From contig NZ_QYBC01000003.1 in the NCBI RefSeq assembly GCF_004137085.1, forward strand, positions 1 through 64,000: a stretch of 64,000 nt of DNA, read 5' to 3'. Positions 1 to 64,000 of the stretch are shown piece after piece; within the stretch, counting starts at the first letter, position 1; every line of letters starts with the position of its first letter. The translations under genes were made by a program, and so were the position numbers. The stretch comes from Lichenibacterium ramalinae (GTDB lineage Bacteria > Pseudomonadota > Alphaproteobacteria > Rhizobiales > Beijerinckiaceae). The notes beneath the pieces are model-generated. The model was not told the origin of the DNA. It did not search any database and saw nothing but the letters and a program-made list of their open reading frames with translations.

Positions 1-39
1 AGCACCTTCAGCACCGTGCTGGGCACCATCGGCGCCTAA
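1..39 (+). CDS. C-terminal end of an unknown protein (partial)
   Basis: An open frame enters from the left edge and ends with TAA at 37-39, giving the tail STFSTVLGTIGA. The small Ser/Thr/Gly/Ala-rich hydrophobic ending would suit a Flp-type pilin tail, but twelve residues are too few to identify a family. It is listed so the edge is not read as empty. Confidence 0.35.
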   Translation, partial: STFSTVLGTIGA

Positions 40-73
40 CAGCCCTCAGCCGACCTGCGCACCCCCTGGGTAG

Positions 74-334
74 TTACAGCGGCTCGGCCTCTTCGTCAAT
101 CACGACTTGGCGAGCTACGAGGTGCCGGTACACCTCGACATCCCGCACCAGAACGTTTTCCTCAACGAGACTGACAAGGCCTATCCCATGAAGGCCAAGG
201 GTGTAGGGGAACTCGGACTTTGCGGAGTTGGAGCGGCCATCTCCAATGCGGTCTATAACGCCACGGGTGTTCAGGTGCGCGACTATCCTGTTACGCTCGG
301 TAAGCTTCTGGAACGCTTGCCTCAAGTGGCCTGA
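74..334 (+). pseudogene. Remnant of xanthine dehydrogenase/aldehyde oxidase molybdenum subunit (PaoC/YagR-like C-terminus)
   Basis: The frame reads a good C-terminus of a xanthine dehydrogenase-family molybdopterin subunit: FVNHDLASYEVPVHLDIPHQ, then MKAKGVGELGLCGVGAA with the family's active-site glutamate (KGVGE), then a normal ending RDYPVTLGKLLERLP. A stop at 71-73 cuts the frame and the roughly 650 upstream residues of a complete subunit are absent, so this is a decayed fragment. A TTG at 107 could start translation but would give only 75 residues without Mo-pterin binding domains. The nearest relatives, from family knowledge, are PaoC-type periplasmic aromatic-aldehyde oxidases. Confidence 0.75.
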
Positions 335-1021
335 TCCCTCCAGCGAACTGCGACGTCGGCGCGACCGGTATCATATAGCTCGTGCCGTATTCGACGTAGA
401 CGAGCAAGGGGCATCACAAAAAGTTTAAAGTAGATTTTCTTGTACTTTCCGTTGCGATCCCAGAAAAGCAAAGAACGGTTCTTCGGGGTCACGAAAGCAA
501 CTCTGGCAGGGTTCGGGCTTGCGTATGTCGCTGAACATAGGTGTTGTTGACCGTGGCCGCCAAGACCTTCTTTCGCCGTTCTGGATAATTCGTTGCCGCC
601 CTAGACGGGATAACAGCCTTTCACCCAAAGCAGCGGCGTCAGGCGTCGCAAGCTTTTGCTCTCCTCGTCGACGTGTCACGCGATCGCTGCTTCGTCTAAT
701 TGGGGTCCCGTTCTGTCGAAGGTCTGCTTTGGTCGGGGGCTCGTCCGAGAGCAGCCGTTCCGCTATCCACCCTGCTTCGCCGTTTAGCCGTTGCTAGCCG
801 GAGTCGACCCTCCCCAGCCGTAGCGAGCCGATTGGGGCACCCTCGAGACGGATGTTCCGGTCAGCGGCGTCGCCTGGCCTTTGATCATGCCAGCCGGTGG
901 CGAACGCTGCGCCGCCGCCCGAAACGGGCGGTAAGGACTGCTCCTGAATTTGTCGACGCGAGGGCCTCCACCGACCGTCTGGTGCGATTCTTGCTGGATT
1001 GCATACAGCGGTGGAGCGAGC
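335..1021. other. Non-coding/decayed stretch upstream of the ABC importer
   Basis: About 690 bases without a convincing gene. Open frames here on both strands are Arg/Pro/Ser-rich and resemble no family. It contains one copy of the 28-bp repeat (744-771) and must hold the promoter of the ABC-amidase operon, although no clear -35/-10 pair stands out. Confidence 0.5.
744..771 (+). repeat. 28-bp dispersed repeat, copy 1
   Basis: This copy and 56943-56970 match at 26 of 28 positions; the last 18 bases (GCCGTTCCGCTATCCACC) are identical. Both copies lie in gene-free DNA about 56 kb apart, suggesting a dispersed intergenic repeat or a shared relic. Confidence 0.6.
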
Positions 1022-1819
1022 ATGACGGCGAACGACACGTCCCGGACGATTCAACTGAGCTTGCGGGATATCCGCAAGAGCTTTCCGGCCAGGAGTGGTC
1101 CGGTGCCGGTCCTCGACGGCCTCGACTTCGACATCCACGAGCGCGACTTCGTCAGCATCATCGGGCCGAGCGGCTGCGGCAAGACCACCGTGTTCAACGT
1201 CATCGCGGGGCTTCTCGAGCCGGACTCGGGCAGCATGACGTTCCGCGGCGAACCGGTGGCAGGCCTGCGCGGCCGGGTCGGCTATATGATGCAGAAGGAC
1301 CTTCTGTTCCCCTGGCGGACGGTGCTCGGCAATGTGATGCTGGGCCTCGAGATGAAGGGCGTCGAGCCGAAGCAGGCGCTCGACACGGCGCGGGAGTATC
1401 TCTCCACGTTCGGCCTGTCGGGCTTCGAGAACGCCTATCCCAAAACCCTGTCGGGTGGCATGCGCCAGCGTGCGGCGCTGATCCGAACCCTCATCACGGA
1501 CCCAGACATCCTCCTGCTCGACGAGCCGTTCTCGGCCCTCGACTATCAGACGCGCCTCTACCTCGAAGGCGTGCTGCTCGACGCTGTGGAAACTTTCAAC
1601 AAGACGGTCGTGCTGGTCACCCACGACATCGACGAAGCCGTGGCGCTGTCGAAGCGCGTCGTGGTGCTCGGCAATCGCCCGACGCGGGTGAAGGCCGTGC
1701 ACGACATCGTGCTGGCCGACCGATCGCCGATCGGTGCCCGCAGCGACCCCGCCTTCTCCGACTATTTCCATACGCTTTGCGGTGAACTCGACATCCAGAC
1801 ACGCAGAAAGGTCGCTTGA
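1022..1819 (+). CDS. ABC transporter ATP-binding protein, nitrate/sulfonate/taurine type
   Basis: A 265-residue cytoplasmic ATPase that powers a SsuABC/TauABC-like importer. It shows Walker A GPSGCGKT (about 48-55), Q-loop at 91, signature LSGGMRQR (143-150), Walker B ILLLDEP (163-169) and H-loop His201. The length fits the single-domain SsuB/TauB family. ATG 1022 is chosen because the protein then begins just before the first beta strand; the open frame extends upstream without family-like sequence. Its stop overlaps the permease start (TGATG), so the two are translationally coupled. The substrate is not readable from the ATPase; the downstream amidases suggest a nitrogen compound or an organic acid amide. 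Confidence 0.93.
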   Translation: MTANDTSRTIQLSLRDIRKSFPARSGPVPVLDGLDFDIHERDFVSIIGPSGCGKTTVFNVIAGLLEPDSGSMTFRGEPVAGLRGRVGYMMQKDLLFPWRTVLGNVMLGLEMKGVEPKQALDTAREYLSTFGLSGFENAYPKTLSGGMRQRAALIRTLITDPDILLLDEPFSALDYQTRLYLEGVLLDAVETFNKTVVLVTHDIDEAVALSKRVVVLGNRPTRVKAVHDIVLADRSPIGARSDPAFSDYFHTLCGELDIQTRRKVA

Positions 1820-2673
1820 TGAGCAGCCACGCCCTCGACCAGCCGAAGGTCGCACCGGTGCGCCGCGGTCCGGGTCCCATGGCACGTGCGATCGACACGA
1901 CGCTCGGCCGCGGGCTGATCCAGATCGCCGCCGTGGCGATCGTCCTGGCATGCTGGCAGGCGGCGGTCGACGCCGGTTGGTTGACCGAGTTCCTGGTCGG
2001 CGCTCCGCTCGGCATCTGGCGGATGTTCCACGCCCAGCTCGCCAGTGGCGACCTCGCGATCGACACCTGGACAACCCTGGTCGAGGCCATCCTGGGCTTC
2101 GTCATCGGCACGGTTGCGGGTTCGGCCATCGGCCTCGGCCTCTGGTACTCGACCTTCGTGGCACGCGTGGTCGAGCCCTTCATCGTGGCGATCAACTCGG
2201 TACCGAAGATCGCGTTGGCGCCGATCGTCATTCTCTGGTTCGGCACGGGCCTCGTGTCCAAGGTGGCCCTGGCGGTGTCGCTGACGGCGCTCGTGGCGTT
2301 GATCGCCGCCTACGGCGCGGCGCGGGATGCCGACCCGGACCTCCAGGCGCTGCTGGCGTCCATGGGAGCCACGAAGAACCGCATCTTCCGCAGCGTCATC
2401 GTCCCCTCGACGCTGCCCGCCATCATCGGCCTGTTCCGCATCAACATCGGCTTCGCGCTGGTGGGCGCGGTCGTGGGCGAGTTCATCTCGTCCCAGCGCG
2501 GCCTCGGCCACATGATCTACACGGCCTCGTCGCTCTACGACCTCGACTCGGTATGGGTCGGTCTCTTCGTGCTGATGGCGGTCGGCTTCGTGCTCTACCA
2601 CCTCATCGACCTCGTCGAGCGTCGCATCCTCCCCTGGCGTCAAGTGTCGACCGCCGGCCAAGTGCAGGTCTGA
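1819..2673 (+). CDS. ABC transporter permease, SsuC/TauC family
   Basis: A 284-residue inner-membrane permease with about six hydrophobic segments and the cytoplasmic EAA-type loop around LLASMGATKNRIFRSVIVPS, the coupling helix that contacts the ATPase. The ATG at 1819 overlaps the ATPase stop; an in-frame TTG at 1816 is less likely. It is the second gene of an ATPase-permease-binding protein operon. Confidence 0.92.
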   Translation: MSSHALDQPKVAPVRRGPGPMARAIDTTLGRGLIQIAAVAIVLACWQAAVDAGWLTEFLVGAPLGIWRMFHAQLASGDLAIDTWTTLVEAILGFVIGTVAGSAIGLGLWYSTFVARVVEPFIVAINSVPKIALAPIVILWFGTGLVSKVALAVSLTALVALIAAYGAARDADPDLQALLASMGATKNRIFRSVIVPSTLPAIIGLFRINIGFALVGAVVGEFISSQRGLGHMIYTASSLYDLDSVWVGLFVLMAVGFVLYHLIDLVERRILPWRQVSTAGQVQV

Positions 2674-2749
2674 CCCCACTCGAGTTCCTTTCCCCCTGCC
2701 GCGCCCGGGCCACTGCGCCCCGGCCGGACGAGCCCTTACGGACAAACCC

Positions 2750-3727
2750 ATGATCAAATCCCTGCGCTCCGCCCTCCTCCTCGCCACGGCCGTGATGGCC
2801 GCAGTGCCGACCGCCGTCGCCCCGGCCCGGGCGTCGAACCTCAAGGCCACCGTGTCCCAGGCCTTCCAGTCGATGCTCTACCTGCCGCTCTACGTGGCGC
2901 TCGACGACGGGCTCTTCGCTAAGGCGGGGCTCGACGTCACTAAGGAGACCGCGGGCGCCCCCAGCGTGGCGCTCTCGGCCGTGATTTCGAAGAGTGCGCA
3001 GTTCTCGATCCACGGCCCGGAATGGACCGCGGTCGCGGCCTCGAAGGGCGCGCCGGTCGGCATTATCTCCAACGTCGTCAACGGCGCTGCCGTTTGGATC
3101 GTCACGGCCCCGGGCGTCGCCTTCAAGGACGTGCACGACCTCAAGGGCCAGACGGTCGTGTCCGGCCTGATGCCCACCACCTCGACGTCGCTGTTCCTGA
3201 AGCTGCTGAAGGAGAACGGCATGTCGAAGGACGACGTCAACTTGCTGCAGGTGCAACTGGGAGCAGAGCCCGGTCCGCTGCTGGCCGGCCAGGCGAAGGT
3301 CGGCGTCATGTACGAGCCCGGCCTCGACCAAGTCGTCGCCAAGGGCATGAAGGTCGTGCTGGGCTTTCCCGAGCGCTACGGCCCCTACGCTTTTTCGGCC
3401 GTCAGTGCCCGAAAGGACGTGGATCCCGCCGTGGCCCAAGCCTTCGTCGACGGGATGGAGGCGGCCCTGAAGCTCATGCAGAGCCGGCCCGAGGAGGCCG
3501 TAGCGGTGGCCAAGAAGGAGTTCCCCACCCTCGACCCCGCCGTGGTCGAGAGCGCGGTCAAGCGCATGCTGGCCGACCACGTCTACCCCGATGGGGTCGA
3601 CATCGCGCCCGCCGCCCTGAACCTGGCGCTCGACACCCAGATCGCGCTCGGCAACCTCGCGGCTCAGCCGGACTACAAGGGCTTCGTCGACCGCACCTTC
3701 ATCACAAAGGCGATGGACATCAAGTAG
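2750..3727 (+). CDS. ABC transporter periplasmic binding protein, NMT1/SsuA-like
   Basis: A 325-residue secreted solute-binding protein. A signal peptide (MIKSLRSALLLATAVMAAVP...ARAS) covers about the first 29 residues. The mature part starts KATVSQAFQSMLYLPLYVAL, the usual NMT1/THI5-like opening in which a substrate mimic is read as an FxxxxYLPLYVA motif, and continues with the SsuA-type motif VSGLMPTTSTSLFLKLL. It delivers substrate to the permease. Only 10 bases separate it from the first amidase, so the amidases probably act on what this system imports. Confidence 0.9.
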   Translation: MIKSLRSALLLATAVMAAVPTAVAPARASNLKATVSQAFQSMLYLPLYVALDDGLFAKAGLDVTKETAGAPSVALSAVISKSAQFSIHGPEWTAVAASKGAPVGIISNVVNGAAVWIVTAPGVAFKDVHDLKGQTVVSGLMPTTSTSLFLKLLKENGMSKDDVNLLQVQLGAEPGPLLAGQAKVGVMYEPGLDQVVAKGMKVVLGFPERYGPYAFSAVSARKDVDPAVAQAFVDGMEAALKLMQSRPEEAVAVAKKEFPTLDPAVVESAVKRMLADHVYPDGVDIAPAALNLALDTQIALGNLAAQPDYKGFVDRTFITKAMDIK

Positions 3728-3737
3728 GAACGGCGGG

Positions 3738-5072
3738 ATGGAGTCTCACGCGCTCGGCCTTTCCGAGGCCGTCCTGGCGTTACGGTCGGGCGCGCTCGAT
3801 GCGGCCGCCTACCGCGCCGCGCTGCTGACGCGGGCGCGACGCATCGATCCCGCGCTCCGCGCCTTCACGGTGCTGGCCGGCGATGCGCCCGGCAAAGACG
3901 CGATGTCGGTGCTCAACGCCCCGCTGGCGGGCGTGCCGGTAGCGGTGAAGGACATCGTCGCCACGCGGGACTTTCCCACCGCTAACGGCTCCCCGGTCTA
4001 CGCCGATCGCGTTCCCGACGCGGACGCCTGGGTGGTCGAGCGCTTGAAGGCGCTCGGCGGCAGCGTGCTGGGCAAGACCGTGACGACGGAATTCGCCTGG
4101 CGCCAGCCCGGGCCAACCGGAAACCCTTGGGACCTCGCCCACACGCCCGGCGGTTCGTCGAGCGGCTCGGCCGCAGCCGTGGCGGCGGGGCTGGCGCCCC
4201 TCGCCTTCGGCACACAGACCTTCGGCTCGATCGTGCGACCGGCCGCCTATTGCGGCGTCGTCGGGCTCAAGCCGAGCTTCGGCGCGGTGCCACGCGTCGG
4301 CGTCCATCCGCTCGCGGGCTCGCTCGACCATGTCGGATTCTTCACCCGCTCGGTCGGGGACGCCGCCTACGCGCTGTCGCTCTTCGCCGAGGTCGATGCG
4401 CGGGATCGGCACGGCCTGCCGCCGCCGCCCTTCGCGATCGACCCCGCGGCGGGGCTCCTGCCGCTGGACAGGCCGCCGCGGATCGCGCTCGTCCGCACGC
4501 CGCTGTGGAGCGGGGCCGATGCCGACGCGCGGGCGCTGGTCGAGGATTCGGCCCGCGCTTTCGCGGCGGCCGGCGCCGCGGTCGAAGATTACGCGCTGCC
4601 GGTCGATATCGAGGGTCTCGCGCGTGAAGCCCGCACCATCCTGGCCGTTGAGGCGTCGGCGATCTTCGCGGCGCTCGTCGCGCTCCACCCCGACAGGACC
4701 AGCGCACACCTGAAGGACCTCGTGGCCGAGGGGGCGGGGTTACCCGCTCCCGCCTACGCGGCGGCGCTCCGGCGACAGGCGGAGCTGCGCGACGGCTTCG
4801 ACGCGGCGCTCGGCCCCCACGACGTCGTCCTCACCCTGCCGGCGCCCGGCGCGGCACCCCGCGGGCTGGCCTTCACGGGCGACCCCGGCTTCTGCGTGCC
4901 CTGGACCTGCCTCGGCGTGCCGGCGCTCGCGCTGCCGGCCGGCCAGACGGTGGGCGGGCTGCCGCTCGGCCTCCAGCTCGTTGGCCGGTATCGGGGCGAC
5001 CTTTCCCTGCTGCGCGTCGCCGCCTGGTGCGAGGCCGTGTTGGGGCGACCCCGATGTTTCCCTTCCCCGTGA
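3738..5072 (+). CDS. Amidase (amidase-signature family)
   Basis: A 444-residue amidase-signature hydrolase of the GatA/AtzF superfamily. The Ser-cisSer-Lys triad is visible: Lys71 in VAVKDIV, the GGSSSGS stretch at 138-144, and nucleophile Ser164. The strand before the nucleophile reads GTQTFGS where the family normally has TGGS; the Gly-to-Phe change sits at the oxyanion-forming turn and may affect specificity or activity. It follows the ABC importer genes in the same direction and is followed 20 bases later by a paralogue. The amide substrate is unknown. Confidence 0.88.
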   Translation: MESHALGLSEAVLALRSGALDAAAYRAALLTRARRIDPALRAFTVLAGDAPGKDAMSVLNAPLAGVPVAVKDIVATRDFPTANGSPVYADRVPDADAWVVERLKALGGSVLGKTVTTEFAWRQPGPTGNPWDLAHTPGGSSSGSAAAVAAGLAPLAFGTQTFGSIVRPAAYCGVVGLKPSFGAVPRVGVHPLAGSLDHVGFFTRSVGDAAYALSLFAEVDARDRHGLPPPPFAIDPAAGLLPLDRPPRIALVRTPLWSGADADARALVEDSARAFAAAGAAVEDYALPVDIEGLAREARTILAVEASAIFAALVALHPDRTSAHLKDLVAEGAGLPAPAYAAALRRQAELRDGFDAALGPHDVVLTLPAPGAAPRGLAFTGDPGFCVPWTCLGVPALALPAGQTVGGLPLGLQLVGRYRGDLSLLRVAAWCEAVLGRPRCFPSP

Positions 5073-5092
5073 CCACGATCCAGGACGGACCC

Positions 5093-6346
5093 ATGCTGTC
5101 GCTCCTCGCCCTGTGCGCCCGCATCGCATCCGGCGCTCTGACACCCGAGGACGCGATCGCCCTCGTGCGCGACGCCATCGCGGAGTGTGAGCCGGCGGTC
5201 GGCGCTTTCGCGAGCCTCGATCCCTCCCCCGTCGTGCCCCGCCTGGGGCCGCTCGCCGGAATAGCAGTCGGCGTCAAGGACGTCATCGACACGGCCCACC
5301 TCCCGACCGGAATGGGATCTTCCATCTACGACGGCTGGCATCCTCGCGCCGACGCTCCCGCGGTGGCGCGGCTCAGAGCGCTCGGGGCCGTCCCGCTCGG
5401 CAAGACGGCCACGACGGCCTTCGCCTTCCTCGACCCGGCCGCGACCCGCAACCCGCGCGCGCCCGGCCACACGCCGGGTGGCTCGTCGGCTGGGTCGGCG
5501 GCGGCGGTGGCGGCCGGCATGCTGCCGCTGGCGCTCGGCACCCAGACCGGAGGCTCGGTGATCCGGCCCGCCGCTTACTGCGGCGTGGTGGGTGTAAAGC
5601 CCTCCTTCGGCCTGCTCCCGACGGTCGGCATGAAGTGCTTCTCCTGGACGCTCGACACGCTCGGCCTCTTCACGGCGGGCGTGGCCGACGCCGCCTACGC
5701 GCTGGCGCTGATGACCGGGCGGCCGGATCTCGACCGTGTTGCCGCGGGCCACGCGCCGCGCATCGGGGTCGTGGTCCCCCCCTTCTGCGACGCGCCCGAG
5801 CCGGAAGGCATGGCGGCTCTCCGGCGGGCCGCCGCGGCGGCGGAGGGCGCAGGCGCGATCGTGAGCGACCTCGACCTGCCGAACGTGTTCGCCGAGGCCT
5901 TCGCGGCACATGGCGCGATCCAGGATTTTGAGGGAGTGCAGGCATTGCGCTGGGAATACGACAGCCACCGCGGTGCGCTCGCCCCGATGCTGCGCGCTCA
6001 TCTCGATGCCGCCCGGTCGGTGACGCCTCCCGTCTACGATGCCGCGATGCGCGTGGCGAGGGAGGCCCGCGGCCGGTCGTCCTCCCTGTTCGACGATGTC
6101 GACGTCATCCTGACGCTGCCTGCGACCGGCCCAGCGCCGGCCGGCTATGGGTCGACAGGCGATTCCCGCTTCAACCGCCTTTGGACGCTGCTCGGGGTCC
6201 CCTGCATCACGATACCGGTGCCGGGGGCAGGCTTGCCGCTCGGCGTGCAGGTGATCGCAGGGATCGGGATGGATGGTGCGGCTCTCCAAGCTGCGCGCTT
6301 TGTCGAGACCGCACTGACTGCCCATTTGGACGGTCCCCCTGGCTGA
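5093..6346 (+). CDS. Amidase (amidase-signature family), second copy
   Basis: A 417-residue paralogue of the preceding amidase with an intact triad: Lys62 (GVKDVID), GGSSAGS near 129-135, and Ser155 in GTQTGGSVIRP. Starts at GTG 5027 or ATG 5054 are open but would overlap the previous gene and add no family sequence; ATG 5093 has AGGACGG just upstream and begins MLSLLALCARIASG, a normal helix for the family. The two proteins have diverged clearly, so this is not a recent duplication. Last gene of the importer-amidase operon. Confidence 0.86.
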   Translation: MLSLLALCARIASGALTPEDAIALVRDAIAECEPAVGAFASLDPSPVVPRLGPLAGIAVGVKDVIDTAHLPTGMGSSIYDGWHPRADAPAVARLRALGAVPLGKTATTAFAFLDPAATRNPRAPGHTPGGSSAGSAAAVAAGMLPLALGTQTGGSVIRPAAYCGVVGVKPSFGLLPTVGMKCFSWTLDTLGLFTAGVADAAYALALMTGRPDLDRVAAGHAPRIGVVVPPFCDAPEPEGMAALRRAAAAAEGAGAIVSDLDLPNVFAEAFAAHGAIQDFEGVQALRWEYDSHRGALAPMLRAHLDAARSVTPPVYDAAMRVAREARGRSSSLFDDVDVILTLPATGPAPAGYGSTGDSRFNRLWTLLGVPCITIPVPGAGLPLGVQVIAGIGMDGAALQAARFVETALTAHLDGPPG

Positions 6347-6593
6347 CTGTGATCGCCCGAAAAGACGTGAAGTTTGCCTGAGCGGAGGTTGCAGAATGGC
6401 GTCGAAGACCCCTCTCCCTTGTTCTCCTCCAACGCAAGGCCTCTGTCGCTCCATGATTGTGTGAGAGCAATCGTCTCTTCACGACCCACGCCGGTCGTTC
6501 GACGCAGATCGGGGCGTCCCCTGAACCAGACGTTTAGATAGATCGCCAACTGACGCTCACACCAAGCCGGCCACCGACTGCCCAGCGTCGCGC

Positions 6594-6998
6594 TCACGAC
6601 CGCGCGGACTGATTGAACAGGATGCGGCGCTCCTCATCTGTAGGCGATGCTGAGCGGCGCAGGTCTTCAGCGAGCTCAATGCCGCGCCGCACTGCCGGCC
6701 GGTCGTGGATCGCGGCGCGCCAGCGCGACACGTTGGCGAGATCGTCGAGCGACTGCCCGAGCGGCTTAGCGATCAGCACCCAGGGCCAGGATGCCAGATC
6801 GGCAATCCCATAATCGCCCAGGATGTAGTCGCACCCCGCCAGGCGGCGTTCCAGGATATCGAGGTAGCGGCGGTACTCGGCGGCGTAGCGGTCGAGCGAA
6901 TAAATATGCTCGCCGAGCGCGTAGTTGCGGAAGTGGCTGAGCTGGCCCGCCATCGGGCCGAATTGCCGACCTGCCAGAGCAACCACTTGTGGTGCGCC
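6594..6998 (-). pseudogene. Glutathione S-transferase C-terminal fragment
   Basis: The minus strand encodes about 133 residues matching the all-helical C-terminal half of YfcG/Nu-class glutathione transferases: FGPMAGQLSHFRNYA, then LERRLAGCDYILGDYGIADL with the conserved N-capping/DYxIADL motif. The thioredoxin-fold N-terminal half is missing; upstream the frame runs into CoA-transferase debris. The fragment lacks the glutathione-binding domain and should be inactive. Confidence 0.8.
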
Positions 6999-7015
6999 GT
7001 GCAGCCATGCGGCGA

Positions 7016-7787
7016 CGTCGGGGCGAAACGCCCCGCCTTGACGCCGACCTCGCGCAGCACCGCTTCCGCGTTTGCCCCCGTAGTCCGGCGCGGGCGCGTC
7101 GACCGTCGCCGGGGTGCCTGAAAAGCGCGCGGATGGTCGAGTCCCGTCACGATGCCGTGGGCCCGGACCTGCCGGTCGTCGAGCGTCGCGTTGCGGGTCA
7201 GAACGGGGTGCATGGCGCGCCGGCGGTGGCGAGCCGCTCCAGCCAGTCGGGGGCGGGCAGTCCGCGCCAGCAGCACCTCCTGCGTCAGGGCGAGGCGGGC
7301 GTCGATGTTCCGCTGGCGGTCCGCGACGGTTCGGAAACGGGGATTGTCCAACCAGTTTGGCCGTCCGACCGCCTGGGCTGGGGCGTGACATTCACGTTCG
7401 GACCACACCGCGACGCTGATGGGCTCGTCACCGGTGTCGTAGATCAGGTCGACGAAGCTCGCCGCTTCCTGCTGAGGCAGGCTGTCGCCCACGGAAGTGC
7501 GGCTGCCCATGTCCGGAGACCCAGAGGAAGGCCACTACGGCGTCGAGCATCGACAGGCGAACGTGCTTACCCTCGCCGGTTTGGGCACTGGCGAAGAGCG
7601 CCGCTGCGCCGGTTGGCGCCGGACACGTGTGGGCTCCGCTGCCTGGCGCCGCGACCTTATTGAAGCTCGCCCCTTGGTCATCCAGCATCATGGTGGCAAG
7701 CGGCCCCGAGATCATCGAGGTCAGGTCCACGACGCGGATGATGGCGAGCGGTCCGGGCATCGGCGATGGGCCCTGGGCGGCGGTCAA
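7016..7787 (-). pseudogene. CaiB/BaiF family CoA-transferase, internally deleted and frameshifted
   Basis: The start is a normal class III CoA-transferase (LAIIRVVDLTSMISGPLA, then the position of the VEAPGSGDHTR block, here degraded to NKVAAPGSGAHTC), but about 200 central residues are missing and the frame jumps to ALFASAQTGEGKHVRLSMLD. A one-base shift near 7512 breaks the protein after AFLWVS; the family text resumes in another frame (DMGSRTSVGDSLPQQEAASF). Further downstream, pieces such as PDWLERLATAGAPCTPF, VLTRNATLDDRQVRAHGI and ARFSGTPATVDAPAPDYG sit in different frames, so there are at least three frame breaks. It is clearly dead. Confidence 0.85.
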
Positions 7788-7932
7788 TTGCCAATCGGGC
7801 CGCTCTGGGAGGTGTTCCGCCGTTCGTCCGCCACGGGTCGCGGCGGTCGGCTCATCTGATCCCCCCGCGGCGGCTTGCCCCCGTCACGGCCAAGCTGGAT
7901 AGGTTTGAAACGTCGTGGAGGGGACGTTCGCG

Positions 7933-9633
7933 TCACCGTGCGATCAGGACGTCGGCGATCTTTTCGGCTGCCATCAGCACAGGCACGTTGGTGTTGGCGC
8001 TGGGGAGGCGCGGCATGATCGAAGCGTCGACGACGGTCAGCCCGTCTATCCCGATGACGCGTCCTCGCGGATCGACGACGCTTTTTGGATCTGCCGGGTC
8101 GCCCATCTTGCAGGTTCCGCTGGCGTGCCAAACCCCGAAAACGTTGTTCCGGACGTAGTCCTCCAGTTCGCCGCCGGCACGACACAGCGATACGAGGTCG
8201 CTCCCACCCGTGAAAGCCCGAAGCATCGATCGCCGAAGCGGGGCCGGACCGTCGAGCAGCCGTGCCAAGAGCGCCGTCAGGCCGGCATTGCGCGGTGTCA
8301 CGGCGCTGAGCCGCTTGATCGCGGGGGAGAAGCTCGCCGGGAAAAGCTCGTGCGGGTTGGGATTGAGATGCCGCGAGACCACGAGGCCGACCAGCATGCG
8401 CACGCCGGACGCGAGGCGATCGAGGTCGCGCGGGTCCGACAGGAGCCCGAGGTCGATGTCGGGGAGACCGGCGGGGTCGGACGGGCGCAAGCGCAGGCGG
8501 CCCACCGAATGGGGCTGGTTCACCCAAAGGAAATAGAGCGCCAGACTGCGGCCGAGAGCATGCCAGCCGCCACGGGCCGACGCGGTGAGGTACATGTCCG
8601 AGGCGCTGCCGCCAGGGCGACCCGACGAGTAGCGCAGCGCGAGAAAGCTCGCCCTCCGATACGCGACGGGAAGGCGCAGGGCGCGCGGCAAGTGCTGAGC
8701 GATCGTCAGGGCGGGATGGTCGCGGAGGTTGGCGCCGACGCCGGGCCGGTCGGCGACGATCGCGATCCCGCACTCCCGAAGGTGTTTGGCAGGTCCGATT
8801 CCGGCCCGCAGCAGCAGGGTCGGCGACTGCAGGGCACCGGCGCAGAGTACGACATGCCGCGCCGAGACGACGCGTTCGGAGCCGTCCGGGCGACGCAAGA
8901 CAGCGCCCGTCACGCGACGCCCCGCGGTCGAGAGGGCCACGACCGTCGTTTCGGCCGCGACGGCGAGGTTCGCGCGGTCGCGCGTCGCAGCATCGAGGTA
9001 GGCGGCGGCGGCCGAGACCCTGGCGTCGTCCCGGTTTGAGAAGGCCGTCGGGTAGATCCCGTCCTCGAATTCGCCGTTCTGGTCGGTGCGGCGCGGTAGG
9101 CCACTCGCGTCGAAGGCGCGGGCAGCGGCTCGGGCGAAGGGCGGCCAGTCCGGCTCGAGGATGCGCCGGATCGGCAGCGGTCCGTCCCGGCCGTGCAGCG
9201 GGCCATCGAAGTCGAGATCCGTCTCCAGCTTGCGGAAGTAGGGCAGGACCTCGTCCCAACCCCAGCCGGTCGCGCCGAGCGCCGCCCAGGCGTTGTAGTC
9301 GCGCGGCAGGCCGCGGTTGGCGGATTGGACGTTGACGCTCGACGAACCACCGATCACCCGACCCTGTTCGTAGGCGCGCCGTCTTTGCCGCCCGGCCGCA
9401 TCCGTCGTCACGGCGGCATCGAGGCCGGGCCAGACGTAGCGGTCGCCGTGGAACAGCGGCATGGGATAGCTGTCGAGAATCTCGGGCGGCACTCGCCCGG
9501 GCGGCGTATCGACGCCGGCCTCCACCAGCAGGACGCGGCGGCCCGGGTCGGCCGACAGGCGATTCGCCACCACGCATCCCGCCGAGCCCCCGCCGACGAC
9601 CAGCACGTCGACCTCTCGAGGGAGCTCAGCCAT
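7933..9633 (-). CDS. hmfH: GMC-family FAD oxidase/dehydrogenase, probable 5-hydroxymethylfurfural oxidase
   Basis: A 566-residue glucose-methanol-choline oxidoreductase. The FAD-binding P-loop GGGSAGCVVANRLS is at residues 14-27, the first GMC signature region includes RVIGGSSSVNVQ, and the C-terminus has the active-site pair as His in GVWHASGTCKMG and Asn in PSANTNVPVLM. In the known HMF pathway (Cupriavidus basilensis) this family oxidises HMF stepwise to furan-2,5-dicarboxylate. The gene overlaps hmfF by 8 bases on the same strand, so the two are co-translated. The enzymatic call rests on the neighbourhood; the fold itself is certain. An alcohol oxidase for another furan or aromatic alcohol is the alternative. 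Confidence 0.85.
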   Translation of the reverse strand: MAELPREVDVLVVGGGSAGCVVANRLSADPGRRVLLVEAGVDTPPGRVPPEILDSYPMPLFHGDRYVWPGLDAAVTTDAAGRQRRRAYEQGRVIGGSSSVNVQSANRGLPRDYNAWAALGATGWGWDEVLPYFRKLETDLDFDGPLHGRDGPLPIRRILEPDWPPFARAAARAFDASGLPRRTDQNGEFEDGIYPTAFSNRDDARVSAAAAYLDAATRDRANLAVAAETTVVALSTAGRRVTGAVLRRPDGSERVVSARHVVLCAGALQSPTLLLRAGIGPAKHLRECGIAIVADRPGVGANLRDHPALTIAQHLPRALRLPVAYRRASFLALRYSSGRPGGSASDMYLTASARGGWHALGRSLALYFLWVNQPHSVGRLRLRPSDPAGLPDIDLGLLSDPRDLDRLASGVRMLVGLVVSRHLNPNPHELFPASFSPAIKRLSAVTPRNAGLTALLARLLDGPAPLRRSMLRAFTGGSDLVSLCRAGGELEDYVRNNVFGVWHASGTCKMGDPADPKSVVDPRGRVIGIDGLTVVDASIMPRLPSANTNVPVLMAAEKIADVLIAR

Positions 9634-11023
9634 GGGACAGCCCTGCGGCGGTGCGCCAGTCGGCGTCGCGGTCGATGGCGGCGGCTAGGTCGACCTTCGC
9701 CTGGCCCGGGACGGCGATGCGCTTGAACTTCATCGGCGGTGCCCCGACCGGCACGGTGGCGTCGAGGCCCATCTTGGCGCCGACGCCGTCGCGGGCCGAG
9801 GGGTCGAGCTTCGAGCCTTGCGCCTCGGTGACGACGACGAGGTCGCGATCGGCCTGGAACCGCGTCGATACCGCCCATTCCACCTCTCGCGGATCGTGGA
9901 TGTCGACATCGGTGTCCACCACCACGGCCTGCTTGATGTCGTAGTGAGCCGCGAAGGCGCCGAGCAGGACGTTCTTGCCCTCGCCGTCCTGCGTCTTCTT
10001 CAGCTTGACGTAGAGGTGGTAGCGCCCGACGCCACCGAGCGACAGGTGCACGTCCTCGACGCCCGGAAAGCTGCGCCGCAGCGTGGCCAGGATGGTCGCT
10101 TCGCGAGGGATGGCGCCCAGGAGCAGGTGTTCGAGGCCGCCCCCCACGATCATGTGGAAGATGGGGCTCTCGCGATGCGTCACGGCATCGATCTGCATGA
10201 CGTGGCGCTCGGCACGCTCGCCGTAATATTGCGGGAACTCGCCGAACGGACCTTCGGGCTCGCGCACCTCGGGCAGCAGGCGTCCCTCGATGACGATCTC
10301 GGCCTCGGCCGGCACGCGGACGGCGTTGGTGAGGCATCGGACGACCTCGAGCGGCGTGCCCGTGAGCGCTCCGGCGATCTCCAGCTCGTCGTGGCCGAGC
10401 GGCACAATCGCCTGCGAGGCCAGGAGGCAGGCCGGATCGACCCCCACCACCAGCGCCACCTCCAGGCCGCGGCCGGCCGCCTCCGCCTTGCGATAGAAAT
10501 TGTCGGTGTGGCGTGGGAGAACGAGCACGCCGATGCGATCCGGCCCGCTAATCTGGCAGCGCAGGATGGCCACGTTCTGTACGCCCGTCTCGGGGTCGCG
10601 CGAGATCATCAGTCCGGCCGAGATGTAGGGGCCGCTGTCGTGCTCGTTCAGGGTCGGCACGGGCAGGAGCTTCAGGAGGTCGATGTCGTCCCGGTGGACG
10701 ACCTGCTGGGCGGGGCCGGTCGGCAGCTCGAACCAGGGCATCGGGCCGGCGGCGGCCCGGGTGTAGTGGGCGATGAGGTCGTCCTCGGTGGTGCCGAGCG
10801 CTTCCGCCATCCAGGCGCGGCTCGACACGAGCCCTGACACGATCGTGCCGGGATGGCCGCCCGGCCGCGGGAACAGCGTGGCGCTCCTGCCATCGAGGCG
10901 GTTGGCGACCGCGGCGGCCTCGTGCCTCAGGTCGATGCCCGGACGGGCCACGGCGAGCCGCCCGTCGCCCGCCAGACGCTGGAGCCAGGCGCGGAGCGAT
11001 CGGACGGGGGCGGGTCGGCTCAT
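9626..11023 (-). CDS. hmfF: UbiD-family prenylated-flavin decarboxylase, probable furan-2,5-dicarboxylate decarboxylase
   Basis: A 465-residue UbiD-family enzyme. Visible landmarks are LPVPTLNEHDSGPYISAG, the GPFGEFPQYYG loop carrying a conserved Glu, and the Arg-Glu of THRESPIFHMIVGGG. UbiD enzymes use prenylated FMN to remove carboxylates from unsaturated rings; in the HMF pathway HmfF converts furan-2,5-dicarboxylate to 2-furoate. ATG 11023 is preceded by GGAGGAG; the open frame continues far upstream but without family sequence. The partner flavin prenyltransferase is encoded nearby at 12266. A LysR gene is transcribed divergently. Confidence 0.87.
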   Translation of the reverse strand: MSRPAPVRSLRAWLQRLAGDGRLAVARPGIDLRHEAAAVANRLDGRSATLFPRPGGHPGTIVSGLVSSRAWMAEALGTTEDDLIAHYTRAAAGPMPWFELPTGPAQQVVHRDDIDLLKLLPVPTLNEHDSGPYISAGLMISRDPETGVQNVAILRCQISGPDRIGVLVLPRHTDNFYRKAEAAGRGLEVALVVGVDPACLLASQAIVPLGHDELEIAGALTGTPLEVVRCLTNAVRVPAEAEIVIEGRLLPEVREPEGPFGEFPQYYGERAERHVMQIDAVTHRESPIFHMIVGGGLEHLLLGAIPREATILATLRRSFPGVEDVHLSLGGVGRYHLYVKLKKTQDGEGKNVLLGAFAAHYDIKQAVVVDTDVDIHDPREVEWAVSTRFQADRDLVVVTEAQGSKLDPSARDGVGAKMGLDATVPVGAPPMKFKRIAVPGQAKVDLAAAIDRDADWRTAAGLSHG

Positions 11024-11109
11024 GGGGGGCTCCTCCAGGGCGACGATCTCGGATGCCGTCTGAACACCAGGGGTAGGCCCCGCTTGGGCCCTTGCAAAAT
11101 CAGGAATAT

Positions 11110-11124
11110 TGATGCGCGCCATCA
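11110..11124. promoter_or_regulatory. Candidate LysR operator between hmfF and its regulator
   Basis: A perfect 5-bp inverted repeat TGATG-CGCGC-CATCA lies in the 114-bp divergent intergenic region, 13 bases before the LysR start. LysR proteins usually bind such dyads between their own gene and the target. Short arms make this a suggestion only. Confidence 0.35.
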
Positions 11125-11137
11125 CGGGAACGGGGCC

Positions 11138-12064
11138 ATGGACCTTCGTCAGATCTCCTATTTCGTCGCGCTCTACGAGGAGGGCAGCGTCACGAGGGCG
11201 GCGGAGCGGGTCCACGTGGTCCAGCCCGCGCTGAGCATGCAGATCGCCAAGCTGGAGCGCGAACTCGGCCAGATCCTGTTCGACCGGCAGCCCAAGGCCG
11301 TGGTGCCCACAGTCGCCGGCCGCGCGCTGCACCGCCTCGTCCGCCCCATCCTCGACGACGTCGCGGCGGCGCATGCCGCCATGGCGCGCCTGTCGACCGC
11401 CGTGTCGGGCCGCGTCACGGCCGGTATCCTGTCGTCGCTGACGATGAGCGTGGTACCAAGCGTGCTCCTGCGCTTCGCCCAGGCTCACCCGGATGTCGAG
11501 CTGTCGCTGGCAGACGGCACGACGTCGAGCTTCATCGCGGGGGTCGGGGACGGCTCGCTCGACCTCGCCGTGATCAACCGGCCGGAACGACCGCTCGGCC
11601 TCGTGGTCGAAGCCCTGTGCCGTGAGGAGATGGTCCTGGTGGGCGGGCGCGACACGGAACTGACGGTCCCGCTCCCGCTGCGTCCGCACGACCTCGCGCG
11701 CTTCGATCTGCTCCTGCCCTCGCCGCGCAACGGGCTCCGCTCGGCCCTGGATCTGTGGTTGAGGGCGGAGGGCGTCGCTCTCTCCCCGAAGCTCGAACTC
11801 GATCTGGTGCCGGCGATCGCCGAGGTCGTGAGGCGGTCCGCCCTGTTAACCATCCTGCCGGCCATCGCGGTCTCCCGGCATCTCGCCGATGGATCGCTGA
11901 GGGCCTATCGCATCGGTGAGCCCTCCCTGGTCCGCCAGCTTGCCATTGTGCATCGCCGCGACATGCCGCTGAGCACGGCCGCGACGACATTCGTCGCCAC
12001 CCTGACCGAAGAACTCGCCGCCGCCACGCTGGGCCTCCGCGACAGGATCACGGCCGGGCCGTGA
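11138..12064 (+). CDS. LysR-family transcriptional regulator of the hmf genes
   Basis: A 308-residue LysR-type regulator: winged HTH at residues 1-60 (MDLRQISYFVALYEEGSVTR...VQPALSMQIAKLE), then a periplasmic-binding-protein-like effector domain. The ATG at 11138 is chosen because LysR proteins start at this MDLRQ position; the frame is open upstream. It is divergent from hmfF-hmfH and upstream of hmfG, the arrangement expected for a regulator that answers a furan pathway metabolite. Confidence 0.9.
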   Translation: MDLRQISYFVALYEEGSVTRAAERVHVVQPALSMQIAKLERELGQILFDRQPKAVVPTVAGRALHRLVRPILDDVAAAHAAMARLSTAVSGRVTAGILSSLTMSVVPSVLLRFAQAHPDVELSLADGTTSSFIAGVGDGSLDLAVINRPERPLGLVVEALCREEMVLVGGRDTELTVPLPLRPHDLARFDLLLPSPRNGLRSALDLWLRAEGVALSPKLELDLVPAIAEVVRRSALLTILPAIAVSRHLADGSLRAYRIGEPSLVRQLAIVHRRDMPLSTAATTFVATLTEELAAATLGLRDRITAGP

Positions 12065-12265
12065 TGGGCGGCGCGCGCGCTGCATCGCTGATGGCGGCCA
12101 TCAACCATCCTGATTCGACATGCCAAGGGGCCCTCCGTAACGCTCTTTGGTGACAGGCGTCCGTCCACGGCGACACAGGCCCGGTCCAGAAGAGCTCCAG
12201 CAGAGAGGTTCGGGGATGGAAACGCAGCACGCCGCCCAGCGCCGGATCGACGTCCGGGCTGTGCC
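12065..12265. other. Intergenic region between the LysR gene and hmfG
   Basis: About 200 bases. Apart from a 17-codon open frame ending at hmfG (listed separately) nothing recognisable is seen. A promoter for hmfG is expected here or upstream of the LysR gene. Confidence 0.4.
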
Positions 12266-12269
12266 ATGA
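12216..12269 (+). CDS. Possible 17-residue leader peptide coupled to hmfG
   Basis: ATG at 12216 opens a 17-codon frame (METQHAAQRRIDVRAVP) whose TGA overlaps the hmfG start as ATGA. Purine-rich GAGAGG precedes it. It may be a translational-coupling leader, or an accident of the 5' region; there is no conservation evidence. Confidence 0.25.
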   Translation: METQHAAQRRIDVRAVP

Positions 12270-12850
12270 GCGCCAACGTCCCCCTCGTGGTCGGGATCTC
12301 GGGGGCGTCCGGGGTGATCTACGGCGTGCGGGTTCTGGAAATCCTGCGCGACCTCGATATCCCGAGCCACCTCGTCATGTCGCGGTCCGCCGAGGTGACG
12401 CTGGCCCACGAAACCGACCTCAAGGTCGCGGCCGTGCGGGCGCTGGCCACGCGCTGCCACGCGCAGGCCGACATCGGCGCGGCGATCTCCTCGGGCTCGT
12501 TCCGCACCCGCGGCATGGTGGTGGCGCCCTGCTCAATCCGGTCCATGTCGGAGATCGCCAGCGGCGTCACATCGGGCCTGCTCACGCGGGCCGCCGACGT
12601 GGTGCTGAAGGAGCGGCGGCGGCTCGTGCTGATGGTGCGCGAAACACCGCTGCATGCGGGGCACCTCCGCAGTATGGCGGCCCTGTCCGACCTCGGCGCC
12701 GTCATCGCGCCGCCGGTGCCGGCCTTCTACGCGCGACCGGCGAGCATCGCCGACATGGTCGACCACACGGTGGGGAGGATGCTCGATCTCTTCGACATCG
12801 ATTCGGGCGGGGTCAGGCGTTGGAAGGGTGAGGAGCGCCCATCGACGTGA
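12266..12850 (+). CDS. hmfG: UbiX/Pad1-family flavin prenyltransferase
   Basis: A 194-residue UbiX-family protein that attaches a dimethylallyl group to FMN, making the cofactor used by UbiD decarboxylases such as HmfF. The N-terminal flavin-binding glycine-rich segment GISGASGVIYGVRVLE (9-24), the VVAPCSIRSMSEIASG segment, and the late RETPLHAGHLRSM and PPVPAFYARP motifs are all present. Length is typical. Called hmfG because of its place beside the UbiD-like hmfF in an HMF gene set. It ends 58 bases before the convergent hypothetical gene. Confidence 0.9.
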   Translation: MSANVPLVVGISGASGVIYGVRVLEILRDLDIPSHLVMSRSAEVTLAHETDLKVAAVRALATRCHAQADIGAAISSGSFRTRGMVVAPCSIRSMSEIASGVTSGLLTRAADVVLKERRRLVLMVRETPLHAGHLRSMAALSDLGAVIAPPVPAFYARPASIADMVDHTVGRMLDLFDIDSGGVRRWKGEERPST

Positions 12851-12859
12851 GGGGATGAC

Positions 12860-12884
12860 CGTGGTCCCGCATCCGAGGACCACG
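12860..12884. terminator. Hairpin between convergent genes
   Basis: A perfect 8-bp stem CGTGGTCC/GGACCACG with a 9-base loop lies between the end of hmfG and the end of the facing TIGR02444-like gene. No T-run follows, so it is only terminator-like. Confidence 0.45.
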
Positions 12885-12907
12885 ACACGCCACCGTGTCC
12901 CCGGCCC

Positions 12908-13369
12908 TCACGTCCCGAGGAGGGCCCGCACAGCCGCGGCCGGCAGCCCGCGCCCGACATGGTCGGCGTAAAGCGCGAGGTTGCGGGCCGCCGCACCGGC
13001 CTCGACCCTCGATGCCTCCGGCGCCATGGCGGACAGCGCCGCCAAGGCCAGCCGCTCCGCCTCCAACTCCACCCCCTTTACCCGTTCACGACAGGCGTCC
13101 GTGTCGATGCCGGGCAGCAGGCCGCCCTTCATGGCTCGCCGCGCGGCGCGAAGCGGTGCGACCACCGCGGCGCGCCAGGGCGCGAGGCGCGCGTTCGCGG
13201 CGGCGATCACGCCCGCGTCGAGCGGGCGCCCGGTCTCGGCGCACCACAGGAGCCAGAGCACCAGCGTGACGTCGCAGCCGGCCTCGTCCTGCAAGGCGAT
13301 GCAGGCCGCCGCCATGCCGGGCCGGGCATAGAAGCCCAGCGCGAAGCCCCACAGCGGATCGTCGCTCAT
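12908..13369 (-). CDS. TIGR02444-type small protein of unknown function
   Basis: A 153-residue mostly helical soluble protein. Its opening MSDDPLWGFALGFYARPGM and the following alcohol-like segments (CIALQDEAGCDVTLVLWLLW) match the TIGR02444 family (also described as DUF2390), found widely in proteobacteria without a known role. It starts 20 bases after the MFS gene and is the last gene of the hmf operon on this strand. A pathway role is not implied by the sequence. Confidence 0.75.
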   Translation of the reverse strand: MSDDPLWGFALGFYARPGMAAACIALQDEAGCDVTLVLWLLWCAETGRPLDAGVIAAANARLAPWRAAVVAPLRAARRAMKGGLLPGIDTDACRERVKGVELEAERLALAALSAMAPEASRVEAGAAARNLALYADHVGRGLPAAAVRALLGT

Positions 13370-13389
13370 GGCGCGGTCCTGCACGTCCG

Positions 13390-14730
13390 TCACATCCGCT
13401 CGAGGTTGCCGCGCGTTTCCGTCGTCATCAGGGCGCCTGCGAGGTACACCAGCGTCACGCCGACCGTGAAGGCGGCCAGCACGACCGGGATGCGGCTCGA
13501 TGCCCCCGCCGCCAGCGACACGAAGGTGGGCAGGATGCCGCCGAGCGCGAAGCCGACGTTCCACGACAGGCCCGTGCCGGTGGCGCGCAGTGCCGTGGGG
13601 AAGCTCTCGTTCAGGTAGATCAGCAGCGGCCCGTAGCTGGCGTTGGCAGTGAAGGAGAGAAGCAGGGCGTAGACGGTGAGAAGCGTGATGTCCGTGCTCG
13701 AACCCATGGCGAGGAACAGGACCGGGAAGGCGACCAGCCGGACCACCCCCATGACGAGGAAGACCCTGCGCCGGCCGAAGTGCTGGCTGAGCTCGCCGGC
13801 CGCGCAGGCGCCGAGGCCCGCGGCCACGTTGGCGCCCACCAGCATCAGCGATGCGTTCGCATTGGCCACGCCGTTGACGAGCTTCAGGAAGCTCGGGAGG
13901 TAGCCGGAGGTGAGGTAGTAGGCGGCACCTCCGCCGAAGGACAGCATGACGGCCACGAGGAAGTTTCGCCGGTGGGCAGGCGACAGTAGAAGCCGGATGG
14001 GAGAAGCCACGGTTCCGGCCGAGCCCCGCAGCGTCTTCTGCCGCTGCAGGCGGGCGAAGATCGGCGATTCTTCGAGATTGCGGAACAGGAGAAACCCGAC
14101 CATCGACGTGAGGAGGCCCGAGAAGAACATCAGCCGCCAGCCCCATGCGGCGAAGGCCGGCCCGGGAGCGATCAGAGACACGACGAAGAAGACCAGCGAG
14201 GCCAGCAGGCCGCCGATGGCGGAGCCGCCCCCGCCGACCGCACCGGACATCAGGCCGCGCCAGCGTTCCGGCAAGGTTTCCGTGCCGATCGTGTGCGAGG
14301 CCGCGACGACGCCGCCCACGAAAATGCCTTGTACGAGGCGGAATGCGAGAAAAATGGCGGTCGCGACCCAGCCGACCTGCGCCACCGAGGGCAGCAGGCC
14401 GAAGGCCGCCGTCGACAGGCCGACGCCTATCACCGCTATCATGAGGGTGCGGCGGCGACCGAAACGGTCCGCATAGGAGCCGAAGAGCGCGGAACCGTAG
14501 GGGCGGATCAGCAGAGTCACGCCGAAGGAGGCATAGGCGCCGGCGAGCGACAGCATCGGCTCATCGGCCGGGAAGAACAGCCCGCCCACGACCGGCGCCA
14601 CGTAGAGCAGGATGAAGAGATCGAAGAGATCGAGCCCCCATCCGAAGAGCGAGGCCGCACAGGCGGCGGCGACCTGCCGGTTCGTCGGCTTCGCGAGGAC
14701 ATCTTCATCTAGCGCTGTCGTGGCGGTCAT
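13390..14730 (-). CDS. MFS transporter, probable furoate/furan-acid carrier
   Basis: A 446-residue major facilitator with about 12 membrane segments. It carries the aromatic-acid:H+ symporter style motifs: DLFDLFILLY in helix 1 and the loop 2-3 motif SYADRFGRRRTLM. In HMF clusters an MFS gene (hmfT) is usual and thought to import furoate or furandicarboxylate. It sits 149 bases after hmfE on the same strand. Substrate is inferred from position only. Confidence 0.88.
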   Translation of the reverse strand: MTATTALDEDVLAKPTNRQVAAACAASLFGWGLDLFDLFILLYVAPVVGGLFFPADEPMLSLAGAYASFGVTLLIRPYGSALFGSYADRFGRRRTLMIAVIGVGLSTAAFGLLPSVAQVGWVATAIFLAFRLVQGIFVGGVVAASHTIGTETLPERWRGLMSGAVGGGGSAIGGLLASLVFFVVSLIAPGPAFAAWGWRLMFFSGLLTSMVGFLLFRNLEESPIFARLQRQKTLRGSAGTVASPIRLLLSPAHRRNFLVAVMLSFGGGAAYYLTSGYLPSFLKLVNGVANANASLMLVGANVAAGLGACAAGELSQHFGRRRVFLVMGVVRLVAFPVLFLAMGSSTDITLLTVYALLLSFTANASYGPLLIYLNESFPTALRATGTGLSWNVGFALGGILPTFVSLAAGASSRIPVVLAAFTVGVTLVYLAGALMTTETRGNLERM

Positions 14731-14879
14731 CGTTTCCCCCTCATGGTGCGGCGCAGTTTCAGGACATGCGACGTCGTTACCCGGACGCGGTGCGGCCGGG
14801 GTTCGCGGCCTTTGGCCGTCGTTGTGCTGCGGTGGACCGCCGGCAGCGCGCCGGCGGGGTGGGTTACGGCAAGACCCGT

Positions 14880-15668
14880 TTAGGTCCCGCGGAAGGTTGG
14901 GTTTCGCTTCTCGTGGAAGGCCGTCACACCCTCGCGGAAATCGTCCGACTGCCGCAGGCGGCTATAGCAATGGCCTTCGAGCTCGATGGCGGTCGCCACG
15001 GTGGCGTTCTCGCTGTCGTTCAGCAACTTCTTGGCGGTGCGCTGGGCCAGCGGGGAAAAAGCCCGGAGCTCGTCTACCAGCGCGTCCACGGTCTTCTCGA
15101 GGTCGGCATCCGGCACGCAGTCGGTGGCGATGCCCCAGTCGAGCGCCTGACGGCCCGGGATGCGCCGCGACCGCATGACGATGTCCTTGGTTCGAGCGAT
15201 GCCGACGATAGCCTGGAGCCGGGCGGAGCCGCCCGAGCCCGGGATCTGACCGAGCTTCTGCTCGGGCAAAGCGTAGCGGCAGGTTTCCGATACGACACGG
15301 AAGTCGCAGGCGAGCGAGATCTCGAAGCCCACGCCGAAGGTGTAGCCCCGGTTGGCCGCGATGACGGGCTTGGAACAGCGCGCCGGTGCTGCGATGTTCC
15401 AGGCGAGGTGCGACACGTGCTCGGGCGAGGCGTCGAGGAAGCCCTTGATGTAGCCGCCGGAAGAGAAATGCTCGCCCTCGGCGCGCAGCACGACGACGCG
15501 CACGCGCGGGTCTTCGTCGAGCGCTTCGAAGGCGAGGCGCAGTTCGTCACGCTGCGGCATGGCGATGACGTTCATCGGCGGGCGGTCGAGCACGATGTCG
15601 GCGCGCTCGCGGGCGGGGTCGATCGCGACGCGGAAACCGTCGAGATCGGTCAGGCGGGGATCTGTCAT
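14880..15668 (-). CDS. hmfE: Enoyl-CoA hydratase-family protein, probable 2-oxoglutaroyl-CoA hydrolase
   Basis: A 262-residue crotonase-fold protein. Oxyanion-hole strands are seen at HFSSGGYIKGFLD and in the central PEQKLGQIPGSGGSARL helix. ATG 15668 overlaps the end of hmfD by 4 bases; the open frame continues upstream into shadow sequence. In the furoate pathway HmfE releases CoA from the ring-opened product to give 2-oxoglutarate. The fold is certain; the specific reaction is inferred from the hmfABCDE order. Confidence 0.85.
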   Translation of the reverse strand: MTDPRLTDLDGFRVAIDPARERADIVLDRPPMNVIAMPQRDELRLAFEALDEDPRVRVVVLRAEGEHFSSGGYIKGFLDASPEHVSHLAWNIAAPARCSKPVIAANRGYTFGVGFEISLACDFRVVSETCRYALPEQKLGQIPGSGGSARLQAIVGIARTKDIVMRSRRIPGRQALDWGIATDCVPDADLEKTVDALVDELRAFSPLAQRTAKKLLNDSENATVATAIELEGHCYSRLRQSDDFREGVTAFHEKRNPTFRGT

Positions 15669-17233
15669 GTCAGGGCCTTGACGAAGGAGGAAGGGGAGAA
15701 GGGCGACGCGGCCTCGAGCGCGTAGTCGCCCGACACGAGCCGGCGCCGCAGCAGCTTGCCGACCGGGGATTTCGGGATCTCGGCCACGAAGACCGTGCGG
15801 CGGGGCAGTTTGTGGCTCGGCAGGCCGGCGGCCCGGCAATAGGCGTCGAGGTCCGCGGCGTCGACCGGCGCGCGGCGCTTGACGAAGGCCGCGACGATCT
15901 TGCCCCAGCGCTCGTCCGGTAAGCCCACCACGGCCACTTCGGACACGGCCGGGTGCAGCGACAGGCAGCTCTCGATCTCGACGGGCGACACGTTCTCGCC
16001 TCCCGTGATGATCATGTCGTCGATCCGACCGGTGACGAAGATGTCGCCGTCGGCGTCGGCGTAGCCGGTGTCGCCGGTGAAGTACCATCCGCCTCGAAAG
16101 GCCTTGGCGTCCGCCTCGGGCCGGCGCCAGTAGCCCTCGAAGGCCTCGTCGCCGCCCGCGATGACGGCAATCTCGCCCTCGACGCCCGGGCCCGCCGTCG
16201 CGGCGGGATCCAGCGCGCCGAAGGGCACCACGCGCACCATGGTGTTGAGGCCGGCGCGGCCGGCCGAGCCGGGCTTCCGGGGCGCGTCCTGGTCGATCGT
16301 GAACGTATAGACTTCCGACGATCCGTAGTGGTTGACGAAGAGATCCGGGCGGAACGCCTCTTCGAGCCGGGCCAGCAGACCATCGGTCATCGAGGCGCCG
16401 GCGAAGCCGAGCTTGCGCACGGTGGACACGTCCGTCACACTGAAATCGGCGTGATGCACGAGGTCGTGGTAGAGGGTCGGCACGAGGTAGAGGTTGGTCA
16501 CCCGCTCAGCCGTGATGAGGCGCAGCGCTTCCGACACACTGAAGCGCGGCAGGCACACGAAGGTGCCCCCGATCAACGACATGGCGAGGAGCGAGCGCAC
16601 CCCCATGGTGTGGTAGAGCGGCATCACTCCGAGCGTCCGTTCGCCCCGCCCGTAGAGGTTCTGCGCCACATGGGCCAGAGCGGCGGCGCGTTCGGCCCTG
16701 TGGCGCCGCGGCACGCCTTTGGGCCGCGCGGTCGTTCCCGACGTGTAGAGCATCAACGACAGGGCTTCGGCCGAGGCGAGGGCCCGTGCCGGAGCGGCAT
16801 CGCGGGCGACGATGTCGGTGAAGGCGGTCTCGCCCGGTCGCGCCGCCGCGCCCACCACGACCCGCGGCAGGGCCGCTGCCGCAGGGCTCGCCGCGACGGC
16901 GGCGGCCGAGACCGGCTCGTAGAAGACTGCGCTGGCTTCCGAGTCCGACAGGGCATGGTCGAGTTCGTCGGTCGTGGTGCGCCAGTTCAACGGCACGACG
17001 ACCACGCCGGCGAACTGGCAGGCCCAGTGCAGGGTCGCCGCTTCCCAGCGATTCTGCAGGACGGTGACGAGGCGGTCGCCCGACGTCAGGCCGAGCTCGC
17101 CGAGGCCCGTCACGGCCGCCGAGATAGCGCGATACCACGCCGCATAGGTGAGGCGCGTGTTGCCGTCGACGACCGCGACGGCCTCGGGGTCGCGCGACAC
17201 GCTCGCCAGGAAGCTCGTGCCGAGGTCAAGCAT
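15665..17233 (-). CDS. hmfD: Acyl-CoA synthetase, probable 2-furoyl-CoA synthetase
   Basis: A 522-residue adenylate-forming ligase. The P-loop YTSGTTARPKGVP, the central NHYGSSEVYTF (A5), the A8 hinge TGRIDDMIITGGENVSP and the C-terminal catalytic Lys in PKSPVGKLLRR are intact. The family is that of 4-chlorobenzoate/benzoate-type CoA ligases. It activates 2-furoate with ATP and CoA for the HmfABC dehydrogenase. It overlaps hmfC by 8 bases and hmfE by 4, so it is in the middle of a tight operon. Confidence 0.88.
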   Translation of the reverse strand: MLDLGTSFLASVSRDPEAVAVVDGNTRLTYAAWYRAISAAVTGLGELGLTSGDRLVTVLQNRWEAATLHWACQFAGVVVVPLNWRTTTDELDHALSDSEASAVFYEPVSAAAVAASPAAAALPRVVVGAAARPGETAFTDIVARDAAPARALASAEALSLMLYTSGTTARPKGVPRRHRAERAAALAHVAQNLYGRGERTLGVMPLYHTMGVRSLLAMSLIGGTFVCLPRFSVSEALRLITAERVTNLYLVPTLYHDLVHHADFSVTDVSTVRKLGFAGASMTDGLLARLEEAFRPDLFVNHYGSSEVYTFTIDQDAPRKPGSAGRAGLNTMVRVVPFGALDPAATAGPGVEGEIAVIAGGDEAFEGYWRRPEADAKAFRGGWYFTGDTGYADADGDIFVTGRIDDMIITGGENVSPVEIESCLSLHPAVSEVAVVGLPDERWGKIVAAFVKRRAPVDAADLDAYCRAAGLPSHKLPRRTVFVAEIPKSPVGKLLRRRLVSGDYALEAASPFSPSSFVKALT

Positions 17234-17753
17234 GGGCTGTCTCCTCCGGGTGTTTCTGCGCGCCGCGCAGCTCGGCGGCGGCGTCGAGGGCGGCCGCCAC
17301 GATCGGGGCGTAGCCGGTGCAGCGGCAGAGATGGCCGCCGATCACCAGGGTCAGCTCCTCCCGCGACGGGTCCGGGTGCCGGCGCAGGTAGGTGTCGAGC
17401 GACATGAGGATGCCGGCCGTGCAGAAGCCGCACTGGAGGGCGTGATGCCGCTTAAAGGCGGCCTGCAGAACCCCGAGCCGGCCCGGTCCGAGGCCCAAAC
17501 CCTCGACGGTGCGGATGTCGCATCCCTCGGCCGCCACCGCCAGGGTGAGGCAGGCACGCGCCATGGTGCCGTCGATCGCGACCGTGCAGGAACCGCAGAC
17601 GCCGTGTTCGCATCCGACGTGGGTGCCGGTCATCCCGAGCCCGTGGCGCAACGCGTCGGTGAGCAGCGTGCGCGATTCGACCTCGACGCTCCTCGCCACG
17701 CCATTCACCGTGAAAGAGACGCTGTGGCGGGACGCGGCGCTCAGTTTCGGCAT
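17226..17753 (-). CDS. hmfC: [2Fe-2S] subunit of molybdenum hydroxylase, probable 2-furoyl-CoA dehydrogenase small subunit
   Basis: A 175-residue two-cluster protein of the CoxS/HcrC type. The plant-ferredoxin cluster ligands are in GCEHGVCGSCTVAIDG with a fourth Cys in RACLTL; the second, helical cluster is in QCGFCTAGILMS and LCRCTGY. It passes electrons from the Mo site to FAD. It overlaps hmfB by 13 bases. A few residues longer at both ends than the typical 160, which is normal for this subgroup. Confidence 0.9.
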   Translation of the reverse strand: MPKLSAASRHSVSFTVNGVARSVEVESRTLLTDALRHGLGMTGTHVGCEHGVCGSCTVAIDGTMARACLTLAVAAEGCDIRTVEGLGLGPGRLGVLQAAFKRHHALQCGFCTAGILMSLDTYLRRHPDPSREELTLVIGGHLCRCTGYAPIVAAALDAAAELRGAQKHPEETAHA

Positions 17754-18568
17754 CGCAGAGCCTCCTTGATCACCTGCCGGCCGAGATGGCGGACGAGGTC
17801 GCGCCGGTAGCGCGCCGTGGCATGGACATCCTCGCCCGCTCCGAGGTCCCAGGCGAAAGCGTTCAAAGCGTCGTCGAGGGCGGAGCCGTCGAGGAGCGGC
17901 AGGTCGCGGGCGGTGGGGCGATCGGCGACGCCGCCGACCGCGAGCCTGATCCGGCGGCTGTCCACGGTCGCCGCGCAGGCCACGATGGCGTAGTCGCCGT
18001 GGCGTCGCGCCACTTCGGCGAAGGCGTAGCCGGTGCCGGGCCGACGCAGCGGCAGCGCGATCGCCTCCACCATCTCGTCCTCGGCCCTGGCGGTCACCAT
18101 CATGCCGGTGAAGAAGTCTACTGACTTGACGACTCGCGCGCGCTTCCTCGATCGCAACCGGACCTCGCCTTCCAGGGCGAGCAGGCAGAGCGGCGTTTCG
18201 GCGCTGGGATCGGCATGGGCGACCGAGCCGCAGGGCGTGCCTCGCGCCCGCGTCTGGGCATGTCCGACCCAGGGCAGGGCCTGGGCGAGGAGCGGCACTT
18301 CGTCGACCAGCGTGGCGCGATCGAGCAGTGCCGCCTGTCGCACCCCCGCTGGCACCACCAGCGCACCCTTCTCGAGCCGCGGCTGAGCCAACGCGTCGAG
18401 GCGCATGATGTCGATCAGCACGGCGGGCCGGGTCAGCCGCATGTTGAGCATGGGCATCAGCGACTGGCCGCCCGCCAGGATGCGGGCGTCCCCGCCCGAG
18501 GCGTGCAACGCGCCGAGCGCCTCGTCGAGGTGGGCGGCGCGGATGTAGTCGAAGGCGGGAGGCTTCAT
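17741..18568 (-). CDS. hmfB: FAD-binding subunit of molybdenum hydroxylase, probable 2-furoyl-CoA dehydrogenase medium subunit
   Basis: A 275-residue CoxM/HcrB-type flavoprotein. The FAD-binding motif ARILAGGQSLMPMLNMRL is at about residues 28-45 and the second TRARGTPCGSVAHADPSAE matches the usual TxGGxxAHxDPAAE position. It accepts electrons from the iron-sulfur subunit. Start ATG overlaps the end of hmfA by 4 bases. Confidence 0.9.
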   Translation of the reverse strand: MKPPAFDYIRAAHLDEALGALHASGGDARILAGGQSLMPMLNMRLTRPAVLIDIMRLDALAQPRLEKGALVVPAGVRQAALLDRATLVDEVPLLAQALPWVGHAQTRARGTPCGSVAHADPSAETPLCLLALEGEVRLRSRKRARVVKSVDFFTGMMVTARAEDEMVEAIALPLRRPGTGYAFAEVARRHGDYAIVACAATVDSRRIRLAVGGVADRPTARDLPLLDGSALDDALNAFAWDLGAGEDVHATARYRRDLVRHLGRQVIKEALRCRN

Positions 18569-21537
18569 GGCCTCACGCCCGTCGAGGCCAAGACCCGGGC
18601 CAGCAGGCGCCGCATCAGGCCAGGCTGGCCTGTGCCGCCCGCCCGTCGGGCCAGGGCCGCGAAGAAGCCCCCGATGACGACGCGGGCGGCGCCGTCGAGC
18701 AGACGCCCGCCGACGGCCGCGACCTTGCCGCCGACCGCGGCCTCGTAGGTGTAGCCGATGCGGGTGCCGCCGGAGCCGTCGGGTTCCAGTGTGACGCGCC
18801 CCGTGCCGCCGCCGTCCCCGAGCCCGCCCGACACCGTGCCGGTGAGGGTGGCGCCACGTGGCGGATCGAGGTCCGACAGGGTGATGTCGGCCGCGTAGCG
18901 GCCCTTCACCGGGCCGACCCCCAGGGTGACGTCGGCGGTGAAATGGGTGTCGGACAGCTTCTTGACGCCGTGGGCGCCGGGGATGACGGAAGCCAGCACG
19001 TCAGGATCGAGCAGCAGGGCCCAGACCGCCTCGGGCGCCGCCGCTACGACCGTGGCGCCGGCACCGCGCAGCGTGCGGTCGCCGGGCTTCGCGGCGGGCG
19101 TGGCCGGGCGGTGGCCGGCCGGCGGCGGCACCTCGTCCGCCTCCGCCACCAGGGCTCGAAGCTTCGCGGGCGTCAGAGGCAGGTCGAGGGTGTCGAGGTC
19201 GAGCGCGTCCGCCACCGCATTGGCGAGGCAGACCGGCGTCGACATGCAATTGCCCTCGCCGACGCCCTTGGCGCCGAGCGGCGTGAAGGGCGAGGGGCTC
19301 GTGAAGTGGAGGATGCGCAGATCCGGCACCTCGGTGGCGGTGGGCAATAGGTAGTCGGCGAGCGTGCCCGACAGGAAGGCGCCGTCCTCGCCGTAGACGA
19401 GCTCCTCGTAGACGGCCGCGCCGAGCGCCTGGACGAAGCCGCCACGCACCTGCCCCTCGACCATCCCGGGGTGCAGAATCACGCCGCAGTCGTGCATCGT
19501 CACGTAACGGTCGATGCGGAGCTTGCCGGTCGCGCGGTCCACCTCGACGCCGCAGAAATCGAAGATGAAACCGTGGCAGAGCGACGAGGCGACGTGGTCC
19601 TCGGCATCGGGCGCGGTGAGTTCGGGCGGTGTCCAGAAGGCCGTCTCGCGGATCGCCGAACCCACGTCGTCGGGCACGAGGCCGGGCGACCAGTGGCTCG
19701 TCGCGGCGACGCGGGCGAACGGCAGGAAGGCATCAGGATTGGTGCGCGACGACACCCGCCCACCCGCGAAGACGAGGTCCTCGGCCTTGAGGTTCAGTTG
19801 CGCCGCCGCGATGCGGGCGAGCTTGTCGCGCAGGCGGGTTGCGGCGAGATGCGCCACGCCGGCGACGGCGGCGGCGAAGCGGCTCGAGTAGTTGCCGGAT
19901 GCGATCGACCAGGCGTCCTTGGCGGTGTCGAGGTCGGTCGTGACCCGCACCTGGGCGGGAGGGATGCCGAAGATGTCGGCCACGATCCCGGCCAGAACGG
20001 TGCGGTGGCCCTGGCCCTGCGGCACGGAGGCGACTTGCACCGTGACGGTGCCGACGGGATCGAGCGTGATCGTGGCGGTAGATTGCGCACCGTTCTTCGG
20101 TCCCGCCTTGGCGCGCTCCGCCGGAGTCAGAACTGCCGTGATGTAGCCCATGTTGGACACGCTGGGCTCGACCGCCGCCGTGAACCCAATGCCGTAGATG
20201 CGCCCCTCGGCGCGGGCCGCGTCGCGTCGGCCCAGGAGCGCAGAGAGGCCGCCGTCGCCCACCGCGATGTCGAGTGCTTGCCGATAGTCTCCAGAGTCGT
20301 AGAGCGCGCCAGTGGCGGTCCGGTACGGAAAGGCGTCGGCCGGTATCAGGTTGCGACGGATGACGTCGAGGGGGTCCAGCCCGAGATGGCGGGCGATGCG
20401 CTGCATCAACCGCTCCAATGGATAGTAGACCTGGGGACCGCCGAAGCCGCGCACGAGCCCCGTGGGGAGCTTGTTGGTGAGCACGACACGGTTGCGGATC
20501 CGCACGTGCGAAATCGCATAAGCGCCCGTCATATTGCCGTGCATGCGGTAGAGGGTGGCGGGCTCGGGCGCGCGAAGATAGGCGCCGCAATCCTCGAGCT
20601 GGTCCCAGTCGAGCGCCGCCACACGGCCCTCGGCGTCGAAGGCGGCGGTGAGGATGGTGACGCGGTTGGTGGCCGAGACCGAGCCAGCGAGATGCTCCAG
20701 CCGATCCTCGACCCACTTCACCGGCCGGCCGACAACCCGGGCCGCCGCCGCCATCAGCACCGCATAGGGCGCGACGCCCTGTTTGACGCCGAAGCTGCCG
20801 CCGCTGTCCGGCGGAGTGCGGAGGCGCAGGCGGTTGCCGGGCACCTTCAGGGCACGGGCGATGACGGCGTGGATGCTGAACGGCCCCTGGAAATTGGCGA
20901 GGACGTCATAGGCATCCTCGTGGGGATCATATTCGGCCACGACCCCGTAGCACTCCATCGGCGAGCCGGTGTTGCGAGGATAACGGACCGTCACGGCAAG
21001 GCTGTGCAAGGCTGTCGAGAAGGCCCCATCCGGGTCGCCGTAAGCGAAGCTCCGGTCGCTCATCAGGTTGGACCCGACGTCCCCGTGTAGAACAGGCGCA
21101 TCCGGAATGAGAGCCGCCTCGGGGTCAACCACGGCCGGGCGGCCCCGATAGCGCACGGTCACGAGGTCGGCACCGTCTTCCGCCCGGTAGCGGTCCGCCG
21201 CCAGAACGATGGCGACGGGCTCACCGACGTAGCGAACGCGGTCGACCGCGATGGCGCGCGCATCGACCGAGACGCGCAGGGCCGGCACGAGACCCGTCGT
21301 GATGTCGAGGAGGTCGCTGCCCGTGATGACCGCGACGACGCCCGGCAGGGTCAGCGCGGCCGCCTTGTCGATGGCGAGGAGGTCGGCATGGGCGTGGGGC
21401 GACCGAACGATCGCGGCATGCAGTGTGCCGGGCCGCGTGCCAAGATCGTCGATGTAACGACCACCTCCCGATAGGAGAGTCGCGTCCTCGACGCGCTCCA
21501 CGGATGGCCTGATGAACTGCTCGCCCTGGATACCCAA
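18565..21537 (-). CDS. hmfA: Molybdopterin subunit of molybdenum hydroxylase fused to a CoxG-like domain, probable 2-furoyl-CoA dehydrogenase large subunit
   Basis: A 990-residue protein. Residues about 1-800 are a xanthine dehydrogenase/CoxL-type Mo-cytosine-dinucleotide subunit: substrate channel region GGSFGVKQGVAPYAV, RGFGGPQVYYPLERLM, and the catalytic Glu in PLGAKGVGEGN. After a Pro/Ala linker (near 800-818) a second domain of about 150 residues follows, APEAVWALLLDPDVLASVIPG..., the SRPBCC fold of CoxG, which in CO dehydrogenase loci is a separate protein. In the furoate pathway this subunit hydroxylates 2-furoyl-CoA at C5 using water. It is the first gene of the operon hmfA-B-C-D-E; the promoter should lie in 21538-21710. 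Confidence 0.88.
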   Translation of the reverse strand: MGIQGEQFIRPSVERVEDATLLSGGGRYIDDLGTRPGTLHAAIVRSPHAHADLLAIDKAAALTLPGVVAVITGSDLLDITTGLVPALRVSVDARAIAVDRVRYVGEPVAIVLAADRYRAEDGADLVTVRYRGRPAVVDPEAALIPDAPVLHGDVGSNLMSDRSFAYGDPDGAFSTALHSLAVTVRYPRNTGSPMECYGVVAEYDPHEDAYDVLANFQGPFSIHAVIARALKVPGNRLRLRTPPDSGGSFGVKQGVAPYAVLMAAAARVVGRPVKWVEDRLEHLAGSVSATNRVTILTAAFDAEGRVAALDWDQLEDCGAYLRAPEPATLYRMHGNMTGAYAISHVRIRNRVVLTNKLPTGLVRGFGGPQVYYPLERLMQRIARHLGLDPLDVIRRNLIPADAFPYRTATGALYDSGDYRQALDIAVGDGGLSALLGRRDAARAEGRIYGIGFTAAVEPSVSNMGYITAVLTPAERAKAGPKNGAQSTATITLDPVGTVTVQVASVPQGQGHRTVLAGIVADIFGIPPAQVRVTTDLDTAKDAWSIASGNYSSRFAAAVAGVAHLAATRLRDKLARIAAAQLNLKAEDLVFAGGRVSSRTNPDAFLPFARVAATSHWSPGLVPDDVGSAIRETAFWTPPELTAPDAEDHVASSLCHGFIFDFCGVEVDRATGKLRIDRYVTMHDCGVILHPGMVEGQVRGGFVQALGAAVYEELVYGEDGAFLSGTLADYLLPTATEVPDLRILHFTSPSPFTPLGAKGVGEGNCMSTPVCLANAVADALDLDTLDLPLTPAKLRALVAEADEVPPPAGHRPATPAAKPGDRTLRGAGATVVAAAPEAVWALLLDPDVLASVIPGAHGVKKLSDTHFTADVTLGVGPVKGRYAADITLSDLDPPRGATLTGTVSGGLGDGGGTGRVTLEPDGSGGTRIGYTYEAAVGGKVAAVGGRLLDGAARVVIGGFFAALARRAGGTGQPGLMRRLLARVLASTGVRP

Positions 21538-21710
21538 GATACTCTCCCGGTCGGCACATCCCGACAGATCCTTTGGATCCGCCTATCGTTGCGATCCGGG
21601 CGAGCACGGCAGGAGCCGTTCGACCGCTCCGGGGGGCCGTTCGGGGGTGAGATTGGCTGTTCAAAGGACGTCGTGCCATGCCGCCGCGTCTCACGGCTGA
21701 CCGAAACGTC

Positions 21711-22577
21711 TCAAATCTCGGGCGCGGCGACGTTGGCGGCCCGACGAGCGAGGGCCCGGAAGGCGCTCGGTGACACGCCAGAATGATCTCGGAAAAAGCG
21801 CGAGAAATGGTTGGGTGCGGCGAAGCCGAGATCGGCTCCGATCTCGGCTAGGCTGCCATGTCCTTGGACAATGGCCGCGACTGCACGCTCGATGCGGATC
21901 CCATTCAGGAAGACGTGAGGCGGGGCACCCGTTGATTGCTCGAAGAGTCGGTAGAAATGGGCTCGTGACAGGCCGGCGTCCCGCGCCAAAGCCTCGACAC
22001 CGTCGAGCAAGCCGGGCTCGCCTTTCATTTTCGCCACGGCGCGACGAATGCGGTGGTCGGGATTGCTGCGGCGCGCGCGATCGCGCAACGACGTGCCGAC
22101 CTCGCGCCACGCCGTGAAGCGCTCCAGTGCTGCCACCATCAATCCCGACAGCAGGTCGTCCTGGATGCGCGAGGAATCCGGATCACTGACCATCTCGGCC
22201 GCGAGGTCGTGGGCAAAACGCCGGATCGTGTGCGTCACGGTGCCGGTGGGCTCGGCGAAAAAGCCTGGCGCCCCGCTGGCCACCCAGTTGGTGCGGAAGG
22301 CCCCGAGCCAAGCCGGTTCGATGTAGAGGGCCAGGATGATGGCCTTGTCGCGGTTCGGGTCGTGAACGTAGCTGTGCGTTTCCCAGGCGTTGACGAGCAC
22401 GGCCTGATCGTCTGTCAGAGACACGATGTGATCGCCGACGAGAAACTGCGTGTCGTCACCTTCAACTTTAAGGAGAACGTGACAGTGGGGATGGGCGTGG
22501 CGCACCAGCCCTCGATCCATGTCGAGCAAGGCGACACGGCCGAAGGGCCCATGGGCGATCTCGATCGCGTCCGACAT
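21711..22577 (-). CDS. AraC-family transcriptional regulator
   Basis: A 288-residue regulator. The N-terminal half is a cupin-type effector domain (DMDRGLVRHAHPHCHVLLK); the C-terminal 100 residues hold two HTHs, the second being LAEIGADLGFAAPNHFSRFF and the usual end RDHSGVSPSAFR. It lies on the same strand and immediately upstream of hmfA, 173 bases away, so it probably controls the furoate operon. The GGAGG preceding the annotated ATG is too close to be an ideal ribosome site, so a later start is possible. Confidence 0.87.
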   Translation of the reverse strand: MSDAIEIAHGPFGRVALLDMDRGLVRHAHPHCHVLLKVEGDDTQFLVGDHIVSLTDDQAVLVNAWETHSYVHDPNRDKAIILALYIEPAWLGAFRTNWVASGAPGFFAEPTGTVTHTIRRFAHDLAAEMVSDPDSSRIQDDLLSGLMVAALERFTAWREVGTSLRDRARRSNPDHRIRRAVAKMKGEPGLLDGVEALARDAGLSRAHFYRLFEQSTGAPPHVFLNGIRIERAVAAIVQGHGSLAEIGADLGFAAPNHFSRFFRDHSGVSPSAFRALARRAANVAAPEI

Positions 22578-23239
22578 CCTCCACCCCGGTTCCAGGCTCG
22601 TCGTCCCTTACGAGCGATAGATAGCGAGGATGCGGCCGGAAATCGATGCCTCCTTTGTGCTCGACGTTCACGGCGTACAGCGACGATATCGCAACCACGT
22701 CGGCTAGGCTGCCCATGGGCTCCTCCATGACAGGGGCCCGCAGTCGGCGTTCGGACGGCGCTGCACCGTACTGGATCGTGAGCTATGCGATGCCCGGTTC
22801 GTAACGCGGCCTTTCGGCGTCCCACCCACCCTCGCCCCCACCCACCCTCGCCCCCCCCCGCGCGGGGACGCCGCTCTCGACCCAAGGTCGTCGTCTCTAC
22901 AGCTCGGAATGCGGCTTCGAAGCGGTCGTTCCGGGTCGCGCGGCTGACGGCTCGGGCGAGGCGCGACAGGCGCCCCACCATGGGGCCGAGGAACAGGTCG
23001 GCCGCTATCCCACCGTCCGCCACCGCCGATGCAATCCGCATCAGGACGGAGGCGGACATCCCCTGCATCGGCCTGAGGGACGCGTTCCGAGCGCCGGACG
23101 CGACCAGACCCATCGAAGGCGCTGCCGCACCGCTTCACGGTGCGGTGTTCGACCCAAATGCGCCGGACGGCCGTTGACGTGGCACTGGGGGGCGAGGCGC
23201 CGCGCACTGGCCCTCGAAGCGATCGATCGAGGACTTGCC
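22578..23239. other. Gene-poor spacer with C-rich tandem repeat
   Basis: About 660 bases. The minus strand carries open pieces (a start at 22728, MEEPMGSLADVVAISSLYAV, and a helical-looking stretch around 22900-23113 containing ADLFLGPMVGRLSRLARAVS), but neither matches a family and they are not joined. At 22821-22850 a 14-base unit CCCACCCACCCTCG occurs twice with 16-base spacing, followed by a run of nine or more C. No convincing gene. Confidence 0.4.
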
Positions 23240-24469
23240 ATGTCGACGCCACCCCGGATGCCCTCGCTTCGTGCGCTCCTTCCGGCCACCGCCGCGCTCC
23301 TCGCTGTGGCCGGCGCGCCGGACGCCGGACGGGCTCAGGACCGCGACGGCGTGCCCGTCAGGATCACGGTGATCACCGACCTCGACGGCAACCTTTACGA
23401 CGCCCGCTCCGGCTCGGGCGGCGTCGACGCGACCCGCATGGCGGTCGAAGACTTCGGCGGACGTGTGCTGGGGCGCCCGGTCGTGGTCGATGCCCGCAAC
23501 GACCATAACAAGCCGGACGGGGTGAGGGCCTTGGCCGAGGGCGCCTTCGACGCCGGCGCCGACCTCCTGATGGACGTCCAGAACTCGCCGATCGCGATCG
23601 CGGCTTCGAAGGTCGCGGCCGAGCGCCACCGCCTCGAAATCGTGACGCTGGCCGCGACGCCGGCCCTGACGCGGAGCGCCTGTAACGGATACACCTACCA
23701 TTATTCGTTCGACGCGTCCGCGATCGCCGCCGCGACTGCAGACAGCGTCGCCCGCCTGCCTGACGGCAAGCGCTGGGTCGCCGTGGTGGCGGACGCCAAT
23801 TTCGGCCGGAGCGCCGTCGCGGCCTTCACGCCCCACATCGCCGCGCAGGGTGGGTCCGTGCTGAAGTCTTTCGTGGTCCCGGTGGGAGCGCCAGACCTCT
23901 CCCCCGTGCTGAGCGAGGCCAGGGCGTTGAAGCCCGACGTGATCGGGATTTTCAGCGCCGGCGCGGATGCTGACGAGAAGGTCACCCAGGTCAACGCCGC
24001 GGGGGCGCCGGCCCACCTCACGACCGCGCTGCTCTACCTGTCCGACGTGGACCGGGCGCGGGGCGGCTACGCCGGCGTGCGCGCCACCGTGCCGTGGTAC
24101 TGGGACATGGACGACCGGGCGCGGGCCTGGGCGGACCGTTTTGCCGCCGCGCACGGCGGGCTCCGGCCGACCGCGGCGCAGGCGGCCGATTATTCCGCGA
24201 CGACGCAGTGGCTCGAAGCTGTCAGGGCCGCCGGCACGACGGACGCCGACGCGGTGGTGAAGGTGCTCGACGATCGCACGTTCGACGACATGTTCGCCCG
24301 CCACGCCACTTGGCGGGCGAGCGACCACATGGTGACGCACGACCTTTACGTGGTGGACGTCCTGCCGCCCGAGCAGCTTCGGGCACCGCACGCCTGGTTC
24401 AGGGTGGTTGACACGGTGGCGGCCGCCCGGGCCTACCCGGACACGGAGGCCGGAGCTTGCAGGATGTGA
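23240..24469 (+). CDS. ABC transporter substrate-binding protein, branched-chain amino acid (LivK) type
   Basis: A 409-residue secreted binding protein of the type I Leu/Ile/Val fold. A signal peptide with an A-Q cleavage region covers roughly the first 30 residues (SLRALLPATAALLAVAGA). The mature protein has GRPVVVDARNDHNKPDGVR and WVAVVADANFGRS, usual LivK-like segments. ATG 23240 is the first start giving a normal signal peptide. No permease or ATPase genes accompany it, so it is an orphan here; it may serve a Liv-type system such as the one cut off at the right edge, or a furan-related substrate. Confidence 0.85.
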   Translation: MSTPPRMPSLRALLPATAALLAVAGAPDAGRAQDRDGVPVRITVITDLDGNLYDARSGSGGVDATRMAVEDFGGRVLGRPVVVDARNDHNKPDGVRALAEGAFDAGADLLMDVQNSPIAIAASKVAAERHRLEIVTLAATPALTRSACNGYTYHYSFDASAIAAATADSVARLPDGKRWVAVVADANFGRSAVAAFTPHIAAQGGSVLKSFVVPVGAPDLSPVLSEARALKPDVIGIFSAGADADEKVTQVNAAGAPAHLTTALLYLSDVDRARGGYAGVRATVPWYWDMDDRARAWADRFAAAHGGLRPTAAQAADYSATTQWLEAVRAAGTTDADAVVKVLDDRTFDDMFARHATWRASDHMVTHDLYVVDVLPPEQLRAPHAWFRVVDTVAAARAYPDTEAGACRM

Positions 24470-24848
24470 TGGGCCTATCGGCGGGCGGACCGCAGGGCTT
24501 CTGCCCCGCCTCCGCGACCGCGTCGCCCGTCTCCGTCGACCCGAGTGGAGCGGAGCGTCGATCAGCCGGTCGGCGGGTGACGGGCCGGCCTCCACTTCGA
24601 CGCGGTCGCCGCGGGTGCGGTCAAGGTCGACGGGGTTCAGCGTCACTTGGGCGTCCCGGTCGACGCCGATCTACACGCCGGCGAGCGCGTGATTTTCCTG
24701 ACCTGCCTACGCAATGCACCGAAGGCGCGCTCCGTCGAAAGGCGAGCTTTGTAAGCTTTCGTTAGTGAGTGAAGTAGATTTTACTGACAAGGTTCGCCAG
24801 CGCGGCGGAGATGTGCGACCGGTCGACATCGCATCGAGGTGCCTCATC
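24470..24848. other. Spacer without recognised gene
   Basis: About 380 bases; open frames are short and low in family character. It should contain the promoter of the PAS-GGDEF gene; the bases just before 24849 are AT-richer than the surroundings. Confidence 0.4.
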
Positions 24849-25841
24849 ATGTCTGGATGGACGGTCGAACATAGGCCGGATACGGATAAAAGCTTCGCCA
24901 TTAAGCTGATGGAGCACTTGGTCGTACCAACATTCGTGATCGACGTCGAGTCGCGCGTCCTCGTTTGAAACAAGGCCTGCGAAAGGTTGACCGGCGTCAG
25001 TGCGGAAACCGTGTTGCACACATCCGATCATTGGAGTGCATTCTATCCGGAGCCGCGCCCGTGTCTGGCAGATCTCCTCGCCAGGGGTGATTTCGCGTCC
25101 ATCGGCGCGCTCTATGCCGATTGGAACGAATACGGCATGAGCGACTTCGGTGTGTCGGTCCAGAACTGGTGCGTCATGCCGCGACTCGGCCGACGCCTGT
25201 ATCTCGCGATCGATGCCGGTCCGATCTACGATGATTCCGGGTCGCTCATCGCCGTGGTAGAGACAGTCCGGGACATCACGGCCCAGCACGAGCAGCAGCG
25301 GACTTTGGCAACTCTTGCTGCTAAGGACGCCCTTACGGGACTGGCCAACCGCCGAACCTTCGATGAAACGCTCATGGCCGAGGTGCGGCGCGCGTCGCGC
25401 GCCGGGTCTCCGCTGTCCCTGCTCATGCTCGACGTCGACTGCTTCAAGAGCTTCAATGACACATACGGACACCAGCGTGGCGACGCCTGCCTCAAGGCCG
25501 TTGCCGAAGCGATCCAAGGCGCGGTGAAACGTGCTGGCGACACCGTCGCCCGTTATGGTGGCGAGGAGTTCTCCGTCATCCTGCCCGACACTGATCAGAG
25601 TGGTGCCGCCATAACTGCCCAGCGCATAAGACGTGCTGTGGAAAACCTCGGCCTTGGGCACAGAGGTTCATCGGCAGCGGCCGTGGTGACGGTGAGCTTG
25701 GGCGCGGCGACCGCCGTTCTGGACAGCCTCGACGCCGGCGAACTCGTCAAGGCTGCCGACGCAGCGCTGTATTGCTCTAAGCGAGCGGGCCGCAATCGCA
25801 TCACCTCGTCGGAGGTTGCGTCCGCTTTCATGTTCGTCTGA
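24849..25841 (+). pseudogene. PAS-GGDEF diguanylate cyclase interrupted by one in-frame TGA
   Basis: Frame 1 reads MSGWTVEHRP...VVPTFVIDVESRVLV, a normal PAS opening, hits TGA at 24966-24968, and continues in the same frame with NKACERLTGVSAETVL. Related PAS domains have a Trp exactly there (VLVWNKACERLTG), so one TGG-to-TGA change explains the break. Downstream the protein is intact: the PAC segment, a linker, and a GGDEF domain with the active motif GGEEF (25557-25571) and an inhibitory-site RxxD (RAGD) five residues before it. The full product would be 330 residues. Unless the stop is read through or a start after 24987 is used, no c-di-GMP sensor is made. Confidence 0.85.
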
Positions 25842-26063
25842 TCCATCTAGGAAGAGTGTCCATGTGACAAGCGCTCGAAAAGCGGCGTCGCAGGAATCCA
25901 GCAAACGGTTGCAAGGGCGCAGATCTTCGATATCTTGGGGAAAGCTGCTGACTAGCAGCCCGATCAAGACTCCGTCTTTAATGAGCATGATCGGAGGACC
26001 AGGGAGGGATGGAATGGAGATCGGCCTGTCCCGATCCATGGCGCCCCACCGGCGGGTCCGCCC
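25842..26063. other. Intergenic region upstream of the sugar ABC operon
   Basis: About 220 bases with no gene apart from a possible 17-codon frame at its end. GGAGGACCAGGGAGGG at about 25993-26008 is a strong purine-rich ribosome-site-like run placed before ATG 26009/26014, not before the ABC gene start. Confidence 0.4.
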
Positions 26064-26067
26064 GTGA
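26014..26067 (+). CDS. Possible 17-residue leader peptide coupled to the sugar ABC ATPase
   Basis: ATG 26014 opens MEIGLSRSMAPHRRVRP and its TGA overlaps the GTG start of the next gene (GTGA). The only strong Shine-Dalgarno-like run nearby precedes this frame, so it could load ribosomes for the weakly preceded GTG at 26064. Speculative. Confidence 0.3.
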   Translation: MEIGLSRSMAPHRRVRP

Positions 26068-27590
26068 GTCCTGCCCTGCTCGGCCTGCACGACGTTCAGA
26101 AGTGGTTCGGCGGAGTCCATGCCCTCAAGGGTGTCGATTTCACGCTCGCGGCCGGCGAGGTCCACGTGCTGCTGGGCGAGAACGGTGCCGGCAAGTCGAC
26201 ACTGATGGGCGTCCTGTCGGGCGCGATCGTGCCGGACGCAGGCGAGATCCGCATCGCGGGCGAACCGGTGCGATTCGCGAGCCCGCGCGATGCTCACGCG
26301 GCCGGGGTCGCCATGATCCCTCAGGAACTCGACCTCGTCCCTGGGCTCGACATCGCGGCAAACCTTTTCCTCGGCAACGAGATCACGGGTGCGGGCGTGC
26401 TGCAGGGCCGGCGCATGCGGGATGCCGCGCAGGAGTTGCTCGCCAAGGCGGGAGTGGCCCTCGACGCGGGGCTGCTCGTCTCAAGCCTCAGGATCGGAGA
26501 GCGGCAGCTCGTCGCGATCGCCAAGGCACTTGCCGCCGACGCCCGCATCCTCGTCATGGACGAGCCATCGGCCGCCCTCTCGTCCGTCGAGGCCGACCAC
26601 CTCATGCGGGTCGTGCGGGACCTTAAGGCCCGTGGCGTCGGCGTGGTCTACATCTCGCACCGGCTGGAGGAGGTGGCCCGCATCGCCGACCGTGTCACGG
26701 TCATGCGCGACGGGCAGGTTGTGGGCGAGTGTCCACCGCAGGCGCCCCAAGCCGAACTGGTGCGCCTGCTCGTCGGACGTCCCTTGTCGGACCTGTTCCC
26801 GCCCCGCGCGAGCCGCGTCGGCAAACCCATCCTGCACCTCCACCGCGCGGCTTTCGATCCCGCTCGCCCCCGGGCGGGGTGGCAGGCGCCGCGCGACGTG
26901 TCGCTCACTGTCCACGAGGGCGAGATCGTTGGGCTCGCCGGCCTGATGGGCGTCGGCCGCACGGAACTGCTCGGCGCGCTTTACGGCTTCGGTGCAGTTG
27001 GGCGCTGGAGCGGTACCGTGGAAATGCGTGGGGCGGCGGCCAGGCTCGGCACGATCGGGGCCGCACGGCGGGCCGGCATCGCCTACGTGACGGACGATCG
27101 CCGCGGCACCGGCCTCGTTCTGCACCACACCGTGGCGCAGAACACTCTGATGTCGATCTGGCGGCGGGTCACGCCATTCGGCCTCGCGTCCCGCGGCTTG
27201 GAGCGGCGGCGCGTCGCTGAGGCGATGGAGAACTACGACGTCCGTCCGCGCCTTCCGGCCGCCAAGGTGGTCAATCTGTCGGGCGGCAACCAGCAGAAGG
27301 TGGTCTTCGCCAAGGAGCTGATGAACGGTCCGTCCCTGCTGCTGCTCGACGAGCCGACCCGGGGCGTCGACGTCGGCGCCAAGACCGAAATCTACCGGCG
27401 CCTTCGCGGCCTCGCGGAGCAGGGCCTCGGTGTGCTCGTGGCCTCTTCCGAGCTGACCGAACTGCTCGGACTCTGCGACCGCATCGTGGTGATGCGGGCC
27501 GGGCGCACCGTCCATGCCTTCGGAGCTGATGCTGGCGAGGACGCCGTGCGGGCGGTCTGCGAGTCCGGCGACGAGGAGCGGGCCGCATGA
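26064..27590 (+). CDS. Sugar ABC transporter ATP-binding protein, RbsA/MglA type
   Basis: A 508-residue double ATPase for a ribose/xylose-type importer. The first domain has Walker A GENGAGKST and RILVMDEPSAAL; the second has the usual altered P-loop (GLMGVGRTELLGALYG), signature LSGGNQQKVVFAKEL and LLLLDEPTRGVDVG. This degenerate second Walker A is typical of the family. The start is GTG 26064: no ATG lies between it and the first beta strand. It overlaps the permease by 4 bases (ATGA). Confidence 0.92.
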   Translation: MSPALLGLHDVQKWFGGVHALKGVDFTLAAGEVHVLLGENGAGKSTLMGVLSGAIVPDAGEIRIAGEPVRFASPRDAHAAGVAMIPQELDLVPGLDIAANLFLGNEITGAGVLQGRRMRDAAQELLAKAGVALDAGLLVSSLRIGERQLVAIAKALAADARILVMDEPSAALSSVEADHLMRVVRDLKARGVGVVYISHRLEEVARIADRVTVMRDGQVVGECPPQAPQAELVRLLVGRPLSDLFPPRASRVGKPILHLHRAAFDPARPRAGWQAPRDVSLTVHEGEIVGLAGLMGVGRTELLGALYGFGAVGRWSGTVEMRGAAARLGTIGAARRAGIAYVTDDRRGTGLVLHHTVAQNTLMSIWRRVTPFGLASRGLERRRVAEAMENYDVRPRLPAAKVVNLSGGNQQKVVFAKELMNGPSLLLLDEPTRGVDVGAKTEIYRRLRGLAEQGLGVLVASSELTELLGLCDRIVVMRAGRTVHAFGADAGEDAVRAVCESGDEERAA

Positions 27591-28615
27591 GCACCTCGAC
27601 CGTTCCGGCCGCTCTGGAACGCCCCCGACGTAGCCCGCTCGCTTACCTCGTGCGTTTCCAGAGTCTGCTCGGCCTGGTGATCGTGATTGCCGCCGGCATC
27701 GGCTTCTCACCGCGGCGCCACGGCCACATCCTGTTCCTGCAAACCGACAACGTTGCCAATATCATCCGCTCCATCGCCGAAACCGGCATCCTGGCCCTGG
27801 GGATGACGTTCGTCATCATAGCGGCGGGCATCGACCTTTCGGTCGGAGCCGTGCTGGGCCTGTGCTCGGTGCTGACGGCGGAGCTTCTCGTGAACGAGGG
27901 CTGGAGCCTATGGACGACGCTGTCCCTCGTGGTCGCGACAGGCATCCTCTTCGGCGCCGTGCAAGGCTTTATCTCGACAAAGGCCCGCATCCAGGCGTTC
28001 ATCGTCACGTTGGCGGGGCTTCAGGCGGCGCGCGGGCTGTCGCTGATCGCCTCGGGCAACAGCTTCATCAACATCTCCTATGGCGCCGGCCCCGGCAAAG
28101 CGCCGGTCGGTTTCGCGATATTGGGCGAGCGCATCGGCGGGGTGTTTCCCGTGGCGACGCTGGTGTTCCTCGTTCTGGCCGCTCTGGCGACCTTCGTGCT
28201 GAACAATACCCGCTACGGTCGCTACGTCTTCGCGGTGGGCGGCAACGAGAAGGCCGCGCGGCTGAGCGGCATCCCGGTCGAGGCCGTCAAGATCTCGGTC
28301 TATGCCATCACGGGACTGATGGCGGCCGTGGCCGGCATCGTCCACGCCGGGCAGTTCTCCTTCGGCAGCCCCAACGACGGCACTGGCTATGAGCTCAACG
28401 CCATCGCAGCCGTGGTCATCGGCGGCACGGATCTGTTCGGCGGCGCGGGTTCCATGGTGGGCACCATCGCGGGTGCGGTGATGCTCGGCGCGCTGGCCAA
28501 CATCCTCGAGCTGAACGATGTTTCGGCTGCGCTCCAGCTCCTCGCGACCGGGGCCATCATCGTAATGGCGGCGGCGTTGCAGACCTTCGTCAACAGTGGC
28601 TCGGGAGGCCGCTGA
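27587..28615 (+). CDS. Sugar ABC transporter permease, RbsC type
   Basis: A 342-residue inner-membrane permease with eight or more hydrophobic segments. Family marks include IIAAGIDLSVGAVLGL and GRYVFAVGGNEKAARLSGI, the coupling-loop motif of RbsC/XylH, and the late IAAVVIGGTDLFGGAGS. It pairs with the upstream ATPase and the downstream binding protein. Confidence 0.93.
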   Translation: MSTSTVPAALERPRRSPLAYLVRFQSLLGLVIVIAAGIGFSPRRHGHILFLQTDNVANIIRSIAETGILALGMTFVIIAAGIDLSVGAVLGLCSVLTAELLVNEGWSLWTTLSLVVATGILFGAVQGFISTKARIQAFIVTLAGLQAARGLSLIASGNSFINISYGAGPGKAPVGFAILGERIGGVFPVATLVFLVLAALATFVLNNTRYGRYVFAVGGNEKAARLSGIPVEAVKISVYAITGLMAAVAGIVHAGQFSFGSPNDGTGYELNAIAAVVIGGTDLFGGAGSMVGTIAGAVMLGALANILELNDVSAALQLLATGAIIVMAAALQTFVNSGSGGR

Positions 28616-28665
28616 ACCAAGCAGCCGACCGGGAGAAACCGGCGGCCTTCACGGGAGAAGACGCG

Positions 28666-29637
28666 ATGAAGACCCTGACCCTCGCCGCCGCAGCGCTGCT
28701 GACGTCAACGACACTCGCTTGCGCGGCCGACGGCAAGCCAATCTATAAGGATTGCGGACCGAACAACGACTACGTCATCGGGTTCAGCCAAGCCAATTTC
28801 AAAGAGCCGTATCGCGAGCACGTCAACCACGAGCTAGAGCGCCTGGTCAAACAATACCCCAAGTTCAAACTGACGATCGCAGACGGTCAGGCCAGCGTAA
28901 ATACGCAGGTCAGCCAAGTGGAAAACTTCGTGACGAAGCAGGTCGACTTGCTGATGATCTCGCCCTTCGAGTCGGCACCGCTGACCCCTGCCGTGACGAA
29001 CGTAATCAAGAAGGGCATTCCGGTCATCGAACTCGACCGCAAGACGGTCGGCGACGACTTCACGGCCTTTGTGGGCGGCGACAATCGTCAGATTGCCAAG
29101 GAGGCAGGCCAATACGCCGCCAACACGCTGCTGCCGGACGGCGGCGAGGTGGCGATCTTGGAAGGCCTGCCGTCCTCCTCACCAGCGATCGAGCGTCTGG
29201 AGGGCTTCAAGGACGGCCTCGCGGACAATGCCAAGCTCAAGCTCGTGGCTGTCCAGCCCGTCGACTGGCAGGAGGACAAGGCCGTCACGGTGTTCGGCGC
29301 CATGCTCCAAGCCCACCCGGACATCAAGCTCGTCTACACGTCCAACGACCTCGCGGCGGCCGGAGCCTACATCGCGGCGAAGCAGGCCGAAAAGGCCGAC
29401 CAGGTCAAGATCATCGGCACGGACGGGTTGCCCGGTCCGTCGGGCGGCATCCGCTCCGTGGCCGACGGCCAATGGGCCGCCACCTTCACCTATCCGACCG
29501 GCGCCGCCGAGGCGCTGGACCTCGCCAAGAAGATCCTGATCGACTGCGCGACGTCGGTACCCCGGAACGTCATGGTGCCCAGCCAGCGGATCGACCAAAC
29601 CAACGCCAAGGCTCTCTACGACAAGGAGCAGTTCTAG
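28666..29637 (+). CDS. Sugar ABC transporter periplasmic binding protein, RbsB type
   Basis: A 323-residue secreted protein. Signal peptide about 1-20 (TLAAAALLTSTTLACA). The mature fold matches type I periplasmic sugar-binding proteins (VIGFSQANFKEPYR, DLLMISPFES, IPVIELDRKT, VYTSNDLAAAGAYIAAKQ). A sequence of this kind binds pentoses, hexoses or polyols; the exact ligand is not readable. It ends the three-gene operon; a regulator is not adjacent. Confidence 0.9.
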   Translation: MKTLTLAAAALLTSTTLACAADGKPIYKDCGPNNDYVIGFSQANFKEPYREHVNHELERLVKQYPKFKLTIADGQASVNTQVSQVENFVTKQVDLLMISPFESAPLTPAVTNVIKKGIPVIELDRKTVGDDFTAFVGGDNRQIAKEAGQYAANTLLPDGGEVAILEGLPSSSPAIERLEGFKDGLADNAKLKLVAVQPVDWQEDKAVTVFGAMLQAHPDIKLVYTSNDLAAAGAYIAAKQAEKADQVKIIGTDGLPGPSGGIRSVADGQWAATFTYPTGAAEALDLAKKILIDCATSVPRNVMVPSQRIDQTNAKALYDKEQF

Positions 29638-30827
29638 GCTCTTCCGCAGCGGCATGCCGACCGGCTGGACGATCGGTAAAGGCGACGGCGCTGGGCAACG
29701 CCACGACTCGGACGGTGTTCGGAGTGGCGGTCCCCTGAACGCTTGGGCCGTCAGGCAACGGTGAGACCGTCAGGTCGGATCTGTTTGCGAAGCCGGACAT
29801 GGACAGGATCGTCCGCGCAGAGCCGCGGGAGATCCAGCCGTGCCCGCCCGCGCTAATGCGGCAAGAGCGACGGCGTCAACATCTGCCGCAGGACGGCCGG
29901 GCTTCGCATCGGGACACCCATGGGCTTCGGTCACAGTTGCGATTCCTTCCAACCCTCCGGCGGTGCTCCGCACGGCTCATGTCGACGACGCCGGCGCACA
30001 GACCGCATACGATGTGAAGGATCCATCGCGGGTTGCGGGCCGGTGTCGACCCATCCCGGTCGTTGCGGGGGCGATGTGGCCTTCTCTGAAGCAGAGGTTA
30101 GCCCGACTTGATCCGTCGACCCGAGCCGGTCAAGGATCGTCATAAGCTAGGCACGTCGCCGCGCTGGTGGGATCCTCGCGTTTCGGTCCTCGACCCACCG
30201 AAATAGGCGTCCTAACCCAAAGCAGGGTGTCACCACTGTTCATCGACGGGCTCACCAACAGATACATGATCAAAGCGGTGCATTTGGAGAATATCGACGA
30301 TAGTAATATTTCTCACATGTCGAGTATCGCGCCTGAAGTTCCGCCAGCCTCAATCAATTTTCGGGGGGGGCTTGGCTGGACACCAGAGGCCGTCCGCGGG
30401 TGCGACGTGGCCCCATAGTCACCCTCGGTTCGGTTCGGCATGTGGGTACGATGACTGTGCGCTGGATGTCCTCAGAGTCGGTTCTGATGATCCGAAATGC
30501 CGCCTTGATCGAGCGGAACTGCGAGCCGTGTACGCCAGCAGTGACGCGCATCGACGGCCCGGGCTCGGCCCCTTTCGAAATTCAACAGGTGATGTTCAGT
30601 CCCGCGACCGGATGGAAGGTCCCTTCGCTGAGACCGCCGATGTTCTGTGGAGAAACCACGGCCCCCGCCATCCCTGCTCCGGCATGGGCACCGCGGATGG
30701 CTCATCGGTGCAGTGCCGACGAGTCCCGTCCCCATCGGGTCGAAGCGAGACCACCAGCGAGCCCGACCATGGAAAGGGCAAGTGGTCGAGCGCTGACATG
30801 CTCCAGAGCCCTTGACAAGGTCGGAGC
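29638..30827. other. Long gene-free stretch
   Basis: About 1.2 kb. Several open frames exist on both strands (for example plus 30400-30811 and minus 30472-30811), but their products are Arg/Pro/His-rich with no recognised domain and no consistent codon use, so they are treated as chance or decayed sequence. An eight-base G run is at about 30362-30369. A TTGACA at 30812-30817 near the right end fits a -35 box for the TetR gene. Confidence 0.45.
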
Positions 30828-30849
30828 ATACATATCGATTGGTATGTAT
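30828..30849. promoter_or_regulatory. TetR operator candidate overlapping the promoter
   Basis: A 22-bp imperfect palindrome with perfect 7-bp arms ATACATA/TATGTAT and a partly symmetric centre. It lies 10 bases after TTGACA (30812-30817) and 22 bases before the TetR start codon, covering the expected -10 and transcription start. This is the classic position and form of an autorepressor site. Confidence 0.75.
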
Positions 30850-30871
30850 CTCCGGAGGAGCAGTATCGGCC

Positions 30872-31522
30872 TTGAACGAGCGGCGGCGACAGGCGGAACG
30901 GAGCAGCGAAACGCGCGCATTGCTGGTGCACGCCACCGTGTCGTTGCTGCAATCCGAGGGGTTTGCAGGAACTACCACGGCCCGGATCGCACGGCGCGCC
31001 GGAGTCACGACGGGCGCGCTTCACCATCATTTTTCCGGCAAGGACGATCTCATGATCGCCGTCCTCGATGCATCGACGGCGCGGGTCCGCTCCCTGCTTG
31101 AGAGGGGTCCCACCGGAGCGGGCGCAGGCTTCGATGCGAGGCACCTTGTCGATCATCTCTGGCAGGCTTATGGCGACGAGGCCTATTGGGCCGTTTGGGA
31201 AATCATCATCGGAACGCGTGCCAGCGAAGCGCTTCATGAGCGTGTCGTCGAGCACCGCCGGAACACGGTCCGGTCCGTCGTCCATCCCTGGATTGAGCAG
31301 TTCGTCCCTTCGGATCGGGGCCGGCCCGACGCCATTGCGCTCTTCGAATTTATGCTGATCGCGATCCGGGGCCTCAGCCTCGAACGGTTCCTGCACGACG
31401 ACGCCGCCTACTTCGAACGCCATCTCGGCCTGCTCGCCGAGATGATAGACGCGAGGCTGTCCGGGCTCGTCGATGGTTGCGGCCGCGCCGCACCCCTTGA
31501 TCCCGGCGCTAACGAGGACTGA
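30872..31522 (+). CDS. TetR-family transcriptional regulator
   Basis: A 216-residue repressor. N-terminal HTH: ARIARRAGVTTGALHHHFSGKDDL, a clear TetR signature; the rest is the helical ligand domain. TTG 30872 is preferred because GGAGGAG lies 11 bases upstream; the open frame extends to 30812 but would run through the operator. It is followed 3 bases later by the transporter gene, so regulator, transporter and deacetylase form one self-regulated operon. Confidence 0.88.
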   Translation: MNERRRQAERSSETRALLVHATVSLLQSEGFAGTTTARIARRAGVTTGALHHHFSGKDDLMIAVLDASTARVRSLLERGPTGAGAGFDARHLVDHLWQAYGDEAYWAVWEIIIGTRASEALHERVVEHRRNTVRSVVHPWIEQFVPSDRGRPDAIALFEFMLIAIRGLSLERFLHDDAAYFERHLGLLAEMIDARLSGLVDGCGRAAPLDPGANED

Positions 31523-31525
31523 ACG

Positions 31526-32839
31526 ATGAGTGACAGGGCGGACCTCCATCGGATCGATCCCCTCCCGGCCGTGAGCGGTCGGCGCGGGCGGACTTTGATC
31601 GGCGGCGCGATTGGCCATTTCATCGAATGGTACGACTGGGGCATCTACGGCTTCCTGGCCGGCGTGTTCGCGGCCCAGATGTTCCCGGCCGACAACGCGA
31701 CGGCGTCCCTGATCGCGAGCTTCTCCGCTTTCGCGATCGGCTTCATCGGTCGACCAATCGGAGCCTTCGTGCTGTCTCCGCTGGCCGATAAGTACGGGCG
31801 GCGCCGACTCCTGTCGGTGTCGATCGTCTTGGCAGGACTGGGCAGCCTCGTCATCGCACTCTGCCCGACCTACGCCCAGATCGGTCTCGCGGCGCCGTCG
31901 ATCATCATCATGGCACGCCTGCTGCAGGGCTTCTCGGCCGGCGGCGAATATCAGATCGCCATCACGTTCCTCAACGAGCACGCCAGTGCGCGCCACAGAG
32001 CCTTGGCAGCCTCGCCTCAGCAACTCTCGATTGGCCTCGCGGTGCTGGCCGCGACCGCGGTTTCAAGCTTGACCACAGCCGCCCTGCCGCCGCAGGAGCT
32101 GACCGCGTGGGGCTGGCGCCTGCCGTTTCTGCTCGGTGCACTGCTATCGCTCTTCGGCTTCTACCTTCGCAGCGGCATTCCGGAGACGCCCGCGTTTGAG
32201 AATATGAAGGCAAGCGCCGAAATCAGGCTGGGCTCGATCGTCAAATCGATCCGGCAGTTCCCCAAGGAAGTCTTTATCGTCTTCGTCGTTCAAATGAACG
32301 GGGTGCAGTACTACCTTTGGCTGATTTTTCTCCCGACTTACGCCAACCTCGTCGGACATCTCGACCGCACATCAGGCTTCGTCGGCAGCATCCTCGCCAG
32401 CATCGCCTACTGCCTCGGGGTGCCGATCTTCGCCGCCATTTCCGACCGTATCGGGCGCAAGCCCTTCTTGATCGCCGCCGCGACCTGCTTCCTCGTCTTC
32501 ACCTACCCGCTGCTGTCCCTGCTGGCAGTGCCTTCACTCGGCTTTGCTACCTACGCCTTCGTGGCCGTCGTTGGATCGATCTTCGTGTCCCTCAACAATG
32601 CCGTTCTCGGCACCGTCTTCGCCGAACTCTTCCCCACGCGCGTCCGGACCTCGGGCATCGGCATCCCGTATGCGGTCTGCGCGGCGATCTTCGGCGGCAC
32701 GGCACCTGCGGCGGCCACGTGGCTGCAGGGGATCGGCGGTCCGCTCTACATCGCGCTCTACGTCATGGCCATCTGCCTCATCACCCTGATCACGCATCTC
32801 GCCCTGACGCCTGAGACAAGGGGGCGATCGCTGGACTGA
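31526..32839 (+). CDS. MFS transporter, metabolite:H+ symporter (MHS/ProP-like) family
   Basis: A 437-residue carrier with 12 predicted membrane segments. GGAIGHFIEWYDWGIYGF in helix 1 and SPLADKYGRRRLLS in loop 2-3 are MHS family marks (ProP, ShiA, citrate and osmolyte carriers). The next gene encodes an acetylpolyamine amidohydrolase-like enzyme, so a cationic or acetylated amine is a reasonable guess for the cargo, by inference only. Confidence 0.9.
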   Translation: MSDRADLHRIDPLPAVSGRRGRTLIGGAIGHFIEWYDWGIYGFLAGVFAAQMFPADNATASLIASFSAFAIGFIGRPIGAFVLSPLADKYGRRRLLSVSIVLAGLGSLVIALCPTYAQIGLAAPSIIIMARLLQGFSAGGEYQIAITFLNEHASARHRALAASPQQLSIGLAVLAATAVSSLTTAALPPQELTAWGWRLPFLLGALLSLFGFYLRSGIPETPAFENMKASAEIRLGSIVKSIRQFPKEVFIVFVVQMNGVQYYLWLIFLPTYANLVGHLDRTSGFVGSILASIAYCLGVPIFAAISDRIGRKPFLIAAATCFLVFTYPLLSLLAVPSLGFATYAFVAVVGSIFVSLNNAVLGTVFAELFPTRVRTSGIGIPYAVCAAIFGGTAPAAATWLQGIGGPLYIALYVMAICLITLITHLALTPETRGRSLD

Positions 32840-32879
32840 CGCCCAAAGACGCGTTGCCACTTCGAGAAGGCTTTGACCC

Positions 32880-33905
32880 ATGCTCGTCATCCACCATCCC
32901 GATCAGGCCCTCCACGACCCGGCAGAGGTATTCCGGACCGGCAAGTTCATCCCGCAACCCGATCGTGCAGAACGATATCGCATCTTCCTCGACGTCATGC
33001 GCCAAGGCCGGCACGACATCGTCGAAGCCCCGCTCGACCGTGGCGACGCTATCACCGACGTCCACGATCCGGCCTATGTGGAGTTTCTGAGGACCGTCTA
33101 CGGACGTTGGCGGGAGCATCCGGACTACGGCCCGGTGGCGATCCCCAACGTCCATCCGACCCACCGCATGCATCGCAAGCCGACCGAGTTGCTCGGCGAG
33201 TTCGGCTGGTACTCGAACTCGACCTCGTGCCCCATCACGGAAGGCACCTGGCCCGCCGTCTTCGCCAGCGCGCAGGTCGCCGTCCATGGGGCCGAGCGGG
33301 TTTCGGCGTCGAGCGGCCCGGTCTACGCCCTGTGCCGCCCCCCCGGGCACCACGCCTATCCCGACCTGATGACCGGCGTCTGCTTTCTCAACAACGCCGC
33401 CATCGCGGCCCAGCAGTTGACCAAGCGTTATGGCCGCGTCGCGATCATCGACATCGACGTCCACCATTGCAACGGAACGCAGTTCATCTTCTGGGGGCGG
33501 GCGGATGTGCTGGTCTGCTCGATTCACATCGATCCGCGGTTGTCGGCTCCCTATTACGCGGGGCATGCCGATGAGGTCGGCGAAGGAGCCGGCCGCGGCC
33601 TCAACTTCAATCAACCCCTGGGCCTCGCGACACCCGACGGCCCCTGGCTGTCGGCGATCGCCGCGGCGGTGACCCGGGCGCACGACTTCGGCGCCGATGC
33701 CCTCGTCGTGTCGCTCGGATTCGATGCCGGCGAGCACGATCCGTCGGCGGCGTTCAAGATCACCGATAACGGGTTCTCGGAAGCGGGGCGACGCCTCGCT
33801 GCACTCGAGCGCCCAACCTTGCTCGTCCAGGAGGGAGGCTATCTCAGCCCGGCGCTGGGCGGAAATCTGGCTAGATTCGTCCATGGCTTCACGGACCAAC
33901 AGTGA
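32880..33905 (+). CDS. Histone deacetylase-superfamily amidohydrolase, acetylpolyamine amidohydrolase-like
   Basis: A 341-residue zinc hydrolase of the arginase/HDAC fold. The catalytic His pair is in CRPPGHHAYPDLMTG, zinc ligands are Asp and His of DIDVHHCNGTQ and the Asp in SLGFDAGEHDP, and the transition-state Tyr is in LVQEGGYL. The N-terminal block and length match bacterial acetylpolyamine amidohydrolases, which remove acetyl groups from acetylputrescine or acetylspermidine. It starts 40 bases after the carrier gene. The substrate is inferred from family and not proven. Confidence 0.88.
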   Translation: MLVIHHPDQALHDPAEVFRTGKFIPQPDRAERYRIFLDVMRQGRHDIVEAPLDRGDAITDVHDPAYVEFLRTVYGRWREHPDYGPVAIPNVHPTHRMHRKPTELLGEFGWYSNSTSCPITEGTWPAVFASAQVAVHGAERVSASSGPVYALCRPPGHHAYPDLMTGVCFLNNAAIAAQQLTKRYGRVAIIDIDVHHCNGTQFIFWGRADVLVCSIHIDPRLSAPYYAGHADEVGEGAGRGLNFNQPLGLATPDGPWLSAIAAAVTRAHDFGADALVVSLGFDAGEHDPSAAFKITDNGFSEAGRRLAALERPTLLVQEGGYLSPALGGNLARFVHGFTDQQ

Positions 33906-34343
33906 CGTCGACGAGATCGCGCCAGTAGTGGAAACGGGGACAGACCATCGAACGTCAAGACGAATATCCATTGGCTACAGTGGCTCGCCTCGATCGAACC
34001 TGCTCTTTCAGGGTCAGGCTCCGATCTGCGTCCAGGACGTCCCACCCCAGGAGCAAACGACGCCTGCTTCGCAAACGCTTGCCTTCAGCAAGCCTTAAGG
34101 CTGCGCCGCTTCAATCGCCTCCTCGGTTCAATGGAGAACACCGATCAGTGCTCCTGATGCGTGTGGGCGCCGTCGCAATCAATGCCTAAGCCGTCGAGGG
34201 TCGGCAGCAGTGCGCCCGCGTGAGGTCTTACTACCCGGGATTGACCAGAAACATCGGGACAGGGTCGGAGCATCGGAGCTACGGCGCAGGTCGAACCGAC
34301 CGGCCGTGAGACGGGGAGGCAAGAAGCGCGAAGCTTTTCGCGC
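33906..34343. other. Spacer without recognised gene
   Basis: About 440 bases between two convergent genes. No domain-bearing frame and no strong terminator hairpin was found. Confidence 0.4.
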
Positions 34344-35831
34344 TCACCGCGTCGGCGGCGGGCCGAGGCCGGCGGCGAGCTTCTGGAGGAAGCCGCGCAT
34401 CCGGAACAGGAACAAGTCCGGTTGCTCGTCCCGATGGTCGCGCGCGGCCGCCAAGTCCGCGCTGATCGCCGCCTGTCCGCGCCGTGCCAGCTCTTCCAAC
34501 CCCTCGGTCAAGCTCGGACGCCCGGTGATGGCGACCGTGATGGCGGCTCGGTCGAGGCGGAAGGCCTTCACCGGCGTCAGCGCCGTCGCGGCGACGGCGT
34601 AAGGCGCCTCGGTGATGAGGCTGATCGCGCCCAGCGCCATGCCCGGACTGAGGCGATAGGTGAACTCAGTCCCGTCCGCGTTGCGCCGTAGGATGCCGAC
34701 CGTGCCCGAAGCGAGGACGAAGAGCGCCTGGGCTTCGTCGCCCTGGGCGAACAGGGCCTCGCCAGGCGCGAGGTGAAGCACGCTCATCGCCCCGGCGAGC
34801 AGGTCGCGCTCGGGCTCGGCGAGGATGCCGAACAGGTCCGACCGCGCGAGGAGGTCGGCCGCCGTCGGGACCGGCAGAGACGGGACCTCTGCGAGGCCGT
34901 CCACGGCGAGCGGGATGGCGGCGTGCAGGAGGTGGCGCTGCACCTGGGCCAGCATCTCGGTTCGTGCCGACCCCAGGACATCGGCGCTCGGGACCGAGAA
35001 GGCGATCTCGTAGACGGCGCCGTCGCCCCTTAGCGCCGTCTGGGCGACGGTGGGAGGCGGATCCGCCAGGGGGAGGCGGCAAGCCACCACAGCCGCGTCC
35101 AGGGCCGCGCGGCACCGGTCAGGCAGGATCCGAGGGTCGAGCCGGACCTCGATGGCAGTACGGCGCAGTGGCGCGGGGAGGCTGTGGTTGACGAGCCGCG
35201 ACTTGGCCATGACGCTGTTGGGCACCACGGCGACATCGCCGTTACCGGTCGCGATGAGGGTTGAGCGCCAGTTCACCTCACGGACGCGCCCTTCCACACC
35301 GCCCTCCACCGACAGCACGTCGCCGGCCCGGTAAGGGCGCTCGATGTCGATCGCGATGCCGGAGAACAGGTCGGACAGCGTACTCTGAAGAGCGAGACCG
35401 ATCACGACCGCGATCACGCCCGAGGTGGCTATGAGCCCACCCACCGGGACGGCGAAGACCACATCCACCACCGCCAGCGCCGTCGCGATGTAGATGGCGG
35501 CGCCGACGAGGTCGGACAGGATCTGCGTCTCGCGCGAGCGGTTCTGTAGGGAGAGCAGGAGGCGGGCGACGCCGGCGAGGCTGCGGGCCGCCGCGACCCA
35601 CCAGCCGGCCTCCACGGCCTGCTGCCATGCCCGCTCCCAGGGTCCTTCGGCGCGGAGTTCCGGTTGGAGGGGAGAGCCGAAGATGCGCTGTACCAGCAGT
35701 GTGAGCAGAGCCAGCGTTGCCACCCGCCATAGGGCGCGAGCCCAGACCGGCCAGCGAGGGAAGATCAACGGCGCGGCGATGCCGCCGCACAGAACCGCCG
35801 TGGCGAAGCCGAGCAGGCCCTGCGCGCTCAA
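34344..35831 (-). CDS. MscS-type mechanosensitive channel with C-terminal cyclic-nucleotide-binding domain
   Basis: A 495-residue membrane protein. Four hydrophobic segments lead to the MscS pore and beta domain (LIATSGVIAVVIGLALQSTL, then FSGIAIDIERPYRAGDVLSVEG and VVPNSVMAKSRLVNHS). After the MscS carboxyl domain, residues about 360-470 form a CRP/cNMP-binding fold (LHLAPGEALFAQGDEAQALF, then the PBC-like GMALGAISLITEAPYAVAATA). The canonical Arg of cAMP-binding cassettes is not obvious in this stretch; Pro-Tyr-Ala occupies the place. This is the bCNG-like channel architecture. It faces the LysR gene on the same strand. Confidence 0.88.
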   Translation of the reverse strand: MSAQGLLGFATAVLCGGIAAPLIFPRWPVWARALWRVATLALLTLLVQRIFGSPLQPELRAEGPWERAWQQAVEAGWWVAAARSLAGVARLLLSLQNRSRETQILSDLVGAAIYIATALAVVDVVFAVPVGGLIATSGVIAVVIGLALQSTLSDLFSGIAIDIERPYRAGDVLSVEGGVEGRVREVNWRSTLIATGNGDVAVVPNSVMAKSRLVNHSLPAPLRRTAIEVRLDPRILPDRCRAALDAAVVACRLPLADPPPTVAQTALRGDGAVYEIAFSVPSADVLGSARTEMLAQVQRHLLHAAIPLAVDGLAEVPSLPVPTAADLLARSDLFGILAEPERDLLAGAMSVLHLAPGEALFAQGDEAQALFVLASGTVGILRRNADGTEFTYRLSPGMALGAISLITEAPYAVAATALTPVKAFRLDRAAITVAITGRPSLTEGLEELARRGQAAISADLAAARDHRDEQPDLFLFRMRGFLQKLAAGLGPPPTR

Positions 35832-35858
35832 TGAGATTGGCCCATCGTGTCACCCTGT

Positions 35859-36770
35859 TCAGATCGGAAGATCGGGGAAGAGCTTCGGCACCATGCTGGC
35901 CGCAAAATCCTTGAAGGCCCGCATGGGCTGCGACGGCGTGCGGGTCGGCGGGTGGACCAGGGACAGGTCGAAGACCGGCAACGTCCAGGCCGGCAGCACC
36001 TCGACCAAACGTCCGTCGCGCATGAGGTCGGGCTGCACTACCGGTGGGAGGTCGCCGATGCCGCCGCCAGCCAACATGATCGAGGTGAGCCCCGCATAGT
36101 CGCCGATCGCGAGTTGGGGGCGGAAGCGCAGCGTTTCCTTCCCGCAGCCGCTGATCTCGGTGAGGGTCCACGTGCTCTCGATGCTCGGAAAGGCGAAGGC
36201 CAGCAGCGGGTGGCCGAGCAGGTCGCGCGGCGCCAGCACCGGCTTCGCGCCCCGGAGGTAGTCGGGGCTCGCGACAATTTGGTGTCGGTAGGAGATCAAA
36301 GGCTGACGGACGAGTTCCGTATCCCGCCGGGGGCCGATCTTGACCTCCAGGTCGACCCCCTCGGCGAACGCGTCGCCGATCCGTCCCGAGATGAAGACTT
36401 TCACGCCGATGTCGGGAAAGGCGAGTTGGAAGGCGGTGACCAGCGGCGCCAGCACGGTATCGGAGATGCTGGGAGGAGCCGACAGCCGAAGCGTTTCCGA
36501 TCTTTCGGCTCGGCGGTTTGCCTTCACCCTGTCGAGCGCGTCGTTGATTTCGGCGAGGGATCGCGCCTGCTGGATGACCTTGGTGCCGCTCTCCGTCAGG
36601 CGAACGCTGCGGGTGGAGCGCACCAAGAGACGCGTCCCGAACTCTTCCTCGAGATCTGCCACCCGCCGGCTCACGGTCGAGACCGGCATGGCGAGGCGGC
36701 GCGCCGCTTCCGAAAAGCTCTTGGCCTCGACGACCTTGGCGAAGATCATGAGGGCGTTGAGGTCCGTCAT
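35859..36770 (-). CDS. LysR-family regulator of the divergent NTF2/SDR/quinone gene set
   Basis: A 303-residue LysR protein, HTH at the N-terminus (ALMIFAKVVEAKSFSEAARR... PVSTVSRRVADLE) of the CrgA/DsdC-like subgroup in which the third helix has VSRRV. It is transcribed away from the plus-strand cluster starting at 36876, with 105 bases between. LysR proteins normally activate such a divergent operon. Confidence 0.9.
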   Translation of the reverse strand: MTDLNALMIFAKVVEAKSFSEAARRLAMPVSTVSRRVADLEEEFGTRLLVRSTRSVRLTESGTKVIQQARSLAEINDALDRVKANRRAERSETLRLSAPPSISDTVLAPLVTAFQLAFPDIGVKVFISGRIGDAFAEGVDLEVKIGPRRDTELVRQPLISYRHQIVASPDYLRGAKPVLAPRDLLGHPLLAFAFPSIESTWTLTEISGCGKETLRFRPQLAIGDYAGLTSIMLAGGGIGDLPPVVQPDLMRDGRLVEVLPAWTLPVFDLSLVHPPTRTPSQPMRAFKDFAASMVPKLFPDLPI

Positions 36771-36784
36771 CGCCGTCCCATTCC

Positions 36785-36801
36785 TGAGAATCCTTTTCTC
36801 A
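36785..36801. promoter_or_regulatory. Candidate LysR operator
   Basis: Perfect inverted repeat TGAGAA-TCCTT-TTCTCA in the divergent spacer, 14 bases from the LysR start. Short, AT-richer dyads in this place are usual LysR recognition sites. Confidence 0.5.
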
Positions 36802-36875
36802 TTTTTGCCGGCTAGTTGTGCACCGCCGATTCACATAGCTTCCGGCCGGCGAAAGTCGAAGAAGAAAGAATTTCG

Positions 36876-37397
36876 ATGCTTTCTCCTTACCCGTCGAAGA
36901 TGATGATCGTAGCAGTTCTGCTCGGCGGCATATCCTTCGGATCTGCGCAAGCGCAGACGACCCAGGGTTCCCCTGCGATGATGGAGGCCAGCACGATGGC
37001 ACAGGACGAAGCGGCGATCCGAATCACCCTGGCATCGTACAACACTGCGCTGAATAGCGGGAAGGTGAGCGCCGTGCTTCCGCTCTACACACAGGACGGG
37101 ATCTGCATGGCGCCGTTCAGCCCCTCCAGCATCGGACAGTCCGCACTGGAGAAGGCCTACGAGGGCTTTTTTCGCGAGATGAAGTTCGACGTCAAATTCA
37201 ACATCGCCGAGGTCGTCATGGCGGCCCCGGACTGGGCCTTCGTCCGCACCAACTCCGCGGGAACGACGCTTCACCGCTCGACCGGGAAGACCGTATCGGA
37301 AGCCAATCAGGAACTCTTCGTCATGAGGAAGGGGTCCGACGGACGTTGGCGCATCTCGCGCTACAGTTTCTCGCCGATCAACCCGCCTGGCTCGTGA
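36876..37397 (+). CDS. Secreted NTF2-like (DUF4440/SnoaL-type) protein
   Basis: A 173-residue protein with a signal peptide (MMIVAVLLGGISFGSAQAQ around residues 8-27) and a cone-shaped NTF2-like fold (AIRITLASYNTALNSGK...AVLPLYTQDGICMAP). Family members (SgcJ/EcaC type) are small-molecule binders or enzymes of unknown role. ATG 36876 gives the signal peptide directly; earlier codons in the frame have no signal character. First gene of the LysR-linked operon. Confidence 0.8.
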   Translation: MLSPYPSKMMIVAVLLGGISFGSAQAQTTQGSPAMMEASTMAQDEAAIRITLASYNTALNSGKVSAVLPLYTQDGICMAPFSPSSIGQSALEKAYEGFFREMKFDVKFNIAEVVMAAPDWAFVRTNSAGTTLHRSTGKTVSEANQELFVMRKGSDGRWRISRYSFSPINPPGS

Positions 37398-37546
37398 TCG
37401 TCGCGTCGGCGGTGATCTTTCCTGGGCGGCTCGTGAATCGACGATGGGTCACAGCGCCCGGCTGCAGGTTCGATACCACGCCGAGTCGGGATGCCGCTCG
37501 ATCGGCTCGGATGCGGCACATCGCCAGAAACCTACGGGAGAGGAAG

Positions 37547-38296
37547 ATGACGTATCGGTTATCCGGAAAGGCCGCGTTGGTGACAGGGGGCTCACGCGGC
37601 ATCGGTGCCGCTATCGTAAGGCGCCTCGCGGCCGAGGGAACCGCCGTGGCCTTCAGCTATGTCGACTCGGAGGAGCGGGCTGCGGAGGTCGCGAAGACGG
37701 TCGAGGATGCCGGCGGTCGCGCTCTCGCGTTCAAGGCCGATCAGGCCGACGCCGGCCAGGTGGCCCGGCTCGTGGCATCCGCCCGCGACGCCTTCGGACG
37801 GCTGGACATCCTCGTCAACAGCGCCGGCCTGTCGCTGATGGGCAAGGTCGACGACCCATCGCTCGACCTCGCCGCCTTCGACCGGCAGTTTGATATCAAC
37901 GTGAGGGGCGTAGCCGCGGCCGTGCGTGCCGCGGTTCCGCTGATGGCGCAGGGCGGGCGCATCATCAATATCGGCAGCGTGTTCGGCAGCGCATCACCGC
38001 TGCCGGGTTGGGGCGACTATTCCGCCACCAAGGCCGCCGTCGCCGCCTACACCCGGGCCTGGGCCCGCGACCTCGGCAGCCGCGGCATCACCGTGAATGC
38101 CGTGCTGCCAGGGCCCATCGACACCGACACTAACCCAGCCGCCTCCATACACGCCCCGACGCTCGCGGGTCTCACGGCGCTGCAGCGATACGGGACGTCC
38201 GACGAGGTCGCCGGCGCGGTGGCGTTCCTGGCCGGGCCCGACGCCACCTACGTCTCAGGTGTCGCGCTTAACGTCGACGGCGGCATGCTGGCCTGA
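37547..38296 (+). CDS. Short-chain dehydrogenase/reductase
   Basis: A 249-residue classical SDR: cofactor motif TGGSRGIG (14-21), NSAG, and catalytic YSATK with upstream Ser in NIGSVFGS. Likely NADP(H)-linked 3-oxoacyl reductase-like. GAGAGGAAG precedes ATG 37547. It is the second gene in the operon. Substrate unknown. Confidence 0.9.
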   Translation: MTYRLSGKAALVTGGSRGIGAAIVRRLAAEGTAVAFSYVDSEERAAEVAKTVEDAGGRALAFKADQADAGQVARLVASARDAFGRLDILVNSAGLSLMGKVDDPSLDLAAFDRQFDINVRGVAAAVRAAVPLMAQGGRIINIGSVFGSASPLPGWGDYSATKAAVAAYTRAWARDLGSRGITVNAVLPGPIDTDTNPAASIHAPTLAGLTALQRYGTSDEVAGAVAFLAGPDATYVSGVALNVDGGMLA

Positions 38297-38317
38297 CCAC
38301 GACCATGGAGGAGACGC

Positions 38318-38797
38318 ATGTCCACCCAGGATCCCGTCGACGTCGTACGAGCAATCCTAGCGACGCCGACCGACCTCGACACGGTCAGCCGCCTCGTGGC
38401 GGAGGACGCCACCTACGTATCGCTGAATTACGACAATCCCGATCTGAAGAAGCTGATGCCGTGGTGCGGCACCGGCCACGGCGCGAAGAGCATCGTCGAC
38501 ACCTTCGTCAAGGTAGGCCGGTTCTGGAAGGTCCAGGCCTTCGAGATGCTGGACGTGTTCGGCTCCGGCGAGAACGTCGCCGTGTTCAGCCGTTTCACCT
38601 ACACGTCGACGAAGGTCGGCCGTACCGTTACGACGCCTTTCGCCATCCTGGCCAAGGTCACGAATGGCAAGCTCGCTTACATGCAATTCATGGAGGACAC
38701 GTTCGCCACCGCCATGTCGTTCCGCACCAAGGGCGTGTGGCATTTCGAGAGCGACCCGGACGGCGGCGAGGTCACAGTAGGGACGGAAGACGCTTGA
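38318..38797 (+). CDS. NTF2-like/SnoaL-type protein, ketosteroid isomerase-like
   Basis: A 159-residue cytoplasmic NTF2-like protein without signal peptide (VVRAILATPTDLDTVSRLV, then GKLAYMQFMEDTFATA). Related proteins are isomerases, cyclases or small binders. Its TGA overlaps the ATG of the DoxX gene. Confidence 0.78.
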   Translation: MSTQDPVDVVRAILATPTDLDTVSRLVAEDATYVSLNYDNPDLKKLMPWCGTGHGAKSIVDTFVKVGRFWKVQAFEMLDVFGSGENVAVFSRFTYTSTKVGRTVTTPFAILAKVTNGKLAYMQFMEDTFATAMSFRTKGVWHFESDPDGGEVTVGTEDA

Positions 38798-39228
38798 TGC
38801 GGGCAGGACCGCGCTGCCTCCCGGGTTGGATCGACCTTCCCACCCGGCTCCTGATGTCGGTGCTATTCCGGCTGTCGGGCCTCGGCAAGGTCACCGTTAA
38901 GGCGGCGACGCAGGCCTACATGGCGGCATACGGTGTTCCAGGCATTTTCATCGGGCCCGCGGCCGCACTGGAGATCAGTGGCGGCATGCGCCTGGTGCTG
39001 GGCTTCGGTCTTCGCCCGCTGGGCCTGGTCCCGGCCGGCTGGTGCCTGCTGGCGGCGCTGATCTTCCACACCGCCTTCGCCGACCAAAACCAAATGATCA
39101 ATTTCCTTAAGAGCCCCGCCATGGCGGGGGGCTTCCTGCTCCTCGCCGAACGCGGTGCCCCGACCGCCGGCCTTGATGGCTTGCTGTCGTTGTGCCGCGT
39201 CGTGCCGTTGCGCGAACCCGAATCCTGA
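38797..39228 (+). CDS. DoxX-family membrane protein
   Basis: A 143-residue protein with about four hydrophobic segments (FRLSGLGKVTVKAATQAYMA, then IFIGPAAALEISGGMRLVLG, GWCLLAALIFHTAFA) in the DoxX/MauE pattern. DoxX proteins partner reductases or thiosulfate:quinone oxidoreductases in redox balance. ATG overlaps the previous stop (TGATG), so translation is coupled. Confidence 0.82.
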   Translation: MRAGPRCLPGWIDLPTRLLMSVLFRLSGLGKVTVKAATQAYMAAYGVPGIFIGPAAALEISGGMRLVLGFGLRPLGLVPAGWCLLAALIFHTAFADQNQMINFLKSPAMAGGFLLLAERGAPTAGLDGLLSLCRVVPLREPES

Positions 39229-39251
39229 TAATACCGAGGAGACCGGATCCC

Positions 39252-39773
39252 ATGAAAAAGACCTTACCTCTGCGGCCAGCCGTGGCTCTCCTGGGTGCGG
39301 CCCTCGCTTACGGCCTGACACCGGCCTGGGCCGCTGAGACTGTGCCGGCCTTCGCCTTCTCGACCGATCCGGCTGTGAGCGCCGGACAGCACGCCGCCTA
39401 CGATGTCGTCCACCGCTACGAGGACCTGTTGAACGCAGGCGACACGGCAGGCATCCTTGCCCTCTTCGCGCCTGGCAGCGTAGCTGAATGGAACGACAAG
39501 CCGACTTTCACAACGGTCGACGAGAAGAAGGGCGCATACGATGCCCTGTTCAGGGTCGCGCAATTCACGACGGTGTTCGGCTATGCCGGCATCGACGTCG
39601 TCGGCGACACCGCCGTTGTGAGGACCTTCCACCACAAGGGGGCGAGCGTGATGGAGGGCGGCAAGGAGGTCGTCGACCTGAATCGAGAGGTCTTCGTCCT
39701 CCATAACATCGGTGGGGCGTGGAAGATCTCGCTCTACATCTTCAACACCGATCCCGTGCAGGGCGAGGGCTGA
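39252..39773 (+). CDS. Secreted NTF2-like protein, second of the operon
   Basis: A 173-residue protein with a signal peptide (KTLPLRPAVALLGAALAYGL...AWA) and NTF2-like body (YDVVHRYEDLLNAGDTAGIL). It is a paralogue in architecture of the 36876 protein; with the 38318 gene this makes three NTF2-like proteins in one operon. ATG 39252 gives the clean signal. Confidence 0.8.
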   Translation: MKKTLPLRPAVALLGAALAYGLTPAWAAETVPAFAFSTDPAVSAGQHAAYDVVHRYEDLLNAGDTAGILALFAPGSVAEWNDKPTFTTVDEKKGAYDALFRVAQFTTVFGYAGIDVVGDTAVVRTFHHKGASVMEGGKEVVDLNREVFVLHNIGGAWKISLYIFNTDPVQGEG

Positions 39774-39805
39774 CTCCTCGAAGCAGTGTGAGAGGAAGCC
39801 GCCGC

Positions 39806-40783
39806 ATGACCACGATGAAGACCGCTGTGATTTATGAGGCTGGCGGGCCGGAGGTTCTCAAGATCGAGGACCGGCCGGTCTCCGTCCCGAAGCCCGGCGA
39901 GGTGCTGATCCGCGTCAAGGCCTTTGGGCTGAACCGCTCGGAGATGTTCACCCGCCAGGGCTTGTCCCCGGGCGTGCTGTTCCCGCGTATCCTCGGCATT
40001 GAGGCCGTCGGGACGGTCGCGGCCGCGCCGGGTGGCGACTTCGCCGAGGGCGCCACCGTGGCGACCGCTATGGGCGGGATGGGCCGTCAGTTCGACGGCA
40101 GCTACGCCGAATACACCTGCGTACCCGCCGGGCAGGTACAGGAGGTGAAAACTCAACTCCCCTGGGAGGTGCTCGGCGCCGTCCCGGAGATGCTGCAGAC
40201 CGCGTGGGGCTCGCTCTTCACCGCCCTGCGCCTCGCGGCCGGCGAAAGCTTGCTGGTCCGCGGCGGCACAACCTCTGTGGGCCTCGCGGCGGCCGCCATC
40301 GCCAAGGCGCAAGGTGCTACGGTCGCGGCGACCACCCGCAACCCCGCCAGCGCCGACCTGCTACGCGCGAGCGGTGCCGACGAGGTTTTCATCGACGACG
40401 GTGCCATCGCGGGGATAGTGCGCCAGGCGCGGCCTGACGGGTTCGACAAGGTGCTCGAACTCGTCGGGACGACGACGTTGAAGGACTCGCTCCGTTGCGC
40501 CCGCTCGTCCGGCCTCGTCTGCATGACCGGCATGGTGGGCAATAAGTGGTCGCTTGACGACTTCAGCCCTATGGAGGTCATCCCGACGGCCGTGGGCCTG
40601 ACTACCTACGACGGAGGGCCGAAGGATTTCATGCGGACGCCGGTGCAGGAACTGGTAGACCAGATCGCGGCCGGTACGCTTCGGCTGCACATCGGCAGGA
40701 CCTTTGCGCTCGATGCCATTGTCGAAGCGCATCGTTGCATGGAGGAGAACAGGGCGGGCGGCAAGATCGTGGTCCTGACGTAA
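39806..40783 (+). CDS. Zinc-free medium-chain alcohol dehydrogenase, quinone oxidoreductase family
   Basis: A 325-residue MDR-family protein with NADPH-binding GGTTSVGLAAAAIAKAQGA. The catalytic-zinc Cys is absent (GLNRSEMFTRQG), so it belongs to zinc-free quinone oxidoreductases/enoyl reductases. In this set it probably reduces quinones or enals. An ATG at 39815 is an alternative start three codons later. AGAGGAAGC precedes 39806. Confidence 0.88.
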   Translation: MTTMKTAVIYEAGGPEVLKIEDRPVSVPKPGEVLIRVKAFGLNRSEMFTRQGLSPGVLFPRILGIEAVGTVAAAPGGDFAEGATVATAMGGMGRQFDGSYAEYTCVPAGQVQEVKTQLPWEVLGAVPEMLQTAWGSLFTALRLAAGESLLVRGGTTSVGLAAAAIAKAQGATVAATTRNPASADLLRASGADEVFIDDGAIAGIVRQARPDGFDKVLELVGTTTLKDSLRCARSSGLVCMTGMVGNKWSLDDFSPMEVIPTAVGLTTYDGGPKDFMRTPVQELVDQIAAGTLRLHIGRTFALDAIVEAHRCMEENRAGGKIVVLT

Positions 40784-40805
40784 ATCAAAACCGGCGTGCC
40801 GTCTC

Positions 40806-40912
40806 CTAGAGCGCTTTCGCCTTTGGCAGATTCGCTCCAGCTCTCGAATCGCGCCTCGTTTCATCGGCTTGGAGTCGCCAAGGCGACTCGGAGAAAGCCG
40901 ATACTGCTCTAG
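40806..40912. repeat. Palindromic repeat element of 107 bp
   Basis: The element is bounded by perfect 7-bp terminal inverted repeats CTAGAGC (40806-40812)/GCTCTAG (40906-40912). Inside, a nested hairpin has GAGTCGCC/GGCGACTC (40872-40889) and outer arms ATCGGCTT/AAGCCGAT (40863-40902). No coding frame. The form resembles REP/MITE-like intergenic repeats; a single copy is visible in the window. Confidence 0.6.
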
Positions 40913-40938
40913 TCCGACGTCACCAGACGGAGCCTCAC

Positions 40939-41679
40939 ATGAACGTCCTGATTGTCTACGCTCATCCAGAATCCCGGTCCTTCAACGGTGCCATGAAGGA
41001 CGCGGCAGCGGTGACCCTCCGCTCCCTCGGTCACGAGGTCACAGTCAGCGACCTCTATGCGATGGCGTTCGATCCCGTTGTCGGCGCCGGCGACTTCACG
41101 GGTGAGCGCGTCGACGGCGATTTTCTGAGCGTCGCAAGGGAACAGACAAGGGCTTATGAGTCCAATACGCTGGCGGCCGATATTGTGGCCGAACAGCACA
41201 AGCTCGAGCGAGCCGACCTCGTCATCTTGCAGTTTCCGATGTGGTGGTTCGGCGTGCCCGCGATACTCAAGGGCTGGGCCGACCGCGTCTTCGCGCGCGG
41301 GTTCGCCTATGCGAGCGGCCGCAAGTACGACACGGGTATGTTCCGCGGGAAGACGGCGATGGTGGCGACCACGACCGGAACGTCCGCCGACACCTACGCC
41401 CCTGACGGGGTTGACGGCGACATTCTCGCCGTGCTCTGGCCGGTGCACAACGGGCTGCTCCGCTATACAGGATTCGACGTGTTGCCACCGTTCGTCGCCT
41501 ACATGCCGGGCCGCGTTGGGCAAGCTGGACGGGAAGCCTATCTGGACGACTATCGCCTGCGTCTCCGCAACGTCACGAGGACGCCGCCACTCTTCTTCCA
41601 CCCGGCAGAGGATTATGGGCCGAACGAGCGCCTGAAGCCGGGCGTGAAGGCGAGGTCGGCCGTGCAACGCAATTTCTGA
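40939..41679 (+). CDS. NAD(P)H:quinone oxidoreductase, flavodoxin-fold (NQO/WrbA-like)
   Basis: A 246-residue FMN/FAD reductase of the mammalian NQO1/KefF type. It starts NVLIVYAHPESRSFNGAM, the conserved His-Pro-x-x-Ser-x-Asn flavin phosphate loop, and has QFPMWWFGVPAILKGWADRV, the family's interface motif. It reduces quinones by two electrons. The palindromic element separates it from the preceding gene, so it may have its own promoter. Confidence 0.88.
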   Translation: MNVLIVYAHPESRSFNGAMKDAAAVTLRSLGHEVTVSDLYAMAFDPVVGAGDFTGERVDGDFLSVAREQTRAYESNTLAADIVAEQHKLERADLVILQFPMWWFGVPAILKGWADRVFARGFAYASGRKYDTGMFRGKTAMVATTTGTSADTYAPDGVDGDILAVLWPVHNGLLRYTGFDVLPPFVAYMPGRVGQAGREAYLDDYRLRLRNVTRTPPLFFHPAEDYGPNERLKPGVKARSAVQRNF

Positions 41680-41910
41680 TACGGCACGGCATCTCGCACA
41701 TCAGTGCCGAGAAGGCCGACCCCGTCGCCGCTCGACCGGGCGACGAACCCGTCCCGCGTTTATTGACAACGCGTCCTCTCCCCCTGACAGGCACAGTCAG
41801 TCACCTGGGGAAGAAAGTGCGGTGACATCGTCGGACATCTATCATTCGTGTAGGGCGATCGGGATCGACGACGTTTATCCGAAGCGTGAAACAATTTAAG
41901 AGAGCAAGAC
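41680..41910. other. Intergenic region upstream of the cysteine-rich secreted protein
   Basis: About 230 bases, AT-richer than the flanks. TTGACA at about 41764-41769 could be a -35 box, and AGAGAGC lies just before the ATG at 41911. No other gene. Confidence 0.4.
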
Positions 41911-43017
41911 ATGTTCAAAGAGTCCGGTTCTGATCGTCGCTCGCGATTTAATGCGCTGAGAATGCTTCTAACATGTGCTTCCGGGATTTTCCTTCTGGTT
42001 AGCCCGCTTGCGGCGACATCTGTGCTTGGTCAAGCGCCGCCGGCGGTAGCTGAGTCAAGTCAACTCCCTGCGAACTGGCGTGACGTCAAGGACGGCGTCG
42101 ACGGCTATCCCGCGGGTCCGATGCTTGAGATCGCGTTGCGTCGCACCCACTCGGACAAGCTTGAGATGTTCAAGTGGCGCTCGGAGTTCATCGCGATGCT
42201 GAGCGCCCAGCCAGGTCCGCTCGTTGAGCGCGAATGGCACTCGATCAAGGGCATTCCCGAGAACACAGGAGCGGGCACCTGGACTGGTATGACTTGGTGG
42301 GAAAATCAGCAGAGATGGCAGGACATGGCGAACATGCTCTTCTCGACACCGGTCGCCGAAAAGTGGTTGAAGACGCTTGACATGACGATGCTTTTTGTCA
42401 AACCGCTCGACTCCAACTTCGACCTTCATACCTTAGCTCAGTCCGGCGGGCAGGTGCTCGAATTGGGCTTGGTCGTTTTCCAAACGTCGGGTGCGAATGC
42501 CGCTGCGGGAAGTATTGCCGCGGCTGGCATGACCTACCTTGACGCCCTCAATAAGAACGGCGCCGAGACCTATCGATTCGCCGTCTATCCGAATCCAAGC
42601 GGTTTCATCGGTCCTTTCACGGTTGCATATAAGAAAAATGGACCACCTGATACTGCGGGTGAGGAGTGGTTCGTCTATATGGTAACTTATCATTCCAAGG
42701 AGACGCGAGATAAAATCCAGGCAATCGACGAAGTACATCGCTCTTTTGCAGGAATGAGCGAATCGATGGTGAAAGGTCACTCGGACATACAGGTGATGAC
42801 GCGTACTACGTCACAGGTATGTATCAAGAAGGCGACCAACGCCTGTTCGCTCGATCCCGATGAGTGTCACGTAGGAGAGATGGGGAGTGGTGACACTTGG
42901 GCCGCCAGCTGCGGTGAGCGCCCTCAACCGTGCATGACGGAGTATAACGTCTGCTCGCAGCTCTCTCCTCGGACCTGCGGCGCAGTGGGCGGGAGGCACG
43001 TCGAGTCCTGCCCGTGA
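41911..43017 (+). CDS. Secreted protein of unknown function with a cysteine-rich C-terminus
   Basis: A 368-residue protein not recognised as a family. A hydrophobic segment at about 18-40 (LLTCASGIFLLVSPLAATSV) is a signal peptide. The body has two similar-looking alpha/beta blocks (MFKWRSEFIAMLSAQPG... and later MVTYHSKETRDKIQ), weakly like antibiotic-biosynthesis-monooxygenase folds. The last about 70 residues hold eight Cys (CIKKATNACS, DECH, CGERPQPC, MTEYNVCSQ, TCGA, ESCP), an even number that suits disulfides in an exported domain. Codon use is AT-richer than the neighbours, which suggests recent transfer. Confidence 0.6.
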   Translation: MFKESGSDRRSRFNALRMLLTCASGIFLLVSPLAATSVLGQAPPAVAESSQLPANWRDVKDGVDGYPAGPMLEIALRRTHSDKLEMFKWRSEFIAMLSAQPGPLVEREWHSIKGIPENTGAGTWTGMTWWENQQRWQDMANMLFSTPVAEKWLKTLDMTMLFVKPLDSNFDLHTLAQSGGQVLELGLVVFQTSGANAAAGSIAAAGMTYLDALNKNGAETYRFAVYPNPSGFIGPFTVAYKKNGPPDTAGEEWFVYMVTYHSKETRDKIQAIDEVHRSFAGMSESMVKGHSDIQVMTRTTSQVCIKKATNACSLDPDECHVGEMGSGDTWAASCGERPQPCMTEYNVCSQLSPRTCGAVGGRHVESCP

Positions 43018-43170
43018 CTACTCGTCGTCGATACGAGGGGCCCGCGGGAGGCGGTCGAGTGCAGACCGTCGCCGTCGCAGGTTCAAACACCGAGACTGGC
43101 GAGCGGCACCTAACGTCCGCTTACCTTCTGCCCTGACCCAAAACCAGCCCTCCCGCTGTCCACCCGGTCC

Positions 43171-43201
43171 AGCCGTCGATCTTTCGTTTCAATCGACGGC
43201 T
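43171..43201. terminator. Hairpin at the end of the epimerase gene
   Basis: A perfect 10-bp stem AGCCGTCGAT/ATCGACGGCT with an 11-base loop between convergent genes; it includes the last two codons and the stop of the minus-strand epimerase. No clear T-run. Confidence 0.5.
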
Positions 43202-44265
43202 CTGCCGCGTGTCGGCCTCCCGTCCGGCACACCCGTGAGCCAAGCTCCTTCGGCCCTGATCCAGTGCATGTAGGCATGGAAGGCCTCGCGCATCGGGCGA
43301 GGTCGCCAGCCCGTCTCGGCGACGATGCGGCTGATGTCGTAGGGACCCCACATGCCGCCCCGCGACGGCGAGTCCTGCAGAATGTCAGCCTCGCCGGCCG
43401 GGGCCGTCTCGGCGCGGACGCCGGGCACGCGCTCCCCCGCCCAGCGGATCATGTCGCCGAGGCTGACGGGCTCTCCCAACGCAACGTTGTACACCGAATG
43501 ACGAAGCCGAGGTGCCATGAGCAGGGCGAGGAGGCCGCGCGCCGCATCCTCGACATGGATGTAGTCTCCGATCCCGTCGAGCGCGTTGGCGCTGATGGGC
43601 CCGGGGCGCCGCAGCGCCAGGTGCGCAATGCGGTTCGGCAAGTGGCGGAAATCGCGCGACGCGGTCGTCCGATCCATCGTACCGTACACCGACGACAGCC
43701 GGGCCGAGACGGTCGGCAGGCCGAACAGCGCGCTGTAGCGCTCGACGGTCAGTTCGGAGGCCAGCTTGGACGTGCCATAGAGGGTCTTGGGCGCCACATA
43801 GCCGTCCTCCGGGAGCGGTGTCCCGGGCGAATCGGGGCCGTGATGTCGATAGACGGCACCCGAACTCACGTAGAGGAAACGGGCGAGTCCCGGCCGGCCG
43901 CGCGCCCATTCGAGCAGGCGCACGGTGCCCATCAGGTTCACTTCCATGATGTCGAGGGGCCGCTCGGCCTCGGGTTCGCGGGCCGCCTCGGCGGCGCTCC
44001 CGCGCGAAATCGGCGTGATCGTGGCGCCGTGCACGACGTAGCGGATGTCGTGCTGGTCGAGCGCGGCCCGCCATGAGTCGGGCGCCGTGACGTCGGCGGT
44101 GACGATGGTCAGCCGGTCGGCCACGGGCGCGAAATAGCGGAGGGCGGCGGCGTCGGGCGGCGCCCGGTCCAGCACCACGGCGCGGGCGGCGGGGTCGCGG
44201 TCGAGCCAGCTGCGCGCCAGCACGCTCATGGCGAAACCGGTCGCCCCGGTCACAAGGAGGGTCAT
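43189..44265 (-). CDS. NAD-dependent epimerase/dehydratase family protein
   Basis: A 358-residue extended SDR. NAD-binding TGATGFAMSVL near the N-terminus and the catalytic YGTSK (in LYGTSKLASE) with Ser in VSSGAVYRHHG are present. Closest in style to nucleotide-sugar epimerases, but similar proteins act on other carbonyl compounds. It is 13 bases after the SDR gene on the same strand, and forms the left edge of the hydantoin locus. Confidence 0.85.
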   Translation of the reverse strand: MTLLVTGATGFAMSVLARSWLDRDPAARAVVLDRAPPDAAALRYFAPVADRLTIVTADVTAPDSWRAALDQHDIRYVVHGATITPISRGSAAEAAREPEAERPLDIMEVNLMGTVRLLEWARGRPGLARFLYVSSGAVYRHHGPDSPGTPLPEDGYVAPKTLYGTSKLASELTVERYSALFGLPTVSARLSSVYGTMDRTTASRDFRHLPNRIAHLALRRPGPISANALDGIGDYIHVEDAARGLLALLMAPRLRHSVYNVALGEPVSLGDMIRWAGERVPGVRAETAPAGEADILQDSPSRGGMWGPYDISRIVAETGWRPRPMREAFHAYMHWIRAEGAWLTGVPDGRPTRGRAVD

Positions 44266-44278
44266 GGGGATCTCCGGT

Positions 44279-45052
44279 TCAGGCCGCCAGCCAGCCGCCG
44301 TCCACCACGAGGTTCGACCCCGTGATGAAGCTGGCGCGGTCGCTGGCCAGGAAGACGGCCGCGTTGGCGATGTCCTCCGGGCGGCCGAGGCGCGGCCAAG
44401 GTGTGCGCCGCCGCGCGTTCTCGACGAGGGCCGGGTCGAGCCCGATCCCAGGCCGGCCCGTCACGATCTTGCCCGGCGAGATGGAGTTGCACACGATGAG
44501 GTCCGCGGCGTAGTCCACCGCGATCTGCCGCGTGATGTAGATGGCGCCGGCCTTGCTGACGCCGTAGGCGCAGTCACGTGGCGACGTCACGATGCCCTGC
44601 TGCGAACCGAGGTTGATGATGCGCCCCCGCGCCTCGCCCAGCGGCTCCTGGCCGACCATCTGCGCCACCGCCCGTTTGCAGCCGTGGTACATGCCGGTCA
44701 TGTTGACCCCCATGACCGTCGCCCATTGCTCCTCGCTGGTGTCGAGCAGCGCCGTGCCCGAGAAGGTGGCGGCGTTGTTGACCATGATGTCCAGCCGTCC
44801 GTGGCGCGCCACGGTCTCGCCGACTACGGCGTCGACATCGGCCCAGCGCGACACGTCGGTGTGCAGGAAAAAAGCCCGCCCTCCGGCCGCCGCGATCTCG
44901 GCCGCGGTCGGCTCGCCGCCCTCGAGCGGCGTCTCGGTGACGTCGGCCACGCAGACCGCCGCGCCCTCCGCCGCGAAGGCCCGCGCGATGGCGCGGCCGA
45001 GGCCCGAACTCGCACCCGTCACCACCGCGACCCTGCCGTCGAGCTGACCCAT
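44279..45052 (-). CDS. Short-chain dehydrogenase/reductase
   Basis: A 257-residue classical SDR with TGASSGLG, NNAAT and YGVSK, and catalytic Ser in LGSQQG. The start codon at 45052 overlaps the upstream region of the divergent carbamoylase gene, so the two promoters are back to back in a very short region. It forms an operon with the epimerase gene. Possibly an alcohol or amino-alcohol dehydrogenase acting on a product of the locus. Confidence 0.86.
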   Translation of the reverse strand: MGQLDGRVAVVTGASSGLGRAIARAFAAEGAAVCVADVTETPLEGGEPTAAEIAAAGGRAFFLHTDVSRWADVDAVVGETVARHGRLDIMVNNAATFSGTALLDTSEEQWATVMGVNMTGMYHGCKRAVAQMVGQEPLGEARGRIINLGSQQGIVTSPRDCAYGVSKAGAIYITRQIAVDYAADLIVCNSISPGKIVTGRPGIGLDPALVENARRRTPWPRLGRPEDIANAAVFLASDRASFITGSNLVVDGGWLAA

Positions 45053-45104
45053 GCCGTTTCCTCCCCTCAACTGCCCCGTCGCGAAGGACGCGTCCGTGAC
45101 CCCC

Positions 45105-46355
45105 ATGCCCGATCTCGACCTCGCCGGACAGCTCTTCGACACGCTGGCGGCCCGCACGCGACGCGGCCGCGGCATCGAGCGCGACAGCTATGGCCCGGGC
45201 GAGCAGGTCGGCCACGATATCGCCGGCGCGGCAGCTCGGTCCATGGGTCTCGAGGTCACGATCGACGCCATCGGCAACCTCACCATGCTGCTGCCGGGCA
45301 CCGATCGGGCGGCCCCGGCTGTGCTGATGGGGTCTCACCTGGATTCCGTGCCCCAGGGCGGCAATTTCGATGGTGCCGCCGGCGTCGTGGCGGGCCTGGC
45401 GATCCTGTCGGGCTGGCGGAGGGCCGGCCACACGCCGGCCCGCGACCTCGCCGTGATGGCGATCCGGGCCGAGGAGTCGGCCTGGTTCGACGTGCCCTAT
45501 CTCGGCAGCGCCGGCGCCTTCGGGCTGCTCGACCCCGCCTGCCTGGCGGTCCGTCGCGCGGACGACGGCCGGACGCTCGAGGAGGCGCTGACGGCCGGCG
45601 GGTTCGACGCCGGCGCCATCCGGGACCGGCGCCGGCTCCTGGATCCCACCCGGCTCGCTGCCTATCTCGAACTCCACATCGAGCAGGCGCCGGTGCTGAT
45701 CCATCTCGAAAGGCCGGTCGCGGTCGTGACGGGCATCCGGGGGTGCCGCCGGCTGCGCCACGTCCGCTGCCTCGGCGCCACGGGCCACTCCGGCGCGCTG
45801 CCGCGGGCCTACCGGCAGGATGCGGTCGCGGCCTCGGTGGCGCTACTCGGCCGCCTCGAGCGCGCGTGGCAGGCGCGCGAAGCGGCCGGGGAGGACCTCG
45901 TCGTCACCACCGGCGAATTCACGACCGACCCCGCCCAGCACGGTCCCAGCAAGGTCGCGGGCGAGACGCGCTTCGTCATCGACATCCGCTCCGTGTCCGA
46001 CCGCACCATGGAGGCGTTCGAGACCGAGGTCCGGGCCGAGGCCGCGGCTGTGGAAGCCGAGTACCGCGTGAGCTTCGCGCTGGGCGAGGCGACCTACTCG
46101 CCTCCCGCCGTGATGGACGACGGCCTGCGGCAGGCTCTCGCCGCCGGCATGGCCTCGCTGGGCTTGCCGCCCCAGGCCATGGCGAGCGGGGCCGGGCACG
46201 ATGCCGCGACCTTCGCCGCCATGGGCGTGCCGACCGGCATGATCTTCGTCCGGAACCGGAACGGCAGCCACAATCCCGACGAGGCGATGGACATGGCGGA
46301 TTTCGCGCTCGCCACCCGAGCCCTGGCGGAAGCCGTGGCGGCTCTGGCCGCGTGA
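45105..46355 (+). CDS. N-carbamoyl-L-amino acid hydrolase (HyuC/AllC-like, M20 family)
   Basis: A 416-residue zinc amidohydrolase of the peptidase M20 type. Metal-binding pieces: GSHLDSVPQGGNFDG, AEESAWF, LELHIEQAP, and the late GAGHDA. These match beta-ureidopropionase/L-carbamoylase/allantoate amidohydrolase enzymes, which split N-carbamoyl groups to CO2 and ammonia. ATG 45105 is chosen over the 45051 start because the latter gives a non-family extension that overlaps the divergent gene. It faces the hydantoinase gene end to end, with a hairpin between them. Confidence 0.9.
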   Translation: MPDLDLAGQLFDTLAARTRRGRGIERDSYGPGEQVGHDIAGAAARSMGLEVTIDAIGNLTMLLPGTDRAAPAVLMGSHLDSVPQGGNFDGAAGVVAGLAILSGWRRAGHTPARDLAVMAIRAEESAWFDVPYLGSAGAFGLLDPACLAVRRADDGRTLEEALTAGGFDAGAIRDRRRLLDPTRLAAYLELHIEQAPVLIHLERPVAVVTGIRGCRRLRHVRCLGATGHSGALPRAYRQDAVAASVALLGRLERAWQAREAAGEDLVVTTGEFTTDPAQHGPSKVAGETRFVIDIRSVSDRTMEAFETEVRAEAAAVEAEYRVSFALGEATYSPPAVMDDGLRQALAAGMASLGLPPQAMASGAGHDAATFAAMGVPTGMIFVRNRNGSHNPDEAMDMADFALATRALAEAVAALAA

Positions 46356-46362
46356 GGTTCCG

Positions 46363-46389
46363 GGGCGCGGGGCCGTTTCTCCCGCGCCC
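46363..46389. terminator. Hairpin between convergent carbamoylase and hydantoinase genes
   Basis: A perfect 9-bp GC stem GGGCGCGGG/CCCGCGCCC with a 9-base loop fills the 41-bp gap between the two stop codons. A short T-run lies inside the loop only, so a bidirectional attenuation role is inferred. Confidence 0.55.
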
Positions 46390-46396
46390 GCCGGTC

Positions 46397-47821
46397 TTAC
46401 CGAAGCCAGCTCTGCGGCCGATCGGCCGGCCGCACCGGCAGGCCGGCCGGCACGAAGCGGCCGCGGCCCGGGCGCGACGTCACCCGGCCCTCGTGCCACA
46501 AAACCTCGCCGGCCGCGATCGTGGTCACGGGCCAGCCCCGTACGGCCCGCCCCTCGTAGGGCGTGTGGTCGTTCGCGTGGTGCAGCAGGGCATTGGTGAT
46601 GGTGACGGCGCGCTCGGGGTCCCACAGGACGATGTCGGCATCGGACCCGACGGCGAGCAGGCCCTTGCGCGGGGCGAGGCCGAAGATCCTGGCCGGCGCC
46701 GTGCTGGTGCGCTCGACGAAGTCGGCGAGCGACAGGTGCCCGCCCCGCACGGCGTCGGAGAACAGCAGGGCGAGCCGCGTCTCGATGCCCGGCAGGCCGT
46801 TCGGCACGGTGTGGAAGCCTCCGCCATGACGCAGCTTGTCGATGAAGAGCCAGGGGGAGTGGTCGGACGAGAAGATCGACAGCGTGCCGTCTCGCAACCC
46901 TTCCAGCACGGCGGCCTGGTCGACGGCGGTCCGAGGCGGCGGCGTGCAGACGCATTTGGCGCCTTCGAGCCCCGGCCGGTCCAGGTCCGCCGACGACAGG
47001 TAGAGGTATTGCGGGCAGGTTTCGGCCAGGATCGGCACGCCGCGGGCCTGGGCCCGCCGGATCTCCTCGACGACGCCGGCGGCCGAGACGTGGGCGACCA
47101 GGATCGGCACCTCGACGATCTCGCTCAGCGCGATGGCGCGGAACGCGGCCTCGCGGTCGCCGAGGGCCGGGCGGGACACGGCGTGGTGGCGCATCGCCGT
47201 CAATCCGGCGCCGACGAGCTTCTCGGTCAGCCACCGCACGCAGGCGTCGTTCTCGGCATGGACCATGGCGAGGACGCCGAGGGCGCGGGCCGCGTCGAGC
47301 ACCCGCAGCAACTCGCCGTCGTCGAGCTTCAGGCCCTCGTAGGTCATGTAGATCTTGATGGAGGTGCAGCCCTCGGCGACGAGGCGCGGCAGGTCTCGGT
47401 CGAGCGCCTCCGGCGTCGGATCGCCGAGGATGAGGTGGAAGTTGTAGTCGATATGCGCCTTGGCGGCGGCCTTGGCGTGGTAGTCGGCGGCGGCGGCGGC
47501 CAGCGATGCCCCCCGGAGCTGCATGGCGAAGGGCACGACCGTGGTGGTGCCGCCGCAGAGTGCCGAGAGCGTGCCGCTGGCAAGGTCGTCGGCGGTCGCC
47601 ATCCCGTCCCAGGGCGGCTGGTCCATGTGGCAGTGGGTGTCGACCCCGCCGGGCAGCACCAGGCGGTCGCGCGCGTCGAGGTCGCGCGACGCCGGGCCGA
47701 GGTCGCGCCCGATGGCGGCGATGAGCCCGTCGCGGACGCCGATGTCCACCACGGCCTCCCCGTCGGGCAGGACCGCGCGACCGCCCCGCACCGCGAGGTC
47801 GAAGGGCCGCCCGCCGCTCAC
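46397..47821 (-). CDS. Dihydropyrimidinase/D-hydantoinase
   Basis: A 474-residue cyclic amidohydrolase. The binuclear metal site is complete: HxH in GGVDTHCHMDQP (His63, His65), the carboxylated Lys in TSIKIYMTYEG, His in VHAEND, His in LVAHVSAAG, and Asp in SSDHSPWLF. It opens hydantoin or dihydropyrimidine rings to N-carbamoyl amino acids, the substrate of the facing carbamoylase. GTG 47821 starts the frame and overlaps the stop of the ABC ATPase gene (GTGA), so it is translationally coupled to the importer operon. The product could also be allantoinase-like; the HxH and length favour hydantoinase. Confidence 0.92.
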   Translation of the reverse strand: MSGGRPFDLAVRGGRAVLPDGEAVVDIGVRDGLIAAIGRDLGPASRDLDARDRLVLPGGVDTHCHMDQPPWDGMATADDLASGTLSALCGGTTTVVPFAMQLRGASLAAAAADYHAKAAAKAHIDYNFHLILGDPTPEALDRDLPRLVAEGCTSIKIYMTYEGLKLDDGELLRVLDAARALGVLAMVHAENDACVRWLTEKLVGAGLTAMRHHAVSRPALGDREAAFRAIALSEIVEVPILVAHVSAAGVVEEIRRAQARGVPILAETCPQYLYLSSADLDRPGLEGAKCVCTPPPRTAVDQAAVLEGLRDGTLSIFSSDHSPWLFIDKLRHGGGFHTVPNGLPGIETRLALLFSDAVRGGHLSLADFVERTSTAPARIFGLAPRKGLLAVGSDADIVLWDPERAVTITNALLHHANDHTPYEGRAVRGWPVTTIAAGEVLWHEGRVTSRPGRGRFVPAGLPVRPADRPQSWLR

Positions 47822-49863
47822 GGGGCGGTCTCGCGCCCGAGGTCGGCCGAGTCCAGGTGGCAGCGAATGGCGTGGCCGTCCTGGCGCGGGCTCAGCGGCG
47901 GCTCCTCGGTGTCGCAGATGGGTCCGATGCGGCGCGGGCAGCGCGTGTGGAACACGCAGCCCGAGGGCGGATCGACCGCGCTCGGGATCTCGCCCGACAG
48001 CGGGACGCGCTTCACCGCGCCGTCCGGCCCCGGCGAGGCCGACAGCAGCACCTCGGTATAGGGATGATGCGGGCCGGCGAAGACGCGGTCGGCCGGGCCG
48101 ATCTCCATGAGGCGCCCGAGGTAGAGCACGGCGATCCGGTCCGACACGTAGCGCACCACCGCGAGGTCGTGGCTGATGAAGAGGTAGCTCACGCCCTGTT
48201 CGGCCTGGAGATCGGCGAGGAGGTTCAGGATGGCGGCCTGCACCGACACGTCGAGTGCCGACGTGGGCTCGTCGCAGACGATGAGCCGGGGCCGCCCCGC
48301 GAAGGCGCGCGCGATCGCGACGCGCTGCTTCAGGCCACCCGACAGCTGCCGGGGCTTGGCGGCGAGATAGGCGTCGGCGAGCTGGACGCCGCGGGTGAGC
48401 GCCAGCATGCGCTCCCGCCGGGCCGCTCCCCCGAGGCCGGCGAGCTTGGCGAGGGCCCGGCCGATGATCCGGCCGATCGGATGGGCGCGGTTGAGCGCGG
48501 AATCCGGGTTCTGGAACACCATCTGGATCGCGGCGAGGTCGCGCCGCCGGCCGAGCGGCAGCAGCGCCTCCCCGTCGAGCGCGAGCCGGCTGTCGGCATC
48601 CGGCACCGTGAGGCCGAGCAGGATGCGGGCCAGGGTGGACTTCCCGCTTCCCGACTCGCCCACCAGCCCCAGCGTCTCTCCGGGCCGGACTGACAGGTCG
48701 ATGTCCCGCAGGGCCTGGACGGCCTGGCGTCCCTGCCGGAATGTCATGTTCAGGCCCGTCACGGCGAGCAGCGGGGCGTCGGCAGCGCGGTCCGCCGGGG
48801 CGGCCGGGGCTTGGGCGGGCGCGTTCCGGGGCAGGTGCGGCGCCTCGGCGTGGAAGTGGCAGCGGCTCGAGCGGCCGTCGCCGAGCGGGATCAGTGGGGG
48901 CGGATCGGCCCGGCAGACGTCGCGGGCGAGGCCGCAGCGGGGTGCGAAGACGCAACCCGCGGGCGCCGTCGCGGCGGTCGGCAGGAAGCCCGGGATCGTG
49001 TCGAGCCGCTCGCGCCGCCGGTCGAGGCCGCGGCGCGGGAGGCAGCGCAGCAGCCCCACAGTGTAGGGATGGCGCGGGTTCGCGAGGACCGCCCGGGTGG
49101 GTCCCTGCTCGACGAGGCGCCCGGCGTAGAGCACGCCCACCTCGGCGCACATGCGGGCGATGACCTCGAGATTGTGGCCGATGAACAGCACCGCCGTGCC
49201 GTTCTCGCGTCGCAGCGTTTCGACGAGGTCGAGCACCTCGGCCTCGACCGTGGCATCGAGTCCCGTGGTGGGCTCGTCGAGCACGATGAGCTCGCGCCTC
49301 ACCGCCAGCGCCATGGCGATGACGACGCGCTGCTGCATGCCGCCCGAGAGCTGGTGCGGGTACCGCTCCATGACGCTGGCGGGATCGGCAATCCGCACCC
49401 GGCCCAGCATGGCGAGCGCCCGGGCGCGGGCCTCCTCGGGGCCGGCACCGTCGAGCCCGTAGATTTCCGCCACCTGGGCACCGATGCGGATCGTCGGGTT
49501 CAGCGCGCGGCCGGGGTCCTGGTAGACCATCGACACGCTGTGCCGGCGCAGGTCGCGCAGCGCCGCGGCCGGCAGCGCCGTGACGTCGCGGCCGCCGACG
49601 AGGATGCGTCCCGCGTCGGTCCGGCCGTTCCGCGGCAGGTAACGCATCGCCGCCATGGCGGCAGTGGACTTGCCGCAACCGGATTCGCCCACGAGCCCGA
49701 AGGTGCCGCCCGCCGGGATCGCGATGTCGAGCCCGCGCAGCACCGGCCGGGACCGCCCGCGGACCCGGTAGGACACGTCGAGCCCGGAGATGCGCAGGGC
49801 GTCGGGCCTCAGGGCGGTGCCACTCACGCCGCTGCCCCGGTCGGCTTCGGCTAACAGCGTCAT
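47818..49863 (-). CDS. Peptide-type ABC transporter, two fused ATP-binding domains (DppDF-like)
   Basis: A 681-residue fusion of two ATPases. Domain 1: GESGCGKST, LSGGMQQRVVIAMAL, LIVLDEPTTGLD. Domain 2: GESGSGKST, LSGGLKQRVAIARAF, LIVCDEPTSALD. Each ends in the oligopeptide-type C-terminal Cys segment (GCVFAPRCGLARDVC and GCVFHTRCPRRIGPIC) thought to carry an iron-sulfur cluster. The ATG at 49863 overlaps the upstream permease end. It energises the importer for the hydantoin-derived or peptide-like compound. Confidence 0.92.
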   Translation of the reverse strand: MTLLAEADRGSGVSGTALRPDALRISGLDVSYRVRGRSRPVLRGLDIAIPAGGTFGLVGESGCGKSTAAMAAMRYLPRNGRTDAGRILVGGRDVTALPAAALRDLRRHSVSMVYQDPGRALNPTIRIGAQVAEIYGLDGAGPEEARARALAMLGRVRIADPASVMERYPHQLSGGMQQRVVIAMALAVRRELIVLDEPTTGLDATVEAEVLDLVETLRRENGTAVLFIGHNLEVIARMCAEVGVLYAGRLVEQGPTRAVLANPRHPYTVGLLRCLPRRGLDRRRERLDTIPGFLPTAATAPAGCVFAPRCGLARDVCRADPPPLIPLGDGRSSRCHFHAEAPHLPRNAPAQAPAAPADRAADAPLLAVTGLNMTFRQGRQAVQALRDIDLSVRPGETLGLVGESGSGKSTLARILLGLTVPDADSRLALDGEALLPLGRRRDLAAIQMVFQNPDSALNRAHPIGRIIGRALAKLAGLGGAARRERMLALTRGVQLADAYLAAKPRQLSGGLKQRVAIARAFAGRPRLIVCDEPTSALDVSVQAAILNLLADLQAEQGVSYLFISHDLAVVRYVSDRIAVLYLGRLMEIGPADRVFAGPHHPYTEVLLSASPGPDGAVKRVPLSGEIPSAVDPPSGCVFHTRCPRRIGPICDTEEPPLSPRQDGHAIRCHLDSADLGRETAP

Positions 49864-50714
49864 TCGGCGACCTCCGCCAGCCCGTCGGCCACGAGATTGA
49901 CGGCGATCACCAGCGACGCGATGGCGAGGGCGTCGAACAGCACCGTCCACCAGTAGCCGCCGCCGATCAGCGCGTAATTCTCCGATATGGCGAGGCCCCA
50001 GTCGGGCGAGGGCGGCTGCAGGCCGACCCCCAGGAACGACAGCGTCGCCACCGTGAAGATCGCGTAGCCGAGCCGCACCGTCAGCTCCACCACGATGGGG
50101 GGTAGGATGTTGGGCAGGATCTCGAACCCCATGAGGTGGAGGGCGGATTCGCCCCGCAGCCGCGCCGCCGCGACGTAGTCGAGGTTGCGCTCCGTCATGA
50201 CGGCGGCCCGCACCGTCCGGGCCACGATGGGCATGAAGCTGAGGCCGATCGCCGCCACCACGGTGGCGTTGGAGGCGCCGAGCGCCGTGAGGGCCAGCAG
50301 CGCCAGGATGAGCAGCGGCAGCGCCAGCACGGCTTCCACGATGCGGCTCAGCACGTCGTCTACCCAGCCCGGGAAGAAGCCCATGACGAGGCCGAGGGCC
50401 GTGCCGAGCGCGATGCCGAGCAGCGTCGCGAGCGGCGCCACCACGAGGATGTCGCGCGAGCCCGCGATGACGCGGGCAAACATGTCCCGGCCGAGCTCGT
50501 CGGTGCCAAACCAGTGCTCGGCCGAGGGCGGCGCCAGGCTGTTCAGGATGTCGTCGGCCAGCGGGTCGACGAGGAGGCGGCCGAACAACGCGCAGCTCAC
50601 CCAGAACAGGATGATCCCGAGCCCCACCAGGAAGGCGGGCGAGCGCAGCAGCAGGCGCAGCCGCTCGAAGCCTAGCGTCGTGCGGCGGGCGGCCGGCAGG
50701 CCGACCGCGCTCAC
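49860..50714 (-). CDS. Peptide-type ABC transporter permease (DppC-like)
   Basis: A 284-residue permease with about six membrane segments and the DppC marks HWFGTDELGRDMFARVIAGSR and YVAAARLRGESALHLMGFEILPN. It overlaps the ATPase by 4 bases and the DppB-like gene by 4 bases. Confidence 0.92.
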   Translation of the reverse strand: MSAVGLPAARRTTLGFERLRLLLRSPAFLVGLGIILFWVSCALFGRLLVDPLADDILNSLAPPSAEHWFGTDELGRDMFARVIAGSRDILVVAPLATLLGIALGTALGLVMGFFPGWVDDVLSRIVEAVLALPLLILALLALTALGASNATVVAAIGLSFMPIVARTVRAAVMTERNLDYVAAARLRGESALHLMGFEILPNILPPIVVELTVRLGYAIFTVATLSFLGVGLQPPSPDWGLAISENYALIGGGYWWTVLFDALAIASLVIAVNLVADGLAEVAE

Positions 50715-51664
50715 GCCCGTCCTCCCGCCCGGATCCGCGGGTTGAGGGCCGCGAGGAGCATGTCGGCGGCCAGCGTCGACAAGACGTAGATGACCCCGAC
50801 CGTCATGATGCCGGCCTCCAACATGGGGAAGTCGTGACCGCGCGCCGCAGTGTAGATGAGGCTGCCGATGCCCTGATAGTGGAACAGCGTCTCAATCACC
50901 ACGAGGCCGCCCACGAGATAGCCGGTCTGCGACGCCACGACCGTGATGGTGGGCAGCAGCGCGTTGCGCAGCACGTGGCGCATCACGACGTCGCGCCGCG
51001 GCAGGCCCTTCAACACGGCGGTGCGGGCGTAGTCGCTGTCGAGCGCCTCGACCGTGCCGGCCCGGGCCATGCGGGCGATGTACCCGAAGACGATGAAGAC
51101 GAGCGGGATGGCGGGCAGCACCAGATAATAGAGCTGCACGGCGGCACCCGCGCCCGGCGGGGGCGTGGCCGAGATGGGGAACAGCTTCAACCCGATGCCG
51201 AAGACCAGGATCAGCACGATGCCGGAGACGAATTCCGGCACCACCGTGGCCGACAGGCCGACCAGCACGATGGCCCTGTCGAGAAGCCGGCCGCGGTTCA
51301 GCGCCGCCACGATGCCGCCGAGGATCCCGAGCGGCACCACAAGCGTGAAGGCCACGCCGCCGAGCTTCAACGAGTTCCACAGCGCTGCTCCGACGAAGGG
51401 CGCGACGGGCGCCCGAAACGCGAAGGACTGGCTCATGTCGCCCCGCACGAAACGGCCGATCCATTCGCCGTACTGCACCAGCGCCGGGCGGTCGGCGCCG
51501 AGCTGGTGGTTCAGGGCCGCGACGGCGCGCGGATCCGCGAGCGGGCCCAGGACGGCGCGGCCGACGTCGCCCGGCAGCAGCTGCCCGCCCGCGAAGACGA
51601 GCAGGCTGAGGATGAACAACGTCACGGCGGCGTAGGGCAGGCGACGCAGCAGGAGCCCGAGCAC
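50711..51664 (-). CDS. Peptide-type ABC transporter permease (DppB-like)
   Basis: A 317-residue permease of the DppB family (LLRRLPYAAVTLFILSLLVF; coupling loop YARTAVLKGLPRRDVVMRHVLRN). GTG 51664 is chosen because it begins in the first hydrophobic helix, 19 bases after the binding-protein stop; the open frame upstream lies inside that gene. Confidence 0.9.
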   Translation of the reverse strand: MLGLLLRRLPYAAVTLFILSLLVFAGGQLLPGDVGRAVLGPLADPRAVAALNHQLGADRPALVQYGEWIGRFVRGDMSQSFAFRAPVAPFVGAALWNSLKLGGVAFTLVVPLGILGGIVAALNRGRLLDRAIVLVGLSATVVPEFVSGIVLILVFGIGLKLFPISATPPPGAGAAVQLYYLVLPAIPLVFIVFGYIARMARAGTVEALDSDYARTAVLKGLPRRDVVMRHVLRNALLPTITVVASQTGYLVGGLVVIETLFHYQGIGSLIYTAARGHDFPMLEAGIMTVGVIYVLSTLAADMLLAALNPRIRAGGRA

Positions 51665-51683
51665 GGCCGCGGCCCCGGCCGTC

Positions 51684-53339
51684 TCAGACGAAGCCCGCCC
51701 GGTCCAGGAACAGGCGGTTGGGGATCGGCGGGATGCCGGCGAGGCCCTTCCGGGTCGGCACGAGGTAGTCAAAGAAATATCCGAACAGCACCGGGGTCTC
51801 GTCGAGCAGCAGCGTCTCGATCTTGGCGGCGAGGTCGCGCTGGCCGCCGACGTCCGACGTCCGCCCGAACTGGTCCACGAGCGCGTCGTAGTCCTTGTTC
51901 TTGAAATGCGCGGCGTTCCAGGAGCCGTCGCTGAGCAGCGGCGCGCGCAGGAACACGTTGGGCACGCCGCGATGGCCGTAATCGGTGATCCCCATGGTGC
52001 TGTCGAGCCAATCGGACTGGCCGAAGACCGCCTTGCCGTAATAGGCGTCCTGCGACTCGATCTTGAGTTCGATGTCGATGCCGACCGCCCGGGCGAAGTT
52101 CTGCAGCAGCACCGCGTATTGCGGGATCTCGAGGTAGGTTTCGGTGGTGAGGTTGACCTTGAAGCCCTTGCCGACGCCCGCCGCCTCGAGGAGCTGCTTG
52201 GCCTCGGCGATGTCCTGCTTGCGCTGCGCGATAGTGGGGGCGGCCGAGGGATAGACGGTGGCGAAGGGCGTGTCGTTGCCGATCTCGCCGTATCCGCGCA
52301 GCAGGCCCGCCACGAGCTTCTGCCGATCCAGGGTCAGCGCCATGGCGCGGCGCACGCGCTTGTCGGCAAAGGGGCCCGCGTCGCAGCGCATGTGCACCTG
52401 CTGGTGCGCGGTGCTCTTCTCGCGGATGATTGTGACGTTGGGGTCGTTGAGCAGGGCCTGGCCGCCGATCACGGGCAGCTGGTCGATGAGATCGACCTGT
52501 CCGCCCTGCAGGGCCAGGATGCGCGGCTGTAGGGCGTCGAAATAGGTGAATTCCGTCCGGTCCGGCAGGGCCTTGTCGCCCCAATAGTCCGGGTTGCGCA
52601 CGAAGCTCGCCCCGACCTTGGGGGTGAACTTGTCGAGCTTGAAGGGGCCGGTGCCGTCCCAGTTCTTCTCGTAGTCGCCCTTGTAGCTGGCCGGCAGGAT
52701 GATGCAATTGTAGTTGTCGGACGAGACCACGTAGGGGAAGGCGCCGTACGGAGCGTCGAGGTGGAACTCCACAGTCAGGTCGTCGACCTTCCTGGCGTTG
52801 CCCTTGGACAGGATGCCCTTGAAGGCCGAAAGCGCGTTCGACGCGTTGGCGGGGTCGGCCAGGCGGTCGATCGTGGCGATCACGTCGTCGGCCTTCAGCG
52901 TGCCGCCGCTGATGAACTTGACGCCCGGCCGGAGCTTGAAGGTCCAGACGGACGAATCGTCGTTGTGGCTCCAGCTCGTCGCCAGGACGGGCTTGAGCGT
53001 GAGATCGGCTTGCGTGACGCAGAGGAACTCGCCGGCCTGGATCAACATGGTGAGGCCGCCGTCGTCCGCCACCGTGACGGGATCGACGGCGCCGGCCGGG
53101 GTCGCGATGGCGACCCGGATGGTGTCGCCCGGCTTGCCCTGCGCCATCGCCCGCCGCGGCGCCACGAGCCCGACGGCGCCGGCGAGCCCCCCAAGGGTTG
53201 AGAGCGACAGGCCCATGACGCTGCCGTGGCGCAGGAAGGACCGGCGGTCGAGGCGCCCGGCCAGGATCTCGTCAACGAGGTCGTTCTCGACCGCGCCGAG
53301 GCCGCGCCGGAGCGCATCGATGGACTTGAACTGCTTCAT
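51684..53339 (-). CDS. ABC transporter substrate-binding protein, family 5, Tat-exported
   Basis: A 551-residue binding protein of the peptide/nickel/opine family (SBP_bac_5; SWSHNDDSSVWTFKLRPGVK is the family signature region). The N-terminus has a twin-arginine motif DRRSFLR at residues 31-37 followed by a hydrophobic stretch ending in AMAQG, so it is exported folded by the Tat route; the 30-residue leader before the motif is unusually long. It is the first gene of the importer-hydantoinase operon and defines the cargo. Confidence 0.9.
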   Translation of the reverse strand: MKQFKSIDALRRGLGAVENDLVDEILAGRLDRRSFLRHGSVMGLSLSTLGGLAGAVGLVAPRRAMAQGKPGDTIRVAIATPAGAVDPVTVADDGGLTMLIQAGEFLCVTQADLTLKPVLATSWSHNDDSSVWTFKLRPGVKFISGGTLKADDVIATIDRLADPANASNALSAFKGILSKGNARKVDDLTVEFHLDAPYGAFPYVVSSDNYNCIILPASYKGDYEKNWDGTGPFKLDKFTPKVGASFVRNPDYWGDKALPDRTEFTYFDALQPRILALQGGQVDLIDQLPVIGGQALLNDPNVTIIREKSTAHQQVHMRCDAGPFADKRVRRAMALTLDRQKLVAGLLRGYGEIGNDTPFATVYPSAAPTIAQRKQDIAEAKQLLEAAGVGKGFKVNLTTETYLEIPQYAVLLQNFARAVGIDIELKIESQDAYYGKAVFGQSDWLDSTMGITDYGHRGVPNVFLRAPLLSDGSWNAAHFKNKDYDALVDQFGRTSDVGGQRDLAAKIETLLLDETPVLFGYFFDYLVPTRKGLAGIPPIPNRLFLDRAGFV

Positions 53340-53453
53340 CGCCGATGAACCTTTGTCCTGACACGCGAGGTCGCCCGCTCAACAAATGAGCATCGGGCAG
53401 GCCGTAGCGTCAATGGTGCCGCCGCCGCGGTCGCATGCAGGAGTCCGGCCAAT

Positions 53454-54386
53454 ATGTTCGATACCGCCCATCCCTATCCGCGCGACCTCGTCGGCTACGG
53501 CGCCAATCCGCCCGATCCCGCCTGGCCGGGCGGTGCCCGTATCGCGGTCTCGCTGGTGCTGAACTACGAGGAAGGGGGCGAATACAGCGTGCTGCACGGC
53601 GACGCCCACTCGGAGAGTGCCCTGACCGACATGGACCGCCCGGCCGCCCTGCCGGGCGAGCGCAACCCGAATGTCGAGCAGAATTTCGAGTACGGCAGCC
53701 GCGTCGGCATCTGGTCGGTGATGCGCCTGCTGCAGGAGCGCGGGGTCGACGCCACCGTCTATGCGGTCGGCATGGCGCTCGAGCGCAATCCCGCCGTGGC
53801 GGCGGCTTTCCGCGAGTGGGGCGTGGAGGTCGCGTGCCACGGCCAGCGCTGGATCGACTATCAATTCGTGCCCGAGGCGGTGGAGCGCGCCGATATGGCG
53901 CGCTGCATCGACACGATCACGCGCCTCGTCGGCCGCCGACCGGTCGGCTGGTACACGGGCCGGCCCAGCCTCAACACGCGCCGGCTCGCCGTCGAGGCGG
54001 GCGGCTTCCTCTACGACAGCGACGCCTACAACGACGACCTGCCCTACTGGCTGCGCGTGTCGGGCCGGCCCCACCTCGTGCTGCCCTACAGTTTCGACAA
54101 CAACGACAGCCGCATGAACCGCAGCCAGGGGCTCGAAACCGGAGAGGACTTCCTGCGCTACTGCCGCGACGCTTTCGATTGGCTGTATCGATCGGGCCTC
54201 GAGGGGCGCCCCCGGATGATGTCGATCGGGCTCCACGCCCGCATCGTCGGCCGACCGGGCCGGATCGGCGCGCTGGAGCGCCTGATCGACCACATGCAGG
54301 CCCACGAGGGCGTGTGGATCGCCTCCCGGGAGGCCATCGCGCGCCACTGGCTAGAGCGCTTCCCGGCGCCCGAGCCCCGGGGCTGA
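53454..54386 (+). CDS. puuE: PuuE-type allantoinase (polysaccharide-deacetylase fold)
   Basis: A 310-residue NodB-fold protein. It starts YPRDLVGYGANPPDPAWPGG and continues LNYEEGGEYSVLHGDAHSE, the diagnostic PuuE sequence, unlike metal-dependent AllB. PuuE opens the hydantoin ring of allantoin. It is divergent from the binding-protein gene and convergent with the lyase gene (8-base gap). Its presence beside a separate hydantoinase means two unrelated ring-opening hydrolases in one locus. Confidence 0.87.
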   Translation: MFDTAHPYPRDLVGYGANPPDPAWPGGARIAVSLVLNYEEGGEYSVLHGDAHSESALTDMDRPAALPGERNPNVEQNFEYGSRVGIWSVMRLLQERGVDATVYAVGMALERNPAVAAAFREWGVEVACHGQRWIDYQFVPEAVERADMARCIDTITRLVGRRPVGWYTGRPSLNTRRLAVEAGGFLYDSDAYNDDLPYWLRVSGRPHLVLPYSFDNNDSRMNRSQGLETGEDFLRYCRDAFDWLYRSGLEGRPRMMSIGLHARIVGRPGRIGALERLIDHMQAHEGVWIASREAIARHWLERFPAPEPRG

Positions 54387-54393
54387 CCGCGCC

Positions 54394-55878
54394 TCACGGC
54401 ACGGAGGCGAGCCCGGCCCTGACGAGGTCCCGCCCGAGGGCGAGGTGGTCGGCCAGGGGGCGGTCGTCGCGGTAGGGCGCGGCGCGGGCGCGGACTTGCG
54501 CCAGGAGCACGGCGGTGCCGGGCGCCCAGTCCTGGCGGCCCGCGAGATCGTGGGCGTCGGCGCCCGCCAAAAGTTCGATGCCGAGGATCCGCTCGGCATT
54601 GTCCACGATGGCGAGCAGCTTGGTGGCGGCGGCGGTCGGATGGGCCAGCACGTCTTCCTGCAGGGCCGAGGTGATGCCGCCATCGAGGCTCGCCGGGGCG
54701 GCAAGCCGGCGGTTCTCGCCGACAAGGGCCGCAGCCGTGTACTGGGCGATCATGTAGCCGGAGCCGACGCCGGGATCGCCGCTCAAGAAGGGCGGCAGCC
54801 CGCTCACGGCCGGGTTCAGCATGCGGTCGAGCCGGCGCTCCGCCATGGCGGCCAGCTGCGCCACCGCGATAGCGAGCCCGTCGAGCGCCAGGGCGAGGGC
54901 GGGCGCCACCGCATGGGCCTCGGAGCGCACGACCGGTGCCTCCGGCGTGCCCGACACGATAGGGTTGTCGGTGACCGACGCGAGTTCCCGGTCCACCACG
55001 GCACCGGCCGCCGCCCAGGCGTCCCGGACCGCGCCGTGCAGCTGCGGTACGGCACGCAGGCTGAGCGCGTCCTGGATGCGGCCGTCCCGGTCGAGGGCGC
55101 CGCTGCCGGCGAGGCGCGCCCGGAGCGCCGCCCCGGCGGCCTGGAGGCCGGGCGAGCGCCGCACCGCCAGCACATCGGCGTCGAAGGCCGCGACGCCCGC
55201 CCCGAGCGCTTCGATCGTCAGCGCCGCCACGGCATTGGCGCCCTCGAGCAGGCGCTCGATCCGATGAAGCGCCAGGCAGGCGAGGCCGGTCGCGCAGGGG
55301 GTGCCATTGACGAGGCTGAGCCCCTCCTTGGCGACGAGGCTGAGCGGCCGCCGCCCGATGGCGGCCAGCGCGGCGGCGCCTTCGAGCTGGCGGCCGCCCA
55401 CGCGGGCCCGGCCTTCGCCGATCAGCACGAGGCCGATATGGGCCATGTGGGTTAGGTAGCCGACCGAACCACGCGCCGGCACCTCGGGGCAGCAGGACGC
55501 CCCGAGCAGGGCCAGCAGCGCCTCTACGGTCTCGACCCGCAGGCCCGAACGGCCGTGGGCGTAGTTGTTGACCTGCACCGTCATGATGGCGCGCACGTCG
55601 GCTTCGGGCAGCGGCTCACCGACGCCCACGGCATGGCTCATCAGCAGGTTGCGCGACAGGCGCGCCTGCTGGTCGCGAGGGACCAGCGTATCGGAAAGGG
55701 CACCGACGCCGGTGTTGATCCCGTATGCGCGCGGCCCGTGTTCGGCGATGGCCGCGACGATCCGCTCGGCCGCCGCGATGGCGGCCCAGGCTCCCGCGGA
55801 CAGGACGAGATCGGCGCCGTCCGCCACGGCCGCGACGCCGCGCCAGTCGAGCGGCTCGTCGCGCAGGATCTGCTTCAC
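54394..55878 (-). CDS. Histidine/aromatic ammonia-lyase family protein lacking the MIO tripeptide
   Basis: A 494-residue HAL/PAL-fold protein. Conserved active-site features are kept: Tyr52 in AYGINTGVG, His82 in LMSHAVG, Asn191 in SLVNGTP, the SLR segment in IQDALSLRAVPQ and Glu in SALQEDV. But where the family has GSVG-ASG-DLAPLSHMAL, this protein has GSVG-YLTHMAHIGL (137-150): the Ala-Ser-Gly that cyclises to the MIO electrophile is missing with no other change of spacing. GTG 55878 is preceded by GAGGACA and starts the family-like frame. Function therefore unknown: a MIO-independent lyase/mutase or a non-catalytic homologue. Confidence 0.85.
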   Translation of the reverse strand: MKQILRDEPLDWRGVAAVADGADLVLSAGAWAAIAAAERIVAAIAEHGPRAYGINTGVGALSDTLVPRDQQARLSRNLLMSHAVGVGEPLPEADVRAIMTVQVNNYAHGRSGLRVETVEALLALLGASCCPEVPARGSVGYLTHMAHIGLVLIGEGRARVGGRQLEGAAALAAIGRRPLSLVAKEGLSLVNGTPCATGLACLALHRIERLLEGANAVAALTIEALGAGVAAFDADVLAVRRSPGLQAAGAALRARLAGSGALDRDGRIQDALSLRAVPQLHGAVRDAWAAAGAVVDRELASVTDNPIVSGTPEAPVVRSEAHAVAPALALALDGLAIAVAQLAAMAERRLDRMLNPAVSGLPPFLSGDPGVGSGYMIAQYTAAALVGENRRLAAPASLDGGITSALQEDVLAHPTAAATKLLAIVDNAERILGIELLAGADAHDLAGRQDWAPGTAVLLAQVRARAAPYRDDRPLADHLALGRDLVRAGLASVP

Positions 55879-56104
55879 GGTTGTGTCCTCCCCGCCTTCG
55901 CGGCCCAGAACTGTAGCGACAGCTGGACCGAGTCGCCTGTGGCCGCAAGGGCCGATCGCGACCCAAACGGACACCAGAGTGACCTAACCTGATGTTCCAT
56001 GTCTCTGGTTCTCGTCGGTCCCCTCAATAAATTTGGTCCGAAACCTGTCAGTCAGGACACCAAGCGTCGGCCCGTCCGCCGGCACCAGCCTCAGGGAGAT
56101 ATCC

Positions 56105-56875
56105 ATGATCCTCGATCGGTTCAGGCTCGATGGGAAGGTCGCCGTGGTCACAGGAGCCGCGCGCGGCATAGGGCAAGCGATCGCGCGGGCGCTATGCGAG
56201 GCGGGCGCCGAGGTGATCCTGTCCGACATCGACCGGCTAGCAGTCCTGGCGGCGGCAAGGGAGCTTGAGGGAAGGGGATTCAAAGCCACTCCGATGACAC
56301 TGGACGTGACCGATTCCCCGGCCGTCGAGGCTGCCGCGATCGAAACGGCCCGCCGTCATGGCCGGGTCGACATCCTGGTCAATAACGCCGGCATCGGCTC
56401 GCTCGGGGCCGCGATCGACATGGGCGACGACGACTGGCGCCGCATCCTCGACGTGAACACCAATGCCGTGTTCTGGTGCTCCCGCGCCTTTGGCCGTCAC
56501 ATGGTGGCGAGGCGTGCGGGGGCGATCGTCAACATCGGCTCCATGTCGGGCCAGATCGTCAACCGAGGCTTCGCGGCGGCTCACTACATGGTCAGCAAGG
56601 CGGGAGTTCACCAGGTGACCAAGGCCCTGGCTGTCGAGTGGGCCGAGGCTGGTGTCCGGGTCAACGCCGTCGCGCCGGGCTACACGGCGACAAGTCAGAC
56701 CGAACTGCTGCGCAGCCGGCCCGACCTTCGCGACACCTGCCTCGCCACGACTCCCATGGGCCGCTTTGCCGACCCCGCCGAGATCGCTTCGGCGGTTCTG
56801 TTTTTGGCGAGCGACGCAGCGAGCTATTGCACGGGCACGATCCTGACCGTCGATGGCGGCCATACCTGTTGGTGA
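56105..56875 (+). CDS. Short-chain dehydrogenase/reductase
   Basis: A 256-residue classical SDR with TGAARGIG (17-24), NNAG, catalytic Ser in NIGSMSGQ and YMVSK. Its closest style is polyol/3-oxoacyl reductases. It is divergent from the ammonia-lyase homologue and the last gene of the catabolic part before the mobile-type module. Confidence 0.88.
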   Translation: MILDRFRLDGKVAVVTGAARGIGQAIARALCEAGAEVILSDIDRLAVLAAARELEGRGFKATPMTLDVTDSPAVEAAAIETARRHGRVDILVNNAGIGSLGAAIDMGDDDWRRILDVNTNAVFWCSRAFGRHMVARRAGAIVNIGSMSGQIVNRGFAAAHYMVSKAGVHQVTKALAVEWAEAGVRVNAVAPGYTATSQTELLRSRPDLRDTCLATTPMGRFADPAEIASAVLFLASDAASYCTGTILTVDGGHTCW

Positions 56876-57243
56876 GCTTCGTCCAATCCGGGCTACTCTC
56901 CTGGCGAGCGTTCCGCGACTGTCCGTTTCTGCCTCACGACGCTCCGAAAGCGGCCGTTCCGCTATCCACCCGTATCTGCCATTCGTGCGGCCCCGCGGCG
57001 CTTCCGTTCGCCGTTAACTACGAGTTGTTTTCTATGAGCGCCTGACGCGCAGTTGGAGAGCAGCCGCCTTTGAGCTGTTGCGGGTTCGGATCCGGTTTTT
57101 GAGCCCCGTTTGAGGCTGATTTCGGACGTTCACCGGCACAGAGCACCTTCAGTGCGTGTGGTGTGATACCCCTTCCCTTGTGGCCTTCCGGTGGTCCTGT
57201 GGTGGCCCCTTGTGGCCGCCGGTGGCTTCCATCGCAGGAGGCA
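56876..57243. other. Boundary region between the catabolic locus and the mobilisation module
   Basis: About 370 bases with no gene. Contains the second copy of the 28-bp repeat and, at 57175-57217, two copies of the CCCTTGTGGCC motif. Such short direct repeats occur near transfer origins, but no nic-like site is recognised. Confidence 0.4.
56943..56970 (+). repeat. 28-bp dispersed repeat, copy 2
   Basis: Matches 744-771 at 26 of 28 positions, with mismatches at 56948 and 56952. Confidence 0.6.
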
Positions 57244-57882
57244 CTACCATCCTGTCGGAGGCCCCGCGGCAGGAGGGGTGGCGAGCCCTCCCGGGGCTTC
57301 ATGCACGTAGCCCGTGGCGATTCGGGCCTCGGCATAGGCGGCCCCGGGTGCCCAGCGACGAAGGACATCGCCGCTGCCATCCCGGCGCACGAGGGCATAG
57401 GACCTGCCCGCCTCGAGCCGATCGAAGGCGACCTGGCCGTCCTTCAGCGCGAAGGGGACCGACCAGTCCTGCCTCGCATTGCTGACCACCATGCCGAGGG
57501 GCGTGTTGGCGCGCGCCACCAGGATGCCGGTGACGAGCACGACGACCATGAACCCGGCCGAAGCCAGGGCGGCGATCCGGTAGGGGAGCCGCGAGCGGAT
57601 CAGCGCCCAGCGACTGGCGGTGCCGCCCGGGATGACGCGACGCGGCGGTTCCTTGCCCGCCAGACTGCCGAGGAGACGGCGCCGGTCGGCTTGGGTCAGG
57701 GCAAGATCTCCATCCGACAGGGCCTCGAAGCGCGCCTCGGCGCCGCCGGCGAGCAGCCGGTCTGCCAGCTTGCGGCTTTCCTCCGCGGTCGTTCGGCTGG
57801 CCGCGCGTGCAGCAGCGGCAGCGGCGACGGCCGCTTCGGCCCGGCGTTGTTCCGAGGTCGGTGGTTTGGGGGACTGGGCCAT
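57244..57882 (-). CDS. Single-pass membrane protein of unknown function in the transfer module
   Basis: A 212-residue protein: an Ala/Arg-rich cytoplasmic N-terminal part (about 1-90, likely coiled coil), one hydrophobic segment near residues 97-120 (LPYRIAALASAGFMVVVLVT), and an extracytoplasmic C-terminal part (VRRDGSGDVLRRWAPGA). ATG 57882 overlaps the stop of the ParA-like gene (TGATG). No family is recognised; its place after a ParA-like ATPase and coupling protein suggests a DNA-transfer or partition accessory. Confidence 0.6.
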   Translation of the reverse strand: MAQSPKPPTSEQRRAEAAVAAAAAARAASRTTAEESRKLADRLLAGGAEARFEALSDGDLALTQADRRRLLGSLAGKEPPRRVIPGGTASRWALIRSRLPYRIAALASAGFMVVVLVTGILVARANTPLGMVVSNARQDWSVPFALKDGQVAFDRLEAGRSYALVRRDGSGDVLRRWAPGAAYAEARIATGYVHEAPGGLATPPAAGPPTGW

Positions 57883-58643
57883 CAGGCGCCCCGCTCCAGC
57901 CACTCGGCCATCGGCGCAACCGCCTGCATGGCCTGGGCGCGGAAGGCGGTCAGGTCCTGGATCATCCGGCCGGCCGCCGCGAAGCCGAACTTCTCGGACA
58001 GGTTATCCTCGGCCGCGCCGAGCCGCTCGGCGATGAAGCGCAGCCCACCCGTCTGCAACAAGCCGTTGGCCTGAGGGTCGAGCGTGAGGCGGGGCAGGCG
58101 GCTGAGGACAACATCCTTGCCGAGCGCCTTCAGGATCTTGGTGTCGACGGCACCTTCGACTTGGTTCTCGACCGCGAAGAGTGGCTTGGCGAAGGGGCGG
58201 GCCAGGTCGAGCACGACAGGGGCGCTCGCCGCCGCGCCCGGCTCGGCGGTGATCACGGTCAGCATGGCGAACTCGACCCCGATCCGACCGTAGCGTGCGG
58301 CCCGGGAGGCTATTTCGGGCAGAAAGGATCGCGAAGCGTTGGCGCCGATGTCGACGATCAGCGGCTCGGGACCTGGAGCGTCCGGAGCGACCTTACGGGC
58401 GATCAGGTCGAGCACGGCATCGTATTCGCTGCGGGCCGCGGCGCCCGAGGTGCGATCGATCTCGCTCCTGTCGGCGCGGACGGGGAAGAAGTGGACCCGG
58501 TCATCGAGTTCGACGAGCCGCGCCTCGTCCTCGAGCTCGATGATCCGTGCCGCCACGACCGACTCGGCCAGGGCCCGCACCACTAGGCTCTTGCCTGATC
58601 CCCCCTTGTCCTGGCCGACCAGGAGCACGCGTCGCATCGTCAT
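57882..58643 (-). CDS. ParA/MinD-like P-loop ATPase
   Basis: A 253-residue protein whose N-terminal VLLVGQDKGGSGKSLVVRAL is the deviant Walker A (KGGxGKS) of ParA/MinD/VirC1-like proteins. A Walker-B-like LIVDIGANAS follows. It lacks the usual DNA-binding N-terminus of type Ia ParA. Proteins of this kind beside VirD4/TraG genes assist conjugation (VirC1-like) or partition. Confidence 0.78.
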   Translation of the reverse strand: MTMRRVLLVGQDKGGSGKSLVVRALAESVVAARIIELEDEARLVELDDRVHFFPVRADRSEIDRTSGAAARSEYDAVLDLIARKVAPDAPGPEPLIVDIGANASRSFLPEIASRAARYGRIGVEFAMLTVITAEPGAAASAPVVLDLARPFAKPLFAVENQVEGAVDTKILKALGKDVVLSRLPRLTLDPQANGLLQTGGLRFIAERLGAAEDNLSEKFGFAAAGRMIQDLTAFRAQAMQAVAPMAEWLERGA

Positions 58644-59110
58644 GATTCTTTCCCGTCCAACATGTCATAGAAGCCGTCGAGGCGTTCGCGTCGCATCTGT
58701 TCAGCAGTGCGATGTTGCGGTGTCGGCGTGGTGGGCTCGGCCGGCGGATGGCCGGACGGTCGTAGTGGTTGGGGCGCCGGGCTCGACCGTGCCGAAGGCG
58801 CCGGCACGAGGTCGCCGCGCGAAATGCGCCGGGCCATGGCCTTCTGCCGTTTGGCGTCCTGCCGCCGGATGGAGTCGATCAGCGCGGTGAGGCGCCGGCC
58901 CGAGATGGGACCGCCATCGCGTCGTCTCACGCCCTGCGCGGCGAGCGCCGCCGCGATATCGGTCCAGGTGATGCCCTCGGCCCTGAGGCGCTCGATCTCC
59001 GCCAGATGCGCGCGCACGAGGGCCATGGCGCCGCTCGACCTCGCGTCCTTGTTGCGCGATCCGCCGAGCGCGGCGGCATCACGTCGGAGACGCTCCACGT
59101 CCACCGGCAC
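58640..59110 (-). CDS. Small HTH-containing protein of the transfer module
   Basis: A 156-residue basic protein starting with GTG 59110, 10 bases after the coupling-protein stop; earlier codons in the open frame lie inside that gene. The central GITWTDIAAALAAQGVRRRD looks like a recombinase-type HTH and is followed by basic residues. The C-terminal third is Pro/Ser-rich and probably disordered. It overlaps the ParA-like gene by 4 bases. A relaxosome/DNA-binding accessory is likely, by inference. Confidence 0.6.
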   Translation of the reverse strand: MPVDVERLRRDAAALGGSRNKDARSSGAMALVRAHLAEIERLRAEGITWTDIAAALAAQGVRRRDGGPISGRRLTALIDSIRRQDAKRQKAMARRISRGDLVPAPSARSSPAPQPLRPSGHPPAEPTTPTPQHRTAEQMRRERLDGFYDMLDGKES

Positions 59111-59120
59111 GCTGCCCCTC

Positions 59121-60785
59121 TCAGCGTGCTCGTCCGACGGGCGCCACGGCCGCGACGAGCGGCCGGATGCGGTGGTCGGTATGGGCGACGGTCTTGCGCA
59201 GGCGGAGGGGATGGCGCGTCTCAAGCGAGCGGTTGGGAAACACCAACAGCTCGTCGACCGGCATGGTCACCAGGGCGTCCTGGCTCATCAGCGGGGCGGG
59301 CTGGGGCCCGCTGCTCGTCGTGGACGATCCTTGGCCGGCGGTCGGCCGGCTGAAGCTGTCGATCAGGGCGGTGTAGTTGCCGAGGGCGCGTGACCAGCGG
59401 TCGCTTTCGGCGGGGTCGACGGCCGACAGGTCGGACAGGGTGACGACCTCGGCGGTGTTGACCAGTGTCGCGGCGCCGGCCTCGCCGTAGAGCGACACGA
59501 TCTGCGAACGGTCCTGCCAGAAGGTCCACAGGCTGGCGCCGTAGCCGGGAAGCTCGGCGGCTGAGGTGAGGATCTCGTCGAAACGGCCCAGAGCGGCGGC
59601 CTCGTCGATGAACAGGATGACCCGCTCCTTCGGCCGGTTCCGTCGGATCGAGGTGAAGAGATCGGAGAGAAGCCAGCGCAACAGGGGGGCCAGGATGCGT
59701 TTGTGCTCGGGCGGGATGGCGATGAAGATGTCGACCTCGTTCCTGGACAGCTCGGCGAGGTCGAAGCTGCTGTCACCGACGAGGTGGCGCATGCGGGGGT
59801 CGGCCAGCCATTGGAAAGCTTGGAGGGCTGTCGAGCGGATCGGATCCCGCGTGCGCGGGTCGGCCTCCAGGATCTCCAGGGCGGCGAGTGCGGCCGGCTG
59901 CGCCCCCGCGGCCTTCAGCTGCTCGATGAAGTCGTCCGCGTCCGACAGCAGGCGGTGGATCTCGGGGGCCGTGCGGCGGTCGAGACGCAGAGACACGAGG
60001 ATGGCGCCGACGATGAGGTCCACGGCACGGTTGCGGAAGTAGGCGGATGCCTTGTCGCCGGAGCCGCTCTCGGGCAGCAGCGCCAGGGCGGTCTTCTGCA
60101 TGTAGAGGATGTCCTGAACCTGCAGCGTCGCGAGCGGGTTCCAGGTATCCTGTCCGCCGACGAGGTCGAGCGGGTCGAGGCAGACCACGCGACGGCCCAT
60201 GCGCTCGCGGCGCGCCTGGGTGGCGCGGTAGACCTCGCCCTTGGAGTCCAGCACCACGGCCGGCCCGGCCCAGGCGCCCGGCTCGGGATAGGACAGATTG
60301 GGGATGAGCAGACCGGAGGTCTTGCCGGTCCGGGGCGGCGCGATGGTGACGAGCGTGCCCTCAGCGGCGATGCGCACCGCGCGGCCGCTTGCCGGATCGA
60401 TGCCGAGTTCGAGACCGCGGGTCATGGTTACGCATTCGGCAGCGGTGGCGAACCGCGCCGCGCCGAAGGTGCCCGCGACATCCCGCTTGGCCATCGGCGG
60501 CTTCGGGGTGAAGCGAAGCAGGATGGCCAAGGCGAGCGGCGAGAAAGCGAGCAGCGGACCGAGGGACCAGCCTCCGTTGGCGAAGGCTTTCGACTGCCCG
60601 GTAGCGACGTCCCAGTAGGCTTCGGCGACTTGGCCGAGGTTGGGATGGGTCGTGAAATCGCCGAACCACACATTCGGCGACAGGGCCTCGGAAGGCCAAA
60701 ACGAAATCGCCAAACCATGTTGAACGCACAAAGCTAAAGGGTATATCAGGACGATCGACGCCGCGGCGAGTAACATGAGACGCAT
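59121..60785 (-). CDS. VirD4/TraG-type conjugative coupling protein
   Basis: A 554-residue membrane ATPase. Two N-terminal hydrophobic segments (around 5-20 and 73-90), Walker A IAPPRTGKTSGLLIPNL (about 148-164), and Walker B with downstream motif VILFIDEAAALGRF. This is the T4SS coupling protein that brings the relaxase-DNA complex to the channel. Shorter than typical VirD4 (about 650) but has all core motifs. ATG 60785 gives the first membrane helix directly. The other T4SS genes and a relaxase are not in the window. Confidence 0.88.
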   Translation of the reverse strand: MRLMLLAAASIVLIYPLALCVQHGLAISFWPSEALSPNVWFGDFTTHPNLGQVAEAYWDVATGQSKAFANGGWSLGPLLAFSPLALAILLRFTPKPPMAKRDVAGTFGAARFATAAECVTMTRGLELGIDPASGRAVRIAAEGTLVTIAPPRTGKTSGLLIPNLSYPEPGAWAGPAVVLDSKGEVYRATQARRERMGRRVVCLDPLDLVGGQDTWNPLATLQVQDILYMQKTALALLPESGSGDKASAYFRNRAVDLIVGAILVSLRLDRRTAPEIHRLLSDADDFIEQLKAAGAQPAALAALEILEADPRTRDPIRSTALQAFQWLADPRMRHLVGDSSFDLAELSRNEVDIFIAIPPEHKRILAPLLRWLLSDLFTSIRRNRPKERVILFIDEAAALGRFDEILTSAAELPGYGASLWTFWQDRSQIVSLYGEAGAATLVNTAEVVTLSDLSAVDPAESDRWSRALGNYTALIDSFSRPTAGQGSSTTSSGPQPAPLMSQDALVTMPVDELLVFPNRSLETRHPLRLRKTVAHTDHRIRPLVAAVAPVGRAR

Positions 60786-60816
60786 TTTTTCGGTCCTGAC
60801 ATACCACGAAATAGAG

Positions 60817-61236
60817 CTACAATGGCCGTCCCGGCCTGTTGATCCATTCAGTTTCAATCAATTCTCGTGAAGCACCTAGGTGGTGTTCAATATTCTGCGC
60901 TGACTCGATACTCGTGGCGTGGACTGGTAGAATTCGAGCTCCCATGCGATAGAAAGCATCGAGACGGTGCCTTCCATTGATAAAACCTATTTCTATTTTG
61001 AATTTTGGTGGAAGAAACGGTATTTTTCTTTTAATATTATCCGTATTCACGGCAATGGTCGGCAGCACGTATTGTAAGTTTCCTGTACGCAATCCCCTTT
61101 CATATTCGTCGTTTTCAGCCCTAATTTGTTTGTATGAGTCTTGCTCACGCCAGATCTGGTGGAGTCTAACCAGATCGACTATGGCAACTGGAGCTACGTC
61201 GTCTATCGGTTGCAGCGTGATCTGGCTACCATTCAT
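60817..61236 (-). CDS. ParB/Srx-like domain protein
   Basis: A 139-residue protein with a C-terminal ParB-N/sulfiredoxin-like motif EIGFINGRHRLDAFYRMGARILPVH (near residues 81-105). Codon use is markedly AT-richer than neighbours. ATG 61236 is preferred to the TTG at 61254. It precedes the coupling-protein gene by 31 bases and is the first gene of the minus-strand transfer operon. Likely DNA-binding or partition-like; the family also includes nucleases, so function is uncertain. Confidence 0.65.
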   Translation of the reverse strand: MNGSQITLQPIDDVAPVAIVDLVRLHQIWREQDSYKQIRAENDEYERGLRTGNLQYVLPTIAVNTDNIKRKIPFLPPKFKIEIGFINGRHRLDAFYRMGARILPVHATSIESAQNIEHHLGASRELIETEWINRPGRPL

Positions 61237-61425
61237 TCGGACGATGTACACCAAGGCAGCGTTATCCTTTTTTTTGATCCTGACCTCTGCATGTCGAAGC
61301 AGATCTGCAGAACTTCGACCGACTATGTTTGTCGATCAATACCCTGCCAGGACGTTGTGATACATGGAACTCGGCGCCAACCGGTGGCGTAGATTGCTTA
61401 TCCACGAAAGCTGGGCTACTGCCCC

Positions 61426-61441
61426 TAACCCAATTGGGTTA
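61426..61441. promoter_or_regulatory. Palindromic operator candidate, copy 1 (perfect 16 bp)
   Basis: TAACCCAATTGGGTTA is a perfect 16-bp palindrome between the end of the LuxR gene and the transfer operon, next to a 53-bp AT block with several TATAAT-like hexamers reading towards the ParB-like gene. Its core CCCAATTGGG recurs at 62608 and 62748. Confidence 0.65.
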
Positions 61442-61494
61442 TTTCCATAATTTATAATATATTATATCTAATTAATTATAAAACAATAAATAAA
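61442..61494 (-). promoter_or_regulatory. AT-rich promoter region of the transfer operon
   Basis: Almost pure A/T in otherwise GC-rich DNA. Read on the minus strand it carries TTGTTT followed by TAGATATAATATATT, suggestive of -35/-10 boxes, placing transcription start near the palindrome at 61426-61441. Confidence 0.5.
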
Positions 61495-62685
61495 TCACAA
61501 CATTGAAAAGCGACGCACCAATGCGATCAGTTCATTTTGGCTATGAACACCGAGCTTCCCAAAGGAGCCCTTGAGGTGAATACGCGCAGTCTCATAGCTG
61601 ATACCCAATGTCTCGGAGACTTGTCTAGGCGTATACCCACTGGCGACGAGACGAGCTACCTCGGTCTCGCGGCGCGTCAAGCCGGTCGTAGCGACGAGAA
61701 GATCGATGCTACCTTCGTCAATGTGCGTCGGCCGCATGATGTCGAGTACAACGACCAAGGCACTCGTGGCGCGGAACACATCGAGCGCTTGGCCAAGCAC
61801 TGGCAAAACCAGGAGCCGCAGAGACCTCGCATCGTCCGTGATGAGCGTGACCAGGCTCGGCCTTCGCTGCCAGAGAGCAGTGGTCAGGGCTCCGTCGACT
61901 TTTCTCTGGCAACCCGGAACCGAGACTGCCAGACGCCTGTCCCTCAGCGTCACATCGGGGGCCAGGACCGTGAGGGCATCCGGGGAATGGCGGTGAACGG
62001 TGCCGTCGTAAGCGACGTAGAGGACGGGATCACCCCTCCCCAGGAACGGAGATGCGCGGCGATCGGCTTCGAGTTGCAACCTCGCTCGCGACGCCATTGC
62101 AGCGGCTCGAATGTAGGGCAGGAATGCCTTGAAGGTGTGGAGGTCGCCGGGGTTGAAGCCTCCACTTCCCGGGGGCCTGAACAGCATGAGGTTGACGGTG
62201 TCGTTTCCGGTCCCGTCGAGGTAGGCCGACGCCTGATACGCCAATCCTCTGGGCCGGATGAAATCCATGTAGAAGGCATCCCGCTCACGGGGTTCGCGAA
62301 AAACATCCATCTGGTCGCACAGAAACCCGTCGTGCGGGGCAGGGATCATCCTCGTCGCTTCCGTCAACGGTGGCGTTCTGCCGGCCGCGATGGCCTCGAA
62401 CGTCTCCGTCATATCGCTCGATGGAACGCCGAAGAGGCGGGGCGGCATGATGCACGATAGGGTGCCGCCAAGGCAGTTCAGTCTGGGTAGGGCTGTATCC
62501 AGCGCATCGACCCAGCGTCCACCGCTCGTGATTGATCCCAGAAGCTCACGTCCTGCGGCCTCCAGAACGCTCTCGGAGGAGGAGTACCCGCGGCGCACGC
62601 TCGTTGACCCAATTGGGGCAGCCGTCACCGTTCCGCATGACTCCGTGGAGCCCATGCCTAGCAGTTCATCGACGTCCTGGTTCAT
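61495..62685 (-). CDS. LuxR-type HTH transcriptional regulator
   Basis: A 396-residue regulator. The C-terminal GerE HTH is clear: GLTRRETEVARLVASGYTPR, SETLGISYETARIHLKG. The large N-terminal part has no acyl-homoserine-lactone domain signature and no receiver; it resembles PAS/GAF-type sensor regions of alphaproteobacterial LuxR solos. ATG 62685 is chosen (AGGACG upstream); the open frame reaches 62778, but its first codons are made by the palindrome at 62748-62763. Copies of the same palindrome flank the gene. Confidence 0.85.
   Translation of the reverse strand: MNQDVDELLGMGSTESCGTVTAAPIGSTSVRRGYSSSESVLEAAGRELLGSITSGGRWVDALDTALPRLNCLGGTLSCIMPPRLFGVPSSDMTETFEAIAAGRTPPLTEATRMIPAPHDGFLCDQMDVFREPRERDAFYMDFIRPRGLAYQASAYLDGTGNDTVNLMLFRPPGSGGFNPGDLHTFKAFLPYIRAAAMASRARLQLEADRRASPFLGRGDPVLYVAYDGTVHRHSPDALTVLAPDVTLRDRRLAVSVPGCQRKVDGALTTALWQRRPSLVTLITDDARSLRLLVLPVLGQALDVFRATSALVVVLDIMRPTHIDEGSIDLLVATTGLTRRETEVARLVASGYTPRQVSETLGISYETARIHLKGSFGKLGVHSQNELIALVRRFSML
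62608..62617. promoter_or_regulatory. Palindromic operator candidate, copy 2 (core only, in the LuxR gene)
   Basis: CCCAATTGGG inside the 5' part of the LuxR coding sequence, about 70 bases after its start. It is flanked by ACCCAATTGGGG; the outer bases are less symmetric than in the other copies. Confidence 0.45.
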
Positions 62686-62747
62686 GGCATGCGCGTCCTG
62701 GCCTGACATCCACGATGGATCATCGCAGGTGATGAGCCAGGGCGTCC

Positions 62748-62763
62748 TAACCCAATTGGGTTG
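62748..62763. promoter_or_regulatory. Palindromic operator candidate, copy 3 upstream of the LuxR gene
   Basis: TAACCCAATTGGGTTG, 14 bp of perfect symmetry, about 63-78 bases upstream of the chosen LuxR start. Suits autoregulation. Confidence 0.6.
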
Positions 62764-63347
62764 GTTCACATCATGCACTCAGGAGATGCCGAAAGCCGGC
62801 CTCCTCTGGGGCATATTCCGTCGCAGGCCTACACACCCTTCAACGATCGATATACCGAGGCTCGGCGATGGCGAGAAGTGAATCCTCACTGCTCCCTTCG
62901 AGGTCACTCATTTGCCAGCGGTGGCTGAGCGCGTGCAACCTGAACCTGAAAATGAATGCCACTTGGCGGGACAGCCCGGCATGAAGCTGGGGCCGAGCTT
63001 GCGTCCTCGTCACCTGGACCGAGCGGCATTGGGATTGAACACCAAATCGATGGCAAGCACTGACGGATGCGTCCCTCGGTGGTTGCGAGCCCCCGCAACC
63101 ACATCACCGAACCGACCCATCAGCCCCGCGCCCGACAGCGCGGGGCTGAAGGCGTTCGGGACACGGCATGTGCGGGGGAGGGGCGTGCGGGTTCGAGCGC
63201 CCGCGGCGCCGCGGCAGGGGAGGGCGGTGGAAAACGCGGTCGGCTCAGCCCTGTGGAATGCCGCTCCTCGGGCCATGGCCTTGCGGTTGAACGCCTCCAT
63301 GACGGGCCAGGCGGCGGGAGGGCCGGCCCCGGGGTCGACGTGCATGC
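62764..63347. other. Gene-free stretch
   Basis: About 580 bases. Both strands have open frames of Arg/Pro/Ala-rich composition; none matches a family. It probably includes the LuxR promoter at its left end and debris next to the transposase fragment. Confidence 0.4.
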
Positions 63348-63587
63348 CACACCTTCCTGATCGTCAGTATCTCCGACAGGAACCATTGAGGGGTGGACAC
63401 CGGCTTCCTCGTGTCGACGGCCCAAGACGAACCACGTGTCCCGACACCCTCGATCGGAGTGCCGGACCACCCCCTTCGGCCGGCGTTGTCCGACGGCCAT
63501 GTCGAGCGCATCGATCGGCTCGCTCCGCAGGTGGTTCTGCATGGCACCATCGGCGCGCCTGCGGCTGAACACGTGGGGCACGACGGC
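63348..63587 (-). pseudogene. IS3-family transposase (OrfB) fragment
   Basis: The minus strand reads NHLRSEPIDALDMAVGQRRP, KGVVRHSDRGCRDTWFVLGR and RHEEAGVHPSMVPVGDTDD, the DDE region of an IS3 OrfB integrase-core transposase (HSDRG carries the second Asp; VGDxYDNA becomes VGDTDDQE). The first Asp region and the catalytic Glu are missing, and substitutions at conserved places show decay. Confidence 0.78.
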
Positions 63588-63631
63588 CAGGGACAGGGAC
63601 CCGCTCGGCGTCGGCTCCGACCGGCGCGCCC

Positions 63632-64000
63632 CTACAGATACGCGCGCCCCGCTTCCTCCGCGAAGCGCGAGGGCGGACCCTCCCATACGACGCGGGCATG
63701 TTCCAGCACGTAGACGCGATCCGCATGCGGCAACGCGAAGGTCACGTTCTGCTCCCCCAGCAGCATCGTGATCGGCGTCGTCGCGCGGAGCCGCTCCAGG
63801 GCACGGCTCAACTGTTCCAGGATGACGGGCGCGAGGCCGAGCGTCGGCTCGTCGAGCACGAGCAGCTTCGGCTGCATCATCAGGGCGCGCGCGATCGCCA
63901 GCATCTGCTGCTCCCCGCCGGACATCTTGCCGGCGGCCTGGGCGGCGCGGGAGCGCAGGATGGGGAACAGGTCGAGCAGCCAGGCGAGCTGGCGCGCGCG
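63632..64000 (-). CDS. livF: Branched-chain amino acid ABC transporter ATP-binding protein (LivF), partial
   Basis: The C-terminal part of a LivF-type ATPase; the gene begins beyond the right edge. Visible: SGGEQQMLAIARALM (signature), LLVLDEPTLGLAPVI (Walker B with the LivF-typical GLAP), LGEQNVTFALPHADRVYVLE (where LivF usually has VEQN). It indicates a Liv operon to the right on the minus strand, possibly serving amino acid or aromatic acid uptake. Confidence 0.9.
   Translation of the reverse strand, partial: RARQLAWLLDLFPILRSRAAQAAGKMSGGEQQMLAIARALMMQPKLLVLDEPTLGLAPVILEQLSRALERLRATTPITMLLGEQNVTFALPHADRVYVLEHARVVWEGPPSRFAEEAGRAYL

Follow-up and report, generated by a model that had tools for sequence, protein, structure and literature searches.

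The window, the 64-kb stretch of DNA analysed here, contains a gene for a protein with the fold of histidine ammonia-lyase (HAL) in which the Ala-Ser-Gly of the MIO loop is deleted. Homologues with the same deletion are typically found among genes of histidine utilisation, and a sample of 32 forms a clade of its own. We propose, with about an even chance of being right, that the protein is an MIO-independent lyase that converts hercynine (N-alpha-trimethylhistidine) to trimethylamine and urocanate for the Hut pathway. The substrate, the product, the leaving group and the role assigned to each residue are putative.

A HAL-fold protein without Ala-Ser-Gly

The features of the locus are collected in Table 1. 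The translation of the lyase gene contains VPARGSVGYLTHMAHIGLVLIGEG, which includes the GSVGYL loop as read from the window sequence. The loop region is GSVG-YLTHMAH in the window protein and GSVG-ASG-DLAPLAH in Pseudomonas putida HAL. In the alignment of the two proteins three residues are absent at Ala-Ser-Gly, and there are otherwise no gaps nearby. The window sequence, the translation and this alignment all confirm the clean deletion reported in a preliminary description of the locus. The translation also retains Tyr52, His82, Asn191 and QED (407-409), as that description had stated. A sequencing error, which it had considered, was rejected as very unlikely, since the GSxGY loop is in frame in 100 of 150 rows of a smaller family alignment and in 118 of 199 rows of a larger one that includes it.

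Table 1. Features of the lyase locus in the window.
Feature	Position	Strand	Basis and remarks
MIO-less HAL-fold lyase gene	55878-54394	minus	GTG start, 494 aa; open reading frame and translation
Residues 137-142 (GSVGYL loop), where three residues, Ala-Ser-Gly, are deleted	55453..55470	minus	Sequence and alignments
Shine-Dalgarno-like GGCGGGGAGG	55888..55897	minus	About 9 nt 5' of the GTG start; by eye
Tyr52 codon (HAL Tyr53)	55723..55725	minus	Tyr in 118/118 deletion-type and 71/73 MIO-type rows
His82 codon (HAL His83)	55633..55635	minus	His in 118/118 deletion-type rows
Leu272 codon (HAL Tyr280)	55063..55065	minus	Leu in 118/118 deletion-type rows
Tyr380 codon	54739..54741	minus	Tyr in 118/118 deletion-type, Lys in 8/8 other MIO-less and Val in 71/73 MIO-type rows
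Glu408 codon (HAL Glu414)	54655..54657	minus	Glu in 118/118 deletion-type rows
PuuE-type allantoinase/polysaccharide deacetylase homologue	53454..54386	plus	TIGR03212, 414.2 bits, just under the cut-off of 424.6
Hydantoinase and dipeptide-type ABC transporter genes	46397..53339	minus	TIGR02033, 475.7 bits, above the cut-off of 393.25
SDR oxidoreductase	56105..56875	plus	Divergent from the lyase; family matches

The protein matches PF00221 (Lyase_aromatic) with 472 bits. It also matches eight ammonia-lyase and aminomutase models of NCBIfam, all under their cut-offs. The scores are 453.7 against a cut-off of 539.15 for TIGR01225 (hutH) and 455.6 against 524 for PRK09367, so the protein does not qualify as a histidine ammonia-lyase by these models. 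It has the Lyase_aromatic fold of the MIO-dependent ammonia-lyases (HAL/PAL/TAL) but not their Ala-Ser-Gly.

A model calculated with AlphaFold2 from an alignment of 18 deletion-type proteins has the HAL fold, with a mean pLDDT of 88 and a pTM of 0.91; pLDDT is below 50 in the QED loop (residues 403-411). In a Foldseek search with the model the top PDB match is P. putida HAL (1eb4, TM 0.92), and ergothionase 6s7j is at rank 18 (TM 0.89). The conserved fold that had been proposed is thus supported. P. putida HutH (1eb4/1b8f) is 36% identical to the window protein and is near the top of the solved structures by sequence also, where 7tqr is first.

We take the places of Tyr52, His82, Arg275, Glu408 and Asn191 to be those of the base, the imidazole contacts and the carboxylate contacts in HAL. 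HAL Tyr53 (Tyr52 in the window protein) would be the candidate base, and HAL His83 (His82) and Glu414 (Glu408) would be on the imidazole side. HAL Tyr280 and Phe329 presumably border MIO. The pocket had been described as otherwise preserved. This is true of Tyr52, His82, Arg275 and Glu408, but the places of Tyr280 and Phe329 are now occupied by Leu272 and Ala323. The kept contacts and these replacements suggest that recognition of an imidazole acid is retained, and that the surroundings of MIO and the amine are lost or smaller.

The sampled deletion-type lyases form a separate clade

The window protein was matched to some degree by 166 of 297 genomes of the order. Among the first 32 loci, three of which belong to the window's own genome, the loop is GSxGY in 21, ASG in 10 and of another form in one. 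A profile search of the phylum matched 168 of 398 genomes. It gave 23 matches above 600 bits, the next listed being at 439, and all 23 (18, 4 and the window protein) have the deletion loop. The 199-row alignment includes 80 loci that are the best 80 of 570 relatives from a contig scan, most of them from Rhizobium and other Rhizobiales, along with Paraburkholderia. Four loci (L191, L192, L194 and L195) were left out of it. With the rows classed by the loop itself, 118 are of the deletion type, 73 of the MIO type and 8 of other forms; at least three genomes are present twice in this alignment and in the gene-map counts (L034/L075, L036/L095 and L037/L102).

Tyr141 and His144 in the loop are present in all 118 deletion-type rows, as are Leu272 and Tyr380. 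Arg275, like Tyr52, His82 and Glu408, is also kept in every one of them, and Asn191 in 117. Outside the loop, two of 12 tabulated positions split the classes. The first is the HAL Tyr280 place, which is Tyr in all 73 MIO-type rows, whereas 7 of the 8 other rows have Leu and one has Ile; the 126 MIO-less rows, ergothionase among them, thus all have Leu or Ile here. The second is position 380, where the two MIO-type rows that do not have Val have Cys and Ile. Tyr380 is also found, by alignment, in the MIO-bearing Thermoplasma HAL (7tqr), and so is not exclusive to MIO-less proteins. The HAL Phe329 place is Ala in 102, Pro in 15 and Thr in one of the deletion-type rows.

Other near-fixed residues could in principle provide a different electrophile. 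His144, His281, His322, His413 or Cys195 would then hold a metal or replace MIO in the deamination of histidine itself. Cys195 is present in 116 of 118 deletion-type rows; in the smaller deletion-type set His281 is found in 100 of 100 rows, and His322 and His413 in 99 each. However, 13 of the 118 rows have Asn in place of His322, and Cys195 is not confined to the deletion type, being present in 6 of the 73 MIO-type rows. In addition, the available part of PMC8871633 describes Pseudomonas HutH1, to which we liken these proteins below, as not required on histidine. We consider this kind of histidine deamination a long shot.

The eight other MIO-less rows represent six distinct proteins (L189 repeats L156, and L193 repeats L003). 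Their loops are SSIG-EGD (ergothionase), GSIG-CAD and GSxG-AAD, and they appear to have lost MIO by another way. We refer to them as ergothionase-like, a provisional label based on the loop and Lys380. In four of the eight rows Arg replaces His82. One of them, L003, is a third HAL-family paralogue of the window genome (C54:66624-68081; about L159:9125-10594, plus strand). Its loop is GSIG-AAD, it has Arg in place of His82 and Lys at position 380, and it adjoins glycosyltransferase genes and a gene of the ornithine cyclodeaminase family.

A tree of 57 rows was calculated with the loop columns excluded, by a quick IQ-TREE search with SH-aLRT as the only support. It took the first 32 of the 39 deletion-type rows that remained after thinning at 80% identity, together with all 19 thinned MIO-type and all 6 thinned other rows. 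The 32 deletion-type rows lie on one side of a branch with an SH-aLRT of 99. The 19 MIO-type rows are grouped at 85. Neither group includes the 6 ergothionase-like rows, whose placement is unsure, IQ-TREE having warned of long branches among them. A separate clade of GSVGYL proteins, which the preliminary description had proposed to look for, is thus found among the sampled rows. The window protein belongs to it by its GSxGYxxH loop, Leu272, Tyr380 and its place in the tree. HutH is the sister group, and the two types share a home in hut operons.

The rows nearest to the window protein are L033 (72% identity in the genome search, 70% over the columns of the tree) and Aureimonas glaciei (L067), and in both the lyase gene is inside a hut operon. 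Among the 12 genomes listed for the window's family, a deletion-level score is found in the window genome alone; of the rest, five match more weakly (E 1e-55 to 1e-78) and six not at all. This suggests that the window lyase was acquired from outside.

Gene neighbourhoods

Neighbouring genes were compared by clustering 100 loci (99 relatives and the window) with family scans of representatives, and 18 further loci were then added. The regions within 8 kb of each of 117 deletion-type lyases were searched with named reference proteins. The stretches are about 12-21 kb long and some end at contig ends. The loci are related and some genomes occur twice, so the counts below do not represent independent events.

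The recurring neighbours are the HutC repressor, a HisJ/HisQ/HisM/HisP-type ABC transporter, a SolA-like oxidase, hutF, hutU, hutI and hutG. Within 8 kb of the 117 lyases, HutC is found at 99 loci, HisP-type proteins at 91, and HisM, HisQ and HisJ-type binding proteins at 90 each. SolA is found at 50, hutU and hutF at 37 each, hutI at 34, hutG at 32, canonical hutH at 28, ProV-type proteins at 20, ProX and ProW at 11 each and OsmF at 5. Immediately upstream, in the same orientation, 80 of the lyases have HisP, 8 ProV, 5 HutC and one HisM, and 23 have none of the tested genes there; an ABC transporter gene thus directly precedes the lyase at 89 of 117 loci. Directly downstream are SolA (42), hutI (10), another HAL-family gene (5), HutC (4), hutU (1), hutG (1) or none of the tested genes (54). 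The pattern recurs in Rhizobiales, Paraburkholderia and Pseudomonas-like loci. The conserved neighbourhood of the deletion-type lyases is histidine utilisation. One SolA-like representative passes the cut-off for N-methyl-L-tryptophan oxidase (413.4 vs 257), and a pattern that we take to be the flavin-Cys motif is matched by 46 of 49 SolA-like members. In 64 intergenic stretches between HutC and the transporter, the 9-mers GGTACCATA and GGTTGTATA are found in 46 and 35, respectively. By eye, no such frequent 9-mer was seen upstream of the window gene.

The window copy lacks this setting, which most relatives have: no HutC, HisJ-, HisQ-, HisM-, SolA- or hut-type match was found in the 64-kb window. 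The lyase gene is convergent with the PuuE-type gene and divergent from the SDR gene. Judged by gene direction, it is therefore not in one operon with the genes for the hydantoinase and the transporter. The preliminary description had linked the lyase to a hydantoin/ureide locus. A role in hydantoin or carbamoyl amino acid metabolism would agree with the hydantoinase, carbamoylase and PuuE-like genes within 10 kb of it, but this arrangement is not conserved. Within 8 kb of the 117 lyases the window-type hydantoinase and PuuE were found at none, and carbamoylase and DppB at one each. The hydantoinase and transporter block is not conserved with the lyase among relatives, and the PuuE-type gene is outside the conserved system. 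The hydantoin setting is private to the window genome. We reject a hydantoin or ureide function on these grounds and give it very little probability.

Elsewhere in the window genome, homologues of hutF, hutI and hutH are located on one other contig and a hutU homologue on a second, so that urocanate could be used there. No EgtD match was found in the window genome; hercynine would therefore come from outside. Two further genes on the minus strand of the window were noted. A TraG/VirD4-like conjugal coupling protein (59121-60857, under family cut-offs) is encoded 3.2 kb from the lyase and fits a mobile region. A 427-aa protein (61495-62778) has no NCBIfam match at E 1e-15, and its C-terminus resembles by eye a LuxR-type helix-turn-helix.

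Comparison with HutH1 and ergothionase

Five loci of one genus (L204, L205, L206, L211 and L212) share the order hutF, HutC, hutU, a gap, an XWV-type transporter, deletion-type lyase, MIO-type lyase, hutI and hutG. The published hut gene order of Pseudomonas is given in the available part of PMC8871633. HutH1, the second 'histidase' in the hut operon of Pseudomonas SBW25, has the same place, after hutXWV and before the MIO-bearing hutH, and by gene order alone we liken the deletion-type gene to it. Lyases of the branch with this order are about 50% identical to the Agrobacterium-type lyase used as reference. In the same part of PMC8871633, HutH1 is a 'histidase' dispensable for growth on histidine, and HutC binds when urocanate is absent.

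This dispensability, the lost electrophile and the intact hutH near 28 lyases could also be explained if the protein were not an enzyme, and acted as a sensor of histidine or urocanate or as an inactive partner in mixed HutH tetramers. The pocket does not look relaxed, however, as Tyr52, His82, Arg275 and Glu408 are fixed in 118 of 118 rows. At 89 of 117 loci no canonical hutH was found within 8 kb, which means that the loci do not as a rule pair the two; a further point against a non-enzymatic role is the transporter gene directly upstream at 89 loci. We judge a non-enzymatic role improbable.

Ergothionase is described in the available part of PMC13405746 as an MIO-less HAL-fold protein that expels trimethylamine. 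The Treponema denticola protein (6s7j) and the window protein share the HAL fold, the absence of MIO, Tyr52, His82, Arg275 and Glu408, and the replacement of Tyr280 by Leu. If the window protein were an ergothionase, it would convert ergothioneine to thiourocanate and trimethylamine, and the hydantoinase and carbamoylase of the window do recall later Ert steps. The preliminary description had allowed for a characterised family with the same motif. Ergothionase qualifies in being MIO-less, but its loop, SSIG-EGD, is one residue shorter than in HAL, whereas GSVG-Y is three residues shorter; it is in another part of the tree and is 28% identical. Position 380, presumably the catalytic Lys384 of 6s7j, is Lys in ergothionase and Tyr in the window protein and in all deletion-type rows. 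The sole match to the thiourocanate hydratase model in the window genome has 692.5 bits, under the cut-off of 930. The hydantoinase scores 198 against 650 for ErtD, and the carbamoylase 276 against 520 for ErtE. The identity as ergothionase was rejected on the signature residue, the tree, the hydratase and the Ert family scores, and we find it quite improbable.

The hydratase is over its cut-off in 4 of 289 genomes (L154, L155, L156 and L157). In L156 the MIO-less lyase adjoins it, and the best solved match of this lyase is 6s7j. In the stretches of these loci that were read, an ergothionase-like lyase is found in L156 only, L157 has an ASG-type homologue, and L154 and L155 gave no lyase match; a relative is located at the edge of the L154 stretch.

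Binding proteins of the transporters

The binding proteins provide mixed evidence for hercynine. At the positions that we take to be the trimethylammonium box of ProX, three Trp are kept in 13 of 13 HutX-type proteins. Two of these 13 proteins (L207 and L209), however, are encoded beside canonical hutH, and in P. fluorescens HutXWV contributes to the uptake of histidine, according to the available part of PMC8871633. The box is therefore not specific, and these binding residues and the role of HutXWV weaken the OpuAC-type transporters as proof of a betaine.

The 95 HisJ-type binding proteins have no recognisable betaine cage. In what we take to be LAO numbering, the Ser69 place is Asp in 93 of 95 and the Asp161 place is Asp in 93 of 95. 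These two acids would suit not only a cation but also an amine carrying N-H. For the one HisJ-type protein that was queried, the closest matches among solved structures are octopine- and nopaline-binding proteins. An opine substrate was set aside in view of the Asp that is found where the octopine-binding protein has Ala. This Asp is near-fixed in HisJ-type proteins encoded upstream of the lyase, for example at L062:6777-7658 (plus strand).

At four Agrobacterium/Rhizobium loci the OsmF-type proteins have Asp for Tyr341, Asp for Asn339 and Gln for Tyr443 of the EgtU cage, as this cage is described in the available part of PMC9732360. They are encoded on the plus strand upstream of HutC and the lyase (L114:8153-9067, L081:8150-9064, L079:8187-9101 and L129:8105-9073). 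The seven best solved matches of the L114 protein are EgtUC entries and Lmo1422. At L215:4078-6545 (minus strand) an AAD-type MIO-less lyase directly adjoins an OsmF-type betaine transporter, which keeps the aromatic cage (Asn, Tyr, Tyr and Tyr at the EgtU places). Next to the pair is a hut operon with a deletion-type lyase of its own.

Because the transporter pockets disagree, the substrate may instead retain N-H on its amine, as in mono- or dimethylhistidine. More broadly, urocanate could be formed from N-methyl-, N,N-dimethyl- or another N-substituted histidine, or from imidazole-lactate with loss of water. The HutC and hut context, the SolA-like N-methyl amino acid oxidase next door, the acidic, non-aromatic HisJ- and OsmF-type pockets, and the octopine- and nopaline-binding relatives of the queried protein would all agree with such a derivative. 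However, secondary amines could still use MIO, which would make them a weaker reason for its loss, and SolA is absent from many loci. We regard a derivative other than hercynine as rather unlikely.

Proposed function

The retained fold, the separate clade and the histidine-type recognition residues make it likely that the protein's chemistry is not the MIO-dependent deamination of the family, in line with the different chemistry suggested in the preliminary description. A HutC-linked transporter, an MIO-less lyase and an N-methyl amino acid oxidase near urocanate-using genes argue for an N-methylated histidine as substrate. Among the N-methylated histidines the evidence points to hercynine as the best fit. 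Its quaternary amine should be unable to add to MIO and, as a leaving group, should need none. Against hercynine, the SolA-like oxidase is within 8 kb of only 50 of the 117 lyases, 42 of which have it directly downstream.

In the proposed mechanism the lyase would bind the histidine-derived substrate through the retained His82, Glu408, Arg275 and Asn191, and Tyr52 would abstract the beta proton. The methylated amine, either unable to add to an electrophilic cofactor or in no need of doing so, would then be expelled, so that hercynine would yield trimethylamine and urocanate. Urocanate would release HutC and enter the ordinary Hut pathway. No report of hercynine breakdown or of an MIO-less HutH was found among the matches listed, in a search of a limited set of journals.

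The hercynine reading may extend beyond the window. We suspect, at somewhat short of an even chance, that the hut operons of many Proteobacteria contain a second entry branch, in which a transporter and an MIO-less lyase supply urocanate and trimethylamine from hercynine. HutH1 would be this enzyme and not a spare histidase. It would have arisen beside HutH and lost MIO separately from ergothionase. This covers Rhizobiales and Burkholderia relatives by name, and Pseudomonas by gene order. If true, a betaine of fungi and bacteria would be converted to trimethylamine by a route so far unrecognised, which would be an added source of trimethylamine. The reading would explain why HutH1 is dispensable on histidine, and would provide a second, separate loss of MIO favouring a quaternary-amine leaving group.

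Annotations of the hutH type would also have to be corrected. Among 40 plasmid records listed at 59-67% identity to the window protein, which were matched by identity and not by the loop, 21 are labelled hutH or histidine ammonia-lyase, and the other 19 have no label under the match. A large MIO-less group thus appears to be mislabelled as histidine ammonia-lyase.
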